A stretch of 64,000 nt of DNA from Pseudomonadota bacterium (GTDB lineage Bacteria; Desulfobacterota; Desulfarculia; Desulfarculales; Desulfarculaceae): assembly GCA_018819925.1 (NCBI GenBank), contig JAHJPG010000122.1:1-64000 (forward strand), written 5' to 3'. A program made the position numbers and the translations under genes. Below the pieces are notes generated by a model. The model worked only from the letters and a program-made list of their open reading frames with translations. It was not told the origin of the DNA and did no database searches. The number at the start of each line of letters is the position of its first letter. The stretch's first letter is position 1. Below are positions 1 to 64,000 of this stretch, piece after piece.

Positions 1-72
1 GGCCGAGGGGCCGCGCACCGCGGCCGCCGCGTCCCGCCAATCCTAGGCCTTGGATTTTCAGGAGAATAACCG

Positions 73-1611
73 ATGTTGATGGGCAAGGCCCTGGCGCACA
101 GCGCCCAACTCCACCCCGACAAAACCGCAGTCATCTTCGAGGGCCGCTCCTGGACCTACCGCCAGTTCAACGCCCGGGTGAACCGCCTGGCCAACGCCTT
201 GACCTCCCTGGGCCTGGTCAAGGGCGACAAGCTGGCAGTCTTGGCACTCAACGGGCCGGAATACCTGGAGATATACCACGCCACCGCCAAGCTGGGGGTG
301 TGGATGGTGCCCATCAACCACCGGCTCAAGGCCCCGGACATGGCCTATCGCATCACCCACTCCCAGGCCTCGGGCCTGGTGCTGGGGCCGGAATTCGTGT
401 TGCTCTACGACAACCTGCCCGCCGAGGTCCGCCAGGCGGTTTCCGGCTGCCTTTTGGTTTTGGGCGATGGTCCGGCCACGGTGGGGGCCCACAGCTACGA
501 GGAGGCCTTGGCCACCTCCAGCGAAACCGAGCCCGACGTGGACCTGCACCACGAGGACATCCTGTTCATCGGCTACACCGGGGGAACCACCGGGCGCAGC
601 AAGGGGGCGCTGACCTCCAACCGGGCCATCGTGGCCGGGTATTTGTACAAGGTGCTGGACTACGGCCTGGGCCCCGGCGAGGTCACCCTGAACCCCGGGC
701 CCTTCTGGCACACCGCGCCGCGCAACTTCACCTCCATGGCCCTGTACATGGGGGGCACGGCGGTGGTGATGAAAAACTTCGACGCCGCCGAGTATCTGCG
801 CCTGGTGGCCGAGCACAAGGTCACCTACAGCTTTTTGGTGCCCACCATGTTCAGCGCCATCCTGGCCCTGCCCGACCACCGCTCCTACGACACCTCCAGC
901 TACAAGGTGCTGGTCAGCGGGGGCTCGCCTCTGCCCACCCCGGTTAAGGAGGCTGCCCTGGAACGCTTCGGGCCGGTGCTAAACGAGTTTTACGCGGCCA
1001 CGGAAACCCTCATCATCACCAACATCGGGGCCAAGGACATGGCCCGCAAGACCCGCTCGGTGGGCAGGCCGGTGTGGGACGCGTTCATTAAAATATTGGG
1101 CGAGGACGGCCGGGAGGCGGCCACCGGGGAGGTGGGCGAGATATACCTCAAGGGCCCCAGCCTTTTCAGCGGCTATTACCGCGACGAAGAAAAGACCGCC
1201 GAGGCCTTCCGGGACGGATGGCTCACCCTGGGGGACATGGGCCGCGTGGACGAGGAGGGCTTCCTCTACATCGTGGACCGGCGCACCGACATGGTCATCA
1301 GCGGCGGGGAGAACATATATCCCAGCGAGGTGGAGGAGGTGCTGCTAAGGCACCCCAAGGTGGCCGAAGTGGCGGTGATCGGGGTGCCGGACCCCAATTG
1401 GGGCGAGGTTCTCAAGGCGGTGGTGGTGCTCAAAAACGGTCAGGGCAGCAGCTTTGAGGAGATAAAGGATTACTGCGCCCAGCATCTGGCGGATTATCTC
1501 AAACCCCGTTCCATTGATTTTGTTGAAGAATTGCCCCGTTCTCCGGTGGGCAAGGTGCTCAAGCGCAAGCTGCGCGACCAATATTGGTCTGATTCCGAAT
1601 TCAAGGTGTAG
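73..1611 (+). CDS. AMP-forming acyl-CoA ligase (class I adenylate-forming enzyme)
   Basis: Predicted to activate a carboxylic acid to an acyl-adenylate and then an acyl-CoA in the cytoplasm. The 512-residue length fits the family. The P-loop-like motif YTGGTTGRSKG sits near residue 167 (usual form YTSGTTGxPKG). An ATE-type motif (FYAATE) lies near 310, the core GYYRDEEKTAEAF and LGDMG motifs near 370-395, and the C-terminal catalytic lysine motif RSPVGKVLKRKL near 490. The ATG is preceded by AGGAG at a good distance. The substrate cannot be read from the sequence; short or medium fatty acids or aromatic acids are possible. The upstream neighbour lies outside the window, so operon membership is unknown. 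Confidence 0.9.
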   Translation: MLMGKALAHSAQLHPDKTAVIFEGRSWTYRQFNARVNRLANALTSLGLVKGDKLAVLALNGPEYLEIYHATAKLGVWMVPINHRLKAPDMAYRITHSQASGLVLGPEFVLLYDNLPAEVRQAVSGCLLVLGDGPATVGAHSYEEALATSSETEPDVDLHHEDILFIGYTGGTTGRSKGALTSNRAIVAGYLYKVLDYGLGPGEVTLNPGPFWHTAPRNFTSMALYMGGTAVVMKNFDAAEYLRLVAEHKVTYSFLVPTMFSAILALPDHRSYDTSSYKVLVSGGSPLPTPVKEAALERFGPVLNEFYAATETLIITNIGAKDMARKTRSVGRPVWDAFIKILGEDGREAATGEVGEIYLKGPSLFSGYYRDEEKTAEAFRDGWLTLGDMGRVDEEGFLYIVDRRTDMVISGGENIYPSEVEEVLLRHPKVAEVAVIGVPDPNWGEVLKAVVVLKNGQGSSFEEIKDYCAQHLADYLKPRSIDFVEELPRSPVGKVLKRKLRDQYWSDSEFKV

Positions 1612-1715
1612 GCGGGGCCGGCCGGGCGGCGGCTCCCGCCAGATTTTCCACAGGGCGCTCCCTTATGGGGCCGCGCCACCTATAATCCCTATTTTTTTGG
1701 CGCGGTGGTCCCGGG

Positions 1716-1735
1716 GGGCCGGGGCGGCCCTTGAT
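1716..1735 (+). terminator. Possible weak intrinsic terminator
   Basis: A 5-bp GGGCC/GGCCC stem with a 5-nt loop is followed by TTGATTTTT. It lies in the 210-bp space after the CoA ligase. The stem is short, so termination would be partial at best. Confidence 0.35.
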
Positions 1736-1821
1736 TTTTGAGGGGCGGGGGGCTAACTATGGGGCAAGATTGGCTGATGGCAAAGGGAATGGGCGCAGCT
1801 GGCGCCTTTCCGGGAGAAAAG

Positions 1822-3741
1822 ATGCGGATTTTGGTGATCAACCCGCCCCTGGCCAGCCCGGCGGCGGCTCCTGGCGCGGCTCCGAGGGTCGCCACGATCC
1901 TGGCCGGGCTGGAGCCATTGGCGGTGTGGGACGCCAACTTGGCTTTTTGGAACCAGCGCCTGCTTGCCGGCTCGGCCGCCGAGGCGGCCCGGGTGTTGCG
2001 GGGGCCACGGTTTTATGAGCCCGCGCCGTATCTGGCCGCCCGTAAAAACCTGGAGGAGCGCCTGATCCAGGCCGGCCAGGAGTTGGCCCCGGGGAGCTAC
2101 GGCTTCACCGGGCTGAACCACCCCTCCGTCTTGGACCTGGAGAGCCTGCTGGCCCGGGCCCGGGAAGCCGACGGCCCCCTGGGCGCATGGGCGGCTGGCG
2201 AACTGACCGAGCGCCTGCCCCAAGGTGAAAAGGCCCTGGTGCTGCTGTGCCTGGAGACCCCGGGTCAGTGCCTGGGGGCGGCGGTCATGGGACTGTGGCT
2301 CAAACGCCACCGCCCCGAGGCGGTGGTGGCCCTGGTGGGCGGCTGCCTGGAGCAGGCCGGCGCCCCGTCCGGGCCCGGCCCGGCCTGGGACCATGCCCTT
2401 TCGCCCATGGACTCCGGCCCCCTGCGCGATTTGGCCGCCTCCCTCATGGGCCAGGCTCCCCGCCAAGACCGCTCTTTTGAGTTGGGCGCTTTTCCCCCGC
2501 CGGAAGGCTACCTGAGCCCGGCGCCGGTGGTGTCGCTGAGGCCGGTGATGGGCATGGATCTGGTGCGCGAGGACCCGCGCGATCCGGGCATGGCCGCGCC
2601 GCGCTTCATTGAAGCGGGCCGCTTGGTGGAGTTGCTCAATCAAATGGCGGGGCGGGGGGCGGCCGGGGCTTTGCTGTTGAACCAGGAGATGCCCGCCGCC
2701 TTCTTGGAGAGCCTGGCCGGCGTGTTGACCCCGGGCGGGCCGCCCCTGGCCTTGGCCGCATCCCTGGAAGATTCCCCTTCGCCCCAGGCCCTGGCCGCCT
2801 TGGCCCGAGGCGGGGTGCGCCTGGTGCATTGGAGCCCGCCGTCCGGGGCCGAACCGGACCCTGACCCGCTCCTGGCCGCCGCGCAAAAAACCCTGGTCGC
2901 CGCCTCCCGGGCCGGGCTGTGGAACCATCTGGAGTTGCCCGCCGAGGGGGCCGATCCCCTGGCCCAGGCCCTGCTGGACTTCATCGGCTCCAACCCCCAG
3001 GTGGTGCATTCCTGGTCCCGGCCCACCCCCTGGCCTTGGTCGCCCCGGCCCATCAGCCACGTCGGCGAGCCCAGGGCCGAAGCCTACCGCCAGGTGACCC
3101 CCTTGCCGGGCGGCCCCCTGTGGCGCAAGCTGGCCGCCCCGGCCCACCTGCTGCTCTATCTGGAGCGCCACGGCCGGGAGGCGGTGCGCCACTGGCGGGT
3201 GCGGCCCGATGGCGAGAGCTCCTATGGCCTGGGGGAGAATCTGCGCTACGTGTTTGCCGAGCCCAAGGAGATCGGCCCGGAGATATTGGAAGAAATCGCC
3301 CTGTTGGTCTTGGCGGCGGGCAAGGTGAAGCCCCAATGGCTGCGTTACAACCTGGCCAACGCCTACCTGGTGGGCTACGCCGAGGAGGAGGGGGTGATCG
3401 TGGGCACCGACACCCTCAAGCGGCTCAGGCCGGAGTACATAACCAGCATCAAGGAGCAGACCGGCTTGGACCTGACGGGCTATACCGAGCGCGGCTACAT
3501 CTCCATCCGCCCTGAGTACCGGGGCACCGGGGTGGGCAACGCCCTGGTGCAGGGGGTCATCGCCCGGGCGGGCGGGCGCAAGATGTTCATCATCACCGGA
3601 TCTGACAACCTGGCCGGGCAAAACCTCTTGGCCCGCAACAACACCCGGCGGGTGCGCACCTATTTCAGCCAGCGCCTTAACAAGCCCATGCAGATTTGGA
3701 TGCCCCAGGACCAAGACCCGGAGCTGGGAGAGGAAAAGTGA
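1822..3741 (+). CDS. Degenerate B12-binding/radical-SAM-like region fused to a GNAT acetyltransferase
   Basis: 639 residues. The N-terminus (MRILVINPPL) and the layout of residues 1-430 resemble cobalamin-binding radical SAM proteins, but the CxxxCxxC cluster motif is absent; the only N-terminal cysteines are scattered. The C-terminus (about 490-625) is a GNAT fold with the acetyl-CoA pyrophosphate loop YRGTGVG near 565-571 and a late Asn/Arg-rich helix (ARNNTRR). The ATG at 1822 has GGGAG five to six bases upstream; an in-frame ATG at 1759 and a GTG-class codon at 1738 are less well supported. The gene ends 4 bp before an ATP-grasp ligase, so the two are probably co-translated. The N-terminal assignment is inference; the GNAT call is firm. 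Substrate unknown. Confidence 0.75.
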   Translation: MRILVINPPLASPAAAPGAAPRVATILAGLEPLAVWDANLAFWNQRLLAGSAAEAARVLRGPRFYEPAPYLAARKNLEERLIQAGQELAPGSYGFTGLNHPSVLDLESLLARAREADGPLGAWAAGELTERLPQGEKALVLLCLETPGQCLGAAVMGLWLKRHRPEAVVALVGGCLEQAGAPSGPGPAWDHALSPMDSGPLRDLAASLMGQAPRQDRSFELGAFPPPEGYLSPAPVVSLRPVMGMDLVREDPRDPGMAAPRFIEAGRLVELLNQMAGRGAAGALLLNQEMPAAFLESLAGVLTPGGPPLALAASLEDSPSPQALAALARGGVRLVHWSPPSGAEPDPDPLLAAAQKTLVAASRAGLWNHLELPAEGADPLAQALLDFIGSNPQVVHSWSRPTPWPWSPRPISHVGEPRAEAYRQVTPLPGGPLWRKLAAPAHLLLYLERHGREAVRHWRVRPDGESSYGLGENLRYVFAEPKEIGPEILEEIALLVLAAGKVKPQWLRYNLANAYLVGYAEEEGVIVGTDTLKRLRPEYITSIKEQTGLDLTGYTERGYISIRPEYRGTGVGNALVQGVIARAGGRKMFIITGSDNLAGQNLLARNNTRRVRTYFSQRLNKPMQIWMPQDQDPELGEEK

Positions 3742-3745
3742 GACC

Positions 3746-4621
3746 ATGCGCCTGGCGGTGATAAGCGTGCAAGGGGAGGGCTACCACCCCAACCGCCGCC
3801 TCTTGGAGGCCGCCGCCGCCCGGGGCCTGGACTTGGCGCTCATGCATCCTTTTCATACCTGGTGCGCCCTGACCGAGGGCCGGGCCGGGCTCTTGGACGG
3901 GCGGCCCGTCCCCACCGTGGCCCTGCCCCGGGTGGGCTCCACCATCAGCCCCTACACCCTGCTTTTGCTGCGCCACCTGGAGCTGATGGGCTGCCGGCTG
4001 GTAAACCGGCCCGGGCCGGTGGAGTTGGCCAGCCACAAGGACCGCTGTCTCCAGGTGATGGCCGGGGCTGGCCTGACGGTGCCCGACACGGTGTTCCTAA
4101 ACCGTTCCGAGGCCTGGGAGGCGGCGGTGGAGCGCCTGGGGGGCTACCCCCTGGTGGCCAAGCTGCCCCAGGGCCGCCAGGGGCGGGGAGTGGCTCTGAT
4201 AAGAGACGAAACCCAAGCCCAATTGGCCCGCCGGCTGTGGCTGCGCCAGCGCAGAGGCTTGTTATTGCAGCGCTATCTGCCCACCAGGGGGCGGCGGGAC
4301 CGGCGGGTGCTGGTGGTGGGAGGCCAGGCCGTGGCGGCCATGGAACTGACCCCGCCGCCGGGAGAGTTCCGGGCCAACGTTCACCTGGGGGGCCGCCCAC
4401 GGGCCATCGACCCCGCCGGGGAGGCGGCCCGCCTGGCCGTGGATGCCTGCCGCGCCCTGGGCCTGGATGTGGCCGGGGTGGATTTGGTGCTGGACGGTCG
4501 AGGTGTGTATTATGTTATGGAAGTAAACCACTCCCCCGGCTTTCAGGGCCTGGAGGAGGCCACCGGCCTGGATGTGGCGGGCCTTATCGTGGACTGCGCC
4601 CAGCAAATGGCGGGAGAGTAA
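3746..4621 (+). CDS. RimK-like ATP-grasp carboxylate-amine ligase
   Basis: 291 residues with the ATP-grasp fold of RimK/GshB-type ligases: a pre-ATP-grasp domain (1-95), the nucleotide-binding LVAKLPQGRQGRGV loop near 135, the LLQRYL hinge near 175, and the metal-binding end motif YYVMEVNHSPGF near 260. Such enzymes form peptide-like bonds between an acyl-phosphate and an amine. The start lies 4 bp after the GNAT-fusion stop. The pairing suggests that one enzyme ligates and the other N-acetylates a small peptide or amino-acid conjugate, as known for other ATP-grasp/GNAT pairs such as N-acetylglutaminylglutamine amide synthesis. The product cannot be predicted here. Transcription probably ends before the AT-rich region downstream. 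Confidence 0.85.
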   Translation: MRLAVISVQGEGYHPNRRLLEAAAARGLDLALMHPFHTWCALTEGRAGLLDGRPVPTVALPRVGSTISPYTLLLLRHLELMGCRLVNRPGPVELASHKDRCLQVMAGAGLTVPDTVFLNRSEAWEAAVERLGGYPLVAKLPQGRQGRGVALIRDETQAQLARRLWLRQRRGLLLQRYLPTRGRRDRRVLVVGGQAVAAMELTPPPGEFRANVHLGGRPRAIDPAGEAARLAVDACRALGLDVAGVDLVLDGRGVYYVMEVNHSPGFQGLEEATGLDVAGLIVDCAQQMAGE

Positions 4622-4629
4622 CAGGACTG

Positions 4630-4658
4630 TTTACTGGTAGTAATCATTATTATATAAT
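4630..4658 (+). promoter_or_regulatory. Predicted sigma-70 promoter of the ABC transporter operon
   Basis: A perfect -10 TATAAT (4653-4658) lies 17 nt after a TTTACT -35 element (4630-4635, 4/6 matches). The stretch is strikingly AT-rich against the GC-rich background. Transcription would start near 4665, leaving a leader of about 65 nt before the substrate-binding protein gene. Confidence 0.7.
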
Positions 4659-4730
4659 ACTTACCTACACACGCCCTGCTAAGTTCCTTATAATTAAGGG
4701 CGAGCATATTACTGCCGGGACAGCACGGCC

Positions 4731-6479
4731 ATGAGAAAGCGAGGGACCCTGGTGGCAAAATATTACAAGTCCGTGGGCTTCACATGTTGGTTCGCCGCTG
4801 CGGCCCTGGCCGTGGTCCTTTTGCTGGGCCTGGCCCCGGCGGCCCGGGCCGCTTCCAACGGCATGCTGCGGGTGGGCGTTTTGGAGGACCCCAAGAGCCT
4901 TAACCTTTGGCTGGCCAGCGACGCCTGGTCCAACCGGGTGCTCGGCCTGATCTACCAGTCTTTGTTCGTGCGTGAGCCCAAGGATTCCAAGCTAGTGCCC
5001 TGGCTGGCCGACGGCGAGCCGGTGTATGACGCCAGCAAAATGACCTATACCGTTAAGCTCAAGCCGGCCAAATGGTCCGACGGCACCGACTTCACCGCCG
5101 AGGACGTGGTCTTCACCGGCAAGCTCATCAAAGAGTTCAAGGTTCCCCGCCAGAGCTCCAAGTTCAGCTTCATCGAGGATATCGTGGCCGTGGACAAGCA
5201 CACGGTGCGCTTCGAGCTCAAGAGGCCCAAGGCCATATTCCTCACCCGCACCCTGACCACCCCCATCGTGCAGAAAAAGCAATGGGAAAAGTTGGTGGCC
5301 AAGTCCCGCAAATCCGAAAAGCCCCTCGCCGCCTTGTTGCGCCAGGGAGTGGATCATCCCATCGGCACCGGGCCCTTCATGCTGGAACAGTGGAAAAAGG
5401 GCGTGTTTGTCTATCTGAAGGCCAACCCCCACTTCTTCGGCAAGGGCCAGACCATGGAGGGCTACAAGCTGGGCCCCTACATCAAGGGCATCGTCTTCAA
5501 GGTCTTCGGCACCGCCGACGCGGCGGTGCTGGCCCTGAGGAAAGGCAGCATCGATTTCTATTGGAACAGCATCCAGCCCGGCTATCTGGAGCAGATCAAG
5601 GACGACCCGGAGATCAAGCTGTTCATCAGCAAGAAGAGCGGCCTCTACTACATGGGCTTCAACCTGCGCAAGCCCCCCTTCGACGACATGGCCCTGCGCC
5701 AGGCGGTGGCTACCATCATCGACAAGAACTTCATAGTCACGCGCATCCTGCAGAACTATGGCGAGGTGCTGCACTCGGTCATCCCGCCGGGCAACACCTT
5801 CTATTACAACCCCGACGTGCCCAAGTACGGTTATGGCCTGTCCTTTGACCAGCGCATGAAGCAGGCCTACGAGGTCCTCAAGAAGGCCGGCTACACCTGG
5901 GAGGTGCCGCCGGTGAACGCCCAGGGCCAGGTGCAGCCGGGCAAGGGTATCCGCCTGCCCGACGGCGATCCCATGAAGGAGTTCGTCATCCTCACTCCGC
6001 CGGCCGACTACGACCCCCACCGGGCCATGAGCGGCCAGCTCATCCAGGAGTGGCTGCGGGCGGCGGGCATGCCGGCGGTGAGCCGGCCCATGGCCTTCGG
6101 GGCCCTGATTCAAAAGGTCAAGGGCCAGCGCGACTTTGACTGCTTCGTGCTGGGCTACGGCAAGCTTTCCCTGGACCCGGGCTACATCCGCTCCTTCTTC
6201 CACTCGGGCATGAACAAGCCCAACGGTTGGAACATGAGCGGGTATGAGAGCGCGGCCTACGACGCCCTGGCCACCGAGTCCAACAACGCCATGGACCCCA
6301 ATCTGCGGCGCAAGATGATCATGGAGTTGCAAAACATAGTCATGACCGCAGTGCCCTACGTGCCGCTGTACAACCCCACCATAATCGAGGGAGTGCGCGC
6401 CGACCGCTTCACCGGCTGGGTGCAGATGCTAGACGGCGTGGGCAACATCTGGTCCTTCTGCGATATAAAGCCCAAGTAG
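4731..6479 (+). CDS. ABC transporter substrate-binding protein, peptide/nickel family 5
   Basis: 582 residues, exported. A hydrophobic signal segment at residues 18-40 ends in an APAARAA cleavage-type site, and the mature part starts with the family motif LRVGVLEDPKSLN. The protein has the usual family-5 length and the KLKPAKWSDGTDFTAEDVVF motif near residue 115. It would bind a peptide, nickel-chelate or similar ligand in the periplasm and deliver it to the two permeases encoded next. It is the first gene of a five-gene operon (SBP, two permeases, two ATPases) and has its own upstream promoter. The ligand cannot be deduced. Confidence 0.92.
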   Translation: MRKRGTLVAKYYKSVGFTCWFAAAALAVVLLLGLAPAARAASNGMLRVGVLEDPKSLNLWLASDAWSNRVLGLIYQSLFVREPKDSKLVPWLADGEPVYDASKMTYTVKLKPAKWSDGTDFTAEDVVFTGKLIKEFKVPRQSSKFSFIEDIVAVDKHTVRFELKRPKAIFLTRTLTTPIVQKKQWEKLVAKSRKSEKPLAALLRQGVDHPIGTGPFMLEQWKKGVFVYLKANPHFFGKGQTMEGYKLGPYIKGIVFKVFGTADAAVLALRKGSIDFYWNSIQPGYLEQIKDDPEIKLFISKKSGLYYMGFNLRKPPFDDMALRQAVATIIDKNFIVTRILQNYGEVLHSVIPPGNTFYYNPDVPKYGYGLSFDQRMKQAYEVLKKAGYTWEVPPVNAQGQVQPGKGIRLPDGDPMKEFVILTPPADYDPHRAMSGQLIQEWLRAAGMPAVSRPMAFGALIQKVKGQRDFDCFVLGYGKLSLDPGYIRSFFHSGMNKPNGWNMSGYESAAYDALATESNNAMDPNLRRKMIMELQNIVMTAVPYVPLYNPTIIEGVRADRFTGWVQMLDGVGNIWSFCDIKPK

Positions 6480-6516
6480 GGGAGAGGGGCGCGATTTCAG
6501 CGGCATCTGATTTACC

Positions 6517-7488
6517 ATGAGGAAGTACGTACTTAAACGCCTGGCGCAGGTGATGGTGATCCTGTTTTGCATCCTCACCATCCTCTTCGTCCTGTTCCGC
6601 CTGGCCCCGGGAGACCCGGTGTCGCGCCTGGTGGACCCGGAGATGACGCCGGAAGAGTCCCAGCACCTCATCGAGCAGCTGGGCCTGGACCAACCCATTT
6701 GGAAGCAGTACCTCATTTACCTGAAGAACTGCAGCACCGGCCAGTTCGGCTATTCCATCCACTATGGCGAGCCGGTGGCCAAGGTGATCTGGGAGAAGCT
6801 GCCCAACACCGTCTTGCTTTTCACCACCGCAGTGCTGCTCTCGGCCATGGTGGGCATATCCTGGGGCAAGATAGCCGCCTGGCGAAAGGGCAAGGCCACC
6901 GATTTGGGGCTGACCATAGCCGCCTTGGTTACCCACACCCTTTTCTTGCCCTGGCTGGCCCTGCTCTTGGTATGGGTCTTCGCCTACCAGTTGGGCTGGT
7001 TCCCCATCACCGGCATGGTCTCGGACGAGGTCTGGATGGACCCCGAGGCCGGCTTTTTCACCCGGGCGGTTGACGTGGGCTATCACATGGTGCTGCCGCT
7101 CACCACCCTGTTCCTGATTCACTTCGGCAGCTACCTGCTGGTGATGCGCTCCTCCATGCTGGACACCCTCAAAGAGGATTACATCGTTTTGGCCCGGGCC
7201 AAGGGCCTCAGCGAACGGGACATCCGCAACAAGCACGCCGCGCCCAACGCCTGGTTGCCGGTGGTGACCAGCGTGGGTCTGTCCCTGGCATTTTCCATCA
7301 ACGGCGGGGCCCTGACCGAGACGGTGTTCTCCTGGCCGGGCATCGGCCGGGAGCTGGTGTTCGCGGTGAGCCACAACGACTATCCCCTGGCCCAAGCCTC
7401 CTTCTTGTTGATATCCACGGTGGTGCTGTTGTCCAACGTGGTGGTGGACGTGCTCTACGCCTACCTGGACCCAAGGATCAGGTACTAG
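6517..7488 (+). CDS. ABC transporter permease, DppB-like
   Basis: 323 residues with the N-terminal membrane helix (LAQVMVILFCILTILFVLF) and RLAPGDP motif that mark DppB/OppB-type permeases. A central BPD_transp_1 domain has the EAA-like loop (residues about 220-245, ARAKGLSERDIRNKHA), which contacts the ATPases. About six membrane segments are visible. It forms the pore with the next permease. It lies 37 bp after the binding-protein gene and 3 bp before the second permease. Confidence 0.93.
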   Translation: MRKYVLKRLAQVMVILFCILTILFVLFRLAPGDPVSRLVDPEMTPEESQHLIEQLGLDQPIWKQYLIYLKNCSTGQFGYSIHYGEPVAKVIWEKLPNTVLLFTTAVLLSAMVGISWGKIAAWRKGKATDLGLTIAALVTHTLFLPWLALLLVWVFAYQLGWFPITGMVSDEVWMDPEAGFFTRAVDVGYHMVLPLTTLFLIHFGSYLLVMRSSMLDTLKEDYIVLARAKGLSERDIRNKHAAPNAWLPVVTSVGLSLAFSINGGALTETVFSWPGIGRELVFAVSHNDYPLAQASFLLISTVVLLSNVVVDVLYAYLDPRIRY

Positions 7489-7491
7489 AGC

Positions 7492-8421
7492 ATGGAACAG
7501 ACCACTATTAAGAGCCTAAAGGCCAAGCGCCGCGCCCTGTGGCGCCAGCGCTTCATGGAAAACTGGCGGGTGTTTTTGCGCAACCCCCTGGGCCGGATCG
7601 GCATGTCCCTGCTGGTCATGTTCGGGCTCATGGCCATCTGCTCCTACATTCCGCCCATGATCAACCCCATGTACCACCCCATGACCGGGGTGGACCCCGA
7701 TGTGGTTTCCTCGGTGGGCCCCAGTTGGCGTCACTGGCTGGGCACCGACTTCATGGGCCGCGACATCTTCAGCCAACTCCTGGCCGGGGCGCGGGTGGCC
7801 TTTTTGGTGGGCGTCTCCGCCGCCTTCATGTCGGTGGTGCTGGGCACCGCGGTGGGCATGACCGCCGGCTACATGGGCCGCTTCACCGACACCGCCCTGA
7901 TGCGCCTGGCCGACATGATAATGGTTTTGCCCACCCTGCTGGTGGTGCTGATGCTGGCCGCCCTGTTCGGCAAGCTTTCCATCTGGATGATCGTGTTGAT
8001 GATCGCCCTGTTCCGCTGGCCCGGGGTCAGCCGGATAATCCGGGCCCAAACCCTCAGCCTGAAGCAGCGGCCCTTCATCGACGCGGCCCGGGTGTCCGGG
8101 GCCGGCCACCTGCGCATAATCTTCCGCCACATCATGCCCAACGTGCTGCCCCTGGCCTTCCTCTACATGACCTTCAGGGTCACCAGCGCCATCGTCATCG
8201 AGGCGGGGTTGGCCTTTTTGGGCTTCGGCGATCCGGGCACGGTGAGCTGGGGCATGATGCTGCAATGGGTGTGGAAGACCGGGCACATGTTCCAGGCGCC
8301 CTATTGGCTGCTGCCCCCGGGCATATGCATCAGCCTCATCACCCTTTCCTTTTACATGCTGGGCCGGGCCATGGACGAGGTCTTGGACCCCCGGCTGCGC
8401 GACGAAACCCAGGCAGGCTGA
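7492..8421 (+). CDS. ABC transporter permease, DppC-like
   Basis: 309 residues. The N-terminal cytoplasmic segment and single helix are followed by the DppC signature HWLGTDFMGRDIFSQLLAGAR near residue 80-100, then five membrane helices. The EAA-type loop AARVSGAGHLRIIFRHIMPN is near 200. It pairs with the DppB-like permease. The gene begins 3 bp after its partner's stop and ends 2 bp before the first ATPase ATG, which indicates tight translational coupling. Confidence 0.93.
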   Translation: MEQTTIKSLKAKRRALWRQRFMENWRVFLRNPLGRIGMSLLVMFGLMAICSYIPPMINPMYHPMTGVDPDVVSSVGPSWRHWLGTDFMGRDIFSQLLAGARVAFLVGVSAAFMSVVLGTAVGMTAGYMGRFTDTALMRLADMIMVLPTLLVVLMLAALFGKLSIWMIVLMIALFRWPGVSRIIRAQTLSLKQRPFIDAARVSGAGHLRIIFRHIMPNVLPLAFLYMTFRVTSAIVIEAGLAFLGFGDPGTVSWGMMLQWVWKTGHMFQAPYWLLPPGICISLITLSFYMLGRAMDEVLDPRLRDETQAG

Positions 8422-8423
8422 TC

Positions 8424-9377
8424 ATGGCGCTTTTGCAAGTGGAAAACCTGGGCATCGGCTACCAGACCGCCAAGGGCCTGTTGAAGGCGGTGGACGGGGT
8501 GAGCTTCACCCTGGAGGCGGGCCGCTCCCTGGGCCTGGTGGGCGAGAGCGGCTGCGGCAAGACCACCATCGGCATGGCCCTAATGGGGCTCTTGCCGCCC
8601 AACGGCCGCATAATCGAGGGGCGCATCGTCTTGGACGGCATCGAGATCAGCGCCCTGGACGAGGACGAGCTGCGCAAGGTGCGCTGGAGCAAGGTGGCCA
8701 TGATCTTCCAGGCCGCCATGAACGCCCTCAACCCGGTCAAGCGCATCAGCGCCCAGATGGCGGAGGCCATTCAGGTCCACCGCCCGGAGGTGGACGATAG
8801 CGCGGCCATGGAGCGGGTGGAGGGCTTGTTCAACCTGGTGGGCCTGCCCCTGGAGAGACTCTACGATTTTCCCCACCAGTACAGCGGGGGCATGAAGCAG
8901 CGGGCCATCATCGCCATGGCCCTGGCCCTGAACCCCAAGCTGATAATCGCCGACGAGCCCACCACCGCCCTGGACGTGATAGTCCAAGACCAGATTCTCA
9001 AGGAGACCAAGGCGCTGCAGGAGAAGTTCAACATCGGCATCATCTTCATCAGCCACGACATCTCCATCGTGGCCGACGTCTGCCACGACATCGGGGTGAT
9101 GTACGCCGGCCAACTGGTGGAGATGGGCTCGGCCAAGGATGTGTTCTTCAATTCCCAGCACCCTTACACCCAGGCCCTGGTCAGCTCCTTCCCCACTCTG
9201 GCCGGCCCCAAGACCAAGCTGGCGCCCATTCCCGGCGAGCCGCCCAACCTCACCGGCGCCATCCCCGGCTGCCGCTTTTGCGACCGCTGCCCCAAGGACA
9301 CCGCTTCCTGCAAGCTGGAGCATCCCAAATGGCAGGAGGTAGGCCCCGGACACCATGTGTTGTGCGACCATTGCTGA
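8424..9377 (+). CDS. ABC transporter ATP-binding protein, DppD-like
   Basis: 317 residues. Walker A GESGCGKTT (about 37-45), Q-loop IFQ, signature YSGGMKQR (about 152-159), Walker B LIIADEPT and switch His in ISHD are all intact. The C-terminal oligopeptide/dipeptide transporter domain carries the CRFCDRCPKDTASC cysteine cluster near 285-300, which binds an Fe-S cluster or metal in some DppD/DppF proteins. The ATG at 8424 follows the permease stop by 2 bp. It would power import jointly with the next ATPase. Confidence 0.93.
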   Translation: MALLQVENLGIGYQTAKGLLKAVDGVSFTLEAGRSLGLVGESGCGKTTIGMALMGLLPPNGRIIEGRIVLDGIEISALDEDELRKVRWSKVAMIFQAAMNALNPVKRISAQMAEAIQVHRPEVDDSAAMERVEGLFNLVGLPLERLYDFPHQYSGGMKQRAIIAMALALNPKLIIADEPTTALDVIVQDQILKETKALQEKFNIGIIFISHDISIVADVCHDIGVMYAGQLVEMGSAKDVFFNSQHPYTQALVSSFPTLAGPKTKLAPIPGEPPNLTGAIPGCRFCDRCPKDTASCKLEHPKWQEVGPGHHVLCDHC

Positions 9378-9395
9378 GGCGAGGAATTAAGATAG

Positions 9396-10448
9396 ATGAA
9401 CGAGAGCCGCGAGAATAAAACCATTCTCCAAATGGAGGGGGTGAGCAGGTTCTATCGCACCCGGGGCAACGTTTTCCGGGGCGGGGGGCGGCTGGTTGTG
9501 GCCCTCAGCAAGATCAACCTGTCCCTGCGCCAGGGGGAAATCTTCGGCCTGGTGGGCGAAAGCGGCAGCGGCAAGACCACCTGCGGCCGGCTCATCGTAC
9601 GCCTGGAGGAGCCCGACGAGGGGCGCATCACCCTGGGCGGCGAGGACATCACCCACCTCAAGGGCAAGCGGCTCAGGGAATACCGCCGCCAAGTGCAGAT
9701 GGTCTTTCAGGACCCTTATCAATCTTTGAACCCCCAGGTGACCATCGCCGACAGCGTGGCCGAGCCCCTGATAACCCACAAGGTGGGCGACCCCCTGGAC
9801 CATTTGGAGCGGGTGCTCAGGGTGCTCAAGACCGCCGGACTCAGCCCGCCGGAGGACTATGTCTACCGCTTCCCCCATCAGTTGAGCGGCGGGCAGCGCC
9901 AGCGGGTGGCCATCGCCCGGGCCATCGTCCTGGAGCCCAGCCTGTTGGTGGCCGACGAGCCCACCAGCATGCTGGACGCCTCCTACTCGGCCCAGATCTT
10001 CGAGATTTTGCAGGGGGTGCGCGACAAGCTGGGGGCCACCATCATGTTCATCACCCACAGCATGGCCTCGGCCCGCTACCTCTGCGACCGCATCGGGGTG
10101 ATCTACCGGGGCCATCTGGTGGAGCAGGGCCCGGCCGAGCAGGTGATAAACGCGCCCAAGCACCCCTACACCAAGGCCCTGATAGACGCCACTCCCAAGT
10201 TCGGCCGCTCCGAGCTGGTGCCCACCTACGGCACCTTGCTGGCCGCCGAGCGCCCGGCCACCTCCAGCGCCGGCTGCCCCTTTTTCCGGCGTTGCGCCCT
10301 GGCCGAGCGCCTGCTCTGCGCCGGCAGCTATCCCCCGTGGCGCCAGGTGGGGCCACGGCAGGTGGCGTTATGCCACTTCGCCCAAGAGGAGGTCCCGCCG
10401 CCCCCCCCGGCTGAAAATGCCGCCCGGGGGGAGACTGGCGCTCCCTAA
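9396..10448 (+). CDS. ABC transporter ATP-binding protein, DppF-like
   Basis: 350 residues. Walker A GESGSGKTTCGR, Q-loop FQDPYQSLNP, signature LSGGQRQRVAIARA, Walker B LLVADEPTSMLDAS and the H-loop THS are intact. An insertion near residue 25 (NVFRGGGRL) is typical of DppF proteins, which pair with DppD. A C-terminal CPFFRRCALAERLLC cysteine patch mirrors its partner. It is the last gene of the operon; no clear intrinsic terminator follows. Confidence 0.93.
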   Translation: MNESRENKTILQMEGVSRFYRTRGNVFRGGGRLVVALSKINLSLRQGEIFGLVGESGSGKTTCGRLIVRLEEPDEGRITLGGEDITHLKGKRLREYRRQVQMVFQDPYQSLNPQVTIADSVAEPLITHKVGDPLDHLERVLRVLKTAGLSPPEDYVYRFPHQLSGGQRQRVAIARAIVLEPSLLVADEPTSMLDASYSAQIFEILQGVRDKLGATIMFITHSMASARYLCDRIGVIYRGHLVEQGPAEQVINAPKHPYTKALIDATPKFGRSELVPTYGTLLAAERPATSSAGCPFFRRCALAERLLCAGSYPPWRQVGPRQVALCHFAQEEVPPPPPAENAARGETGAP

Positions 10449-10454
10449 CGGTCC

Positions 10455-10483
10455 TTGTGTCCCGCGCCGACGCGTACTAATAT
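10455..10483 (+). promoter_or_regulatory. Possible weak sigma-70 promoter
   Basis: TTGTGT (10455-10460) and TAATAT (10478-10483) are 17 nt apart in an AT-richer patch before the carrier/HEAT gene. Each element matches consensus at four or fewer positions. It would separate that gene from the ABC operon. Confidence 0.3.
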
Positions 10484-10529
10484 AGGCCACGAATAACGCA
10501 CTAAGATTAATTCCTCGCCGGGTGGGGCG

Positions 10530-13274
10530 ATGAGCAATGTAAAATCCTTTATGGGCCGGTGGCTCAAGGTGCAGCCCGATGAAATCGGGGTGTTTCTTTG
10601 GTCGGCGGCTATTTTGTACCTTATCCGCACCTCCAACATTCTTTTCAACAACTTCGCGGAAACCGCCTTCCTAAAGCGCTTCGGGGTGGAATATCTGCCC
10701 ATCGTCTACATTATCAATTCCCTGACCACCTTCGTGATCATGGCGGCCATAACCGGGGTTTTGCGCAAGCTGCCCAGCGGGCGCATGCTGGCCTATCTCA
10801 TGCTGTTCTGCGGGTTGTCCGTGGCCGCCCTGCGTCCGGTGGTGGACATGGGCTACGAGTTGATCTATCCCCTTCTGTTCGTGCTCAAGGCCCAGTACGA
10901 GGGCCTGCTGGCCCTGGTGTTCTGGAACCTGGCCAACGACTTTTTCAACACCCGGCAATCCAAGCGCATCTTTCCCTTGATCACCGCCGGCGGGGTGATC
11001 GGGGCCATCGTGGGCAGTTTCGTCACCCCGGCCCTGTCCAAGGCCATCAACTTCGACAACCTCATGCTGGCTTACGCGGTGACTTGTATGGCCGGGGCGG
11101 CGTTGGTCTGGCAGATGTCGCGGGTCTACCCGGTGCTGAATCTTTCGGAGCGCGGGGCCAAAAAAAAGGTCAAGCCCAAGACCTCACTCATTCAGGAATT
11201 CAAGCAGATCGGCCCCATGCTCAAGGAGTCCACCCTACTCAAGATTCTGGTGCTCCTCACCCTGTTGCCCAACATCGTCCTGCCCATCATGAACTACCAG
11301 TTCAACTTCGTGGTGAACGAAACCTATGCCACCGAGGGCGGCATGGTGGCCTTCTTCGGCTATTTTCGTGGGGCGCTCAACATCATCAGCCTGATCATCT
11401 TGTTGTTCGTGGGCAAGATATACAACCGCTGGGGCCTGCCGGTGGCCCTGATGTTCCATCCCGCCAACTACGCCATAGCCTTCCTGGGCTTTTTGCTCCG
11501 CTTCGATATCGTCACGGCCATGTACGCCCGCCTGTCCACCCGGGTGCTTCTGGTCACCATAAACAACCCGGCCCGCAACATCCTGGTGGGTTTGTTCCCC
11601 GACGAGTTCCGCGCCCTGCTCAGGCCCTTCCTCAGGGGCACCGTGGTCAGGGTGGGAATATTGCTGGGCTCGGGCGTGATCTTCTTGTCCGAGCACCTGT
11701 TTCATCCCCGCTGGCTCTCCGTGGTGGGCTTGGTGGTGAGCTTGGGCTGGGTGGCCACCAGCATCTGGCTCAAACGCTCCTACTCCGACATCCTTTTGGG
11801 GCTCATCGGCCGCAACGTCATAGACCTGCGCTCCCTGCAGGAGCAGGACCTGGGGTTGATTTTCAAGGACAAGCGGGCGCAGGAGCAACTGGTGGAGGCC
11901 TGCCAGTCGTCCAAGGGCAAGGCCTGCCTCTGGTACGCCGAAATGATGAAGGCCCAGCAGGTGCCCGAGGTGGAAGACCACCTGCTGCGGATCATCCAGA
12001 CCAAGGACGAGAAAACCGCCATAGATTTGCTGCCCCTGGTGCCCCGGGATACGGGCTCCAAGGCCATGGATGTCTACGCCCGGCTGGCCGACCCGGCCAA
12101 GCCGGCCCTTACCGCGGCCCTGGCCGCCGCCGCCAGCCGCCTGCCTCTGGAGACCTCCGGCCCCTTCCTGCGCAAGCTTCTGGATGAGCAGTATGACCTC
12201 AAGGTCCAGGCCCAGGCGGTGATAGGTCTGTACCGCCAGGCCCCGGAAAGATACCAGCCGATTATCGAAGGGTGGCTGGATAGCCAGGACCACGGCCAGC
12301 GCCGGGCCGGGATCATCGCCGCCGGCGGCTCGGGCAACCAGGAGTTCCACTCCCACCTGCGCCAGATGCTGGCCGACGACCCCCGGTCCGATCTGGTTCC
12401 GGACATCCTCACCGCCCTGGGCCGCCTGGACGACCCCCACTTGGACGAACTGGTGATGGAGCGGTTGCAGGCTGCTCCCTCCTCGGTGCCCCTGGAGGTG
12501 CTGCGCTACTTCGATCTCAAGAGCGAGGCCGAACTCAAGGCCTTCATTCGCCTGCTGGGCAGCGACAAAGAGACGGTGCGCGAGCTGGCCCTGGAGCGTC
12601 TCTCCGCCGCCGATAACCTGGACAGCGCGGTGCTCATCGAGGCCCTGAGCCTGCCCAACCGGTTGGTGCGCCAGGGGCTCTATGACCTCATGAGCCAACT
12701 CAAGATAGGCGACCGGGATATTATCGCCTTTGCCAGGGGCAGCCTGGAGATGGCCTACTCCAACATAGTGGAGGCCGAGGAGCTTAAGAAGCTGCCCGAA
12801 ACCCCGGAGCGCGGCCTGTTGATCCAACACTTGCTGGAGCGCAAGAAGGCCAGGGTGGAGACCATCCTCCGGGTTCTGGCCACCCAGGAGGAGTCGGACC
12901 AGATGCGCCTGGTTATCCGGGGGCTGTCCTCGGCCGACGGCAAGCTGCGCTCCAACGCCATCGAGGCCCTGGAGTCCATGGTGGGCAGCGAGCTGTCCCA
13001 GGCCATGCTGCCCCTGTTGGAAGAAGGCCAGATAGGCGAAACCCTGTCGGTGGGGCGCAAGCTGTTCAAGCTGCCCACCCACTTTGATGGCGAGCAGGGC
13101 CTGATGGAGCACATGCTGGCCAAGAAACAGTGGGTTACGCTCTACCTGAGCCTGGTGGTGCTGGGCCAGCAGGAACAGGGGCCGGGGCCCTTCCGCGAGG
13201 CCTTGGAGCGCCTGGCCCAAAACCATAACCCCTACGTGAAAGGGGAGGCGGCTCGTCTGGCCGCCGCCGTCTGA
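10530..13274 (+). CDS. MFS/nucleotide-carrier-like membrane domain fused to a HEAT-like helical-repeat domain
   Basis: 914 residues. Residues 1 to about 425 hold roughly 10-12 hydrophobic helices, including an LITAGGVIGAIVGSFVTPAL segment, and resemble ATP:ADP-antiporter/MFS-type carriers. Residues about 440-914 are soluble, rich in Leu/Ala/Glu amphipathic helices, and look like HEAT/armadillo repeats. The next gene encodes a cyclic-nucleotide-binding domain and starts 24 bp downstream with AAGGAG, so the two form an operon and may form one regulated assembly. In related proteins the carrier, HEAT and cNMP-binding parts can be fused in one chain (family knowledge). Substrate unknown. Confidence 0.75.
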   Translation: MSNVKSFMGRWLKVQPDEIGVFLWSAAILYLIRTSNILFNNFAETAFLKRFGVEYLPIVYIINSLTTFVIMAAITGVLRKLPSGRMLAYLMLFCGLSVAALRPVVDMGYELIYPLLFVLKAQYEGLLALVFWNLANDFFNTRQSKRIFPLITAGGVIGAIVGSFVTPALSKAINFDNLMLAYAVTCMAGAALVWQMSRVYPVLNLSERGAKKKVKPKTSLIQEFKQIGPMLKESTLLKILVLLTLLPNIVLPIMNYQFNFVVNETYATEGGMVAFFGYFRGALNIISLIILLFVGKIYNRWGLPVALMFHPANYAIAFLGFLLRFDIVTAMYARLSTRVLLVTINNPARNILVGLFPDEFRALLRPFLRGTVVRVGILLGSGVIFLSEHLFHPRWLSVVGLVVSLGWVATSIWLKRSYSDILLGLIGRNVIDLRSLQEQDLGLIFKDKRAQEQLVEACQSSKGKACLWYAEMMKAQQVPEVEDHLLRIIQTKDEKTAIDLLPLVPRDTGSKAMDVYARLADPAKPALTAALAAAASRLPLETSGPFLRKLLDEQYDLKVQAQAVIGLYRQAPERYQPIIEGWLDSQDHGQRRAGIIAAGGSGNQEFHSHLRQMLADDPRSDLVPDILTALGRLDDPHLDELVMERLQAAPSSVPLEVLRYFDLKSEAELKAFIRLLGSDKETVRELALERLSAADNLDSAVLIEALSLPNRLVRQGLYDLMSQLKIGDRDIIAFARGSLEMAYSNIVEAEELKKLPETPERGLLIQHLLERKKARVETILRVLATQEESDQMRLVIRGLSSADGKLRSNAIEALESMVGSELSQAMLPLLEEGQIGETLSVGRKLFKLPTHFDGEQGLMEHMLAKKQWVTLYLSLVVLGQQEQGPGPFREALERLAQNHNPYVKGEAARLAAAV

Positions 13275-13298
13275 AGCCTTCGGGGCAAGGAGCGATCC

Positions 13299-13826
13299 AT
13301 GAGTCAGGAAACCAGCCTGTCGGAAAAAATCCTGCTGCTTCGGCGCATGGAAATCTTCGAGGGCCTGGCCGTGGCCGAGCTGGCCGCAGTGGCCTCGGTG
13401 TGCCAGGACTACGAGGCCGCCCCCGGCGAGAACATCATCACCGAGGGCGGCGTGGGCGAAACCATGTACCTCATCGTCAAAGGCAAGGTGACGGTCTCCC
13501 AACTGGGCGAAGACGGTTGCGCCGTGGTGCTGGCGAGCCTGGGCGAGGGCGAGTACGTGGGGGAAATGGCCTTGTTTGAAGAAGTCCCCCGCTCGGCCAC
13601 GGTCACCGCCGATGGTCCGGTGCGGCTATTGGAACTCTACAAGCGGGAGTTTGACGAGACGGTGCGCGAGTATCCCCAGGTGGCCTTGCAGATGTGCAAG
13701 GAGTTGAGCCGCCGCCTGCGCAACCTGCACCAAAAAATCCACGCCATCCCGGTGTGCGACCTGCCCCCGTCTTTTCTCACCAACGGGAAAGAGCCCACTC
13801 CAGGGCCCGGTTCAACCTCCGGCTGA
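13299..13826 (+). CDS. Cyclic-nucleotide-binding domain protein
   Basis: 175 residues forming a single CAP-type cNMP-binding beta-barrel (about 15-140), with the GVGETMYLIVKG segment, the phosphate-binding-cassette region GEYVGEMALFEEVPRSATV (about 85-105) and a following helix. The PBC has the G-E-A/M-L and R-S-A features of functional sites. There is no DNA-binding helix-turn-helix, so it is not a CRP-type regulator. It is probably the sensory partner of the carrier/HEAT protein upstream. A class III cyclase is encoded 1.9 kb away on the other strand. The 3' end overlaps the convergent amidohydrolase gene by 50 bp. Confidence 0.85.
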   Translation: MSQETSLSEKILLLRRMEIFEGLAVAELAAVASVCQDYEAAPGENIITEGGVGETMYLIVKGKVTVSQLGEDGCAVVLASLGEGEYVGEMALFEEVPRSATVTADGPVRLLELYKREFDETVREYPQVALQMCKELSRRLRNLHQKIHAIPVCDLPPSFLTNGKEPTPGPGSTSG

Positions 13827-14562
13827 GTTCCGCCGCCTTTTCCGGGTAGACCCGGCGGTAGCCGGAGTCGGCGTAGAGGTCCTTGTTCAGCTCCATCTGC
13901 ACCGCCACCGCGCCCCTGGCCCGCAGCAAGGGGCCGTAGTGGGCGACGATGTGACCCCCGAAGTAGGGAGTGTTGTAGGCCACGCTGAGGCCCTCGGCCT
14001 CCAAGGCCTGGCCCAACAGGCGCAGGGACCTTGGGGGGCAGGTCACTTCGCCCCGCCCGGGGGCCGGTTCGCCGCCCGGGCCGCCCCGGTTGCCCAGCAC
14101 CACGTCGGCCCGCCGCGTCCCGGGGTCAGGCGCCTCGGCCGGACCCACTCCGTCCAGGGAGTGGCCATCCAGCAGGGCCACCACCCCGGGGGCCTCCAGG
14201 GCCAGGGCCAGGGACCGGTGCCAGGGACGCCAGAAAAGCTCCACCCATTGCCGTTTGAGCGCATCGTCCGGGGCCTGGCCCGGGGCGAACACCGCCCGTC
14301 CGGCGTAGTCGGCGGCGGCCACCACCCCCTTGGGCCCCAGGTCCTCACAGGAGCGGTTCAGGTCGGCCACCAGGCGGGTATGGGGGGCGGGCAGCACCCT
14401 TAAGGCCGGCAGGGGCCCAAAGACCTCGCTGGAGCCCAGGTCCACCGATTGCTCCACCTCCAGGGGGCCCAGAGCCAGATAGCCGGCGGCCTGGGGGGGT
14501 AGCGCGTCCGAGCAATGGGGCAGGGTGATGACCAGGGGAAGGAGCGCTCCGGGCTTAGGCAT
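13777..14562 (-). CDS. N-formylglutamate amidohydrolase family protein
   Basis: 261 residues. The family's conserved features are visible: an N-terminal proline-rich strand, LVADLNRS near residue 67, the ALLDGHSLDG motif near 130 (usual form D-x-H-S), an AVQMELN strand near 220 and an R-Y-P-like end. These enzymes hydrolyse N-formyl- or related N-acyl-glutamate-like amides, using a metal. The ATG overlaps the end of the upstream GshB-like gene by 8 bp, so the two are co-translated. No histidine-degradation (hut) gene is nearby, which makes the classical role unlikely. The 3' end overlaps the convergent cNMP-binding gene. Confidence 0.82.
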   Translation of the reverse strand: MPKPGALLPLVITLPHCSDALPPQAAGYLALGPLEVEQSVDLGSSEVFGPLPALRVLPAPHTRLVADLNRSCEDLGPKGVVAAADYAGRAVFAPGQAPDDALKRQWVELFWRPWHRSLALALEAPGVVALLDGHSLDGVGPAEAPDPGTRRADVVLGNRGGPGGEPAPGRGEVTCPPRSLRLLGQALEAEGLSVAYNTPYFGGHIVAHYGPLLRARGAVAVQMELNKDLYADSGYRRVYPEKAAELSRRLNRALEWALSRW

Positions 14563-15550
14563 GTCCCTTGAGCCGGCGGACCTGCTCCTCCACGAAATCT
14601 ATGACCTGGGCCTCGATCTTGATGCCTTCCAGGCGGTTGATGCGCGGGATGCCGCCGGGGCTGACCACGTTGATCTCCACCAGCTTGTCGCCGATGATGT
14701 CCAGTCCCACGAAGTAGAGCCCGTCGGCCATGAGGCGGGGGCGTATGGTGGCGCAGATGCGCCGGTCGCTCTCGCTTATCTGGTGCTTGGCCGGGCTGGC
14801 CCCGGCGTGGATGTTGGTGCGGAAGTCGCCCTCGGCCGGTATGCGGCGCATGGCCCCCAGGATCTCCCCGTTCAACAGCAGGATACGCACGTCGCCGTGC
14901 TGTTTCACCTCGGACAGGTATTCCTGCACCATGATGGCTTCGCGTTCGGGGTAGGGCTTGTAGGAGTTCACGTAGTAGTGGATCAGGCTGTTGAGGTTGT
15001 CGCGGTCCTGGCTGCTGACCTTGATGACCCCCTCGCCCCGGGAGCGGCTAAGGGGTTTCACCACCATGGCTCCGCCGAATTCGTCGATGATCTTGCGCAG
15101 GCGCTTGGGATCGCGGCTGACGTGGGTTTCGGGGATGATGCTTGGGAAGTTGAGCAGATAGAGCTTGCTGCTGGCCAGCATCTGGCCGGTGGTGCTGTTG
15201 ATGGTGAACACGTCGCCGCGGACATGGTGCAGGTATTCCAAGGTCTGGTAGTTCAGGGGAGGGTCTTTGCGCAAGAACAGGGCGTCGATGTCGGTGATCT
15301 CTTCGAAGATGAGCTCCTCGCGCTTGAGGCAGGCGAGGGCGTTGTCCCAGTAGGCCCGCATGGTCTGGCCCGGCGGCACGCTGACGTTGCGCATGCGGGC
15401 CACCAGGCGCGAGCCGCGCACGTAGACGTCGTGGGGTTCCAGAAAAAAGACCGTGTGCCCCCGCTGGTTGCACTCGTACATCAGCCAGCTGGTGGTTTCG
15501 TTTTCCGGCTCGATGGACTCCAGGGGGTCCATCATAAAGGCGATGATCAT
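14555..15550 (-). CDS. Glutathione-synthetase-like ATP-grasp ligase
   Basis: 331 residues. The N-terminus (MIIAFMMDPLESI) matches the GshB start motif. An ATP-grasp core follows, with the VVKPLSRSRGEGV nucleotide loop near residue 165, MVQEYL near 205, the RRIPAEGDFRTNIHAGAS segment near 235 and the terminal metal-binding VEINVVSPGG near 290. GshB joins gamma-glutamylcysteine to glycine; no gshA is in the window. Coupling to a formylglutamate-amidohydrolase-type enzyme suggests a peptide-like or glutamyl metabolite, possibly not glutathione. The ribosome-binding site is weak. About 160 bp of featureless DNA lies upstream. Confidence 0.85.
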   Translation of the reverse strand: MIIAFMMDPLESIEPENETTSWLMYECNQRGHTVFFLEPHDVYVRGSRLVARMRNVSVPPGQTMRAYWDNALACLKREELIFEEITDIDALFLRKDPPLNYQTLEYLHHVRGDVFTINSTTGQMLASSKLYLLNFPSIIPETHVSRDPKRLRKIIDEFGGAMVVKPLSRSRGEGVIKVSSQDRDNLNSLIHYYVNSYKPYPEREAIMVQEYLSEVKQHGDVRILLLNGEILGAMRRIPAEGDFRTNIHAGASPAKHQISESDRRICATIRPRLMADGLYFVGLDIIGDKLVEINVVSPGGIPRINRLEGIKIEAQVIDFVEEQVRRLKGHA

Positions 15551-15712
15551 ATTTTTTCGCCCCGTCTGTGGCTGATGCGCCCCTCTGACCCAGGCGCAAT
15601 TAAGCCGGCTGCGGTGGGCGCCGGCTCGTCTGGAATGGGAGCAATGCTTCCACCCCTCCTCGTGCCCAACTGTAGCACAAAGGCCGCCGGCGCGACAGCC
15701 GGGGCGCTCCCG

Positions 15713-17260
15713 TCAAGGCACCGCGAAAATTTCCACCGGCTGGCTGCGTCCCTTGACCATGGTGGCGCTGATGCGCTCCAGGGCCACCCCTTGGCCCAGG
15801 GCGGCGGCGGTGGTTCCGCTCACCAGGATGTCGCGGCCCGTGACCTTGGTCATATCCTGTAGACGGGCGGCCAGATTCACCGTGTCTCCAACCAGGGCGT
15901 AGGACAGCCTGCCGCCGCCGCCGATGTTGGCCGCCAGGGCCGGGCCGCTGTGGATGCCGATGCCGTGGCGCAGGGGGGAGTGCCCGGTGGCTATTAGGCG
16001 GGCGTTATAGGCGGCCAGACGCCGCCGCATGGCCCGGGCTGCCTCCACGGCGTGGCGGGGGTGGTCCGCCAGGGCCAGGGGCGCGCCGAACACCGCCTCG
16101 ATTTCATCGCCTATATATTGCAGCACCAGGCCGCCGTGCTCCTCCACGGCGGCGGCCATGTGCTGGAAATAGCCGTTGATAACCACCACCACCTCCTTGG
16201 GCGGGGTGGCTTCCACCAACGGGGTGAAGTCCCTCAGGTCGCTGAAAAGCATGGTGACCTGCTTGATCTCGCCGTCCAGGGGGATGCGCCCGGCCAGGAT
16301 CTCGTCGCGCACCTGCTGGCTTACGTACAGGCCAAAGGCGTCCTTGATGCGTTCGCGCTCGGCCAACCCCTCGGTCATCTGGTTGATCATGTCGGCGGTG
16401 TAGCCTATCTCGTCGTTGGCCATCACCTGCACCCGGCTGCCGAAGTCGCCGCCGCGCACCTTGCTCAACCCCCTGACGATTTCGCGCAGGGGCCGCACCA
16501 TGTTCACGGTGACCAAAGAGGCCAGGCCCACCGCGTTGACCATGAAAAGCAGGCACAGCACCACCACCGCGGCCTGAAGGTCGCCCAGCACCTCGGCCGG
16601 TGGCATGGCGCCCTCCTGCACCAGGCGGGCCGAACCGCGGATAGTGAAGATGATGGCCAGGAAGGGAATCATGCAGGCGCCCAGGAGCAGGCCGGCCATG
16701 CGATAGCCGATGCGGATGCGCCAGGCGCCGCGCACCCGGGAGAGCCCGCCCCCGGGAAAAAACACCGGGGCCAGGAGATGCTGCAGTAGGTGTTCCAGCA
16801 AAAAGAAGGCGGTGGCCACAGTGATGGCCCCCACGAACAGCGAACGAAGGGCCATTACCCCGGTGAGGTGGAACAACACCGGCAGCCGGGAAAGAACCAG
16901 AGGGAAGACCAGGGTGGCCAGGCCCCAAAGGAACAGGTTAAGGCCCACGGCCACCCAGGGTTCGTTGAGCAGGCGGCGGCGGGCTTGCTCCTTCAGTGCC
17001 GGGCTGGACTGGCGGCCCTGGGCCAGGTCGGCCAGGTGGCGGCGGATGGGCCGCTCCCAGGTGAGCAGCACGCCGATTCCCACCGTGAAGGCGAAAAGGT
17101 CGTAGATGATGATCAGCCACATGATTTCCGGGGTGCGGGGTAGACGGATCATGTAGGCCCATCGGTCCAGGGCCGCCATGAGGGCCACCCCCATCAGGTT
17201 GGCCAGCAAGTTGCCCAAGAGCATGAGGTTGGCGAGAAAAAGGCGCTTGGCGCGGGTCAA
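15713..17260 (-). CDS. Membrane-bound class III adenylate/guanylate cyclase with HAMP linker
   Basis: 515 residues. About six hydrophobic helices span residues 10-270, then a HAMP-like linker (MVRPLREIVRGLSKVRGGDF, near 260-280) and a C-terminal catalytic domain from about 335. The metal aspartates are present (LFSDLRDFT; YIGDEIEAVFGAP), as is the GDTVNLAARL transition-state motif. The usual substrate-selecting lysine before the GD motif is Gln here, so nucleotide choice is uncertain. The TTG start has GGGGAGG upstream. The gene lies 21 bp after a metallo-hydrolase gene and is probably co-transcribed with it. Confidence 0.88.
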   Translation of the reverse strand: MTRAKRLFLANLMLLGNLLANLMGVALMAALDRWAYMIRLPRTPEIMWLIIIYDLFAFTVGIGVLLTWERPIRRHLADLAQGRQSSPALKEQARRRLLNEPWVAVGLNLFLWGLATLVFPLVLSRLPVLFHLTGVMALRSLFVGAITVATAFFLLEHLLQHLLAPVFFPGGGLSRVRGAWRIRIGYRMAGLLLGACMIPFLAIIFTIRGSARLVQEGAMPPAEVLGDLQAAVVVLCLLFMVNAVGLASLVTVNMVRPLREIVRGLSKVRGGDFGSRVQVMANDEIGYTADMINQMTEGLAERERIKDAFGLYVSQQVRDEILAGRIPLDGEIKQVTMLFSDLRDFTPLVEATPPKEVVVVINGYFQHMAAAVEEHGGLVLQYIGDEIEAVFGAPLALADHPRHAVEAARAMRRRLAAYNARLIATGHSPLRHGIGIHSGPALAANIGGGGRLSYALVGDTVNLAARLQDMTKVTGRDILVSGTTAAALGQGVALERISATMVKGRSQPVEIFAVP

Positions 17261-17281
17261 CCGGTCCTCCCCGGAAGGAAG

Positions 17282-18094
17282 TTATATCTCCAAGACCATG
17301 CCCTCGGCGGCGGCGTCCACCGCCAGGCTGCCGGAATGTTTTCGAGCCTGGTCCAACAGGTCTTGCACCTCGTCGTCGCTACGATCGGGATCGTGGTGGG
17401 TGAGGATCAGGCGCTGGGCATCCGCCGCCTGGGCCAGGGCCAGGGCTGAACGCCAGTCGGAATGTCCCCGGCCCCGATAAGGGCCCATCTCGCTGGGCAG
17501 GTATTGGCCGTCGTGAATGAGCACCTTGGCTCCCCGGCAGAAATCCACCAGATGGGGGGGGACGCCCTGGGGAGGCAGCTCGTTGTCGGTGATGAACACC
17601 AGGGGGCCGCCGGGGCCATCGAAGCGGTAGCCGATGCTGCCCTGGGGATGGCTCAACGGGGCGGTGCGCACCTGGTAGGCGCCCAGGGAAAAGCGGGGCG
17701 GGTCCAGGCCCGGCCCCCGCTTTATGCTGGCGGGAAGCTCGTCGAAGGGCACCGGGAAGCCGCCCACCGGCCGGCCGGAGTAGAACAGCCGCCTTAGCCC
17801 GGCCAGGGCGTTGGGCCAGCCGCCCACCAGGATGGTCATCTCGGGGTCGAAGATGGGGGCGAAAAAGGGCAGGCCCATTAGGTGGTCGGGGTGCAGGTGG
17901 GTGATGAGCAGGGTGACCTGCTTGACCTTGCCCAATAGGGCCAGGCCCAGGGGCCGGATGCCGCTGCCCGCGTCGACTATCACCTGCCTGCCGTCCAACT
18001 CCAGTTGCAGGCAGGTGCTGTTGCCCCCGAAGCACAAGGTGTCGGGACCCGGCGCGGGTATGGAGCCCCTGGTTCCCCAAAAAGTCAGGCGCAC
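17282..18094 (-). CDS. Metallo-beta-lactamase-fold hydrolase, cyclic-nucleotide-phosphodiesterase-like
   Basis: 270 residues. The N-terminus (RLTFWGTRGSIPAPGPDT, then GGNSTC) is the signature of an MBL subgroup often found beside or fused to nucleotide cyclases. The metal motif THLHPDH (HxHxDH) is near residue 86, a later His near 150 (LSHPQG), Asp in FITDNE near 175, and the last His in LTHHDPD near 240. The set is complete, so the enzyme should be active. The start is GTG. It precedes the cyclase gene by 21 bp. Hydrolysis of a cyclic nucleotide is inference from context. Confidence 0.8.
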   Translation of the reverse strand: MRLTFWGTRGSIPAPGPDTLCFGGNSTCLQLELDGRQVIVDAGSGIRPLGLALLGKVKQVTLLITHLHPDHLMGLPFFAPIFDPEMTILVGGWPNALAGLRRLFYSGRPVGGFPVPFDELPASIKRGPGLDPPRFSLGAYQVRTAPLSHPQGSIGYRFDGPGGPLVFITDNELPPQGVPPHLVDFCRGAKVLIHDGQYLPSEMGPYRGRGHSDWRSALALAQAADAQRLILTHHDPDRSDDEVQDLLDQARKHSGSLAVDAAAEGMVLEI

Positions 18095-18179
18095 TTGAAT
18101 ATGTCTCCCGTCCGTTCGGGCCTTGGCGAAGCGTGGCTCAGATAAAACAGCCTAACACAATCGGCATATGCCGGCCAGC

Positions 18180-19748
18180 TTACCCCCGGGCCTGGGCGGC
18201 CAGGGCCGCCAGGCGATAGATCACCACCCGGGCCATGGGCTCGGACACCTCGGCGTCCAGGCGTTGTTTCAACTCCGGGGCAAGCTCCTGCATGCGTCCG
18301 GAGGCCCAGGCGAACAAGGGGCTCTGGGCAAAGGGCTTGCCCTGGGGCGGGGCCAGGGGGATCTGGGAGTGGCGCAGATAGTCGTAGCGCCGCTTCAGGT
18401 GGCCCTTGGGGTTGAGGATGTCGGCCAGGGGCCGGCGGAAATAGGCGGAAACGTAGAATACCAGGGGCTCCAGGTAAGGGAAGCGCACCGGCTTGCCGAA
18501 GTAGCGCGACGCGTTGCGGAACAGGGCGGTGTTGCCGGTGGTCATGTTGTGAATGCGCTTGAAATACAAGATGGGCCAGTAGCCCCGGGGGCCGGTGAGG
18601 GAGAGCATCTGGCCGGCCAGGCCGCAGAGCATGCGGCTGTCCACCATGCCTCCGGGCTTGGGGCCGCCAAAGGAGCGGGCCGCTTCCAGGCGGTAGGCCA
18701 CCCGGGTCAGGGGCGTCTGGGGCGACACTGGGCTCTTGAACAACAGATCCTTGGGGCCCATGCGCGAGGTGAGGGCGAAAAACTGCATGGTGTCGGCGTT
18801 TTGCCCGCTGAGTATCTGGCCGCAGGATGCCGCGCGGAAGGCCTGGTACATGGAGCAGGAGTGGTGGGCCGCGAAGGGGTCGTGGTCCACCGCGTCGTTT
18901 AAATACTCGCGGTTGGCCGGGTCGTGAAAATCCACCCCCACCGGCTGGTAGGGCTTGCCCTGGGCCAGGCTGTTTATGAGGGCGGCGCTGGCCTCCAGGC
19001 TGCGCTCCTGGTCCTGGTAGGGGGCGGTGTAATAGATGGTGAGTATCTGCTCTATGCGCTCTTTTTGGCTCATGAGCAGATAGTGGCTGTCGATGCCCGT
19101 GGAATAGCACAGGCTGTAGGGCCCCGCCCCCAGGCGGCGGCCCACCACCGCGTAGAGGTCGTCCCAGGTGAAAGCCCGCCCATCGGCCGGCGGATCGGGG
19201 CACACCGCCGCCGCCGGGCGCAGGGCCGCGCCCTCCGCCGCGTACACCGTGGCGGCGCTCAGGCGGTTGAGCCCCTTCAAGTAAGTGCGGCCCGGGGCGC
19301 AGGTCTTCTTGCGGCTGAACCAGGCCAACTGCTCCGGGTCGTAGGCCTCCCAGGACAAGAGGTCCCGTCCGGCGGCGAAGCTCCGCCAGTCGTCGCTGAT
19401 AATCAGGCGGCCGTCCCGGGTCCACCAGTACACCGTGTTGCCCAGCTCGTCGGAGGTTAGCACCTGTTCCAGGGCATCCCCGTTGCACACCAGGATCAGA
19501 TAGGCCCCGGACAGGGCGGCCATCTGGGGCAGGCGGGCGGGGTCGGCCAGCCAGGCGGCCAGGGCCTCTTCCAGCGCCCGGTCCACGGCAACGGGGTCGT
19601 CGTCGTAGTCCAGGCGGCCGTAGTCCACCCGCCAGCCGGGGCGGCCGAAGATATGCACTCGCCGCCCGGCGGCTTCGAGCCGGCTCGCCGGCCCCCACTC
19701 GCTCAAGCGGCCCAGTTCCACCCAGGCATTGGAAAGCTCCAGCAGCAC
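18180..19748 (-). CDS. Divergent asparagine-synthetase-like protein
   Basis: 522 residues. The C-terminal half has an Asn-synthase ATP-pyrophosphatase fold with the altered PP-loop STGIDSH near residues 216-222 (usual SGGxDS). The N-terminal half retains the late part of a class II glutamine-amidotransferase domain (GAYLILVCNGD, then SDDWRSF) but has no N-terminal catalytic Cys, so ammonia from glutamine is unlikely. The GTG at 19748 has GGAGGGG just upstream and is preferred over the TTG at 19775. The family also includes lasso-peptide and beta-lactam cyclases, but no precursor peptide or protease is seen nearby. Function unknown. Confidence 0.65.
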   Translation of the reverse strand: MLLELSNAWVELGRLSEWGPASRLEAAGRRVHIFGRPGWRVDYGRLDYDDDPVAVDRALEEALAAWLADPARLPQMAALSGAYLILVCNGDALEQVLTSDELGNTVYWWTRDGRLIISDDWRSFAAGRDLLSWEAYDPEQLAWFSRKKTCAPGRTYLKGLNRLSAATVYAAEGAALRPAAAVCPDPPADGRAFTWDDLYAVVGRRLGAGPYSLCYSTGIDSHYLLMSQKERIEQILTIYYTAPYQDQERSLEASAALINSLAQGKPYQPVGVDFHDPANREYLNDAVDHDPFAAHHSCSMYQAFRAASCGQILSGQNADTMQFFALTSRMGPKDLLFKSPVSPQTPLTRVAYRLEAARSFGGPKPGGMVDSRMLCGLAGQMLSLTGPRGYWPILYFKRIHNMTTGNTALFRNASRYFGKPVRFPYLEPLVFYVSAYFRRPLADILNPKGHLKRRYDYLRHSQIPLAPPQGKPFAQSPLFAWASGRMQELAPELKQRLDAEVSEPMARVVIYRLAALAAQARG

Positions 19749-19812
19749 TGCCCCCTCCCCACCTATAAAAAACAAACCTCGGGCAGGCCATTATAGCCCT
19801 GAGGGGTCGCTC

Positions 19813-20094
19813 CTAGAGCTGAAACCATTCCTTGAGCTTGGCCATCAACTCCGGGGTGGTCTTTTCGCTCAGGTTGATGGCGTCGCGCTTTTTGAAGTAG
19901 CCCCCCACCTTTTGGTAGCGGCGCAGGCCGGCCTTGGGCGGGCCGAACTCGCCGGTCTTTTTGTTGCGCTCGCGGTAGAGGAAAAGCACCGTGGTCCACA
20001 GGCCCTTGTTGAGTATCTGCTTGTCCAACTCCTCCACCAGGACCTGGCCGTCTTCTTCGTAGTGCACGGTAAGTTCGTCGTAATCGTTGGCCAC
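19813..20094 (-). CDS. Small conserved-looking hypothetical protein
   Basis: 93 residues, highly charged and soluble, with no cysteines, signal peptide or membrane segment. It starts at a GTG with AAGGA at good spacing. The composition (acidic N-terminus, then Lys/Arg-rich GGYFKKRD segment, amphipathic C-terminal helix) suggests a small globular or binding protein. It lies 85 bp downstream of the glycosyltransferase gene on the same strand. The intervening DNA holds a GC-rich inverted repeat around 20126-20152 with no T-run. I do not recognise the family. Confidence 0.65.
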   Translation of the reverse strand: MANDYDELTVHYEEDGQVLVEELDKQILNKGLWTTVLFLYRERNKKTGEFGPPKAGLRRYQKVGGYFKKRDAINLSEKTTPELMAKLKEWFQL

Positions 20095-20179
20095 TTGAAA
20101 TCCTTTCGGGTCTATATGAGGGGCGCCCCGTCCGGAAACCGGGCGGGGCGAGGCAAGGTCGCGCTGGTGCGCGGCTGCT

Positions 20180-21544
20180 CTATTTGAATCGTTGCTTGTC
20201 TTCCTCCAAGGCGTTCACGATATTGGCCGACACCTCGGGCAGCTTCCAAAGGATGCGCTCCCAGGAGGGCAGGTGGCGCACTTCCAGGGACTCCTCCCTG
20301 AGCCTTTCCTCCAGGCGCAGGATGGTCTGTTGCAGGCCCTGCTCCACGAAGGGTTTGAATTCCTCGTGGGAAGCGGTGAAGCGCAGCATCTTTTCCGCGA
20401 TGTGGGAGGGGGCGGTCAGATGATCCCCGGTCTGCACGATGGCCCGGGAGAGCACCTCGTAGACCATTTTCTCCTCGGTGTCGCGGTCGTACTTGAGGTT
20501 ATTGAACTCGGCGTTGTCCGAGTATTTCTTGATGATCTCCTCGGCGATGGACTCGTAGGTGAGCGCCAGGTCGCGGAAGAACTCTTCGCCCACCTCCAGG
20601 CCCTCCTCCACGATCAGCGCGTGCAGCAGGGTCTGGATGATGTCCAGGGACATCTTGTGCAGCCCGCTCTTGGGGTCGTCGGTGCTCACCCGCTGGTGCT
20701 TGTGGTCAAAGCTCTTGCGGGTGAACTCCACCTGGGCCACGTGGGAGGCCTTGCGGTAAACCTCGATGAGGGTGAATATCTCCACTCCCCAGTCCAGGGA
20801 ATAGCGCATCTTTCTGAGCAGCCACATGTCCAGGCAGACCTCGCCGGAGAGCTGGTAGTCGAAGCTCAACAGGAAGTCCACCAGCCTGAGCATCTTCTCT
20901 TCGCTGCCTTCGCTGAACTTGCGCTTCAGGGCCAGCAGCAGGGGGTCCAAAAGCAGGCGCTTGACCCGCCCAAAGAGGCGCTGGCCGTTCCAGCGGGCGT
21001 AGAAGGCCTTGGAGAAGGCATAGTTATGCACCAACACCGGATAGAAGAGACGGTCCAACTGGCGGCGCTGAAAGGTCTTGATGTCCGCGTCCAACAGGCC
21101 CACGCAGGTGGCCCCCAGGGCCATGGCCACCCCGAAGGCCATGAACACGTTGCGCCCCTTGCCCCGGCGGGAGAGGTCGAAGCCGCCGTCCTCCTCCAGC
21201 ATCTTGTAGATTCCGCTAACCGCCGGGCCGTCGTTCCACTGGATGATGTAGTTGTTGAGCCCGCGCTCCTGGCAGATATTGATGCACAGGCGCACGTCGT
21301 CCTCGCTGGCCTGGTCCAGGCCGAAGATTACATGGGCCAGGTACTTGGCTCCCGCCAACTCCTCCACGATGTTTTCGAACACCGGGCGGTTTTCCGGATC
21401 GGTGAATTCGCTGGCCAGGGCGGGCACGATGAGCACGGGCTTTTTCCAGCGGGCGGCGTGCGCCAGTTGCTGGAGGATGTCCTGCTTGTCCTGCAGGACA
21501 TAATAGGTGGTGACCCGGTTGTGAGTCTGGGCAAAGCTGGGCAT
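20180..21544 (-). CDS. GpgS-like family 2/81 glycosyltransferase
   Basis: 454 residues. The N-terminal half looks like a GT-A nucleotide-sugar-binding domain with the metal motif LLDADI near residue 145 and a VFMAFGVAMALGATCVG helix before it. This is the layout of glucosyl-3-phosphoglycerate synthases, which make the precursor of the compatible solute glucosylglycerate. The C-terminal half is helical and charged. The ATG at 21544 has AAGGAG eight bases upstream and is preferred to an earlier in-frame start. Mannosyl-3-phosphoglycerate-type or other sugar-acid products remain possible. No matching phosphatase gene is adjacent, although an inositol-phosphatase-family gene lies 1.6 kb away. Confidence 0.65.
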   Translation of the reverse strand: MPSFAQTHNRVTTYYVLQDKQDILQQLAHAARWKKPVLIVPALASEFTDPENRPVFENIVEELAGAKYLAHVIFGLDQASEDDVRLCINICQERGLNNYIIQWNDGPAVSGIYKMLEEDGGFDLSRRGKGRNVFMAFGVAMALGATCVGLLDADIKTFQRRQLDRLFYPVLVHNYAFSKAFYARWNGQRLFGRVKRLLLDPLLLALKRKFSEGSEEKMLRLVDFLLSFDYQLSGEVCLDMWLLRKMRYSLDWGVEIFTLIEVYRKASHVAQVEFTRKSFDHKHQRVSTDDPKSGLHKMSLDIIQTLLHALIVEEGLEVGEEFFRDLALTYESIAEEIIKKYSDNAEFNNLKYDRDTEEKMVYEVLSRAIVQTGDHLTAPSHIAEKMLRFTASHEEFKPFVEQGLQQTILRLEERLREESLEVRHLPSWERILWKLPEVSANIVNALEEDKQRFK

Positions 21545-21618
21545 ATATGGGCGTCTCCTTGGCGCGGCAAACTCGCCGCCTACCCCTGAGGCCTGCACGC
21601 CCCTGCCGGGGCGGCTCT

Positions 21619-22836
21619 CTATTCGGGTTTGTCTTTATTATGCCCCTTGGATGCCGCGCGGTCCAGGGGAGCCTGTGAGGCGGACATATGGCCGGCCCGG
21701 GTGATGGCCGCCTCCCCGAAACGGGCCACGATGGCGTCTTCGGCCCGGCCCAGGGCTTGGCGGCGGCCCGAGGCCTCGGCCCCGAACAAGTCTCCCTGCC
21801 CCTCATCGGCGGCGAGCAGTCCGGTGACCCCCACCCCGATGAGCCGAAAGGGCCCGGGCGTGGCGTAGGCGTTCAGCAGCTCCCGGGCCGCCGCGAAGAT
21901 TTCTTCGGCGGCATCGGTGGGCCGGGCCTGGGTGGCGCTGCGGGTGGCCAGGCGGTGGTCGCGGTGCTTGAGCTTCAGGGTCACGGTGCGCCCGCGCAGC
22001 CCTTTTCGGCGCAGGCGGCGGGCCACCTTTTGGCTCAGGCCCAGCAGATGGGCTCCTAAAAGCTCCCGGTCGCCGGTGTCCACCTCCAGGGTGAGCTCGT
22101 TGCTGACGCTTTTGACCTCCCGGGTGGGAGTGACTCCGCTGGGGTCCCGGCCCCAGGCCAGCTCCCACAGCCGCTGGCCAAAGACCCCCAGCACCCGCTC
22201 CAGGCGCTCCGGCCCCAGGGCCCTGAGCTCCACCAGGCGGGTGAGCCCCATCTCCCCCAGACGCTGGCGGGCCTTGGCCCCCACCCCGGGCACCTCGCCC
22301 AGGCTAACCGTGGCCAAAAAGGCCTCCATGTCCGCCACCACGGTGAGGCCGTCGGGTTTGTCGCGGTCGCTGGCGATCTTGGCCAAAAAACGCACCGGGG
22401 CGATGCCCACCGAGCAGGTGAGGCCGGTGACATCGCCAACGGCTTGCTTGATGGCCCGCCCGGCCTGGGCCGGCGGCCCCCACAGGCGCTCGGTGCCGCC
22501 GAGGTCCAGGAAGGCCTCGTCCACGCTCACCGGCTCCAGCAGGGGGCTGAAGCCGGCCAGCACCTCCATGACCCGGCGGCTGATCTGCTGGTAGCGCTCC
22601 ATGCGCGGCGGCAAGAACACGCCTTGGGGACAGCGGGCGCGGGCCTCGTACATGGGCATGGCCGAGCGCACCCCGAAGCGGCGGGCCTCGTAGGAAGCGG
22701 CGGAAACCACGCCCCTTTTGCCTCCGCCCACGATGATGGGCTGGCCGGCCAATTGGGGCCGGTCCAGCCGCTCCACGGCGGCGTAAAAGGCGTCCATGTC
22801 CACATGGGCCAAAACTTGGCCCCCAACCCCTTGCAA
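21619..22836 (-). CDS. dinB: DNA polymerase IV (Y-family translesion polymerase)
   Basis: 405 residues. The Y-family catalytic motifs are clear: VDMDAFYAAVE at the N-terminus, the steric/nucleotide-binding VVSAASYEARRFGVRSAMPMYEA segment near 42-65, and the catalytic acidic SVDEAFLD near 105. Thumb HhH (GVGAKARQRLGEMG) and little-finger domains follow. It copies past damaged bases with low fidelity. The TTG start has GGGAGG six bases upstream. Such genes are often SOS-controlled, but I saw no convincing LexA box in the short upstream space. Confidence 0.95.
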   Translation of the reverse strand: MQGVGGQVLAHVDMDAFYAAVERLDRPQLAGQPIIVGGGKRGVVSAASYEARRFGVRSAMPMYEARARCPQGVFLPPRMERYQQISRRVMEVLAGFSPLLEPVSVDEAFLDLGGTERLWGPPAQAGRAIKQAVGDVTGLTCSVGIAPVRFLAKIASDRDKPDGLTVVADMEAFLATVSLGEVPGVGAKARQRLGEMGLTRLVELRALGPERLERVLGVFGQRLWELAWGRDPSGVTPTREVKSVSNELTLEVDTGDRELLGAHLLGLSQKVARRLRRKGLRGRTVTLKLKHRDHRLATRSATQARPTDAAEEIFAAARELLNAYATPGPFRLIGVGVTGLLAADEGQGDLFGAEASGRRQALGRAEDAIVARFGEAAITRAGHMSASQAPLDRAASKGHNKDKPE

Positions 22837-22917
22837 GGCTTGCCTCCCGCCCTAAAACATGCTAGCTTCGCCCAGCTAGCCGTAAAGTGGAAATTCCCTT
22901 TCCGGAGTGAGCCTATC

Positions 22918-23136
22918 TTGTACCTGCCAGATGATGCAAATCCGCGCAACCACGTGGGAGACCGAAACTTCGAGTGCCCCCATTACGTCTTTTGCCTGGA
23001 TATCGCGGCGGCCAACATGTGGCCTAACTTCACTTGCGATTTTTGTATTTACAAAAAGACCAAGGAAGACAAAAAAATCGAGGAGTTGGATCTCTGCGCT
23101 CCCGGCTGGGAGGATATCTGGGGCGGCAGCGGTTAA
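22918..23136 (+). CDS. Small cysteine-rich protein of unknown function
   Basis: 72 residues from a TTG start preceded by CCGGAG. A spaced motif (ECPHYVFCLDIAAANMW, then FTCDFC) gives the pattern C-x5-C-x12-C-x2-C, which suggests a zinc- or Fe-S-binding knuckle; a fifth Cys lies near the end. The protein is soluble and acidic. The frame is open upstream inside the antisense of dinB, so the start is uncertain, but the cysteine pattern and clear codon bias support a real gene. It ends 3 bp before the convergent inositol-phosphatase-family stop. I do not know its function. Confidence 0.55.
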   Translation: MYLPDDANPRNHVGDRNFECPHYVFCLDIAAANMWPNFTCDFCIYKKTKEDKKIEELDLCAPGWEDIWGGSG

Positions 23137-23139
23137 CCC

Positions 23140-23961
23140 CTATGGTTCCGTAATATCAGGGAAACGCCTGGCGCAGAGCCCCTGCATCCACCCGTGCAGC
23201 CCCGGGGCGGCGGCTACTATGTCGCCCCTCCACAAGGCCTCCGGGCCTCCCAGGAAATCGCTGACCAATCCCCCGGCCTCCTCCACCAGCAAGATGCCCG
23301 CGGCCATGTCCCAGGGTTTGAGCCCCATCTCCCAAAAGCCCTGCCCCCGGCCGGCGGCCACGTAGGCCAGATCCAGGGCCGCCGAACCGGCGCGGCGCAC
23401 CCCGGCGCTCTGGGTGAAGATGTCGCGGAAGAGCTCCAGGTAGGGGTCCAGCAACTCCTTGTTGCGAAAGGGGAAGCCGGTCATGAACAGGGCCTGCTCC
23501 GGGGCCGGCATGTCGGCCACGGCCAGGCGCCGGCCGTTCAGCCAGGCCCCTCCGCCCCGCCAGGCCACGAACTCCTCGTCTTTGGTGACGTCCAGCACCA
23601 CCCCCACCGCTGGGCGGCCCTCTTCAAGCAGGGCCACGCTCACGGCCACATGCGGGAACCCGTGGATATAATTTGTGGTTCCGTCCAGGGGGTCCACCAC
23701 CCACAAGGGGCCTTGCCCGGCCTGGGCCTGGGCAAGGTCCGCCGGGGTTTCTTCCGAGAGGATGGCCTGGCCCGGACAAAGCCGGCCGATGGTGGCCAAG
23801 ACCGCCTTTTCACTGGCTAAATCAGCGTCGGTCACGTAGTCGAAGCGCTGCTTGTTTTGCACCCGCAGGCCCTGACCCCAGAGTTTCAAGAGCACTTTGG
23901 CCCCAGCGCTGGCGGCAGCGCGGGCGCTTGGCACATACTCTGATGGCGCGAGCAAGGGCAA
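23140..23961 (-). CDS. Inositol monophosphatase family protein
   Basis: 273 residues. The Mg-dependent sugar-phosphatase motifs are intact: the DYVTDADLASE segment near residue 42, the ILSEE motif near 68, and the WVVDPLDGTTNYIHGFP metal-binding core near 87-103. The C-terminal WDMAAGILLVEEAGG motif is near 220. It hydrolyses inositol-1-phosphate or a related sugar phosphate. The ORF opens with TTG at 23961; a GTG nine codons later is possible. The glycosyltransferase gene nearby makes a compatible-solute phosphatase role conceivable, but this is speculation. Confidence 0.9.
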   Translation of the reverse strand: MPLLAPSEYVPSARAAASAGAKVLLKLWGQGLRVQNKQRFDYVTDADLASEKAVLATIGRLCPGQAILSEETPADLAQAQAGQGPLWVVDPLDGTTNYIHGFPHVAVSVALLEEGRPAVGVVLDVTKDEEFVAWRGGGAWLNGRRLAVADMPAPEQALFMTGFPFRNKELLDPYLELFRDIFTQSAGVRRAGSAALDLAYVAAGRGQGFWEMGLKPWDMAAGILLVEEAGGLVSDFLGGPEALWRGDIVAAAPGLHGWMQGLCARRFPDITEP

Positions 23962-24108
23962 AAACCTTTCCCGATGGCGAAGATCGCGAATTGCCTCTTT
24001 ATTTTAGACAAATCGTGCTATATGATGATAGCGCAAAACATAGTTCGAGGCACCCCCCACCCGGAAGCGTCAGTGAGTTTGTCCGTCATTCAAGCCTCTG
24101 AAAACAAT

Positions 24109-25350
24109 ATGCCCCAGCCCACCATTATTCCACGGGCGGAGCACACCATCAGCCGCAAGGCCATCGACAGTGACGCCTTGAAGGTGCTCTATCGTCTGCA
24201 CACCCATGGCTTCTTGGCCTATCTGGTGGGTGGAGGGGTTCGCGACGTTCTCCTGGGGCGCAAGCCCAAGGACTTCGACGTGGCCACCGACGCCCATCCC
24301 TCCGAGGTGCGCCACCTGTTCCGCAACAGCCGCATTATCGGCAAGCGCTTCCGGCTGATCCAGGTGTTTTTTCGCGGCGGCAAGATCATCGAGGTAAGCA
24401 CCTTCCGCCGGCCCGCCGAGGACGAAGAAGGTGATGTGCTCTGCGATAACAACACCTTCGGCACCCCGGCCGAGGACGCCCTGCGCCGCGACCTGACCAT
24501 CAACGCCCTGTTTTACAACATCGCCGACTACAGCATAGTGGACTACGCGGACGGCCTGGCCGACCTCAAGGCCGGGCGCATCCGGGCGGTGGGCAACGCG
24601 GACGTGCGCTTCCGCCGGGACCCGGTGCGGGTGCTTCGGGCGGTGCGCCACGCCGCCCGCACCGGCTTCACCCTGACCCCGGACACCCTGGCCGCAGTGC
24701 AAGCCCACCGGGGGGAATTGTCGCTATGCCCCACCAGCCGGGTGAGGGACGAACTGCTGCGCGACCTCAAGGGCGGGGCCGCCGCCGCCTGGCTGGAGCT
24801 GGCTCACCAGACCGGGGTGCTCTACAGCCTGTTGCCCACCCTGGAGCCCTATTACGGACCCCAGGATAGCCCGCAACGGGCCCGGGCCAGGAAACTGCTG
24901 GCCCAGGTGGACCAGGCCCTGGCCAACGGACGCGACGTTGAGGAGGCGGTGGTGCTGTGCCTGCTGTTCTGGCCGGTCCTGGAGAGCCAGGCCCAGGAAC
25001 AGGAGTTCACCCCCGACCGTAAGGGCCGCTCCGAGTGGGCCCTTTGGATGCGCCAGGCCTTGCCCGCCGTGGCCGAGCCGGTGGCTTTCGCCAAACGGGT
25101 GATGGAGCGGGCCTGCCAGATCGCCGGCCTCATGGGTTTTGTCACATTGGCTTCACCCGGGCAGGGGATGCCCAAAAAAGTGGTCACCAAGGGCTACTAC
25201 CCCTTGGCCTGCGACCTGGCCGGATTCCTGGGCTGGGACCTGGACGGCCAGAACCGCCCCGGCCCCGGCGCGGGCGCGGGCGGCGAAAAACGCCGCCGCC
25301 GAAGGCGCCGCCGGCGCAAGCCCCGCGGCACGGGAGCAAGCCCCACCTAA
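24109..25350 (+). CDS. pcnB: Poly(A) polymerase / tRNA-nucleotidyltransferase family
   Basis: 413 residues from the ATG at 24109. The nucleotidyltransferase head holds LVGGGVRDVLLG and the catalytic DFDVATDA near residue 45-52. The KRFRLIQVFF...IEVSTFR segment near 75-95 is typical of bacterial poly(A) polymerases rather than CCA-adding enzymes. The RRDLTINALFYN motif and RNA-binding neck follow. The C-terminal tail has a run of about ten arginines, a likely RNA-binding extension. An in-frame ATG at 23974 would add 45 residues, but an AT-rich possible promoter (TATGAT at 24021-24026) lies between the two. Confidence 0.85.
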   Translation: MPQPTIIPRAEHTISRKAIDSDALKVLYRLHTHGFLAYLVGGGVRDVLLGRKPKDFDVATDAHPSEVRHLFRNSRIIGKRFRLIQVFFRGGKIIEVSTFRRPAEDEEGDVLCDNNTFGTPAEDALRRDLTINALFYNIADYSIVDYADGLADLKAGRIRAVGNADVRFRRDPVRVLRAVRHAARTGFTLTPDTLAAVQAHRGELSLCPTSRVRDELLRDLKGGAAAAWLELAHQTGVLYSLLPTLEPYYGPQDSPQRARARKLLAQVDQALANGRDVEEAVVLCLLFWPVLESQAQEQEFTPDRKGRSEWALWMRQALPAVAEPVAFAKRVMERACQIAGLMGFVTLASPGQGMPKKVVTKGYYPLACDLAGFLGWDLDGQNRPGPGAGAGGEKRRRRRRRRRKPRGTGASPT

Positions 25351-25370
25351 TTCCGAAAGGGAGACAAGAG

Positions 25371-27203
25371 ATGACCGCCCCCGCCGCCGCCGGCAACGAG
25401 GCTGGCATCGCCAACATCCCCCAGCTTCTATTCCAGCGGGTGCAGCTCCTGGGAGAGCGCACAGCCATGCGGGTGAAGGAGTTCGGGCTCTGGCGCGACA
25501 TCTCTTGGAACACCTACGGCGAAAAAGTGCGCCAGACGGCCATGGGCCTGGCCGCCCTGGGGGTGGAGCCGGGCGACACCGTGGACGTGATCGGCGAAAA
25601 CCGGCCCGAGTGGCTATATGCCGATCTGGGCACCATGGCCGCCGGAGGGGCCACCACCGGCATCTACACCACCAACGCCGCCGAGGAGTGCGGCTACATC
25701 CTGAGCCACTCCCAGGCCAAGGTCTACATCGTCGAGGACGAGGAGCAACTGGACAAGGCCCTGGAAGTGCGCGACGGCTGCCCCAACCTGAGCAAGATCG
25801 TGGTCATCGACACCGAGGGGCTGCGCCACTTCTCCGATCCCATGGTCATGGATTTTGAAGAGCTTTTGGCCCTGGGGCGGGAGCACGACGCGGCCAACCC
25901 GGGCCTGTTCGAGCAGCGCCTGGCTTCCCGGGGGCCCGACGACCTGGCCCTGCTTATATACACCAGCGGCACCACCGGCCCGCCCAAGGGAGCCATGCTC
26001 AGTCACAACAACGTGTTGTGGACCACCAAGGCCCTGGCCGAGGCCATCCCCGTGTATCAGGAAGACGAGCTGCTCTCCTTTTTGCCTCTCAGCCACATCG
26101 CCGAACGCATGTTCTCGGTGTACATGCACCTGCGCTTCATGTACACCATCAATTTTATTGAGAATACCGATACGGTCACCGAAAACGTGGTGGAGGTGAG
26201 CCCCACCGTGTTCTTCGCAGTGCCCCGCATCTGGGAAAAATACTCCAGCTCCATTTTCATCAAGATGAAGGACGCCACCTGGTTCAAGCGCCTGGTCTTC
26301 GGCCTGGCGCTCAAGATCGGGCGGCGCAGGGCAACGGCCCGCCTCAGCGAGCAGGGGGTGGGCACCCTGCTGGGCATGGCCTTCTCCCTGGCCCATTTGG
26401 CGGTGTTCAAGAAGCTCAAGGAGCGCCTGGGCCTGGAGCGGGTGCGCTTGGCGGTGAGCGGCGCGGCTCCCATCAGCCCGGATGTGCTCAGGTTCTACCA
26501 CGCCATCGGCCTTCCGCTGAGGCAGGTCTACGGCCAGACCGAGGACACCGGCCCCACCTCCATTCACCACGGCGACATCATCGAGGCCGACAACGTGGGG
26601 CCGGCGGTGCCCGGGGTCCAGGTGGAGATCGCCCCCGACGGCGAGATCCTGGTCAAGGGCGAAAACGTGTTCCTGGGCTACTACCGCAACCCCGAGGCCA
26701 CCGCCGAAACCCTGGTGGACGGCTGGCTGCACTCGGGCGACGTGGGCGAGCTGGATGAACGGGGCTATCTGACCATCACCGACCGCAAGAAGGACCTCAT
26801 CATCACCAGCGGCGGCAAGAACATCGCCCCCCAGTACCTGGAGAACAAGCTCAAGTTCAGCCCCTACATCAACGACGCGGTGATAATCGGCGATCAGCGC
26901 AAATTCGTCAGCGCCCTGGTGTTCATCGACGAAGACAACGTGTTCAAGTACGCCCAGGACAACAAGATACCCTTCACCACCTACGCCAGCCTGACCAAAG
27001 CCAAGGAGGTGGTCGCCCTCATCGGCCAGGAGATCGAGAACGTCAACAAGACTCTGGCCCGGGTGGAGCAGATCAAGCGCTTCACCATCCTGCCCAAGAA
27101 GCTCCTGGAAGAGGACGGCGAGGTGACCCCCACCATGAAAGTCAAACGCAAGTACATCAACGAGACCTACAAGGAGCTAATCAACTCCATGTACAAGCGC
27201 TAA
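25371..27203 (+). CDS. Long-chain acyl-CoA synthetase (FadD15-type)
   Basis: 610 residues. AMP-binding motif IYTSGTTGPPKGAM near residue 196, YGQTEDTGPT near 386, and HSGDVGELDERGYLTITDRKKDLI near 455. The long-type C-terminus (ITSGGKNIAPQYLEN) marks the bacterial long-chain or bubblegum-like branch. It activates fatty acids to acyl-CoA for beta-oxidation or lipid turnover. The ATG is preceded by AAAGGGAG. It follows pcnB by 20 bp and may be transcribed with it. A perfect hairpin terminator lies 54 bp downstream. Confidence 0.93.
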   Translation: MTAPAAAGNEAGIANIPQLLFQRVQLLGERTAMRVKEFGLWRDISWNTYGEKVRQTAMGLAALGVEPGDTVDVIGENRPEWLYADLGTMAAGGATTGIYTTNAAEECGYILSHSQAKVYIVEDEEQLDKALEVRDGCPNLSKIVVIDTEGLRHFSDPMVMDFEELLALGREHDAANPGLFEQRLASRGPDDLALLIYTSGTTGPPKGAMLSHNNVLWTTKALAEAIPVYQEDELLSFLPLSHIAERMFSVYMHLRFMYTINFIENTDTVTENVVEVSPTVFFAVPRIWEKYSSSIFIKMKDATWFKRLVFGLALKIGRRRATARLSEQGVGTLLGMAFSLAHLAVFKKLKERLGLERVRLAVSGAAPISPDVLRFYHAIGLPLRQVYGQTEDTGPTSIHHGDIIEADNVGPAVPGVQVEIAPDGEILVKGENVFLGYYRNPEATAETLVDGWLHSGDVGELDERGYLTITDRKKDLIITSGGKNIAPQYLENKLKFSPYINDAVIIGDQRKFVSALVFIDEDNVFKYAQDNKIPFTTYASLTKAKEVVALIGQEIENVNKTLARVEQIKRFTILPKKLLEEDGEVTPTMKVKRKYINETYKELINSMYKR

Positions 27204-27257
27204 TCCGGGGGGCGCCCGCAAGACTTGCCAGGCATCGCCCTTTCGTGAAAAACAAAA

Positions 27258-27283
27258 CGCCCCGGCCAAATTTGGCCGGGGCG
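27258..27283. terminator. Bidirectional intrinsic terminator between convergent genes
   Basis: A perfect 26-nt palindrome (13-bp arms CGCCCCGGCCAAA) sits between the acyl-CoA synthetase gene and the convergent lipoprotein gene. On the minus strand it runs into GTTTTGTTTTT, an ideal U-tract; on the plus strand it is followed by ATGCTTTTG. Confidence 0.85.
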
Positions 27284-27304
27284 ATGCTTTTGACGCTTTG
27301 TGTG

Positions 27305-27925
27305 CTAGGGCAGGGCGCTGTTGAGGCGGTCGGCCCAGTGGACGTACCCGTCGCCGTTGAGGTGCAGGTTGTCGCTAAGAAGAAATTCGACCTTGAGATA
27401 GCCGTCGGCGGCCATGGAGCTGTTCAGGTTGAGCCAGGTCGCGCTCTGCTCGCTGGCCAGGGCCGACAAAAGCTCGTTGAGCTGGCTGACCTTGACGTTG
27501 ATGCTGGCCGAGTTGGGGTAGCCAGCGCCGGTGTGCAGGGTGGACTGCACGATGACGATGACCCCGGCGGCCTTGGAGCGCACCACGACCTGGCGCAGGT
27601 TGGAGTAGGCCGTGGCTACCGAGATTCCCCGGATTATGTCGTTGATGCCCCCCATGATGCAGATCACCTTGGGGCCCTTGCTCAAGGCTGAACTCAAGCG
27701 CGAAAGCATGCCGCTGGTAAGGTCGCCGTCCTTGCCGTAGTTGAGAATGGTGTTGTCGGGGAACAAGCCAGCCCAGTCGCCCCTATGGGTGATGGAGTTG
27801 CCCAGCATGATGATTATATCGTCTTTGCTGAGAGAGTTGCCGCCACCGCCACCGCCGCCGCCACAGGCTCCGGCCAAGCCGAGGGCCAGGGACAACACCA
27901 GGATGATCACCAGCCGCATTTTCAT
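27305..27925 (-). CDS. Lipoprotein SGNH/GDSL-type hydrolase
   Basis: 206 residues. A lipoprotein signal (KMRLVIILVLSLALGLAGAC) is followed directly by a run of eight glycines. The mature part is an SGNH fold: block I is LGNSIT near residue 40, block III-like GGIND near 90, and block V DNLHLNGDGY near 185 with the catalytic Asp/His. Such enzymes are esterases or lipases acting at the envelope. The ATG at 27925 has GGAGGTGAG at good distance; upstream in-frame codons are less likely. It stands alone, transcribed toward the shared terminator. Confidence 0.85.
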   Translation of the reverse strand: MKMRLVIILVLSLALGLAGACGGGGGGGGNSLSKDDIIIMLGNSITHRGDWAGLFPDNTILNYGKDGDLTSGMLSRLSSALSKGPKVICIMGGINDIIRGISVATAYSNLRQVVVRSKAAGVIVIVQSTLHTGAGYPNSASINVKVSQLNELLSALASEQSATWLNLNSSMAADGYLKVEFLLSDNLHLNGDGYVHWADRLNSALP

Positions 27926-28089
27926 GCCGCTCACCTCCGTGTGTGAACCCGCCGAGCAAATCAATTTGCACGATTAATAACCGGAGAAGATAGCACCATT
28001 GTGGTTGCTTGACAAATTAAAATGATAATCTTTGCCACCTCAGCGCTTGCGGCGGCGGCGGGAGGGGGGGTAAACTGGACGGCGAACTT

Positions 28090-28584
28090 ATGGGAGAAAG
28101 CCCCTTGACCCGCGAACGATCGTCATATGTTCTTTTGTCTTGCATGGTTATGATTATCGTCGCTGCGGCGGCTGGTCTGGTGTTCAACCTGCTGACGCCC
28201 CAGGGCATCGGATGGCTTCCCAGCCATATGGCCGAGCCCCAGTGGCAGGCCGTGGACCTGGTCCAGGCGGTCGAGCTGCAAAAAGAGGGGGCCGTCTTGG
28301 TGGACGCCCGCGACCCCGGCGACTACAAAAGCGAACGGGCCGCCGGGGCGGTGAACCTCTACCCCGAGGAGATCAAGCTGCTCTGGCCCCTGCTGGAGCC
28401 CACCCTGCGCGAGGCCCCGGCGGTGGTGGTCTATGGCCGTTACCTTAGCCGCTGGCCCGCAGCCCAGGTGGCCCAGTTCCTGCGCGGCCAGGGCTTGCCA
28501 AAGGTATATGTGATGCAGGGAGGCCTAACGGACTGGAAACGGGCCGGCCTGCCGGTTAAGAGCCCCCGGAGGAACCGGCCATGA
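28090..28584 (+). CDS. Membrane-anchored rhodanese-like protein without the catalytic Cys
   Basis: 164 residues. One N-terminal membrane helix (about 15-37) places a rhodanese domain (about 55-158) outside. The strand leading to the active-site loop reads VVVYGRYLSRW: where active sulfurtransferases have Cys there is Gly, so transfer of sulfane sulfur is not expected. The CDAR-like VDARDPGDY motif and the final GGLTDWKRAGLPV are conserved. It overlaps the DoxX-like gene by 4 bp, so the two products probably act together. A regulatory or binding role is inference. Confidence 0.82.
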   Translation: MGESPLTRERSSYVLLSCMVMIIVAAAAGLVFNLLTPQGIGWLPSHMAEPQWQAVDLVQAVELQKEGAVLVDARDPGDYKSERAAGAVNLYPEEIKLLWPLLEPTLREAPAVVVYGRYLSRWPAAQVAQFLRGQGLPKVYVMQGGLTDWKRAGLPVKSPRRNRP

Positions 28585-29051
28585 GAAGCCTGGGCGAGCT
28601 TATCTCCTTGGCCTGCCGGCTTTTTTTGGCGGGGCTTTTCCTGTGGGCGGCCCACGACAAGGTGTGGGACTCGGCCACCTTCGCGGCGGCGGTGGCCCGC
28701 TACGACCTAATCCCCCTGGGCCTGGTGAACCCGGGCAGCGTGCTCTTGGCCTGGCTGGAACTGGTGGTGGGGCTGTGCCTGTTGGTGGGTCTGGCCACCC
28801 GGGCGGCGGCCCTGTGGGCGGCGCTGCTTTTGGCCTTTTTCACCGGCCTGATGATCTACGCCGGTTTCACTGGAGCGGGCTTCGACTGCGGCTGCTTCCC
28901 GGGCCAGGGCGATCACCCGGCGGGCTTCCAGGCCGCGTTGCGCGACGCCCTGATGGGCCTGCCCGCCCTGTGGCTGTTGGTGCTGCCGGGGCGTTGGCTT
29001 TCCCTGGGCCGCCGCCGGGAGCGGCCCGAGCGGCTCACCCTATCCGTTTAA
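28581..29051 (+). CDS. DoxX/MauE-like membrane protein
   Basis: 156 residues with four predicted membrane helices. The N-terminal RLFLAGLFLWAAHDKVWD matches the DoxX/MauE start, and the DCGCFPG motif near residue 97 is a conserved Cys pair of the MauE-type subfamily, linked to thiol or quinol redox chemistry. It overlaps the rhodanese-like gene by 4 bp; the pair recurs in other bacteria (general knowledge). The 3' end overlaps the convergent rubrerythrin gene by 17 bp. Confidence 0.82.
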   Translation: MRSLGELISLACRLFLAGLFLWAAHDKVWDSATFAAAVARYDLIPLGLVNPGSVLLAWLELVVGLCLLVGLATRAAALWAALLLAFFTGLMIYAGFTGAGFDCGCFPGQGDHPAGFQAALRDALMGLPALWLLVLPGRWLSLGRRRERPERLTLSV

Positions 29052-29646
29052 ACTCGTCCCGCCCGCTGCGGCACACCGGGCAGGCATCCGGGGTGCTGTC
29101 CTCGAACACGTAGCCGCAGACCTCGCACACGTAGTAGGTGACCTCCCGGTCCCCGGCCAGGGCCGCCAGGGCCCGCTTGTAAAGCTCGGCGTGGCGGGCC
29201 TCCACGTCCCGGGCCCGCACCAGGGACCACTCCAGGTCGGGCCGCTTGGCCCCCACCGCCGCGGCCAATATGGGCGGGTAGTGCTCGGCCTTGGCGGCCA
29301 GCTCGTGCTCGAAGGCGGCCCTCAGGTTGGCCTCGGTGTCGCCCACCACCCCTTCCAGGTAGTTAAGCATCTCCTTGGCATGCACCGCCTCGGCCTCGGC
29401 CACCGCCTTGAACAGTGCGGCCACCTGGGTGAGTCCCTCCTTGGCCGCTTGGCGGGCGAATGCCTGGTTGCGGGCGGCGGCCTTGGCCTCGCCGGCAAAG
29501 GCCGCCCGCACCAGCTCCTCCAGCTCCGGGGGCAGGGGCTCCAGCAGCACGAAGCGGTTCATGTCCGCCCCGCACTGGGGGCATTTCTCCGGGGGCCGCT
29601 TGCCTTGGTGCACATATCCGCACACCGCGCAGCGCCAGCGTTTCAT
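29035..29646 (-). CDS. Rubrerythrin with rubredoxin domains at both ends
   Basis: 203 residues. A rubredoxin-like knuckle opens the protein (CAVCGY...CPQCG, residues 5-24). A four-helix ferritin-like di-iron domain with the Glu/His ligand pattern follows (GEAKAAARN, EAEAVHAKE, FEHELAAKAEHY, EARHAELYKRAL; about 45-155). The C-terminal rubredoxin site is CEVCGYVFEDSTPDACPVC. Most rubrerythrins carry only one rubredoxin domain. It reduces hydrogen peroxide in anaerobes. It overlaps the ferredoxin gene by 4 bp; that ferredoxin may feed it electrons. Confidence 0.9.
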   Translation of the reverse strand: MKRWRCAVCGYVHQGKRPPEKCPQCGADMNRFVLLEPLPPELEELVRAAFAGEAKAAARNQAFARQAAKEGLTQVAALFKAVAEAEAVHAKEMLNYLEGVVGDTEANLRAAFEHELAAKAEHYPPILAAAVGAKRPDLEWSLVRARDVEARHAELYKRALAALAGDREVTYYVCEVCGYVFEDSTPDACPVCRSGRDEFKRIG

Positions 29647-29840
29647 GGCCTTTCCTCCCAAGATATGGCGTCGGCCGGGCAGTCGGCCACGGCTTCGTTC
29701 ACCTCCGGCGGGTAGGTATCCATCTCGGCCACCTCTATGTAGCCGCCGGCCTGGTTCAGCTTGAACACCCGGGGGGCCAGATCCAGGCATCCCTCGCACA
29801 TGGTGCAGGCGGCCATGTCAACCACGGGTCGCTGGGGCAT
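29643..29840 (-). CDS. Small 4Fe-4S ferredoxin
   Basis: 65 residues. One 4Fe-4S site is built from ACTMCEGC near residue 10 and the distant ADCPADAI near 55, the layout of monocluster ferredoxins. The middle of the chain is acidic. The ATG at 29840 has a GAGAAAAA purine tract; an ATG at 29852 is an alternative. It overlaps rubrerythrin by 4 bp, so a redox partnership is likely. Confidence 0.85.
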   Translation of the reverse strand: MPQRPVVDMAACTMCEGCLDLAPRVFKLNQAGGYIEVAEMDTYPPEVNEAVADCPADAISWEERP

Positions 29841-29907
29841 TTTTTCTCGCATAAAGCAGGGCGGGCCGGCCCGCCTGGGCCGGCCCGGCTTGGACAAACC
29901 TGAGGCC

Positions 29908-30660
29908 TTATTTGCCTTTCAGCATCTTTTTGGCCTGGGCCTTCCACTCGGCGTCCTCGGGCCCGTACCCCGGCTCCACCGGCCCGGCGATCACCGCCTT
30001 GAGCAGTTGGTTGGCCTCGTGATCCTTGTCTTCGTCAAAATAGACCTCGGCCAGGTAGATGTGGTTCAAATAGCGCTGGGGGCCTTTGGCCACGGCGGTC
30101 TTCAGGTTTGCGATGGCCTTGTCGTTGTCGCCGCCAAACAGGCCGGGCAGCTTGAAGTACAGCCGGCCCAGCACCCGGTAGGGCCCTCCGGCCTCGTAGT
30201 TGGGGTCCATCTCGATGACCGTGGCCATCTCCTTCTTGATGGGGTCCACCAACGACAGGCTCTCCATCACCCCCTTGGCGCTGCCGTAGACTCCGTAGTT
30301 GACCCCCAGCCAGTAGTGGCCGGGCAGGCTCTTGGGGTTGACGGCGATGGCCTTTTTGGCCGCGTCCACTCCCTGTTGGAACACCGCGAGCTTCTGCTCC
30401 TTGGGCACGTGGGAGCCCACCCAGTACTGGGCCCGGGCGAGCTTCCAGGCGGCCGCCTCGCTCTTGGGGTCCTGGGCCAGGGCCTGGGCGTATAGCCCCG
30501 CTGCCTCCTTGGCCTTGGCCAAATCGGCCCGCTGGGCGTAGAGCGCGTCGCCCTGGGCGATGAGTTCGGCGGTGGCGGCGGCCAGGGCGCTCCCGGCCAG
30601 GCACAGGGCCAACGCTCCCATAACAGCCAAAACAGACAGGTGCTTGACGAAGGATCTCAT
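29908..30660 (-). CDS. Exported TPR-repeat protein, TatT-like
   Basis: 250 residues. A signal peptide (hydrophobic 8-27, ending GSALAAA) is followed by helical TPR-type repeats with W/L/G/Y/A/P spacing (AAWKLARAQYWVGSH; LPGHYWLGVNYGVYGSAKG; GGPYRVLGRLYFKLPG). The GVNYGVYGSAKG segment recalls the TatT (T-component) of some TRAP-associated systems. No TRAP gene is adjacent, though two TAXI systems lie 15 kb away. It would act in the periplasm. It sits 67 bp downstream of no clear promoter and stands alone. Confidence 0.7.
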   Translation of the reverse strand: MRSFVKHLSVLAVMGALALCLAGSALAAATAELIAQGDALYAQRADLAKAKEAAGLYAQALAQDPKSEAAAWKLARAQYWVGSHVPKEQKLAVFQQGVDAAKKAIAVNPKSLPGHYWLGVNYGVYGSAKGVMESLSLVDPIKKEMATVIEMDPNYEAGGPYRVLGRLYFKLPGLFGGDNDKAIANLKTAVAKGPQRYLNHIYLAEVYFDEDKDHEANQLLKAVIAGPVEPGYGPEDAEWKAQAKKMLKGK

Positions 30661-30754
30661 GCTTCCCCTCCCGGTTACTGGGGCAATGGGCCCCCGGCGC
30701 GCGTGCGGGCAACGCCTGCTGACTACCTACTTTAAACCCCCCGGGCCCCCGGGC

Positions 30755-31555
30755 TCAAGCTCCCTTGAGCAGCGAGCGCAGGAAGTTTTCATATGAGAGC
30801 TGGTTCTGGGTAAGGGCCATGAGGCTGCTTTCTCGTTCAAACAACTCCTTGACCATGTCCGGGGGCTCCATGCCCCTCACGGCCAGCTCCGCCACTTTCC
30901 GGGCCATCTCTTCCAGCCAGGCGATGCTCTCGGCCAGGGCCGGACCGGCGGGGGCCACCACGTCGCCCATGCCGGTGAACATCACCTTGGGCTCGCGGGC
31001 GGCCAGGGCTTTTTGGGATGCCAAAATTTGCCGGCTGTTCTCGTGGTCCCGGCTAGTTTTTTGGCGGGGAGCCACCCACAGGTCGCTGACAAAGGCCCAA
31101 CCCTGCTCGGGCTCGTGGAACACCACCAGGTCGTCGGTATGGCCCGGGGCGGGGATCACCTCCAGGCAATAGCTGGCGGTGCGCACCTGGGTCCCCAGGG
31201 GTTGGGGGCGGCTGGGTGGGGCCGGGCCCCACATGAGCATCTGGTAGGGGTAAAGCTCTTGGTCGGGCGAGGCCAGGCGCTCCAGGGCGGCGGCGGGGGC
31301 GAACAGCTCCACCCCCAGCCGCTCGGCTAGGATGGCGTTGCCCCCGATGTGGTCCTCGTGGTGGTGGCTGTTCACCACCGCCCGCACCCCCCGGCCCTCC
31401 AGGGCCCGGGCCAGTTCCCCGGCGGTGTGCACACAGCCGCTGTCGATGAGCACGTCCTCCACCAAATAGGCGGCGCACCAATACATGACCTGGCCGTTTA
31501 GTTCCCGGCCCATCTTGAAACGGGTCACCGGACCGTGCCCACTGATCTCGATCAT
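30755..31555 (-). CDS. Metallo-beta-lactamase-fold hydrolase
   Basis: 266 residues. The metal motif SHHHEDH (HxHxDH) is near residue 63, the next His in APGHTDD near 135, Asp in FVSDLWV near 155, but the last expected His is replaced by a TGMGDVV segment, so the second metal site may be altered. The ATG has AGGAGG seven bases upstream. It is divergent from the TlpA-like gene, with a 68-bp shared upstream region. Substrate unknown. Confidence 0.83.
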   Translation of the reverse strand: MIEISGHGPVTRFKMGRELNGQVMYWCAAYLVEDVLIDSGCVHTAGELARALEGRGVRAVVNSHHHEDHIGGNAILAERLGVELFAPAAALERLASPDQELYPYQMLMWGPAPPSRPQPLGTQVRTASYCLEVIPAPGHTDDLVVFHEPEQGWAFVSDLWVAPRQKTSRDHENSRQILASQKALAAREPKVMFTGMGDVVAPAGPALAESIAWLEEMARKVAELAVRGMEPPDMVKELFERESSLMALTQNQLSYENFLRSLLKGA

Positions 31556-31623
31556 TACTACCTCCTGGCCCCCGCACCGTGCCTCTGATAAAGTGGAAAA
31601 AAGCCTCAGTATTAGGAGCCGCC

Positions 31624-32127
31624 GTGCGAATCCCCGTAATTTTAAGCCTGATTATAGCCCTTTGCCTGGCCGTCCCCGCCGCCGCCCTGGTGGGACCGGG
31701 AGCGCCCCTGGCCCAAATCACCCTGCCCGACACCCAAGGGGCGCAACACCGCCTGGCCGATCTGGTCAAGGACAAGGCGGCGGTGATCGTCTATTGGTCG
31801 GTGAGCTGCCCCCACTGCCGCACCGAAATCCCCCATCTGCTGTCCCTGGCCCAAAGCCTGGAAGGCAACCCCCTGGTGATGCTTTTCGTCAACACCGACG
31901 GCAAGGCCATGACCCCGGCGGTGAAGGGCTATGCCCAGCGGGAAGGCCTGCCCCAGCCCTGGCTCATGGATATGGGCCCCAAGGATTCCCTGCCCCTGGC
32001 CGACGCCTATGACGTCATAGGCACCCCGGCGGTATTGGTGCTGGACAAAACCGGCAAGCTGCTTTTGGCCCAGGAGCTCAAGCCGGATTTGGCCAAGGTC
32101 AAGGCGGCTCTCAGGGAGGCCTTTTAG
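31624..32127 (+). CDS. TlpA-like periplasmic thioredoxin-fold protein
   Basis: 167 residues. A signal peptide (residues 1-20, ending AAAL) leads to a thioredoxin fold of the TlpA/ResA/AhpC-TSA type, with active-site CPHC near residue 60 and the cis-proline GTPAV near 137. The CPHC dithiol suggests a disulfide reductase or isomerase in the envelope. The GTG at 31624 has AGGAG five bases upstream and is preferred to a GTG at 31579, which would put a basic stretch before the signal. It is a single gene. Confidence 0.88.
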   Translation: MRIPVILSLIIALCLAVPAAALVGPGAPLAQITLPDTQGAQHRLADLVKDKAAVIVYWSVSCPHCRTEIPHLLSLAQSLEGNPLVMLFVNTDGKAMTPAVKGYAQREGLPQPWLMDMGPKDSLPLADAYDVIGTPAVLVLDKTGKLLLAQELKPDLAKVKAALREAF

Positions 32128-32154
32128 CCCGGCTGCGCCGGGGCTGGATGCAAA

Positions 32155-32195
32155 CCACATCCCGGTCACGAAACCTCCGGTGGCTGGCGAAGCCG
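32155..32195 (+). repeat. Short divergent copy of a dispersed 3'-flank repeat
   Basis: Shares CCACATC (32155-32161) and CTGGCGAAGCCG (32184-32195) with the repeats at 38008-38065 and 43956-44013, but has an unrelated 22-nt middle. It lies 3 nt after the stop of the acyltransferase-like gene, reading in that gene's direction as CGGCTTCGCCAG. Confidence 0.4.
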
Positions 32196-32198
32196 GGC

Positions 32199-32885
32199 TC
32201 ACTCCAGCAGCCCCTTGATGCTCACCAGTAGGCGGCCCACCGGCCGGGCGTTGGCCAACTGGTGGTTGAAGCACAGCACCAGGGGCAGGCGGCCATTTTC
32301 AAGCGGGCCCGGGTACAGGGCCATGGAGTGGGCCGGGGTGAAAGAGGCCTCCTCGATGCCCTTTAGCCCCACCATGCTGATGAACAGCGGCGCGTTGCGC
32401 CGGGCGTAGTCCTTGGCAAAGGAGCCGCTCAGGCGCTCGGCCCAGTAGCACGCCACGGGCAGGGCCTGGCGCATCCGGCCCCGCCAGCCGGGCAGGCCCA
32501 GGGCCCCCCGGCGGCCGCGCAGGAGGTCTTCCAGGGCGTCCAACTCCATGAGGTGGGCCCCGCTGACCACCACCATGTCGCAGGAGGCGTCGCCGTTTTT
32601 CAGCACCACCGCCACCCGGGGAGGCCAGCCGGCCCACGCCAGGCGGCCCCAAAAAGTGAAAAAGTTGAGGCGGGGGTGCAGGGCCAGGGAGGCCGAGGCG
32701 GCCCAGGCCAAGGAGGCCAGGAGCCGCCAGGAGCCGCCGCCGGCGGCCAGGGAAGGGCGCACCCTGGCCGTGGCCTTGAGGGTAACTCCGGGGATCAGCT
32801 CAAAACCCCGCCACCAGGCCCGGCGGGCGAAACGGCTGCCCTCGGGGCTGACCGGCAGGGGCTGGGGCAAACGATGAAGACTCAC
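32199..32885 (-). CDS. Acyltransferase-like protein of the 2-oxoacid-dehydrogenase E2/CAT fold, active site altered
   Basis: 228 residues. The C-terminal half resembles the catalytic domain of lipoyl acyltransferases and chloramphenicol acetyltransferase: FISMVGLKGIEEASFTP near residue 155, then the terminal FNHQLANARPVGRLL. In active enzymes this last motif is HxxxDG; here it reads NHQLAN, so the catalytic Asp is replaced. No lipoyl domain is present and no dehydrogenase E1/E3 gene is nearby. The GTG at 32885 follows GCGGAG. It may be a CoA- or acyl-binding protein without transferase activity. Confidence 0.6.
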   Translation of the reverse strand: MSLHRLPQPLPVSPEGSRFARRAWWRGFELIPGVTLKATARVRPSLAAGGGSWRLLASLAWAASASLALHPRLNFFTFWGRLAWAGWPPRVAVVLKNGDASCDMVVVSGAHLMELDALEDLLRGRRGALGLPGWRGRMRQALPVACYWAERLSGSFAKDYARRNAPLFISMVGLKGIEEASFTPAHSMALYPGPLENGRLPLVLCFNHQLANARPVGRLLVSIKGLLE

Positions 32886-33011
32886 GGATTCTCCGCTTGG
32901 GCTGGGGTTGATCTCAGCAATACCCCGCCCGGCGCCCCAGCGCAAGAGTCCCTTGACCCCTGCCCGCTTAAGGTGCAAAATTATGCAAATGATTCCTAGG
33001 TGGAGGGCAAA

Positions 33012-33683
33012 TTGGAACTTAGTCAGGTAATCAACAGCTCCCGCGACCTGGCCCGGCGCTTCGTGGCCCAGGGTCACGACACGGTGCGTCTGCCGGTGTT
33101 TTCCTTCGGCGACTGGCAGGCCATATACAAGCGGCCCTCCAGCGGGGCCAGCCTGGCCGAATATCGCCGTCAGGCCAAGCAGAACTGGTATCTGATGCAT
33201 TTTCTCAGGGAGATGAACGTGGAGGTGCTGCCGGTGCCGGTGGCCTCCGGGCCTTTTTCCCAGTGGGCCCAGGACAGCGAGCACAACCTCGGCGATCCCC
33301 ACGACCTGGCCCATGCGGTGGGAGAGTACGTCAACGACCCCCAGATTCCGGTGTCCACCTGCCGCCACGGATCGCTGAATTCGGCCTACGACGGCCTGGG
33401 CGGCCTGGCCACCATCACCGTGTTCGGCGAGGAGGGGGGCATCCCCGAGGTGATGACCGTGGCGCAGCACACCACCGACGGCCAGGTGTTGCAATCGCTG
33501 CAACTGGCGGCGGTGGACTACAGCCCCGAGGCGGCCTGGGAAGAGGCCAAGAAATTCCTGGACCGGGTGCGCCCCACCCGGGTGTACCACGACGAGACGG
33601 TGCGCCTGCCCGAGTATTGCCCAGACTGCAACGGGCTGCTGGTGAGCGTGGCCTCGCCCGAGGAGTCCGCGGCGCGCAATTAG
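33012..33683 (+). CDS. Hypothetical protein with C-terminal CxxC
   Basis: 223 residues, soluble, no signal peptide. It starts at a TTG with GGAGG five bases upstream; an in-frame GTG at 33000 lacks a ribosome-binding site. Visible features are an Arg/Gln-rich central helix (YRRQAKQNWYLMHFLREM), a GGLATITVFGEEGG strand-turn, and a C-terminal EYCPDCNGLL that looks like a zinc knuckle half. It overlaps the convergent dehydratase gene by 4 bp. I do not recognise the family. Confidence 0.7.
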   Translation: MELSQVINSSRDLARRFVAQGHDTVRLPVFSFGDWQAIYKRPSSGASLAEYRRQAKQNWYLMHFLREMNVEVLPVPVASGPFSQWAQDSEHNLGDPHDLAHAVGEYVNDPQIPVSTCRHGSLNSAYDGLGGLATITVFGEEGGIPEVMTVAQHTTDGQVLQSLQLAAVDYSPEAAWEEAKKFLDRVRPTRVYHDETVRLPEYCPDCNGLLVSVASPEESAARN

Positions 33684-34912
33684 GCCTGGGCCAACTGCTC
33701 CACAAAGGCCTCCAGGTTGGTGCGGGCCTGTTCGTCGCTGAAGCAGCGCAGGTCGTTGAGGTCGCCATCCAGCACCAGAGAGGGTATGCCCTGGCCTTCC
33801 CGCAGACGCCGGGGCAGGCCGAAACGGCTGTTGGTGTTGTAGGGGCAGGTGCGGGCGTCGTGGAAGATGATGCCCTGGACGCCGCACAAGCGGGCCCAGC
33901 GCAACAGGTAGGCTTGTTTGAACTCCTCGTCGCGCACGTTGAAGCACTCCAGGGAGGCCCGGGCCATGGAGTCCCAGGGGTCCCGGGGGTCCAGGGCGGG
34001 GAACAGCCAGGAGTTGCAATAGGTGGAGGCCACCACCGCCGCGCCCAGCCCGCCCAGGGTGTCACTGAGCATGCGCAAACGGCCCCAGACCGGCATGCCG
34101 TCCCAGTAGAGCCGCCAGCGTTCGCCGGGCACCGCGGCCCGGGCCGGGTCTTGTTCCAACTCGCCCAGGAGCGCTTCGTAGTATTCCACCGCTTCCGGCG
34201 CGCCGCGCAGCACCACCGCCGGGGCCATGTGGATGCAATGGTCGAAAAAGCTCAGGGGGGCGGGCCGCCGGGCCGACAGCTCCAGCACCCGTTGCCAGAG
34301 GTCGGTGCAGCGGCGCGAGAGCCCCACCGCCCTTTCCAGGCGGGCCGGGTCCAGGCGTTGACCGGCGATGTCCTCCAAGGCTCCGGCCAACTCTTGCAAC
34401 TGGCTGACCACATCGGCCACATGGGAGGGCTTGACCTGGCCCAGCACCCGGGGGGAGTTGACGCCCAACATGGGGACCCCCCACAGCCGGGCGTAGTACA
34501 TGAACCAGTCCTGCACTTCCCGGCATTGGTTGTTGTTGAAAACCAGGACGTCGGGGCGGGGGATCTCGGCCAGGCCATGGGAGGCGGTGAGGGGGGTGAT
34601 CCCGGCCAGGTGGGCCCCGATGTCGCTGGTGAGATAGGAGCATATCTCCGGGGAATAGCCGGCGGCCACGGCCAGGGGGATGGTTTGGCCGGCCATGCGG
34701 CTGGCCCCCAGGGCCGCGCCGTGGTTCTCCGGGAAATATACTTTGAAGCCAAGGGCGAGTAATAGTTCGGCCGGCCCGATGCTGCTGCACCAGGCCACCT
34801 TTTGCCCCGGGTCCGTGGCCGCTTGTTGCAAGCGATGGTAATAGCCGGCCATGAGTTCTTTCAGCCGGGCCGTGCTGGCCGGCGCTTTGGCCTCAGCTTG
34901 TTTTGCCTCCAT
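33680..34912 (-). CDS. 2-hydroxyacyl-CoA dehydratase family subunit (single copy)
   Basis: 410 residues. The fold of HgdB/BcrC-like proteins is indicated by WCSSIGPAELLLALG near residue 40, NNNQCREVQDW near 140, TYCNSWLFP near 295 and DARTCPYN near 355; these cysteines are the expected 4Fe-4S ligands. Classical enzymes need two such subunits plus an ATPase activator; neither is in the window. The ATG at 34912 has GGAGGGG just upstream. It overlaps the TetR gene by 20 bp, so the regulator and enzyme form one operon. Confidence 0.83.
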   Translation of the reverse strand: MEAKQAEAKAPASTARLKELMAGYYHRLQQAATDPGQKVAWCSSIGPAELLLALGFKVYFPENHGAALGASRMAGQTIPLAVAAGYSPEICSYLTSDIGAHLAGITPLTASHGLAEIPRPDVLVFNNNQCREVQDWFMYYARLWGVPMLGVNSPRVLGQVKPSHVADVVSQLQELAGALEDIAGQRLDPARLERAVGLSRRCTDLWQRVLELSARRPAPLSFFDHCIHMAPAVVLRGAPEAVEYYEALLGELEQDPARAAVPGERWRLYWDGMPVWGRLRMLSDTLGGLGAAVVASTYCNSWLFPALDPRDPWDSMARASLECFNVRDEEFKQAYLLRWARLCGVQGIIFHDARTCPYNTNSRFGLPRRLREGQGIPSLVLDGDLNDLRCFSDEQARTNLEAFVEQLAQA

Positions 34913-35570
34913 GCCCCTCCTCCGGCCGGGTCTCAAGGCCCAGACCCCGCAACACGAAGCTCACCGTTTCCCGCAGATTTATTTCCCGCCGGGCCCGGTC
35001 CAGGTTCCAGCCGCGCAGCACCGGGAACACAAGCAAAAAGGCGATGAGGTTGGCGGCCAACTCCCGGTCCAGGGCAGGCTTCAGGCCGTCCAACAGCTTG
35101 CGCCACAGACCCACCACCCCCTGGTCGTCGCTGGCCAGCACCTGGCGCAAATGGCGGGGCTCCAGGTATTTGGTCTCGGTGTACACGAACAAAAACAGCT
35201 CGTGGTGGCGCTCCATGAACTCCATGGTGGAGGCCAGGGCCCGCTCCAGGCGTTGGCGGGGGTCGGGCATCTCATCCAGGCCCGCGCCCTCCAGATGCTC
35301 CCGCCACAGCCGCTGCATGTGCTGGTAGACCAAAAACAACACGTCGTCCTTGCTGGAGATGTAGTGGTAGAGCTGCCCCATGGACATGCCGCAGGCCAGG
35401 GCCAACTCCCGGATGGTGGTGCGGTGGAAACCCTTGGCGAAAAAAACCTTGCAGGCCCCTTGGGCGATCTGCTCCTGCTTGCGGGCGGTGCGTTCGGGGT
35501 CGCGGGCCGCGGCGGACACCAGGCCGGAATCTGGCGGGGCGGTATCGGGTAGGGGGGACGGGTGCTTCAT
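34893..35570 (-). CDS. TetR-family transcriptional regulator
   Basis: 225 residues. An N-terminal helix-turn-helix (FHRTTIRELALACGMSMGQLYHYISSKDD, about 55-85) is preceded by a disordered, proline-rich 25 residues. The ligand-binding domain is unlike its neighbours. The ATG at 35570 follows GGAGG. It overlaps the dehydratase-subunit gene, which it probably controls, with an acyl-CoA or related ligand likely (family habit). A candidate operator lies about 30 bp upstream of its start. Confidence 0.88.
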   Translation of the reverse strand: MKHPSPLPDTAPPDSGLVSAAARDPERTARKQEQIAQGACKVFFAKGFHRTTIRELALACGMSMGQLYHYISSKDDVLFLVYQHMQRLWREHLEGAGLDEMPDPRQRLERALASTMEFMERHHELFLFVYTETKYLEPRHLRQVLASDDQGVVGLWRKLLDGLKPALDRELAANLIAFLLVFPVLRGWNLDRARREINLRETVSFVLRGLGLETRPEEGHGGKTS

Positions 35571-35598
35571 GACGCCTCCTTGGCGGGCCATAAAAATA

Positions 35599-35610
35599 GA
35601 GCAAGCGCTC
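35599..35610. promoter_or_regulatory. Candidate TetR operator
   Basis: GAGC-AAGC-GCTC is an inverted repeat (4-bp arms) beside AT-rich DNA just upstream of the TetR gene. AGCAAGCGCT resembles half sites common in acyl-CoA-linked TetR operators. It is short, so confidence is modest. Confidence 0.4.
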
Positions 35611-35667
35611 GATTTAAATTATGCCCCATGGCGAGGCGGATGTCAACCACCCAGCAAAACAAACAAA

Positions 35668-35689
35668 GCCCCGCTTGGGGGAGCGGGGC
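35668..35689 (-). terminator. Second of two tandem terminators after groEL
   Basis: An 8-bp GCCCCGCT/AGCGGGGC stem with a 6-nt loop. On the minus strand it is followed by TTTGTTTGTTTTG. Confidence 0.75.
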
Positions 35690-35723
35690 GGCGCCGGGAA
35701 GGCGGATTGTCGGTGGACAAAGA

Positions 35724-35752
35724 AAGCCCCCGCTCCGGGGGAGCGGGGGCTT
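35724..35752 (-). terminator. First of two tandem terminators after groEL
   Basis: A 13-bp perfect stem (AAGCCCCCGCTCC and its complement) with a 3-nt GGG loop; minus-strand read-out runs into TTCTTTG. It lies 29 bp after the groEL stop codon. Confidence 0.8.
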
Positions 35753-35780
35753 GTGGGTCGCTTGGGTTGAGCTGGTCGGC

Positions 35781-37439
<1,659 letters not shown>

Positions 37440-37500
37440 AGCTTTATCTTCCTCTCCAAACTGGATTTGGGTTTTATTTGACAGGTGTGAGGGGTGGGCG

Positions 37501-37788
37501 TTACTCGACGATGCCCAGGATGTCGTCTTCGCGCATGATCAAGACTTCCTTGCCGTCGATCTTGACCTCGGAACCGGAGTACTTGCCAAACAGCACGGTG
37601 TCGCCCTTCTTCACGGTCATTTCCAGCTTGGTGCCGTTTTCCATGACCTTGCCCGGGCCCACGGCGAGAATCTTGCCCTGTTGGGGCTTTTCTTTGGCCG
37701 AGTCGGGAATGATGATACCGCCGGCGGTCTTGGTTTCTTCTTCCAGCCGCGCTACGATCACACGGTCCTGCAGCGGTTTGATTTTCAT
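37501..37788 (-). CDS. groS: Co-chaperonin GroES
   Basis: 95 residues. [18 protein letters not shown] opens the protein; the mobile loop ([19 protein letters not shown]) near 20-38 is the GroEL contact. It caps the GroEL ring. First gene of the operon, with a CIRCE site 84 bp upstream. Confidence 0.98.
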
Positions 37789-37872
37789 GCGTCCCTCTCC
37801 TTTTACGTTAAATAACCGGTATCGTGAAATTAATTTGCCCCGTCATTTTGGGGGCCCTTGATTGCACTTGTT

Positions 37873-37899
37873 TTGGCACTCACCGACAGCGAGTGCTAA
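37873..37899. promoter_or_regulatory. CIRCE operator (HrcA binding site)
   Basis: TTGGCACTC-N9-GAGTGCTAA matches the CIRCE consensus TTAGCACTC-N9-GAGTGCTAA with a single mismatch (A to G at the third base). It sits at the predicted groES transcription start, so HrcA would repress there at normal temperature. Confidence 0.93.
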
Positions 37900-37906
37900 C
37901 ACACGA

Positions 37907-37935
37907 ACCATAAGCACCTAATGCTGGCTTTGCAA
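37907..37935 (-). promoter_or_regulatory. Predicted groES sigma-70 promoter
   Basis: On the minus strand, TTGCAA (37930-37935) and TATGGT (37907-37912) are 17 nt apart. Transcription would begin near 37900, inside the CIRCE site. Confidence 0.7.
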
Positions 37936-38007
37936 GGGGTTGGGAAAATTTTTTGCAAAAAAATGTGGGGTCCGGCGGCGGCCGGGAAGGGGAATTGGGC
38001 CGAAAAT

Positions 38008-38065
38008 GCCACATCGAGGCCCGAGCGAGGCCGGCAACGCAGCCATCGGGCGTCTGGCGAAGCCG
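38008..38065 (+). repeat. Copy of a dispersed 58-bp 3'-flank repeat
   Basis: About 88% identical over 58 bp to the complement of 43956-44013. It lies 11 nt after the stop codon of the lactonase-like gene and reads CGGCTTCGCCAG...GATGTGG in that gene's direction. Confidence 0.7.
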
Positions 38066-38076
38066 CCCGAACCCGC

Positions 38077-38844
38077 CTAAACCAGGCGGGTTATGCCCGG
38101 GGCCACCTCGGGGTAATCCCGGCTCAGGGCCAGGTCGTGGCCCGGGAACAAAAGCCGGGGGCTTGCCGCCAGCCCCCTGAGCCGCTCCATGGAGGCCAGC
38201 CAGGCGGGCAGGTCGAAGATGAAGATGCTGGGCCAGTCCTCGCTGAAGTTGGCAAAGGTGTGGCCGCAGTCGCTGGCCAACACCGCCGCGCCCGCGGCGG
38301 TGTTGGCCTTAAGGGCCATGAGGCCCGGGCTGTGCCCCGGGGCCGAGATCAACTCCAGCCCGGGGAGCAGGGAGGCGTCGCCCTGGTGCAGGTTCAGGCG
38401 GCCCTGGTCTTGGGCCCGGTCCAGGGCCTCTTGGTCCCCGGGCTCGTGCAGGATGGTGAACAGGGAGCGCCGCACCAGGGGGCTTTCCCGCCAGAAGCGC
38501 CACTCCGCGTCCTGCACGTGCATCTGGGCCCGGGGAAAGAACCCCGTTGCGCCGCAGTGGTCCCAGTGCATGTGGCTCAACACAAGATGGCGCACGTCAT
38601 CCGGTTTTATCCCCAGGCCGCCCAACAACTCGGCCGGGTGGCGGTAGTTCTTGAGTTTGCGCTGGGCAGCCCGCTCCGGGCTCACCCCGCAGTCCACCAG
38701 CACCGGCCCCCCGGGCCCCAGCAGGCACCAGAAGTAATAGGCCCGCTGGATTTTTTGGTCCCAGTCCCGGTTCCAGAGCAACAGGGCCCGGGAGCTTTCC
38801 TCCGGCCCGGCGTAGCGCAGGGCGTATATCTCGTAACTATCCAT
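38077..38844 (-). CDS. MBL-fold hydrolase of the N-acyl-homoserine-lactonase type
   Basis: 255 residues. Metal motif SHMHWDH (HxHxDH) near residue 92, the next His in SAPGHSPGL near 168, LASDCGH near 188 and the last His in FPGHD near 233. The Asp/His set is complete, as in AttM/AhlD-like lactonases and related dinuclear zinc hydrolases. It follows the SufB-like gene by 28 bp and is the last gene of that operon. The substrate is unknown; a homoserine lactone is not implied. Confidence 0.82.
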   Translation of the reverse strand: MDSYEIYALRYAGPEESSRALLLWNRDWDQKIQRAYYFWCLLGPGGPVLVDCGVSPERAAQRKLKNYRHPAELLGGLGIKPDDVRHLVLSHMHWDHCGATGFFPRAQMHVQDAEWRFWRESPLVRRSLFTILHEPGDQEALDRAQDQGRLNLHQGDASLLPGLELISAPGHSPGLMALKANTAAGAAVLASDCGHTFANFSEDWPSIFIFDLPAWLASMERLRGLAASPRLLFPGHDLALSRDYPEVAPGITRLV

Positions 38845-38872
38845 AATTAGTGGCTATGCGTCTTTCGCCGCC

Positions 38873-40099
38873 TTACATGGCCTGTTCGTCGGTGGCGTTG
38901 ATGGCCTTGTCTATCTCCGCTTGCAGCTGGGGCGGCAGGCCGGGGATGTCCACGCTGAGAAAACCCCGCACGATGGTGGCGGTGGCCTCTTCCTCGTTGA
39001 GCCCCCGGGCCATGAGGTAGTTGATCTCCTCCTGGGCGATCTTGCCCACCGCCGCCTCGTGGCTCATCTCCACCCCGTCCACGAAGCCGTCCAGGAAGGG
39101 CGCGGCCAGCATGGCTCCGCCGTCCAGGATCAGGCCCCGGCACTCCAGGTGGGCCTTGATGCCCGGGGCGTTGCCCACCAGATGCCCCCGGGCCATGATC
39201 TTGCCGCCGTTGGTAATGGCTCGGCTGACCACCTCGGCCCGGCAGCCGGGATGGTTCAGAATCACCCGCCCCCCGGCGTCGATGTCGCTGGTGGGCGAAC
39301 CCACCAAAATGGAATAGAAGCGGCCCACCGCGCCCGGTCCGTTGAGGTGGCAGGTGGGGTACATCTGAAGGCTGTTCACCGGGCGCATGCACACATAGTT
39401 GGACAGATACAGGCCGCCTTCGTCCACCGTGGCCACCGAGCGGGGGCGCACCGACACCCCCTCGGACCAGTTGTGGATCATGGTGAAGGACAACTTGGCG
39501 TTTTTCTTGACGAAAAACTCGCTAACCCCAACGTGGAGGCCCTTTTCCAGATGGGGGCCGGTGGCGCAGCCGCTGATGATGTGCAGCTCCGAGCCTTCTT
39601 CGGCGATGATGATGTTGTGCACGTTTTGCTGGATGTTGTCCTGGTCCATGTACAGGCAGGCCTGGATGGGCTGGATGGCCTTGGCGCCGGGCAGGGCCCT
39701 TATCATGTAGCCGTTGTGCAAATCCAGCTCGGCGGCGGCGGTGTACTTGTCCGCGTCCACCTCCACCAGCTTCCAGTAATAGTCCCACAGCCAGGGATGC
39801 ATCTCGAGGGCCTGCTTGAGCGGCAGAACCTCCACCCCCTCCTGCTTGCTGGAGCAGTGCAGGGGCGAGGCGTCCTTCATGATGAAGGTGCCGCCCCGGT
39901 CCTTGCCGCTCACGTCCACCCCGGACAGCAGCAGGTTTTGCCGTTCCTGGGCGGGCAGGTCGCACAGTTCGGCCTCGCTCAGGGATTGATGGGTCTCGGC
40001 CTTTTGCTCGTATTGGCTCATATCCAGGTCGGCGCCGATGGCGGCGGCCTTGGCTCGGGCCGCCTCGGCCCGTTGGCGTAGCTCTTTTTGTTCAGCCAT
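38873..40099 (-). CDS. SufB/SufD family Fe-S scaffold protein
   Basis: 408 residues, with the SufBD beta-helix core from about 150. Cysteines in HIISGCATG near 200, YPTCHLNGPG near 253, NHPGCRAE and HLECRGLIL may hold or pass a cluster. The C-terminal SHEAAVGKIAQEEINYLMARG is the family's conserved segment. It starts 16 bp after sufC and forms a two-gene SufC-SufB set, without SufS, SufU or SufE, like the minimal system found in anaerobes and archaea. Confidence 0.88.
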   Translation of the reverse strand: MAEQKELRQRAEAARAKAAAIGADLDMSQYEQKAETHQSLSEAELCDLPAQERQNLLLSGVDVSGKDRGGTFIMKDASPLHCSSKQEGVEVLPLKQALEMHPWLWDYYWKLVEVDADKYTAAAELDLHNGYMIRALPGAKAIQPIQACLYMDQDNIQQNVHNIIIAEEGSELHIISGCATGPHLEKGLHVGVSEFFVKKNAKLSFTMIHNWSEGVSVRPRSVATVDEGGLYLSNYVCMRPVNSLQMYPTCHLNGPGAVGRFYSILVGSPTSDIDAGGRVILNHPGCRAEVVSRAITNGGKIMARGHLVGNAPGIKAHLECRGLILDGGAMLAAPFLDGFVDGVEMSHEAAVGKIAQEEINYLMARGLNEEEATATIVRGFLSVDIPGLPPQLQAEIDKAINATDEQAM

Positions 40100-40115
40100 T
40101 TTTAGATTTTCCTTG

Positions 40116-40928
40116 TCAGTCCGCGTTGGCCGTGGGCAGCTCTTCCAGAAGGTGGGCGCTCAGGGGCACCATGCAGTTGACGCACTCCTGGTAGCCGTTT
40201 TGGGCCACGCAACGCAAAATCTCGCGGGGGTTGGAAGGGCAGGACAGGATGCCGTTGAAGAGCACGTGGCCCGAATCGGCCTCCAGGTAGTCCAGGATGT
40301 AGCCGGTGTGGGTGATTATCAGGCCCATCTTGGAGCGCTTGCGCCGGCTGTCGGCGATGGAGTTGCCGTTGGCGTGGAAAACCTCTTTGTCCTTTTGCAG
40401 CAGGTGGGCGATGGTCTCGCCCACCAGGTGCATGTTTTCCAGGTCCACCCCGGACTCGGGCTCGTCAAAGAGCATCAGGTCCGGGTCTTGGGCCATGAGC
40501 TGCAACAACTCCGAGCGCTTGATCTCTCCGCCGGATAGCCCGGCGTTGACCTCGCGGTCCAAAAAGCGGCTGAAGTTCACCTGAGAGGCCAACTCCTCCA
40601 CGTCCACCGGGCGGCCGTGGGCGCAGATGGCCGCCATCTGGCGGGTCTTGAGGCCGTGGATGGTGGGGGGGCGCTGGAAGGCCATGCCTATGCCCAGGGC
40701 GGCCCGTTCGTGGATGGGCAGGTTGGTGATGTCCACCCCCTTGAACACGATGCGGCCGTTTTTGACCACGTAGCCGGGCATGCCCAGGATGGTCATGAGC
40801 AAAGAGGTCTTGCCCGAACCGTTGGGCCCGAAAAGCACATGGGTCTCGCCCGGTTTGATCTCCAGGTCTACGTGGCGCAGGAGCAGCTTGCCGGCCAGCT
40901 CCACCTGCAGGTCTTCTATGAGCAACAT
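40116..40928 (-). CDS. sufC: SufC-like ATPase of Fe-S assembly
   Basis: 270 residues. Walker A GPNGSGKTS near 34-42, Q-loop FQRPPTIHG, signature LSGGEIKRSELLQ near 130, Walker B LMLFDEPESGVD, and the H-loop ITHTG. A C-terminal extension with three cysteines (ILRCVAQNGYQECVNC) is present. As in other SufC proteins it would energise the SufB/D scaffold. It is cotranscribed with the SufB-like gene. Confidence 0.9.
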   Translation of the reverse strand: MLLIEDLQVELAGKLLLRHVDLEIKPGETHVLFGPNGSGKTSLLMTILGMPGYVVKNGRIVFKGVDITNLPIHERAALGIGMAFQRPPTIHGLKTRQMAAICAHGRPVDVEELASQVNFSRFLDREVNAGLSGGEIKRSELLQLMAQDPDLMLFDEPESGVDLENMHLVGETIAHLLQKDKEVFHANGNSIADSRRKRSKMGLIITHTGYILDYLEADSGHVLFNGILSCPSNPREILRCVAQNGYQECVNCMVPLSAHLLEELPTANAD

Positions 40929-40967
40929 GGGCTATATACTCCTTACCGCCCGGCTCACGGGCAGGGC

Positions 40968-41327
40968 TTAAAACTCTTTCCAGGCCAGGGGCCCGGCGGC
41001 CTGAAGGGCTTGGCCGCAAAAATCCACCGCCGCCCCGGGGTCGAAGGGGGCGCAGGAGTAGACGACAATACTGAAAAAACCGGGCCCTGACCAGAAATAA
41101 GCGGCGATGCCGCTGTCCACCAGGGGCAAAAAGGCGTCAAAGCCCTGGTTGATCTCTTGGCCCTGTCCACCCGGCGCATGCACCACCGCCTGGCCGTAGG
41201 GGGTTAGCCCCAGGGCCCGGGCCAGCCCCAGCAGAAAGCCTTCCACCGCCGCCGCGTCCAAGGCGGCGCGGTAGCGGCCCTCCACCAGCAGGCGCTGGCG
41301 GTATATCTCCGGGGCCAGATCGTCCAA
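40968..41327 (-). CDS. AdoMet-decarboxylase-like small protein
   Basis: 119 residues. The central LVDSGIAAYFW followed by FFSIVVYSCAPFDPGAA aligns with the core of prokaryotic S-adenosylmethionine decarboxylases (usual ESHISIHTW, then DIFTC-x-DP). The serine that would become the pyruvoyl group is present, but the usual Glu before it is Asp and the following His is Gly, so self-processing is doubtful. The TTG has AAGGAG eight bases upstream. It leads the SufC-SufB-hydrolase operon; why it is there is unknown. Confidence 0.6.
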   Translation of the reverse strand: MDDLAPEIYRQRLLVEGRYRAALDAAAVEGFLLGLARALGLTPYGQAVVHAPGGQGQEINQGFDAFLPLVDSGIAAYFWSGPGFFSIVVYSCAPFDPGAAVDFCGQALQAAGPLAWKEF

Positions 41328-41450
41328 AACCTTACTCCTTTATTCAATATAGCCCAGCCAGGCCGGGCCGCCAAGGGGCCTCGGACGGCGACATTTCAAC
41401 ATTTCTGGCCCCTTGTACCCGCTGGGCCCCTGTGCTAGATTTGACCAGCC

Positions 41451-42068
41451 ATGACCCGTATAGGAAGCCCAGACGCCTATTACCGCCGGGCGAAAAGCCA
41501 GGGTTACGTGGCCCGTAGCGTGTTCAAACTCCAGGAGATGGACCGGCGGTATGGGCTGTTGCGGCCCGGGCAGGCGGTACTGGACCTTGGTTGCCACCCA
41601 GGCTCCTGGTTGCAGTACGCCTCCCAGCGGGTGGGTCCTTCGGGCCGCTTGGTGGGGGTGGATCTGCAATTGCCGGGCGTGGGCTTGCCACCGGGGGCCA
41701 GCTTCATCCAGGCCGATTTGTTGGGGCTGACCCCGGCCGAGGTGCAAGCCCAAACCGGCATCAAGGCCTTTGACCTGGTGCTCAGCGATGTGGCGCCGCG
41801 CACCACCGGGGTCAAGGACCGGGACTGCGCCGCCTCCCTGGAGCTCAGTCAGGCCGCCTTGGATATGGCCCTGGCCCTGCTAAAGCCGGGGGGGACGTTT
41901 TTGGCCAAGGTCTTTTTCGGCCCCGGGGTGGAGGATCTTATCAGGCAGGTCAAGGGCGCCTTCAAGCTGGGCAAGGGCCACAAGCCCGAGGCCAGCCGCT
42001 CCGCCAGCAAGGAAATTTACATACTGGGGAAGGGCCGCAAGCCGGCCCCCCCGGGAGCAAGCCTCTAG
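41451..42068 (+). CDS. rlmE: 23S rRNA 2'-O-ribose methyltransferase (RlmE/FtsJ)
   Basis: 205 residues. The SAM-binding GCHPGSWLQYA motif follows VLDLG near residue 43. The FtsJ catalytic tetrad is in place: Lys in SVFKLQEMD near 25, Asp in LVLSDVAP near 110, Lys in FLAKVFFG near 145, Glu in SASKEIYI near 185. It methylates 23S rRNA in the assembled large subunit. Starts a run of housekeeping genes, divergent from the Suf operon with a 123-bp shared upstream region. Confidence 0.93.
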   Translation: MTRIGSPDAYYRRAKSQGYVARSVFKLQEMDRRYGLLRPGQAVLDLGCHPGSWLQYASQRVGPSGRLVGVDLQLPGVGLPPGASFIQADLLGLTPAEVQAQTGIKAFDLVLSDVAPRTTGVKDRDCAASLELSQAALDMALALLKPGGTFLAKVFFGPGVEDLIRQVKGAFKLGKGHKPEASRSASKEIYILGKGRKPAPPGASL

Positions 42069-42084
42069 TTTTCAGGAGAAGTAT

Positions 42085-42840
42085 ATGTCCGGTCACTCCA
42101 AGTGGAGCACCATCAAGCGCAAGAAGGGCGCCGCCGACGCCAAGCGGGGGCAGATCTTCACCCGGCTCATGCGGGAAATAACCGTGGCCGCCCGCGCGGG
42201 GGGCGGCGATATCGAGGGCAACCCCAGGCTGCGCACCGCGGTGGCCGCGGCCAAGGCCCAGAACATGCCCAAGGAAAACATGGACCGGGCCATCAAAAAG
42301 GGCACCGGCGAGCTGGAGGGCGTGACCTACGAGGAGATCCTCTACGAGGGCTACGGCCCCGGCGGGGTGGCCTTTTTGATCGAGTGCCTCACCGACAACA
42401 AGAACCGGGCCGCGGCCGAGGTGCGCCACATCCTCACCAAGCGCGGCGGCTCCCTGTCCAAGGCCGGCGCGGTGGCCTATTTGTTCGAGGCCAAGGGCAT
42501 CATCACCTTTGACAAGGCATCGGTGGGCGAGGACGCCCTGATGGAAGCGGCCCTGGAGGCCGGGGCCGACGACGTGGTGGACGAGGGCGACACCTGGGAG
42601 GTGCACTGCTCCCCAAGCGATTTCAACCCGCTCAACGAGGCCCTGCGCGCCGCCGGGTTGGAGCCAGACGAGGCCGAGGTGACCAAGCAGGCCACCACCA
42701 TAATGGACATCACCGACAAGGGCGAGGCGGCCAAGGTCCTGGCCCTCATGGAGGCCCTGGACGAGGCCGACGACGTGCAAAACGTCTACGCCAACTTCGA
42801 CATCGACGAGAAGATCCTGGCCGAGTTGGAAGAAGAGTAA
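42085..42840 (+). CDS. yebC: YebC/TACO1-family transcription or translation factor
   Basis: 251 residues. The N-terminus MSGHSKWSTIKRKKGAADAK and the later ILYEGYGPGGVAFLIECLTDN and HILTKRGG segments are diagnostic. Recently linked to relief of ribosome stalling at proline stretches, and earlier to transcription (family knowledge). It precedes ruvC by 2 bp, the arrangement found in many bacteria. Confidence 0.96.
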   Translation: MSGHSKWSTIKRKKGAADAKRGQIFTRLMREITVAARAGGGDIEGNPRLRTAVAAAKAQNMPKENMDRAIKKGTGELEGVTYEEILYEGYGPGGVAFLIECLTDNKNRAAAEVRHILTKRGGSLSKAGAVAYLFEAKGIITFDKASVGEDALMEAALEAGADDVVDEGDTWEVHCSPSDFNPLNEALRAAGLEPDEAEVTKQATTIMDITDKGEAAKVLALMEALDEADDVQNVYANFDIDEKILAELEEE

Positions 42841-42842
42841 GC

Positions 42843-43361
42843 GTGCCCCAGGCCCCCGCCCCCGTCGTGCTGGGGCTGGACCCCGGCAGTCAACGCACCG
42901 GCTACGCGGTGGTGACGCCGGGCCCGGGGGGCCGGATCAGCTTACGGGAGGCCGGGACCATAACCGCCCCCGCCGGGGCTCCGGTTCCCCAGCGCCTGGG
43001 CTATATTTTTTCGGAGTTGGCCCGGCTCATCGCCGAGCTAAAGCCGGCGGAGATGGCAGTGGAAGGGGTTTTCACCGCCAAGAACGCCCACACCGCCCTG
43101 GTTTTGGGCCAGGCTCGGGGGGTGGCCATCTTGGCCGGGGTGCGCGCCGGCCTGAGCATCCACGAATACCCCCCGGCCACGGTGAAGAAATCCCTGGTGG
43201 GCAACGGCCGGGCCACCAAGGAGCAGGTGCGGGCCATGGCCCTGCGCCTGGTGGACGGAGCCCCGGGCAAGATGGCCCTGGACGCCTCCGACGCCCTGGC
43301 CCTGGCCCTGACCCATTTGCAGAGCCGCCGCCTGGCGGCCACCCTGGAGCGGTTTAAATGA
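42843..43361 (+). CDS. ruvC: Holliday-junction resolvase RuvC
   Basis: 172 residues from a GTG. The catalytic acidic residues are seen in VLGLDPGSQRTGYAVV near 10, AVEGVFTAKNAHTAL near 73 and the C-terminal DASDALALALTH near 146. It cuts Holliday junctions made during recombination. It overlaps ruvA by 4 bp. Confidence 0.96.
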   Translation: MPQAPAPVVLGLDPGSQRTGYAVVTPGPGGRISLREAGTITAPAGAPVPQRLGYIFSELARLIAELKPAEMAVEGVFTAKNAHTALVLGQARGVAILAGVRAGLSIHEYPPATVKKSLVGNGRATKEQVRAMALRLVDGAPGKMALDASDALALALTHLQSRRLAATLERFK

Positions 43362-43951
43362 TCGCCTCGGTCAGCGGCACCATCCTGGCCCGCCGTCCCG
43401 ACCACGTGGTGGTGGACTGCGGCGGGGTGGGCTACCGGGTGTTCGTGAGCCTGACCACATTCTGCGACCTGCCCGAGATCGGCAGCCAGGTCACCCTGCT
43501 CATCCACACCATCGTGCGCGACGACCACATCCATCTGCACGGCTTCATAGGCGAGGCCGAGTGGGAGGCCTTCGGGCATCTCATTACGGTCAGCGGCATC
43601 GGCCCCAAGGTGGCCCAGGCCATCCTGAGCGGCATACCCCCGGCCGAATTTTGGAAGGCCGTGCGCGCCGGTGACGCCGTGCGGCTCACGGCAATCCCAG
43701 GGGTGGGCAAAAAAACCGCCGCCCGTTTGGTGGTGGAGTTGGAGGGCCGCCTGCCCAGGGACACCGGCGAAGGCGGGGCCGCCCTGGCCCCGGCCACGCC
43801 GCTGATGGACGACGTGGTGAGCGCGCTGATGAACCTGGGCTATCCCGAGGCCAAGGCCAAGAAGGCGGCGGAGCGGGCCCTCAAACAGGCCGGCGAGGAT
43901 GCTGGCCTGGAGGAGCTTATCAAGGCCTCCCTCAAGACCGTGCTGGGCTAG
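43358..43951 (+). CDS. ruvA: Holliday-junction-binding protein RuvA
   Basis: 197 residues. The N-terminal OB-like domain, two HhH motifs (TVSGIGPKVAQAILSG; AIPGVGKKTAARLVVEL near 110-125) and the flexible C-terminal domain III are all present. It loads RuvB onto junctions. ruvB does not follow: the next gene is on the other strand, so ruvB must lie elsewhere. Confidence 0.96.
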   Translation: MIASVSGTILARRPDHVVVDCGGVGYRVFVSLTTFCDLPEIGSQVTLLIHTIVRDDHIHLHGFIGEAEWEAFGHLITVSGIGPKVAQAILSGIPPAEFWKAVRAGDAVRLTAIPGVGKKTAARLVVELEGRLPRDTGEGGAALAPATPLMDDVVSALMNLGYPEAKAKKAAERALKQAGEDAGLEELIKASLKTVLG

Positions 43952-43955
43952 CCCC

Positions 43956-44013
43956 CGGCTTCGCCAGGCGGCCCATGGCTGCGCTGCCAGCCGCGCTCGG
44001 GCCCCGATGTGGC
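43956..44013 (-). repeat. Copy of a dispersed 58-bp 3'-flank repeat
   Basis: Reads CGGCTTCGCCAG...GATGTGGC on the plus strand starting 4 nt after the ruvA stop; its complement is about 88% identical to 38008-38065. It includes a GGCTG/CAGCC stem. Confidence 0.7.
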
Positions 44014-44032
44014 TTACCCACCCCTGTGGGGC

Positions 44033-45229
44033 TCACTCCATCTTGAAGCGCCCGAACAGCTTGGCCAGGGGGTTGGCGCTCAGGCCGTGGGCGATGACGC
44101 TCAGGATCACCGTGCACACCACGGTCATGGCCATGGTCATCCCGCCGGGCAGGTTCTTTTCCCACACGATGATGATGAACACGATGCTGGCCAGGCCCCG
44201 GGGGCCGAACCAGCCCATGAACAGCTTGCCGAAGGGGCGCTCTCCCGTCCCGGCCAGGGACAAATAGACCGGCAAGACGCGGATGACGGTGAGGCTCATG
44301 AGCGAGTAGATCACGATGGACCAGCTGAAAACGGCCATGGCCTGGCCCACCACCGCGAAGCCGAAGATCACCCAGGTGATGAGGGCCAGGGTGTTGCCCA
44401 TGCCCTCGGCGGCTTCCATGACCTGGCGTTTGCCGCCCTTGACCATGACGTCGAACAGCAGCCCCCCCACGAAGCAGGCTATGAACCCGCTGCCCTCCAG
44501 GCTCTGGGCCAGGGCGTAGCAGGCAAAGGCCAGGGCCACCACCGGCACCGGCAGCCAGTTTTCCTGCACCCACCCGCGCTTGATGCTCAAGCGCAAAATC
44601 CCCACCCCCAGGGCGGTGGCTCCCAGGCCCACGGCCAGGCCGATGCCGATTTCCTGGGCCAGCAAGGTTAGGGCCAATCTGACGGGCCCCTCTTGGATCT
44701 CGGTGCTCACCGCCAGGGCCAGGAACAAATAGAGGATGGGCACGCAGATGCCGTCGTTCAGGCCGCTCTCCACGTTGAGGGCCTCGCGGATGCGAACCGG
44801 GACCCTGGGATTGGTGAAGATGGCCTTGCCCAGGGCCGCGTCGGTGGGGGCCAGCATCACCGCCAGCAAGGCTACGCTTAATAGGGGCATATGGGGGAAG
44901 AAGAGCACGCCGATCAAAAAGCCCAGGATGATGGTGAGGGGAAGGCCGATGAGCAGCATGCGCCCCGGCAGCCGGAAGCTGCGCTTCAAGGTGGTTATGT
45001 CGGCGTTGGCCGCGTCGGTGAACAGCACCAGGGCCAGGGACAACTCGGCGAAGCTGCGCAGCATGCCGGCGGTGACGTCCGATTGCAGGATCGCCAGACC
45101 CATGGGCCCCGCCAGCAAGCCGAAGGCCATGAAGATGATGGGCCCGCTCATGGGCCTTTTTTCGATGCCGCCGGCCACGGTGCTGTAGAGGAAAATGAAT
45201 ACGGCCATTATGGCCAGGTTTTCATACAT
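44033..45229 (-). CDS. Cation/proton antiporter, CPA-type
   Basis: 398 residues with about 11-12 hydrophobic helices. The NVESGLNDGICVPILY motif near residue 150 carries the Asn-Asp pair expected of CPA1 Na+/H+ exchangers, and LAPTDAALGKA near 128 the discontinuous-helix motif. It would exchange Na+ or K+ for H+ across the inner membrane. It stands alone between convergent ruvA and the TRAP permease gene. Confidence 0.88.
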   Translation of the reverse strand: MYENLAIMAVFIFLYSTVAGGIEKRPMSGPIIFMAFGLLAGPMGLAILQSDVTAGMLRSFAELSLALVLFTDAANADITTLKRSFRLPGRMLLIGLPLTIILGFLIGVLFFPHMPLLSVALLAVMLAPTDAALGKAIFTNPRVPVRIREALNVESGLNDGICVPILYLFLALAVSTEIQEGPVRLALTLLAQEIGIGLAVGLGATALGVGILRLSIKRGWVQENWLPVPVVALAFACYALAQSLEGSGFIACFVGGLLFDVMVKGGKRQVMEAAEGMGNTLALITWVIFGFAVVGQAMAVFSWSIVIYSLMSLTVIRVLPVYLSLAGTGERPFGKLFMGWFGPRGLASIVFIIIVWEKNLPGGMTMAMTVVCTVILSVIAHGLSANPLAKLFGRFKME

Positions 45230-45338
45230 GTGGCTTCACCCGTTTTGCTGTCCTAGACATGTTGTAAGGCAAACCCCCGGCGGCCCGCCACAAGAGAATC
45301 GCCCGGCGGCCGTGAAGCCCGGGCGTGGAGCCCCTGGC

Positions 45339-47294
45339 TCAGGCCGGCTCCGGCCGGGTTCGCTCCCTTGAGGCGCGCGCTTTCTGCCACAGCCAGACCA
45401 GGGCGAACAACGCCGTGCCCAGGGCCTGGGCCGCTTCCGCCGCCGGCAGGCCCAGCCAGCGGGCCGAGGCGGCCGGCTGCAAGACCACTCCCGCCGCGGC
45501 CAGCAAGAGCACCGTTTCGTACCAGCGGTTGCGGGTTGCCAGATAGCCCTGGGTGGCGCTGGCAAAGGCGGACATGGCCGCCAGCCCGCTGATTATCACC
45601 CAGGCGGCCATCCACACCGAGTCCACCCCGATCAAGAGCAGGCGGGGGTTGAATATGAACATGAAGGGCAAAATGGCGGTGCGCATGTCGTAGGCGAAGC
45701 TCTGCAAGCCGGTGGAGATGGGATCGGAGCGGGCGATGGCGCTGGCCGCGTAGGCGGCCAGGCCCACCGGCGGGGTGTCGTCGGCCAGGATGCCGAAGTA
45801 GAAAACGAACAAATGGGCCGCGATGAGCGGCACCACCAGGCCCACCGAGGGGCCCAGGTCCACGATCACCACCGCCATGAGCGAGGCCATTACGATGTAG
45901 GTGGCCGTGGTGGGCAGGCCCATGCCCATGAGCAGGCAGGCCAGGGCGGTGAGCGCCAAGAGCAGGTAGAGGTTGTCGCCGGCGATGATCTCCACGATCT
46001 CGGTGATGAGCCCGCCCAGGCCCATGTTCACCACCCCCACGATGAGCCCGGCTCCGGCCACGGCCACGCCGATGCTCATCATGTTGCGTCCGCCGTCCAC
46101 CAGGGATTGCCAGATGATGCCCAGGGCCTGCCTCAGGCCGGCGGCCACGCCCCGGCCCTGCCGCCAGGAGCCACAGACGCTCTGGATCAGGATAAGGCCG
46201 CTCAGGAACATTATGGCGTTGAACACGGCCAGGGCCGGGCTGTGGCGCAGATAGACCAGTTGGTAGATCAACACCGCCAAGGGCATCAGGAAGTGCAGGC
46301 CCTGGCCCAGGGTGGCCCAGAAGGGGGGCAGCTCCCCACGGGGGATGCTGGTCAGGCCCAGCTTGCAGGCCTCCAGGTGGGTGATCAAAAACAGGGTGAG
46401 ATAACTGAGCACCGCCGGAACCAGGGCGGCGCGCACCACATCCAGATAAGGCAGGTTGCAGTATTCGGCGATGATGAAGGCGGCCGCGCCCATGATGGGG
46501 GGCATCAACTGGCCGTCGGTGGAGGCGGCCACCTCGATGGCCGCCGCTTTCTTGGGCGGATAGCCGGCTGATTTCATCAAGGGGATGGTGAAGGTTCCGG
46601 TGGTGACCACGTTGGCGATGGACGATCCCGACACCATGCCGGTGAGCCCCGAGGCCAGCACCGCGGCCTTGGCCGGGCCGCCCCTAAAGGAGCCCAGCAG
46701 GCTGAAGGCCAGGCGCACGAAATACTCGCCGCCCCCGGCGCGGCCCATCATGGCCCCGAAGAGCACGAAGAGAAATACTATGGTGGCCGAGACGTCCAGG
46801 GGGATGCCGTAGATGCCTTCGGTGGACATGGTTTCCTGGCCCATGAAACGGCCCAGGCTCACTCCCTTGAAGGCGATTACGTCTGGCATATAGGGGCCGA
46901 AGAAGGCGTAGACCATGAAGGCCAGAGCCACCAGGGACAGAGCCGGCCCCAGGGCCCGGCGCACCGCCTCCAACAAGAGCACCACCAGCACCCCGCCGGC
47001 CAGCAGGTCTCGGGGCAGGGGATCGCCCTGGCGCTGGGCCAGGCCTTGGTGATCGATGGCGATATAAAGGGCGGCCAGCCCGGCGGCCAGGGCCAGGATG
47101 AGGTCCAGCCAAGGGATGCGCCCTCGGCGGCGCAAAAACCTGAGATGCCCCCCCAGGCCCAATTTTTTCACCGCCGGAAAGCTGAGATAGACCAGCACCA
47201 GGGCGAAGGCCAGATGTATGGAGCGGATGTAGACCGACTCCAGCAGGATGGCCGTGGGCAAAAGTAGCTGGAAAATGGACCAGGCGGCGGCCAC
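45339..47294 (-). CDS. TAXI-type TRAP transporter fused permease (DctQM)
   Basis: 651 residues, with many membrane helices; the small and large TRAP subunits are joined, as usual for TAXI systems. Segments VSGSSIANVVTTGTFTIPLMK near 215 and MGMGLPTTATYIVMA near 480 are family signatures. The frame upstream of the GTG at 47294 is open for about 45 codons back to the receptor stop, with no standard start codon, so the true N-terminus is uncertain. The receptor gene lies upstream. Confidence 0.9.
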   Translation of the reverse strand: MAAAWSIFQLLLPTAILLESVYIRSIHLAFALVLVYLSFPAVKKLGLGGHLRFLRRRGRIPWLDLILALAAGLAALYIAIDHQGLAQRQGDPLPRDLLAGGVLVVLLLEAVRRALGPALSLVALAFMVYAFFGPYMPDVIAFKGVSLGRFMGQETMSTEGIYGIPLDVSATIVFLFVLFGAMMGRAGGGEYFVRLAFSLLGSFRGGPAKAAVLASGLTGMVSGSSIANVVTTGTFTIPLMKSAGYPPKKAAAIEVAASTDGQLMPPIMGAAAFIIAEYCNLPYLDVVRAALVPAVLSYLTLFLITHLEACKLGLTSIPRGELPPFWATLGQGLHFLMPLAVLIYQLVYLRHSPALAVFNAIMFLSGLILIQSVCGSWRQGRGVAAGLRQALGIIWQSLVDGGRNMMSIGVAVAGAGLIVGVVNMGLGGLITEIVEIIAGDNLYLLLALTALACLLMGMGLPTTATYIVMASLMAVVIVDLGPSVGLVVPLIAAHLFVFYFGILADDTPPVGLAAYAASAIARSDPISTGLQSFAYDMRTAILPFMFIFNPRLLLIGVDSVWMAAWVIISGLAAMSAFASATQGYLATRNRWYETVLLLAAAGVVLQPAASARWLGLPAAEAAQALGTALFALVWLWQKARASRERTRPEPA

Positions 47295-47440
47295 CAGGGG
47301 TATGAGGCGGCGCTGCCAGCCGAGGGGGGCGCGCAGCCCCAGGTCCGCCTGGGCGGCGGTCCGGGCTTGCCCCGGGCCTTCTTGGACAGTCGCCGGTTCC
47401 GGGGCCCTATCGCCCGGCGCTGTTTCTGGGGCTCGGCCGC

Positions 47441-48424
47441 CTATTTGAGCCCCGCCTCCCGGTAATACTTGAGGGCCCCGGGGTGCAGCGGGGCGCTAAG
47501 GCCTTCCAGCATGTCCCGAGGAGTCAGGCCCCCCAAGGCCGGGTGCAGCTTTTTGAGGGCGGCCAGGTTTTCAAACACGGTCTTGGTGATGGCGTAGACC
47601 ACCTCGTCGGGCACCCCGGCCCTGGTGATAAGGGTGGCCTTGACCGCGAAGGTGGGCACGTCGGCCTTGTCCAGGGACTGGGGGTAGAAGGCCACCGGGA
47701 TGGCGGACTTGACGTAATAGGGGCGGCCCTGGATCAGCTTGTCCAGCGCCGCCGGGCTGGCGGGCAAAAAGCGCACCTTGACCCGGCCGCTGGTGGCCTC
47801 TTTTATGAGCCCGGCGGGGTTGCCCACGGTGTAGGCAAAGGCGTCGATGCGCCCGTCCTGCAACACCTTGGCCGACTCGGAGGCCTTGAGCCCCTCGGCC
47901 TTGCCCAGGTCCTCCAAGCTCAGGCCGTAGGCGGCCAGCACGTCCTTGGTGTTTTGCCTGGTCCCGCTGCCGGGGTTGCCCACGGCCACGGCCTTGCCCT
48001 TGAGGCCGGGGTATCCCGTGATGCCGCTTGGTCCGGAAGCCACCATGAAATAGGTCTCCGAATGCAGGCTGAACACCGAGCGCATCTCATTTTGGGGCCC
48101 TTTGGCCTTCCACTCGGCCAAGCCCTTCACCGCCTCGAACTGGCGGTCGGACTGGGCCACCCCGAAGTCCAGGTCGCCCTTGAGCACGGCGTTGATGTTG
48201 AACACGGAGCCTCCGGTGGACTCCACCGTGACCCGCAGGCCGTACTGCTCGCCTTGGGCGTTTACCAGCTTGGCGATGGCCTTGCCCACGGGAAAGTAGA
48301 CTCCGGTCACTCCACCGGTGCCGATGGTGACGAAGCGTTGGGCGGCCACGGCGGCCTGGCCGATCAGCAAAAGAGCCGCTGCCGCGCAACAGGCGATCAA
48401 CAGGGCCGACAGGTATTTTTTCAT
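47441..48424 (-). CDS. TAXI-type TRAP solute receptor
   Basis: 327 residues with a signal peptide (1-28, ending AVAAQ). The mature part begins FVTIGTGGVTGVYFPVG, the TAXI-family opening that also binds glutamate or organic acids in known examples; AVAVGNPGSGTRQNTKD near 130 is the second conserved element. The ATG at 48424 has GGAGGAG upstream. It is the periplasmic binder for the permease next door. Confidence 0.9.
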   Translation of the reverse strand: MKKYLSALLIACCAAAALLLIGQAAVAAQRFVTIGTGGVTGVYFPVGKAIAKLVNAQGEQYGLRVTVESTGGSVFNINAVLKGDLDFGVAQSDRQFEAVKGLAEWKAKGPQNEMRSVFSLHSETYFMVASGPSGITGYPGLKGKAVAVGNPGSGTRQNTKDVLAAYGLSLEDLGKAEGLKASESAKVLQDGRIDAFAYTVGNPAGLIKEATSGRVKVRFLPASPAALDKLIQGRPYYVKSAIPVAFYPQSLDKADVPTFAVKATLITRAGVPDEVVYAITKTVFENLAALKKLHPALGGLTPRDMLEGLSAPLHPGALKYYREAGLK

Positions 48425-48662
48425 TTCGATCTCCTCCCCGAGCCTTGGGGCGCGCACCGGCTGAACCCACGTTGCCGAATCTTATCGGGCCGCTCCATCG
48501 CGCCGACTTTGGCCGCAGGATAACTCATCCGCTGGGGGGCAGTCCAGGAATCGGCCTCAAAAAACAGCCAGGCTCGATTTGGCTTGGGCTTGGGGGAGCA
48601 AACCAACCCCGCCCAGGCCCGGCCTCAAGGTTTTGCACCCCCCAATGCGTTACACAAAGGGC

Positions 48663-48692
48663 TTGACACGGAGTTGCCGAATTCAATACGAT
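48663..48692 (+). promoter_or_regulatory. Predicted promoter of the IclR-CoA ligase operon
   Basis: A perfect TTGACA (48663-48668) lies 18 nt before TACGAT (48687-48692). The 301-bp region between the divergent TAXI receptor gene and iclR holds this promoter, the inverted repeat below, and GTTGCCGAAT twice (48471-48480 and 48673-48682). I saw no good minus-strand promoter. Confidence 0.6.
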
Positions 48693-48699
48693 GATTTTT

Positions 48700-48712
48700 G
48701 TTAACCAATAAC
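48700..48712. promoter_or_regulatory. Candidate IclR-family operator
   Basis: GTTA-ACCAA-TAAC, a short inverted repeat at the predicted transcription start, where a repressor would block its own gene. Weak evidence. Confidence 0.3.
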
Positions 48713-48725
48713 GAAGGGCGTTAAT

Positions 48726-49541
48726 TTGGCAAGAAGGCAGCGGCATTTCGTGCAGTCATTGGCCCGGGGGCTAAAGGTCCTCCAGGTCTTTTCGGCCGAA
48801 CATCCCAGCCTCACTCTGTCCCAGATATCCGGGCGCACCGGTTTCAATGTGGTGGCGGTGCAGCGCTATACCGACACCCTCATGGAATTGGGTTTCCTGA
48901 AACGCAACCGGCACCGGGAGTTTTTTTTGGGGCCCGAGGTGTTGTCCTTGGGCTTCGCCTTTTTAAACCGGACCCAGCTGAAAAAAATCGCCGAGGAATA
49001 TATCTCCGAATTTTCCCACCGGGTGAAGCGCACCTTGAACATGGCCATCCTGGACGGCTGCGAGGTGATCTTCATATACCGCAAGGAAGTGCATCGTTTT
49101 CTCAGCTACGACCTGCACGCGGGCTCCAAGCTGCCCGCCCATTGCACCGGCTCCGGCAAGTGCCTTCTGGCCGGCCTGGACGACGCCAGCCTGAAGGAAC
49201 TCCTGGAAAAGACCGACCTGTGCCGGGTGACCGCCCACACCATCGTGGACTCCAAGGAGCTCTGGAAGGACCTGATGCTCACCCGCAAGCGGGGCTACAG
49301 CATCGCCGACCGGGAGTGGATCTCAGATCTCTACTCCCTGGGCGTGCCCATCATCAACCAGGAGGGGAAAATGGAGGCGGCGGTCAACCTCTCGCTCTCC
49401 TCGGAAGAGGCCAAGGGTGAGCACCTCCAGGACATGCTGGCCCAATTCATAGAACTGGGCCGCAGCCTGTCGGCGGCCATGGGCTACAAAGGACCCTATC
49501 CGGTGATCCCCATTGCCGACCCATCAGGAGACGCCAGGTGA
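48726..49541 (+). CDS. IclR-family transcriptional regulator
   Basis: 271 residues. An N-terminal winged HTH (LTLSQISGRTGFNVVAVQRYTDTL, about 28-52) and an IclR effector domain with DLHAGSKLPAHCTGSGKCLLAG near 135-155 are present. It stands between two TAXI-TRAP systems and overlaps a CoA ligase gene by 4 bp, so it probably senses the imported acid. A TTG start is used. Confidence 0.9.
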   Translation: MARRQRHFVQSLARGLKVLQVFSAEHPSLTLSQISGRTGFNVVAVQRYTDTLMELGFLKRNRHREFFLGPEVLSLGFAFLNRTQLKKIAEEYISEFSHRVKRTLNMAILDGCEVIFIYRKEVHRFLSYDLHAGSKLPAHCTGSGKCLLAGLDDASLKELLEKTDLCRVTAHTIVDSKELWKDLMLTRKRGYSIADREWISDLYSLGVPIINQEGKMEAAVNLSLSSEEAKGEHLQDMLAQFIELGRSLSAAMGYKGPYPVIPIADPSGDAR

Positions 49542-51073
49542 ACGTAGGCTCTTTACTGGTGAACGCGGCGGGCAAGTTTCCCGCCGCCACCGCCATTGTC
49601 GCTGGCCAAGTCCGGCTGAGTTTCGCCGAACTGGACCAACGCACCCGCCGCCTGGCCTCGGCCATGCTGGCTGCCGGGCTCGCCCCCGGCGATCCGGTGG
49701 GCATGCTTTTCTACAACAGCGCCCACTTGGTGGAGGTCTACTTCGCCACGGTGCGGGCGGGTCTGGTGGCGGTGCCCGTCAACTTCCGCCTGGCCGGGCG
49801 GGAAATGGCCTTCATGCTGGAAGACTCCGGGGCCAAGGCCTTGTTTTACGACCCCGAGTTCGACCCGATAATCGCCGGGATCAGGGACGGCCTGGAGGCG
49901 CTGAAATTTTTGGTGTCGCCCCAGCCCGGGCCCTCGGGCCTGGCCCGGGAGTATGAAGAGTTTCTGGCCTCGGGCCAGCCGTCCGAGGACCGTCCCGGCG
50001 TCACCGAGGATCACCCCTGCCAGATCATGTACACCTCCGGGACCACCGGCCGCCCCAAGGGGGCCGTCATCACCCACCGCAACGTCATCTGGAACCTTTT
50101 CAATACCATACACGGCCGGGACGACCGGGCCGGGCAGGTCTCCATCATCGTGGGCCCGCTGTACCACACCGCCGCGCTGAACAATCATTTGACCATACAA
50201 GTGGCCTTGGGCGGAACCAGCGTGCTGGTGAAAAACTTCGATGCGGAAGGGCTCCTGGCCACAATCCAAGAGGAGCGGGCCACGGTGATCTCCGGTTCGC
50301 CGGCCATGTACAACCTGCTGATGCAGCACCCGGCCGCCGGAAACTACGACACCACCAGCATCACCAAATGCACCACCGGGGCCGACAAGCTGGCCATGGA
50401 GACCAAGCGCCGGCTCATGAAGTTCTTCCCCAACATCGAGGGGGTCTACGACGTCTACGGCTGCACCGAGGCCTCGCCCTGCATCGCCATACTGGGCGCC
50501 CGCGACTCCCTGCGCAAGGACGCCTCGGTGGGGCCGGCCCTGCCTTTTTTGCAGGTGCGGGTGGTGGACGAAATGGGCCGGGCCCTGGGTCCGGACCAGG
50601 TGGGCGAGTTGGTGTGCCGCGGTCCCAACGTGATGCGGGGCTACCACAACAACCCCGAGGGCACCGCCGAGGCCATCAGGGACGGCTGGCTGCATACCGG
50701 CGACCTGGCCCGCATGGACCAGGAGGGTTTTCTCTACATCGTGGACCGCAAGAAGGACATGATCGTCAGCGGCGGCGAGAACATCTACCCCCGGGAGTTG
50801 GAAGAGGTGCTCTACACCCACCCGGAGATAGCCGACGCCGCCGTGGTGGGCCTGCCGGACCCTCTCTGGGGAGAGAGCGTTTGCGCCTTCGTGGCCCTAA
50901 AGCCCGGCAGCCGGCTGCAAGCCGGCGAGGTGGTGGAGTTGTGCAAGGCCAACCTGGCCAGCTACAAAAAGCCCAAGCGGGTGGAGTTTCTTCAGGAGAT
51001 TCCGCGCAATCCCTCGGGCAAGGTCCTCAAGCGGGAGCTGCGCCGGCAGTGGCTGGAAAAAGCTGAAAAATAG
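49538..51073 (+). CDS. AMP-forming acyl-CoA ligase
   Basis: 511 residues. Motifs: MYTSGTTGRPKGAV near 165, YDVYGCTEASP near 305, GDLARMDQEGFLYIVDRKKDMIVSGGENIYP near 390-420, and C-terminal catalytic RNPSGKVLKREL near 490. It is coupled to the IclR gene by a GTGA overlap. It would activate the acid brought in by one of the TRAP systems. Confidence 0.92.
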   Translation: MNVGSLLVNAAGKFPAATAIVAGQVRLSFAELDQRTRRLASAMLAAGLAPGDPVGMLFYNSAHLVEVYFATVRAGLVAVPVNFRLAGREMAFMLEDSGAKALFYDPEFDPIIAGIRDGLEALKFLVSPQPGPSGLAREYEEFLASGQPSEDRPGVTEDHPCQIMYTSGTTGRPKGAVITHRNVIWNLFNTIHGRDDRAGQVSIIVGPLYHTAALNNHLTIQVALGGTSVLVKNFDAEGLLATIQEERATVISGSPAMYNLLMQHPAAGNYDTTSITKCTTGADKLAMETKRRLMKFFPNIEGVYDVYGCTEASPCIAILGARDSLRKDASVGPALPFLQVRVVDEMGRALGPDQVGELVCRGPNVMRGYHNNPEGTAEAIRDGWLHTGDLARMDQEGFLYIVDRKKDMIVSGGENIYPRELEEVLYTHPEIADAAVVGLPDPLWGESVCAFVALKPGSRLQAGEVVELCKANLASYKKPKRVEFLQEIPRNPSGKVLKRELRRQWLEKAEK

Positions 51074-51163
51074 GCGCCGTAACCGCCGGGATTGTTGGCG
51101 GACCGGGCTATTTCATAAGAGGAATGAGTGACGACGGGAACGATTAAAGGGAGGTAAGGTTCC

Positions 51164-52141
51164 ATGCAAGCCGTTAAAAAGAGAAAAACCATCCTGGCCA
51201 TATTCCTGGCCCTGGCCTTGTCCTTGACCCTGGCCGGGGGCGCTCTGGCCGCCGATCAGCGCCTGTCCATAGGCACCGCCAGCACCGGCGGCAGCTGGTA
51301 TCCCCTGGGCGGCGGGGTGGCCAACATGATCAACAAGTACATCAAGGGCTACTACGCCTCGGCCCATCCCTCGGGCGCTTCCATCGAGAACATCCGCGCG
51401 GTCATGAAGGGCCAAGACGCCCTGGCCCTGTCCATGCCCGATGCCGCCCTGCACGCCTATACCGGCCAGGGCGCCTTTGCGGGCAAACCTCAGAAGGACC
51501 TGCGGGGCCTGTTCTCCACCTTCCCTGTGGACATCCAGTTCTACGTGTTGTCCGATTCACCCGTAAAAAAGATCGCCGACCTCAAGGGCAAGAACCTCAA
51601 GGTGGCGGTGGGCGCTCCGGGCAGCGGCACCGAGAAGATGGCCCAGTACGTGCTCAAGGTCTACGGCATCACCTATGACGACATCAACGAGCAGTTCCTG
51701 AGCGCCACCGAGACCACGGCGGCCATGAAGGACGGCAACATCGACGTGGGCATCGTCACCCTGGGCACCCCGGCCCCCACCCTCATGGATCTGGCCACCC
51801 AGCGTGAGATTCGCTTCTTGGACATCGAGCCCGAAGTGGCCCAAAAGATCAACAAGGACTTCCCGGCTTACTTCCCGCGCACCATTCCGGCGGGCACCTA
51901 CAAGGGCATGACCAAGCCCCACCACACCCTGGCCTGGATGGGCCTGTTCGTGGTCAAGGCCGACATGTCCGACCAGCTGGCCTACGACATCTGCAAGGCG
52001 GTGTTCGACCACAAGGCGGAACTGGACAAGATCCACAAGAAGTTCGCCCTGATCAACCTGGAAAGCGCCACCAGCGGCATGTCGGTTCCCCTGCATCCGG
52101 GCGCCGTCAAGTTCTTCAAGGAGCGCGGGATTCTGAAGTAA
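51164..52141 (+). CDS. TAXI-type TRAP solute receptor
   Basis: 325 residues. Signal peptide 1-27, then LSIGTASTGGSWYPLGGGVANMI, the TAXI opening. VAVGAPGSGTEKMAQYV near 148 is the second motif. GGGAGG precedes the ATG. It lies 90 bp after the ligase gene and is followed by DUF1850 and permease genes, so the whole run probably forms one operon. Confidence 0.92.
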   Translation: MQAVKKRKTILAIFLALALSLTLAGGALAADQRLSIGTASTGGSWYPLGGGVANMINKYIKGYYASAHPSGASIENIRAVMKGQDALALSMPDAALHAYTGQGAFAGKPQKDLRGLFSTFPVDIQFYVLSDSPVKKIADLKGKNLKVAVGAPGSGTEKMAQYVLKVYGITYDDINEQFLSATETTAAMKDGNIDVGIVTLGTPAPTLMDLATQREIRFLDIEPEVAQKINKDFPAYFPRTIPAGTYKGMTKPHHTLAWMGLFVVKADMSDQLAYDICKAVFDHKAELDKIHKKFALINLESATSGMSVPLHPGAVKFFKERGILK

Positions 52142-52151
52142 AAATTCCGCC

Positions 52152-52718
52152 TTGCGCCCAACGGAGACAAAAGCTCGGGGGGCGTGGCCGCCTTTCCCTT
52201 TGGGAAGGGCGGCCCGCTCCCTGGCCCAGCGGCTGACCGGGTTGGCCGGGGCCCTGGTCCTGACGGCCCTGTGCGTCACGGCGGCGCCGGGGGCAGGGCC
52301 CGCCCTGGTGCTCAACCTGGTGGAAACCGACACCGGACGGGTGGCCTTGAGCGTCCCGGTGTCGCCGGGCGAGGCCTTCACGGTGTGGTTCCTCCACTCC
52401 TATGACCGCGCCTTTTTCGCGGAGCACTACCGCGCGTTGGCGCCTGGGAGCATTTTGCTTACCAACATGACCTTCAAATCTAACCTCAACGGAGGGGGAT
52501 TTGAGTACCACGACTTTTATCTACACCCCGACGGGGTGGGCGAGTTGCGCAATATCAACGAACCCCGCGAGGAGGTCCACTTCATGATGGGCTCTCCGGA
52601 TATGGCCAATCACACCCTCATCCTGCGGGGGGAGCGAATTCGGCTGGTGAATTACGTATCTCCCGGCACTTTGGTTAGTTTCAGAGTCTGTCATGCACCG
52701 CGAAAAGAGAGGGATTAG
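52152..52718 (+). CDS. DUF1850-like protein of TAXI-TRAP operons
   Basis: 188 residues. One hydrophobic N-terminal segment (about 30-50), then a beta-rich domain with FTVWFLHSYDRAFFAEHY near 78, the look of the DUF1850 family, whose genes commonly lie between TAXI receptor and permease genes. The TTG start has only a weak ribosome-binding site; the true start is uncertain. Function unknown, possibly periplasmic or assembly. Confidence 0.7.
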   Translation: MRPTETKARGAWPPFPLGRAARSLAQRLTGLAGALVLTALCVTAAPGAGPALVLNLVETDTGRVALSVPVSPGEAFTVWFLHSYDRAFFAEHYRALAPGSILLTNMTFKSNLNGGGFEYHDFYLHPDGVGELRNINEPREEVHFMMGSPDMANHTLILRGERIRLVNYVSPGTLVSFRVCHAPRKERD

Positions 52719-52726
52719 GTACCGTC

Positions 52727-54619
52727 ATGCCCAGCAATAATTCAAAAAGCCTCACTGCCTGGATCATCACCGTGGTGGCCCTGGGCATGAGCGCTTTTCA
52801 GATATACACCGCCCAGTTCGGCCTGTTCTCGGCCATGGTGCAAAGGCCGGTTCACCTGTTGTTCGCCGCCGCCCTGGTGCTGTTGATCTTCCCGGTGGCG
52901 CGCAGCATGTCCGGCAAGGCCTATCCCGTGTATCTGCGCATCTGGGATTGGGTGCTCATCGCCGCCTCGGCCGCATCCTTGTTGCACATCGTGTTCACCT
53001 ACAGGGAATTGGTGGATCGAGGCGGCGCGGCCACGGAAACCGACCTCTGGCTGGGTGGCCTGGTCATCCTGTTGGTGCTGGAAACCACCCGCAGGGTAAT
53101 GGGGCCCTCGCTGCCCATAATCACCATCGTGGCTCTGGCCTACACCCTGTTGGGCCACTTCATACCCGGGATGTGGGGGCACAGGCTCATCGACCTGGAG
53201 CAGCTGATCAGCTACCAGTACCTCACCACCGAGGGGCTGTTCACCATCCCCCTGGGGGTTTCGGCCAGCTTCATCTTCATCTTCATTCTTTTCGGGGCCT
53301 TTTTGGTGGCCTCGGGCACCGGCGAGTTTTTCATCCAGTTCGCCAACGCCCTGGCCGGCCATTTGCGCGGCGGTCCGGCCAAGGTGGCGGTACTCAGCAG
53401 CGCCACCTTCGGCTCCATCTCCGGATCGGCGGTGGCCAACGTGGTCAGCACCGGCTCCTTCACCATTCCGCTCATGAAGAAGATCGGCTACCGCCCGGTG
53501 TTCGCCGGGGCCATCGAGTCGGTGGCCTCCACCGGGGGCCAGTTCATGCCCCCGGTGATGGGCGCGGCCGCCTTCATCATCGCCGATATGCTGGGCGTGA
53601 CCTATTTGGAAGTGTGCAAGGCCGCCCTGATCCCGGCGGTGCTCTATTTCTTCGCCCTCATCTACATGGTCCATCTGGAGGCCCTGCGCCGGGACCTCAG
53701 GGGCCTGGACCGCTCGGAGCTGCCCAACCTGATTAAAACCGTCAAAGAGGGCGGGCATCTGCTGCTGCCGGCGGTGCTTTTGGTCACCCTGTTGGTGCAG
53801 GGCTACTCGCCCATGAAGGCCGGGCTTTGGGCCCTGGTGGCGGTGGTGGTTATCAGCTGGTTCAAGAAGGAGACCCGCATGGGTCCCCGGGCCATCCTGG
53901 TGGCCATGGAAAAGGGCGCCAAGGGTTGCCTGGAAGTGGCCCTGGCCTGCGCCTGCGCGGGCATCGTCATCGGCTGCGTCACCCAGTCCGGCCTGGGGCT
54001 CAAGTTCTCCAGCCTGGTCATCCAGGCCTCGGGCGGCAGCCTGATCCTGTCCCTGGTTTTCGTGATGATCGCCTCGCTGGTGCTGGGCATGGGGCTCACC
54101 ACCTCGGCGGCCTACATCCTCACCATCATCCTGGCCGGGCCGGTGCTGGTGGACCTGGGGGTGGCCCCCCTGGCGGCCCACATGTTCGTGTTCTACTACG
54201 CCTGTCTTTCCTGCATCACCCCGCCGGTGGCCCTGGCCGCCTTCGCCGCCGCGGGCCTGGCCGGGTCCAAACCCTTCTCCACGGGTTTCGAGTCCATGCG
54301 CCTGGCCATCATCGCCTACATCGTGCCCTTCATTTTCGTCTACCATCCGGTGCTGATCTGGCAGGGAGCCTGGTGGGCCATCGCCCTGTCGTTCGTCACC
54401 GCCACCCTGGGCTGCATGGCCATCGGTTCGGCCTTGATGGGCTTCATGAAGTACCGCATCAATCTGGTGCTGCGCCTGGCCCTTTTGGCCGCGGCCTTCG
54501 GGTTGATCATGCCCGGCATCCAAAGCGACCTGTTGGGCGGAGCCCTGCTGGCGGCAATCTATATTTACACCTGTTATCAGGCCCGCAAAATGGGGCCTGA
54601 TACGGCGGCGGTTTCCTAG
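52727..54619 (+). CDS. TAXI-type TRAP transporter fused permease
   Basis: 630 residues, many membrane helices with fused small and large domains. SGSAVANVVSTGSFTIPLMK near 225, STGGQFMPPVMGAAAFIIAD near 260 and LGMGLTTSAAYILT near 445 are diagnostic. It lies 8 bp after the DUF1850 gene and 9 bp before the second ligase gene. It imports an organic acid with its receptor, driven by the Na+ or H+ gradient. Confidence 0.93.
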   Translation: MPSNNSKSLTAWIITVVALGMSAFQIYTAQFGLFSAMVQRPVHLLFAAALVLLIFPVARSMSGKAYPVYLRIWDWVLIAASAASLLHIVFTYRELVDRGGAATETDLWLGGLVILLVLETTRRVMGPSLPIITIVALAYTLLGHFIPGMWGHRLIDLEQLISYQYLTTEGLFTIPLGVSASFIFIFILFGAFLVASGTGEFFIQFANALAGHLRGGPAKVAVLSSATFGSISGSAVANVVSTGSFTIPLMKKIGYRPVFAGAIESVASTGGQFMPPVMGAAAFIIADMLGVTYLEVCKAALIPAVLYFFALIYMVHLEALRRDLRGLDRSELPNLIKTVKEGGHLLLPAVLLVTLLVQGYSPMKAGLWALVAVVVISWFKKETRMGPRAILVAMEKGAKGCLEVALACACAGIVIGCVTQSGLGLKFSSLVIQASGGSLILSLVFVMIASLVLGMGLTTSAAYILTIILAGPVLVDLGVAPLAAHMFVFYYACLSCITPPVALAAFAAAGLAGSKPFSTGFESMRLAIIAYIVPFIFVYHPVLIWQGAWWAIALSFVTATLGCMAIGSALMGFMKYRINLVLRLALLAAAFGLIMPGIQSDLLGGALLAAIYIYTCYQARKMGPDTAAVS

Positions 54620-54628
54620 GGGAGCGGC

Positions 54629-56212
54629 ATGAACAACCTTGGCGAACTCATAGAGGCCCGGGCCGCCGAGCTGGGCCAGCGGGAATATCTGGTCTTTGCA
54701 GATCGCTCTTATTCCTTTGAACAGATGGACCGGCGGGTGAACCAAGTGGCCCGGGGCCTGCGGGAGTTGGGCCTGGGGCCCGGCCAAAGGGTGGCCTTGC
54801 TGGTGGACAACTCGCCGGAGTTCATCTGGCTGTGGTGGGCCCTGCTCAAGCTGGGGGCGGTGATGGTGCCGGTGAACCTGCGCCTCACCGCCGGCGAGGC
54901 CGCCTACATCATCAACCACTCCGAGGCCGGCATCGTCGCCCTGAGCGGGCAATCCCTGCCCCTGCTGGCCGAGTTGCGCCAGCAGTGCCCCGGGGTGGCT
55001 CATTGGCTGGGGGTGGGCCTGGGGCCGGAGCAGGGCCTGGCCCCCATGGACGAGTTTTTCGGCTTGTCCCCGGAGGAGTTGGCGCCGGTGAATTTGGGAA
55101 TGGACGACCCGGCGGCGATTCTCTACACCTCGGGCACCACCGGCTTTCCCAAGGGGGTGGTGCATACCCACGGCAACTACCTGCGCACCGCCGCCTCCTT
55201 TGCCCGCACCTGCGGCCTTCAGCCCCAGGACCGCTTGATGACCGCCAACCCCCTGTTCCACGTCAACGCCCAGTTTTATTCCTGCCTGGGAACCCTGTGG
55301 AAGGGGGCCGCCTTTGTGCTGATCGAGAAGTTCAGCGCCTCGCGCATGTGGGGCTGGACCCGCGAACACCGGGTTAACAAGGTGGTGATGCTCCTGCCCC
55401 TGACCACCATCCTCTACAACCGCCCGCCCCAGGACGACGACGCCGACAACCCGGTGGAGCTGGTGGTGGCCGGTGGAGCCCCCAAGGGCCACTATGCCGA
55501 CTTCGAGCGCCGCTTCGGAGTGAAGCTGCAAACCCTCTACAGTCTCACCGAGGCCCCCCTGGCCCTCATGGGGGTGCGGGACAAGCCGGTGAAGGACGCC
55601 TCGGTGGGGGTGTCCATGCTTCCCGATTGGCCCGGCCTGGACAACCAGGTGGCCATCGTGGACGAGACGGACCGTGAGCTGCCTTATGGCCAGACCGGGC
55701 AGATCGTGCTGCGCAACCAGGCCCTGATGAAGGAGTATTTCAAGGACCCCGAGGCCACGGCCGAGGCCCTGGCGGGCGGCTGGCTGCACACCGGCGACCG
55801 GGGCCGCATGGATGACGAGGGCTGGGTCTATTTCCTGGGCCGGGGCAAGGACGTCATCCGCAAGAAGGGGGAGAACATCGGCGCGGTGGAGGTGGAGAAC
55901 GCCCTGGCCGCCTCGGAGTTGGTGGCCGAGGCGGCGGTGTTGGGGGTGATGCCCCCGGACGCAGCCGGTGAGGAGGAGATAATGGCCTTCGTGGTGCGGG
56001 CCCCCGGGGCCGCTCCGGGCTGGGAGGCCTTGATCGCCCATTGCCAGGGCTGCCTGGCCGACTTCAAGGTGCCCCGCTTCTGGCTGGCCGTGGATTTCCT
56101 GCCCAAGAACGCCATGAACCGGGTGGTTAAGAACAAGCTGCGCGACCGGGAGGACCTGGAAAACACCCCGGGAACCTATGACCGCCAAGAGCAAAAGGAG
56201 GCTGAAGCATGA
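54629..56212 (+). CDS. AMP-forming acyl-CoA ligase (CaiC-like)
   Basis: 527 residues. Motifs: LYTSGTTGFPKGVVHTH near 165, YSLTEAPLALMG near 310, GWLHTGDRGRMDDEGWVYFLGRGKD near 390 and the terminal MNRVVKNKLRD near 490. The crotonobetaine/carnitine-CoA ligase type is the nearest likeness; the substrate is unknown. It overlaps the dehydrogenase gene by 4 bp. Confidence 0.9.
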   Translation: MNNLGELIEARAAELGQREYLVFADRSYSFEQMDRRVNQVARGLRELGLGPGQRVALLVDNSPEFIWLWWALLKLGAVMVPVNLRLTAGEAAYIINHSEAGIVALSGQSLPLLAELRQQCPGVAHWLGVGLGPEQGLAPMDEFFGLSPEELAPVNLGMDDPAAILYTSGTTGFPKGVVHTHGNYLRTAASFARTCGLQPQDRLMTANPLFHVNAQFYSCLGTLWKGAAFVLIEKFSASRMWGWTREHRVNKVVMLLPLTTILYNRPPQDDDADNPVELVVAGGAPKGHYADFERRFGVKLQTLYSLTEAPLALMGVRDKPVKDASVGVSMLPDWPGLDNQVAIVDETDRELPYGQTGQIVLRNQALMKEYFKDPEATAEALAGGWLHTGDRGRMDDEGWVYFLGRGKDVIRKKGENIGAVEVENALAASELVAEAAVLGVMPPDAAGEEEIMAFVVRAPGAAPGWEALIAHCQGCLADFKVPRFWLAVDFLPKNAMNRVVKNKLRDREDLENTPGTYDRQEQKEAEA

Positions 56213-57306
56213 AAACCCGCGCGGTGGTGGTCACCGAACCCGGCCAACTGGAGATGCGCGAATTCCCCCTGCCCGAGATCGGCGACGAGGACGGAATCCT
56301 CAAGCTGGAGCTGGTGGGGGTGTGCGGCTCGGACCCGGGCATCTTCAAGGGCAAATCCGCCCGGGGCGCTCGGCCCTATCCCATCATCCTGGGCCATGAG
56401 ATGGTGGGCCGGGTGTTCAAGATGGGCCAGGCGGCCCAAAAGCGCCATGGGGTGAAGGAAGGCGACCGGGTCATCATCGAATACGCCTTTGGCTGCGGCA
56501 AGTGCCGTCCCTGCCTGGAGGGGCGCTACACCCTGTGCCAAAACTTCTACACCTACGGCTCCATGATCTCCTGCGCCGAGCCGCCCCATTTGTTCGGTGC
56601 TTACGCCGACTACCTCTATATCCATCCCCGGGCCATGGTGCATCGGGTGGGAGAGGAGCTTTCGGCCGAGGCGGCGGTGCTCATCTGCGCCGTTCTGGGC
56701 AACGGGGTGCGCTGGCTCAGGCAGATCGGCGGGGTGAGCATAGGCCAGGCGGTGGCCATCGTGGGCCCGGGCCAGCAGGGCCTGGCCGGGGTGGCCGTGG
56801 CCAAGGAGGCCGGGGCGGGCCCCATCATGGTGGTGGGCCTGGAGCGCGACGCCCCCCGCCTGGAGATGGCCAAGCGTTTCGGGGCGGATGTGGTGATAAA
56901 CGCCGACCGCCAGGACCCGGTGGAGGCGGTGAGCCGGGCCACCGGCGGGGACATGGCCGGCCTGGTCATGGACGTCACCGGGCATCCCCAGGGCGCCCGG
57001 CTGGCCCTGGAGTTGGCCGGCCTGGGGGCCACGGTGATCCTGCCCGGCATCTACGGGGCCGGGGTGGAGGTCCCCCTGGCCCTGGACAAGGTGGTGTTCA
57101 AGGAGATCGCCCTCAAGGGTGTGTTCTCGCACGATTTCCCGGCGGTGGAGCCGGCCATAAGGATGGCCGCTTCGGGCAAGTATCCCCTGGAGGATCTGGT
57201 GACCCACCGCCTGCCTTTGGAAGAGGCGCTCCACGCCCTGAAGCTGGTGGGCGGCGAGGTGCCCGGCGAGACGGTCATGAAGGTGCTCCTGGACCCGTCG
57301 CTCTAG
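56209..57306 (+). CDS. Zinc-dependent alcohol dehydrogenase (MDR family)
   Basis: 365 residues. Catalytic zinc site: Cys in VGVCGSDPG near 42 and GHEMVGRV near 65; structural zinc: CGKCRPCLEGRYTLC near 95-110; NAD(P) binding: VAIVGPGQQGLAG near 180. A 4-bp overlap with the CaiC-like ligase gene shows coupling. The pair would oxidise and activate a common substrate or intermediate. Confidence 0.93.
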   Translation: MKTRAVVVTEPGQLEMREFPLPEIGDEDGILKLELVGVCGSDPGIFKGKSARGARPYPIILGHEMVGRVFKMGQAAQKRHGVKEGDRVIIEYAFGCGKCRPCLEGRYTLCQNFYTYGSMISCAEPPHLFGAYADYLYIHPRAMVHRVGEELSAEAAVLICAVLGNGVRWLRQIGGVSIGQAVAIVGPGQQGLAGVAVAKEAGAGPIMVVGLERDAPRLEMAKRFGADVVINADRQDPVEAVSRATGGDMAGLVMDVTGHPQGARLALELAGLGATVILPGIYGAGVEVPLALDKVVFKEIALKGVFSHDFPAVEPAIRMAASGKYPLEDLVTHRLPLEEALHALKLVGGEVPGETVMKVLLDPSL

Positions 57307-57493
57307 GGCTTTCGGCCCACTTCAAAACAAATGATCGGCCCTTCATCTCCCGGCGGCCTGTCCGGGAGATGGAGGGCCCAGTGCCTTGGTTGCGCTTTCC
57401 ACGGTCCTGCCTGGGTCTCATTGCCTTGATTATCAAGAATATTTTTTGCCGGCTCCCCCAGGGCGGCGTAAAAAAATCGCCAAAAACATACCA

Positions 57494-57506
57494 TTTCAAA
57501 ATGAAA
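57494..57506. promoter_or_regulatory. TTTCA-N3-TGAAA site upstream of the sigma-54 activator
   Basis: A perfect inverted repeat TTTCA-AAA-TGAAA, matching two sites downstream of the activator gene. It lies between a weak -35 (ATACCA, 57488-57493) and a TAAAAT -10 (57511-57516), consistent with negative autoregulation. The rest of the 257-bp intergenic region holds nothing else I can call. Confidence 0.6.
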
Positions 57507-57563
57507 GGGGTAAAATCTATCAGCACCCTGTCTTGCTACTTGTGATCGCAATGGAGTTGCCCC

Positions 57564-58910
<1,347 letters not shown>

Positions 58911-58941
58911 GCTCCCTGGCGCTTTTGCCCCGGCCATATAA

Positions 58942-58974
58942 TTTCAATGTGAAATTAGTCGTCTCAAAGTGAAA
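58942..58974. promoter_or_regulatory. Two tandem activator sites (UAS)
   Basis: TTTCA-ATG-TGAAA (58942-58954, perfect) and TCTCA-AAG-TGAAA (58962-58974, one mismatch) are spaced 20 bp centre to centre, about two helical turns. They lie about 80-110 bp upstream of the predicted sigma-54 promoter, typical of activator sites for bEBPs. Confidence 0.65.
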
Positions 58975-59003
58975 GCTTGCCGCCGCCGCCCGTTGGCTGT
59001 TGG

Positions 59004-59022
59004 CAAACCAAATATTGGTTTG
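59004..59022. promoter_or_regulatory. Unidentified 19-bp palindrome
   Basis: CAAACCAA-ATA-TTGGTTTG, perfect 8-bp arms, between the UAS and the sigma-54 promoter. It may bind a second regulator or bend DNA. Confidence 0.5.
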
Positions 59023-59051
59023 TAAATCATGGGTTGGCTAAAACCATCTAC

Positions 59052-59068
59052 TTGGCATATAAATTGTA
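59052..59068 (+). promoter_or_regulatory. Predicted sigma-54 promoter
   Basis: TTGGCAT-N5-TTGTA: the GG and the final GT are the correct 12 bp apart for the -24/-12 elements; the -12 GC is GT here. Transcription would begin near 59079, 155 bp before the Mrp-like start codon. Confidence 0.6.
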
Positions 59069-59233
59069 TCTGTTTAATCGGATGTTGTCCTGCAGGTAGG
59101 TGTGCGGCAGCTATGCTTCCGTGGCGCCTAACGTGGCGGGAATTTTTCCTTATTTTCATATAACCCGTGCGTGCCCCTGTCTCTGGCGACCCAAGACGCC
59201 GGGGCCGCCGCCGGGGCTTTTGGAGATAGCAGC

Positions 59234-60094
59234 ATGAGCCAAGCACCGCAAACCCCGGGCCAGTGTTCGGGGCCGTCGTCCCAACCGGACCCCTTGGATC
59301 AGCGCCTGAGCCAAAACCTGGCTGGCATCAAACACAAACTGGTGGTGATGAGCGGCAAGGGCGGGGTGGGCAAATCCACCGTGGCCGCCCAGTTGGCCGT
59401 GGGCCTGGCCTTGGCCGGGCACAGCGTGGGCCTTTTGGACGTGGACCTGCATGGCCCCTCCATACCCCGCATGCTGGGCATCAAGGGCCATGCCCAAGTG
59501 CAGGAGGAGCAGCAACTCATCCAGCCGGTGGTGCTGGACGAGGGCCTGAGGGTCATCAGCGTGGAGCTTTTGATGCCCAACCGGGAAGCCTCGGTGATCT
59601 GGCGGGGCCCCATGAAGATCGGGGTCATCCGTCAGCTCATGGGCGACGTAGCCTGGGGCGGCTTGGATTTCCTGGTCATCGACGCCCCTCCGGGAACCGG
59701 CGACGAACCCTTGACCGTGGCTCAAAACATCGATGGCGCCATGGCCGTTCTGGTGACCACCCCCCAAGAGATAGCCTTGGCCGACCTGCGCAAATCCGTG
59801 GACTTTTGCCTCCAGGTGGAGCTGCCCATGCTGGGCCTGGTGGAAAACATGGCCGGGCTGGTCTGCCCCCATTGCGGCGGCCAGGTGGACTTCTTGGGTC
59901 AGGGCGGGGGCCAGGCCACGGCCCAGAAGTTTGGCCTCAAATTCCTGGGGCGCATGCCTTGGGACCCACGGCTGATGGCCGCCGCCGACGCGGGCCGCCT
60001 GGTGGATCTGCTGCGCCGCGATCAAGACGAGGCCGCCCCTTGGAGACTGATGGTGGAGCAGGTCCGAGACCTGCTGGGAGAAAAGCGCTCCTGA
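59234..60094 (+). CDS. Mrp/NBP35-family P-loop ATPase
   Basis: 286 residues. Deviant Walker A SGKGGVGKST near 40, DLHGPSIPRMLG near 75, ATP motif DAPPGTGD near 155 and CPHCGG near 215, the Cys pair that holds a bridging Fe-S cluster. It moves Fe-S clusters to apo-proteins. The ATG at 59234 has GGAGATAG upstream. Just after a sigma-54 promoter and before a multi-Fe-S gene, it may mature those proteins. Confidence 0.88.
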   Translation: MSQAPQTPGQCSGPSSQPDPLDQRLSQNLAGIKHKLVVMSGKGGVGKSTVAAQLAVGLALAGHSVGLLDVDLHGPSIPRMLGIKGHAQVQEEQQLIQPVVLDEGLRVISVELLMPNREASVIWRGPMKIGVIRQLMGDVAWGGLDFLVIDAPPGTGDEPLTVAQNIDGAMAVLVTTPQEIALADLRKSVDFCLQVELPMLGLVENMAGLVCPHCGGQVDFLGQGGGQATAQKFGLKFLGRMPWDPRLMAAADAGRLVDLLRRDQDEAAPWRLMVEQVRDLLGEKRS

Positions 60095-60398
60095 TGGGCG
60101 ACATCGCCGCCAGCCGCCAAGGTGACGCCTCGCAGCCCCTAAGCCGTGGTTGGGGAGAATGTCTCCTCGTGGCGAACCAGAGCGCCATGGCTTCACCGCC
60201 CTGGACAACACTGTCTCCCTGCACATACTATATTGCCGGGTGGGGAAACATGCCGTTGTCACGTCTAGAATATGACCGGCTGAACCGTCGCCGGCGTTAA
60301 TGTACTAAATAGGATGGGGAAGCGTGCCCGGTTAGGATCCGGGTGTGCCGGGCCATTTATCAATTTTGCCGTGAAGATGACTGGAGAGGCCTAGCCAC
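60095..60398 (+). other. Intergenic leader, 304 bp
   Basis: Holds a possible sigma-70 promoter (TGGACA 60202-60207, 18 nt, TACTAT 60226-60231) and a GC hairpin CCCGG-N7-CCGGG (60327-60343) inside a larger GCCCGG/CCGGGC arm. A 16-codon reading frame ending near 60300 (MPLSRLEYDRLNRRRR) has no support. I saw no known riboswitch. Confidence 0.4.
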
Positions 60399-62069
60399 AT
60401 GTTTTTCAGCATAAGCTTATATCTGGCGTTGGCCATATGCGTTGCCGGCCTGACCTACAAGGTTTGGTCCTGGCTCACCGTCTCGGTGGACCGGCGGGAC
60501 CGGCAGTATTCGCCTGGCCAGCGGGCAGCGGCGGCCCTGGCCGGCCTGGGCCGGACAGTGTTCAGCCGCAAGGTGGGGGCCATGCTTCGGGCCCTGCTCT
60601 TGGACGGACTGCTGCAACGCCGCTCTCTGAACCACAGCGTGCTGGCCTGGGTGGCCCACATATTGTTGTTCGTGGGCTTCATGGGCCTGGTTTTGCTGCA
60701 CGCCCTGGGGACGCACATAACCGACTCGCTGTTTAGCAACTACTACCCTACCCTGGACCCCTGGCTCTGGCTGCGCGACGCTCTGGGAGTCATGGTGCTC
60801 GTCGGTGTGGGGCTGATCATCTTCCGGCGCCTCACGGTGCGTGGCCTGCGCCTCACCACCCGGTGCCGGGACCGGATAGCCATCATCTTGTTGGCCGTGA
60901 TTATCCTTTCGGGGTTCGCCCTGCAAGCGCTCAAGATTTCCTCGGCCACCAGTTTCGACCAGATGCTCGAGGAGTACGCCGGGCTCTCCGACCCCCAAAA
61001 TATCAAGGCCCTGCGCTCGGTCTGGGCCCAGGACTACGGCGTGGTCTTTGCCCCGGGGCAGACCGGCGCCGACTCCGAGCTGTTGGAGATGGGCCAGGAA
61101 CTCAACCAGGACAGCTGCGTGGATTGCCACTCTCCGGCCCAACACGCCTTCGCCTCCTACGGCCTGTCCGTGGTTCTGCGCCCGGTGGCTCTGGCCCTGG
61201 ACCAGGCCGGCGGGCCCGATATCCTGTACTACATCCACTTCTTGGCCTGCTTCCTGGGGCTGGCCCTGCTGCCCTTCACCAAATTCTTGCACCTTATCAT
61301 CGGCCCCTTGCTCCTGGCGGTCAACGCGGTGACCGATCCCCCGGCCATGAACCCCGCCGCCCGGGCCGCCCTCAGGGCCCTGGAGTTGGATGCCTGCACC
61401 CACTGCGGCACCTGCACGGTGCATTGTTCGGTGGCGGTGACTCTGGGCCTGATACCCAACCAGGAGATATTGCCTTCCGAGAGGGTGGCCTCCCTGGCGG
61501 CCAAGGCCCACGGCCGCGACGGCGGGCGGGACCACCTGGTCCAGATGCGCGAGGGGGCCTACATCTGCACCAACTGCCATCGCTGCACCAGGCTGTGCCC
61601 CTTGGGCATCAACCTGAGCGACCTGTGGACGGCGCAAAAGCAGGACCTGGCCGAGGAAGGCCTGGGAGCCCCGCTGGCGGAGGCCGCCCGCCATGCCGGA
61701 GAGGCGGCCCTGCCCAGCCGGAGCGAAAAGCAGGTTTGGGTGACCACGGGCGGTTTCCAAAAAGGCCTCAAGCATTCGGCCCAAGCCAACACCTTCTACA
61801 ATTGCTACAACTGCCGGGAATGCACCAACGCATGCCCCCTGGTGTTCATGTCCGAGTGGCCCAACCAGGAGTTGGACCTGCTGCCCCACCAGGTCATGTA
61901 TTGCCTGAAGATGGGCCTCAAGGACGAGGCCATGGGGTCCCGCATGGTTTGGAATTGCCTGACCTGTTACCAGTGTCAGGAGTCCTGCCCCAACATGGTG
62001 CAAGTCACCGATGTGCTTTACGAGCTTCGCTATCTGGCGTCCCAGGCCGCCAGGGCGCTGGAGAATTAG
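60399..62069 (+). CDS. Membrane cytochrome b-like protein with CxxCH and four HdrC-type 4Fe-4S motifs
   Basis: 556 residues. N-terminal membrane domain (about 1-310) with at least five helices, like HmeC/NarI-type cytochrome b. A CVDCH motif at 240-244 is a c-type haem site. The C-terminal half carries four CxxCxxCxxxC motifs (from about 333, 390, 469 and 520), so it looks like two HdrC domains in series. It would pass electrons between the membrane pool and the HdrB-like partner. Confidence 0.82.
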   Translation: MFFSISLYLALAICVAGLTYKVWSWLTVSVDRRDRQYSPGQRAAAALAGLGRTVFSRKVGAMLRALLLDGLLQRRSLNHSVLAWVAHILLFVGFMGLVLLHALGTHITDSLFSNYYPTLDPWLWLRDALGVMVLVGVGLIIFRRLTVRGLRLTTRCRDRIAIILLAVIILSGFALQALKISSATSFDQMLEEYAGLSDPQNIKALRSVWAQDYGVVFAPGQTGADSELLEMGQELNQDSCVDCHSPAQHAFASYGLSVVLRPVALALDQAGGPDILYYIHFLACFLGLALLPFTKFLHLIIGPLLLAVNAVTDPPAMNPAARAALRALELDACTHCGTCTVHCSVAVTLGLIPNQEILPSERVASLAAKAHGRDGGRDHLVQMREGAYICTNCHRCTRLCPLGINLSDLWTAQKQDLAEEGLGAPLAEAARHAGEAALPSRSEKQVWVTTGGFQKGLKHSAQANTFYNCYNCRECTNACPLVFMSEWPNQELDLLPHQVMYCLKMGLKDEAMGSRMVWNCLTCYQCQESCPNMVQVTDVLYELRYLASQAARALEN

Positions 62070-62070
62070 C

Positions 62071-62976
62071 ATGCGTTTCGCGTTGTTCCTGGGATGCAAG
62101 ATCCCCAGTTTCGCCCCGCAATATGAGACGTCCGCCCGCGTGGTGCTGAAGAAGCTGGGCTTCGAAATCGCCAAGATGGAGTTCAACTGCTGCGGCTACC
62201 CCATGCGCAATGACCATTTCCATCTCTTCATTTTGGCGGCGGCCCGAAACCTGGCCCTGGCCGAGGCCAAGGGCCTGCCCATGATGACCCTGTGCAAATG
62301 CTGCCTGGGAACCTTGAAGCGGGCCCAAAACTTTTTGGCCCAAGACCCCGAGTTGTTGACCATGGTCAAGGAGAAGCTGGCCCTGGAGGGCCTGGAATAC
62401 CGGGGCTCCACCGAGGTGCGTCACCTGCAAAGCGTGCTGCACCAGGACGTGGGCCTGGAGAGGCTCTCCGACCTGGTCACGCACCCCTTTGAAAACTTGA
62501 AGGTGGCCACCATGTACGGCTGCCACGCCCTGCGTCCCAGCCGCATCACCGGCTTTGACAACGCCTACACGCCCCATGTCATCGAAGACCTGCTCCAGGT
62601 GGTGGGCGCGCAGAGCGTGCCCTGGGCCGGCAGGCTCAAGTGCTGCGGGGCTCCCCTGCGCGAGCGCAACGAGGATCTCTCCCTGGCCACCATCAAAATG
62701 CGTATGGACGAATGGGCCGAAAGCGGGGCCGAGGCGCTCAACGTGGACTGCCCCCACACCCTGCTCCAGATCAAGTGGGCCCAGGAAACCCTGGGAGCCC
62801 AGAGCGGCGAGCCCGCCCGGGGGGTGGTGCTCTATCCCCAGCTCTTGGGCCTGGCTCTGGGCCTTTCCGCCTCCAAGCTGGCCCTGGAGCAGAACGCGCC
62901 CTCGCCGGCTTTCCTGACCGGCCGCCGCGCTCCCGCCCCAGGGGCCACCAAGAAGACCGTCAGCGGCGGCCAGTAG
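62071..62976 (+). CDS. HdrB-like heterodisulfide reductase subunit
   Basis: 301 residues with two CCG domains: Cys9 and Cys40-Cys41 (FNCCGYP), then TLCKCCLGT near 74, and GCHALRP at 151 with KCCGAPL at 191-192. These hold the noncubane cluster that reduces disulfides. It starts 1 bp after the membrane partner. No hdrA is adjacent. A strong terminator follows 35 bp downstream. Confidence 0.9.
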   Translation: MRFALFLGCKIPSFAPQYETSARVVLKKLGFEIAKMEFNCCGYPMRNDHFHLFILAAARNLALAEAKGLPMMTLCKCCLGTLKRAQNFLAQDPELLTMVKEKLALEGLEYRGSTEVRHLQSVLHQDVGLERLSDLVTHPFENLKVATMYGCHALRPSRITGFDNAYTPHVIEDLLQVVGAQSVPWAGRLKCCGAPLRERNEDLSLATIKMRMDEWAESGAEALNVDCPHTLLQIKWAQETLGAQSGEPARGVVLYPQLLGLALGLSASKLALEQNAPSPAFLTGRRAPAPGATKKTVSGGQ

Positions 62977-63010
62977 CGCCTGCCCGCCCTGATCCGAATT
63001 CCGGCCATAG

Positions 63011-63044
63011 GCGAACCCACGCTCCCAGCGTGGGTTCGCTTTTT
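63011..63044 (+). terminator. Strong intrinsic terminator of the HdrB operon
   Basis: A 13-bp perfect stem (GCGAACCCACGCT and complement) with CCC loop, then TTTTT. Confidence 0.93.
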
Positions 63045-63084
63045 CGCGGTGCAGGCCGATCGGCTTGGTCCGGAAGCGATTGCG

Positions 63085-63113
63085 TTGACACCCGCCGCCG
63101 GGCCTAGTATTGC
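63085..63113 (+). promoter_or_regulatory. Possible sigma-70 promoter of the DUF3089-like gene
   Basis: TTGACA (63085-63090) is perfect; TATTGC (63108-63113) lies 17 nt downstream but matches TATAAT poorly. Confidence 0.4.
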
Positions 63114-63208
63114 TGGGAGGCAGGCGTCGCCGAGGCTCGGCCACCCGTACGTTGGGCCGTCAGGCCGCCTGGGTCCCGCAAGATCAATCATTCACCATGG
63201 AGGACGAC

Positions 63209-64000
63209 TTGCCTTTGAAAAAGATAATCGCCGCCTTGGGCCTGGCCCTGTTTTTGGCGGCGGCGTTTTGCCTGCCGGGCGGCATCGGCCTGGGGACGGC
63301 CTTGGCCCAGGAGCAGGGCCCGGACTATTCCCAGGTCGCCAACTGGCTCTACCTGCCCAAGACCTCGGACCAGAAGGTGGACGTATTTTGGGTCTACCCC
63401 ACGGTCTATAACGGCAAGGCTATGGTGGCCGAGGTCAACGACCCCCAGATGCGCGCCGGGGCGGAGAATACCCTGGTGGCCCAGGCCGGCGTGTTCAAGG
63501 GGCAGGCCAACATCTACGCGCCTCTGTACCGCCAGGCCAGCGCGGCGGTGCTCACCATGAGCCAGGCCGACAAGGACCGCTGCATGGGCATGGGCCTGAG
63601 CGACGTGCAGGCGGCCTTTGAGTATTACCTGAAAAACTACAACCAGGGCAGGCCCTTTATTTTGGCCGGGCACAGCCAAGGCTCCAACCTGCTCACCGAT
63701 CTCGCCCGCAAGAACCTGGAACGCCCGGTGTTCAAAAAGAAGATGGTGGCCGCCTACTTGATCGGCTGGTCCATCACCAAGGACGATTTGCAAAAGCATC
63801 CCTCGTTCAAGATCTGCCGCTCGGCCGCCCAGACTGGCTGCATCGTCACCTACAACAGCGTGGCCGCCGGGGCCCAAAAATCCGCCCCCACCATCCTGCC
63901 CGGCGCCATCTCGGTCAATCCCCTGTCCTGGAGCACCGGCGGCAAGCTGATCCCGGCCTCCCAGAACACCGGCGCGGTGTTTTTTGATGACCAGGGCAAG
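63209..64000 (+). CDS. Secreted DUF3089-like alpha/beta hydrolase (partial, 3' end missing)
   Basis: 264 residues before the window edge. Signal peptide (residues 3-30, ending TALAQ) then VDVFWVYPTVYN, IYAPLYRQAS near 100, DVQAAFEYYLKNYNQGRP near 130 and the nucleophile GHSQGS near 152: the DUF3089 pattern, probably an esterase or lipase. The TTG at 63209 has GGAGG upstream and is preferred over ATG 63197. The C-terminus lies outside the window. Confidence 0.8.
   Translation, partial: MPLKKIIAALGLALFLAAAFCLPGGIGLGTALAQEQGPDYSQVANWLYLPKTSDQKVDVFWVYPTVYNGKAMVAEVNDPQMRAGAENTLVAQAGVFKGQANIYAPLYRQASAAVLTMSQADKDRCMGMGLSDVQAAFEYYLKNYNQGRPFILAGHSQGSNLLTDLARKNLERPVFKKKMVAAYLIGWSITKDDLQKHPSFKICRSAAQTGCIVTYNSVAAGAQKSAPTILPGAISVNPLSWSTGGKLIPASQNTGAVFFDDQGK

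Follow-up and report, generated by a model that had tools for sequence, protein, structure and literature searches.

A predicted pseudoenzyme derived from cobalamin-dependent radical SAM (rSAM) proteins, fused to an acetyltransferase of the GNAT family, is encoded in the 64,000-nucleotide stretch analysed here (hereafter the window; positions 1 to 64,000 of contig JAHJPG010000122.1, assembly GCA_018819925.1). The fusion gene belongs to a conserved cluster with two ATP-grasp ligases, one RimK-like and one glutathione-synthetase-like (GshB-like). Our best explanation, to which we give a probability of about one half, is that the cluster would make an N-acetylated peptide by means of its two ligases and the GNAT, and that the dead rSAM-derived domain is kept as a non-catalytic module for binding or presenting the substrate. 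The combination of ligases, GNAT, oligopeptide transporter and cyclic-nucleotide components in several families of the phylum points to a new small peptide metabolite; the novelty lies in the retention of a pseudo-radical-SAM domain within such a conserved cluster.

Organization of the locus

The source genome is a 4.03-Mb assembly of 145 contigs, 96% complete, whose named near relatives are metagenome-assembled genomes of the Desulfarculaceae. The features of the locus are listed in Table 1. A gggaga sequence lies a few bases upstream of the fusion start codon, and the start is further backed by the homologue at locus L021, in which a stop codon directly precedes the equivalent methionine. 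The RimK-like ligase gene begins 4 bp past the TGA of the fusion gene, as an earlier sequence-only reading of the window had stated. Homologues of the peripheral acyl-CoA ligase (63-85% identity) occupy the same upstream position in the genus and in G010, and this neighbour was not seen at the other loci examined. Farther along, the gene at 20183-21598 (-) scored below threshold against mannosyl-3-phosphoglycerate synthase (25.5 bits for a cut-off of 27); it may serve a compatible solute and has no relation to the cluster.

Table 1. Features of the fusion gene and its neighbours in the window.
Feature	Position	Strand	Evidence or remark
Acyl-CoA ligase (AMP-binding), 512 aa	73..1611	+	Pfam PF00501 E 6.4e-84; peripheral
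Degenerate cobalamin-rSAM/GNAT fusion gene, 639 aa, ATG start	1822..3741	+	AlphaFold2 pLDDT 85.2, pTM 0.85
Fusion residues ~1-215, B12-binding-like Rossmann domain	1822..2466	+	Profile aligned with the intact family over its full length; strands and helices alternate in model
Fusion residues ~216-263, linker at the site of the CX4CX2C loop of intact relatives	2467..2610	+	All three Cys absent; low model confidence
Fusion residues ~264-410, rSAM barrel remnant	2611..3051	+	SAM-motif residues lost; W337, W367, H369, H396, S397 kept
GNAT domain and lead-in (core ~506-604)	3172..3738	+	Pfam PF00583 28.6 bits; acetyl-CoA loop R567-G-T-G-V-G by alignment
RimK-like ATP-grasp ligase, 291 aa	3746..4621	+	Pfam RimK E 1.6e-34, Rimk_N E 2.8e-7; NCBIfam rimK_fam 186.4 bits
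Oligopeptide-type solute-binding protein (SBP_bac_5), 582 aa	4731..6479	+	Pfam PF00496 E 6.9e-71; conserved neighbour
Opp-type permease 1	6517..7488	+	Conserved neighbour, 62-94% identity
Opp-type permease 2	7492..8421	+	Conserved neighbour
Opp-type ATPase D, within ORF 7539-9377	8421..9377	+	Conserved neighbour
Opp-type ATPase F	9396..10448	+	Pfam ABC_tran and oligo_HPY
TLC (ATP/ADP translocase-like) membrane protein with HEAT repeats, 914 aa	10530..13274	+	Pfam TLC E 1.7e-9, HEAT_2 E 1.1e-11; conserved
Cyclic-nucleotide-binding protein, 175 aa	13299..13826	+	Pfam cNMP_binding E 6.1e-21; conserved
Glutathione-synthetase-like ATP-grasp ligase, 331 aa, distinct clade	14555..15550	-	Pfam GSH-S_ATP E 1e-55, GSH-S_N E 3.2e-20
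HAMP and class III adenylate/guanylate cyclase	15716..17260	-	Pfam; many relatives have homologues within or next to the cluster

Origin of the N-terminal region

Taken alone, the fusion protein yielded no rSAM match in Pfam, NCBIfam or PDB sequence searches; Acetyltransf_1 at residues 506-604 was its sole Pfam match, and no rSAM or B12 family scored. The likeness to cobalamin-dependent rSAM proteins that the sequence-only reading had perceived became detectable only when the N-termini of ten degenerate fusions were aligned (alignment A2) and the resulting profile was searched across 395 genomes of the phylum. This profile matched proteins of ~500-560 residues with E down to 1e-19, and nearly all of the matches inspected carry the motif CX4CX2C (GCYWGKCAFC and similar). 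An end-to-end hhalign comparison of A2 with 18 intact cobalamin rSAM members scored 99.93% (E 1.4e-35, 418 columns), as against 0.3% for a negative control with the unrelated GshB-like alignment.

The solved structures nearest to the intact family profile are those of the cobalamin-dependent rSAM enzymes AprD4 (6fd2), TsrM (6wte), OxsB (5ul2) and TokK (7kdx), which have the same two-domain layout and show a relationship by descent recognisable from end to end; the fusion differs from them by the loss of the cluster cysteines and SAM residues and by being joined to a GNAT. Because the matches that Foldseek listed for the model of the entire fusion were all to GNATs (down to E 1e-7), the N-terminus was folded separately, which gave a Rossmann-like domain followed by a partial barrel (pLDDT 81.5). 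The best solved match of this model, and the only one below E 1e-3, was the rSAM protein MtaB (E 3.3e-4, with a modest TM of 0.37), a predicted likeness that is supportive, not strong. On the strength of the profile comparisons, the N-terminal ~450 residues are assigned to descent from a cobalamin-type rSAM protein.

Lost and retained residues

The CxxxCxxC motif is missing, as had been noted earlier; since bona fide relatives carry CX4CX2C, that absence alone is insufficient to call the protein dead. The fusion protein has three cysteines, at positions 143, 150 and 175, and both CX3CX2C and CX4CX2C are missing from all three plus-strand frames between 2400 and 2750. None of the three cluster cysteines survives in any of the 10 aligned fusions or in L081, and the segment opposite the CX4CX2C loop is deleted or unalignable in the degenerate forms. 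The losses extend to the SAM-binding residues of the barrel: the window protein has substitutions or deletions at the equivalents of G436, E438, K450, G451 and G478 of the intact protein L079, and the equivalents of W341 and F346 of L079 are likewise lost. An assembly error or frameshift behind the missing cysteines was ruled out by ten further independent genomes and by the three-frame check. A relocated intact copy was also discarded, the source genome (96% complete) holding no intact family member elsewhere; its other matches to the family profile are mainly to the generic barrel and reach at most 84 bits. Judged by its residues, the N-terminus of the fusion has lost those needed for catalysis and is predicted to be non-catalytic.

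Other residues have been kept. W337, W367, H369, H396 and S397 are retained in 9-10 of the 10 degenerate sequences; they are common to the cluster-borne intact proteins L079, L080 and L082, and rare or absent in other rSAM relatives. The Rossmann part keeps PP8-9, D37, Q149, P165 and G173 of the intact family, and this retention, together with the cyclase and cyclic-nucleotide-binding genes in or beside the cluster, would suit a dead domain that has kept the ability to bind cobalamin or some other cofactor and that tunes the GNAT as a sensor connected with the adenylate cyclase and the cyclic-nucleotide-binding protein. We consider such a sensor quite improbable, the window protein having no PF02310 match and even intact L079 reaching 23.8 bits for a cut-off of 32.1.

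Intact relatives

An intact counterpart is found in two distant genomes (G380 and G240) as a 772-residue fusion of an intact Radical_SAM domain (PF04055 E 1.4e-18; GCYWGKCAFC) and the same C-terminal GNAT. It adjoins the same RimK-like ligase, GshB-like ligase, solute-binding protein, permeases and ATPases, and in a third genome (G081) an intact rSAM protein without a GNAT lies beside the same ligases and transporter. Because intact versions share the gene cluster, the window fusion is regarded as the degenerate version of an enzyme borne by this cluster rather than as a chance look-alike. Sequence comparison identifies the intact rSAM-GNAT of G380 and G240 as the predicted ancestral form. The NCBIfam models closest to it are mainly those of cobalamin rSAM methyltransferases, all below their cut-offs, for which reason the ancestral rSAM reaction was probably a methylation-type change.

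Two further rSAM genes were observed at related loci. In G380, a SPASM-type radical SAM protein (L079:7417-8529, -) adjoins the intact rSAM-GNAT gene. G433 has another, unlike but intact, rSAM protein (L112:9686-11419, +; CHYRCRFC, CX3CX2C) between a stand-alone GNAT and the ligase, as if replacing the lost domain.

Distribution and selection

The whole degenerate fusion is present in 8 of 8 genomes of the genus, in two further genera of the family (G008 and G010) and in another family (G365). The sequence-only reading had staked itself on the rSAM likeness and on conservation of the gene pair outside the source genome; both were examined and both were found, the pair recurring in the genus, in other genera and in other families. 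The ligase tree places all degenerate forms in one set (95/99), compatible with a single loss of catalysis, while the GNAT tree requires three label changes.

The domain is not kept everywhere. Part of the barrel is missing in G002, G003 and G010, G355 retains a short relic only, and GNATs devoid of any rSAM-derived domain occur in genus g7, G020 and family f87; in genus g7 and G020 the homologue is a lone GNAT of ~200-255 residues followed by the same transporter. Between pairs of genus members, dN/dS (Nei-Gojobori, hence rough at this high G+C) came to 0.33-0.68 in the Rossmann part, 0.26-1.0 in the barrel part and 0.15-0.47 in the GNAT, and reached 1.58 in the former cluster loop; values for the dead regions were mostly 0.3-0.7 and mostly below 1. 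By these estimates, the dead domain is under constraint, though relaxed.

Erosion towards loss is a fair reading because the domain evolves faster than the GNAT, has shrunk further in the four genomes just named and is missing from the GNATs of some relatives. The main rival explanation is accordingly one of neutral erosion, i.e., the rSAM reaction would have become dispensable and the domain would be disappearing stepwise, with no present function beyond sparing the GNAT fold. Besides the relaxed dN/dS in the barrel and in the former loop and the domain-less GNATs, it draws on the size series across genomes, which runs from the intact form (772 aa) through the cluster-less form (639 aa), forms with an internal deletion (~535-600 aa) and a short relic to the GNAT alone (~200 aa). 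We nevertheless hold it to be rather unlikely, as the reading frame is open, free of frameshifts and stops, in 11 of 11 degenerate fusions spanning three genera of the family and a second family, as the residues W337, W367, H396, S397, G430, P432 and W434 of the subfamily are invariant in 10 of 10 degenerate sequences, and as most of the dN/dS values stay well under 1. Moreover, lone GNAT genes need not derive from fusions, since in the GNAT tree they do not nest within the degenerate group, G192 excepted. A role in binding or presenting a substrate would suit the conservation of non-catalytic residues and the uninterrupted frame, and retention for such a role appears more likely than passive erosion by about two to one. 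As intact, dead, internally deleted and missing forms share their gene context, the role of the dead domain is testable by swapping or removing one module.

A two-ligase cluster

The conserved cluster comprises the GNAT with or without the rSAM-derived domain, the RimK-like and GshB-like ligases, the oligopeptide ABC transporter, the TLC-HEAT transporter, the cyclic-nucleotide-binding protein and, often, an adenylate cyclase. The coupling of ligase and acetyltransferase put forward by the sequence-only reading is conserved, but the system is larger than a pair, extends to both sides and contains a second ATP-grasp ligase. The acetyltransferase proposed for the C-terminus of the fusion is borne out by both its fold and its R-x-x-G-x-G loop (PF00583 above its cut-off of 20.7 bits; RGTGVG at 567-572).

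The GshB-like ligases form a clade set apart by score (at least 545 bits in 25 genomes, as opposed to at most 273 in 16 genomes for the other GshB of the phylum). Among the 395 genomes, 21 hold the GNAT and 25 the GshB-like clade; the two occur together in 20 genomes of seven families, 5 genomes have only the GshB-like clade, and 1 has only the GNAT (Fisher p 5e-28, without correction for kinship). In the sole genome with the GNAT and no member of the GshB-like clade (G383; L107/L115), the GNAT copy is broken by three in-frame stops. The idea that loss of the GshB-like ligase is paired with loss of rSAM activity was dropped, the gene being present in the window and in all members of the genus.

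Alternatively, the locus could serve ordinary glutathione or peptide salvage: the GshB-like enzyme would be a genuine glutathione synthase using gamma-glutamylcysteine or fragments of glutathione brought in by import, and the RimK-like ligase and the GNAT would act on proteins. The GshB-like protein does exceed the cut-off of one glutathione synthase model (NF003573, 277.9 vs. 272), while falling below two others (TIGR01380, 262.2 vs. 299; NF009110, 295 vs. 408), and an oligopeptide importer adjoins. However, neither family of gamma-glutamylcysteine ligase (PF04107, PF04262) was found in the source genome (96% complete), which argues against plain glutathione synthesis, and the GshB-like clade is separate from the other GshB of the phylum and travels with this GNAT. 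Salvage is in our opinion improbable.

Homologues of the cyclase lie in or beside the cluster at seven loci (L025, L026, L028, L079, L080, L081 and L111) and adjoin the GshB-like gene at four (L127-L129 and L132), and such cyclases number only five in the source genome. Cyclic-nucleotide control of the cluster is possible from this arrangement.

The presence of two ligases from peptide-forming families, together with an acetyltransferase and an oligopeptide transporter, is suggestive of an acetylated short peptide, either synthesised and transported or taken up and then modified; the cluster probably builds and transports a small peptide. In the mechanism that we propose, the GshB-like and RimK-like ligases would link amino acids to form a short peptide, and the GNAT would acetylate the amino end of this peptide or acylate an intermediate. 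Transport of the product or a precursor by the oligopeptide transporter and the TLC-HEAT protein would be controlled by cyclic nucleotides. Ancestrally, the GNAT-fused cobalamin-type rSAM domain may also have altered the substrate, possibly through C-methylation. The window lineage would have lost this chemistry, and the eroded domain would stay on, binding or presenting the substrate to the GNAT or holding the enzymes together. That all these elements hold at once, i.e., that a pseudoenzyme fused to a predicted working acetyltransferase presents the substrate in an undescribed, cyclic-nucleotide-controlled two-ligase peptide pathway of which the active ancestral form is alive in other families of the phylum, is advanced tentatively.

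Comparison with known systems

Elp3 unites radical SAM and GNAT domains in one chain, rSAM first and GNAT last. The fusion has the same domain order; in contrast to Elp3, its rSAM part is of the cobalamin type and its neighbours are peptide ligases and transporters, and no Elp3 model was among the Pfam and NCBIfam matches of the window protein or of intact L079. In the osmolyte pathway leading to N-acetylglutaminylglutamine amide (NAGGN), a GNAT and an ATP-grasp domain make an N-acetylated dipeptide. The pairing of these two domains is common to NAGGN synthesis and the window cluster, but in the latter they are on separate chains, the rSAM, GshB-like and Opp components are additional, and the RimK-like ligase scores far below the N-acetylglutaminylglutamine synthetase model (TIGR03103, 30.3 vs. 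a cut-off of 569). As to the osmolyte pathway that the sequence-only reading had envisaged, nothing in the cluster points to it. Iyer, Aravind and colleagues reportedly predicted amidoligase/GNAT metabolite systems in 2009; clusters of ATP-grasp and acetyltransferase genes making small peptides embody the same idea.

The literature searched, to which this 2009 work did not belong, contained no description of the cluster, which is apparently undescribed, and no retained rSAM protein devoid of the cluster and SAM residues; radical SAM proteins that plainly lack catalytic residues and are retained nonetheless are little documented.

RimK-family ligases include the RpsF glutamate ligase and enzymes of poly-alpha-glutamate formation (PMC12239564). 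The window ligase has Rimk_N and RimK domains, in keeping with its earlier description as RimK-like, and exceeds the cut-off of the RimK subfamily (rimK_fam, 143.4 bits). It differs from RpsF-type RimK in its ties to a GNAT, a GshB-like ligase and an Opp transporter, and it falls below the equivalog cut-off for RpsF ligases (151.9 vs. 331 bits). Directly after the RimK-like ligase, two distant families encode a conserved protein of ~380 aa with no Pfam match (L081:1498-2769, -; L111:14676-15815, +), with the motifs NPHAFLVGC and PALHF.
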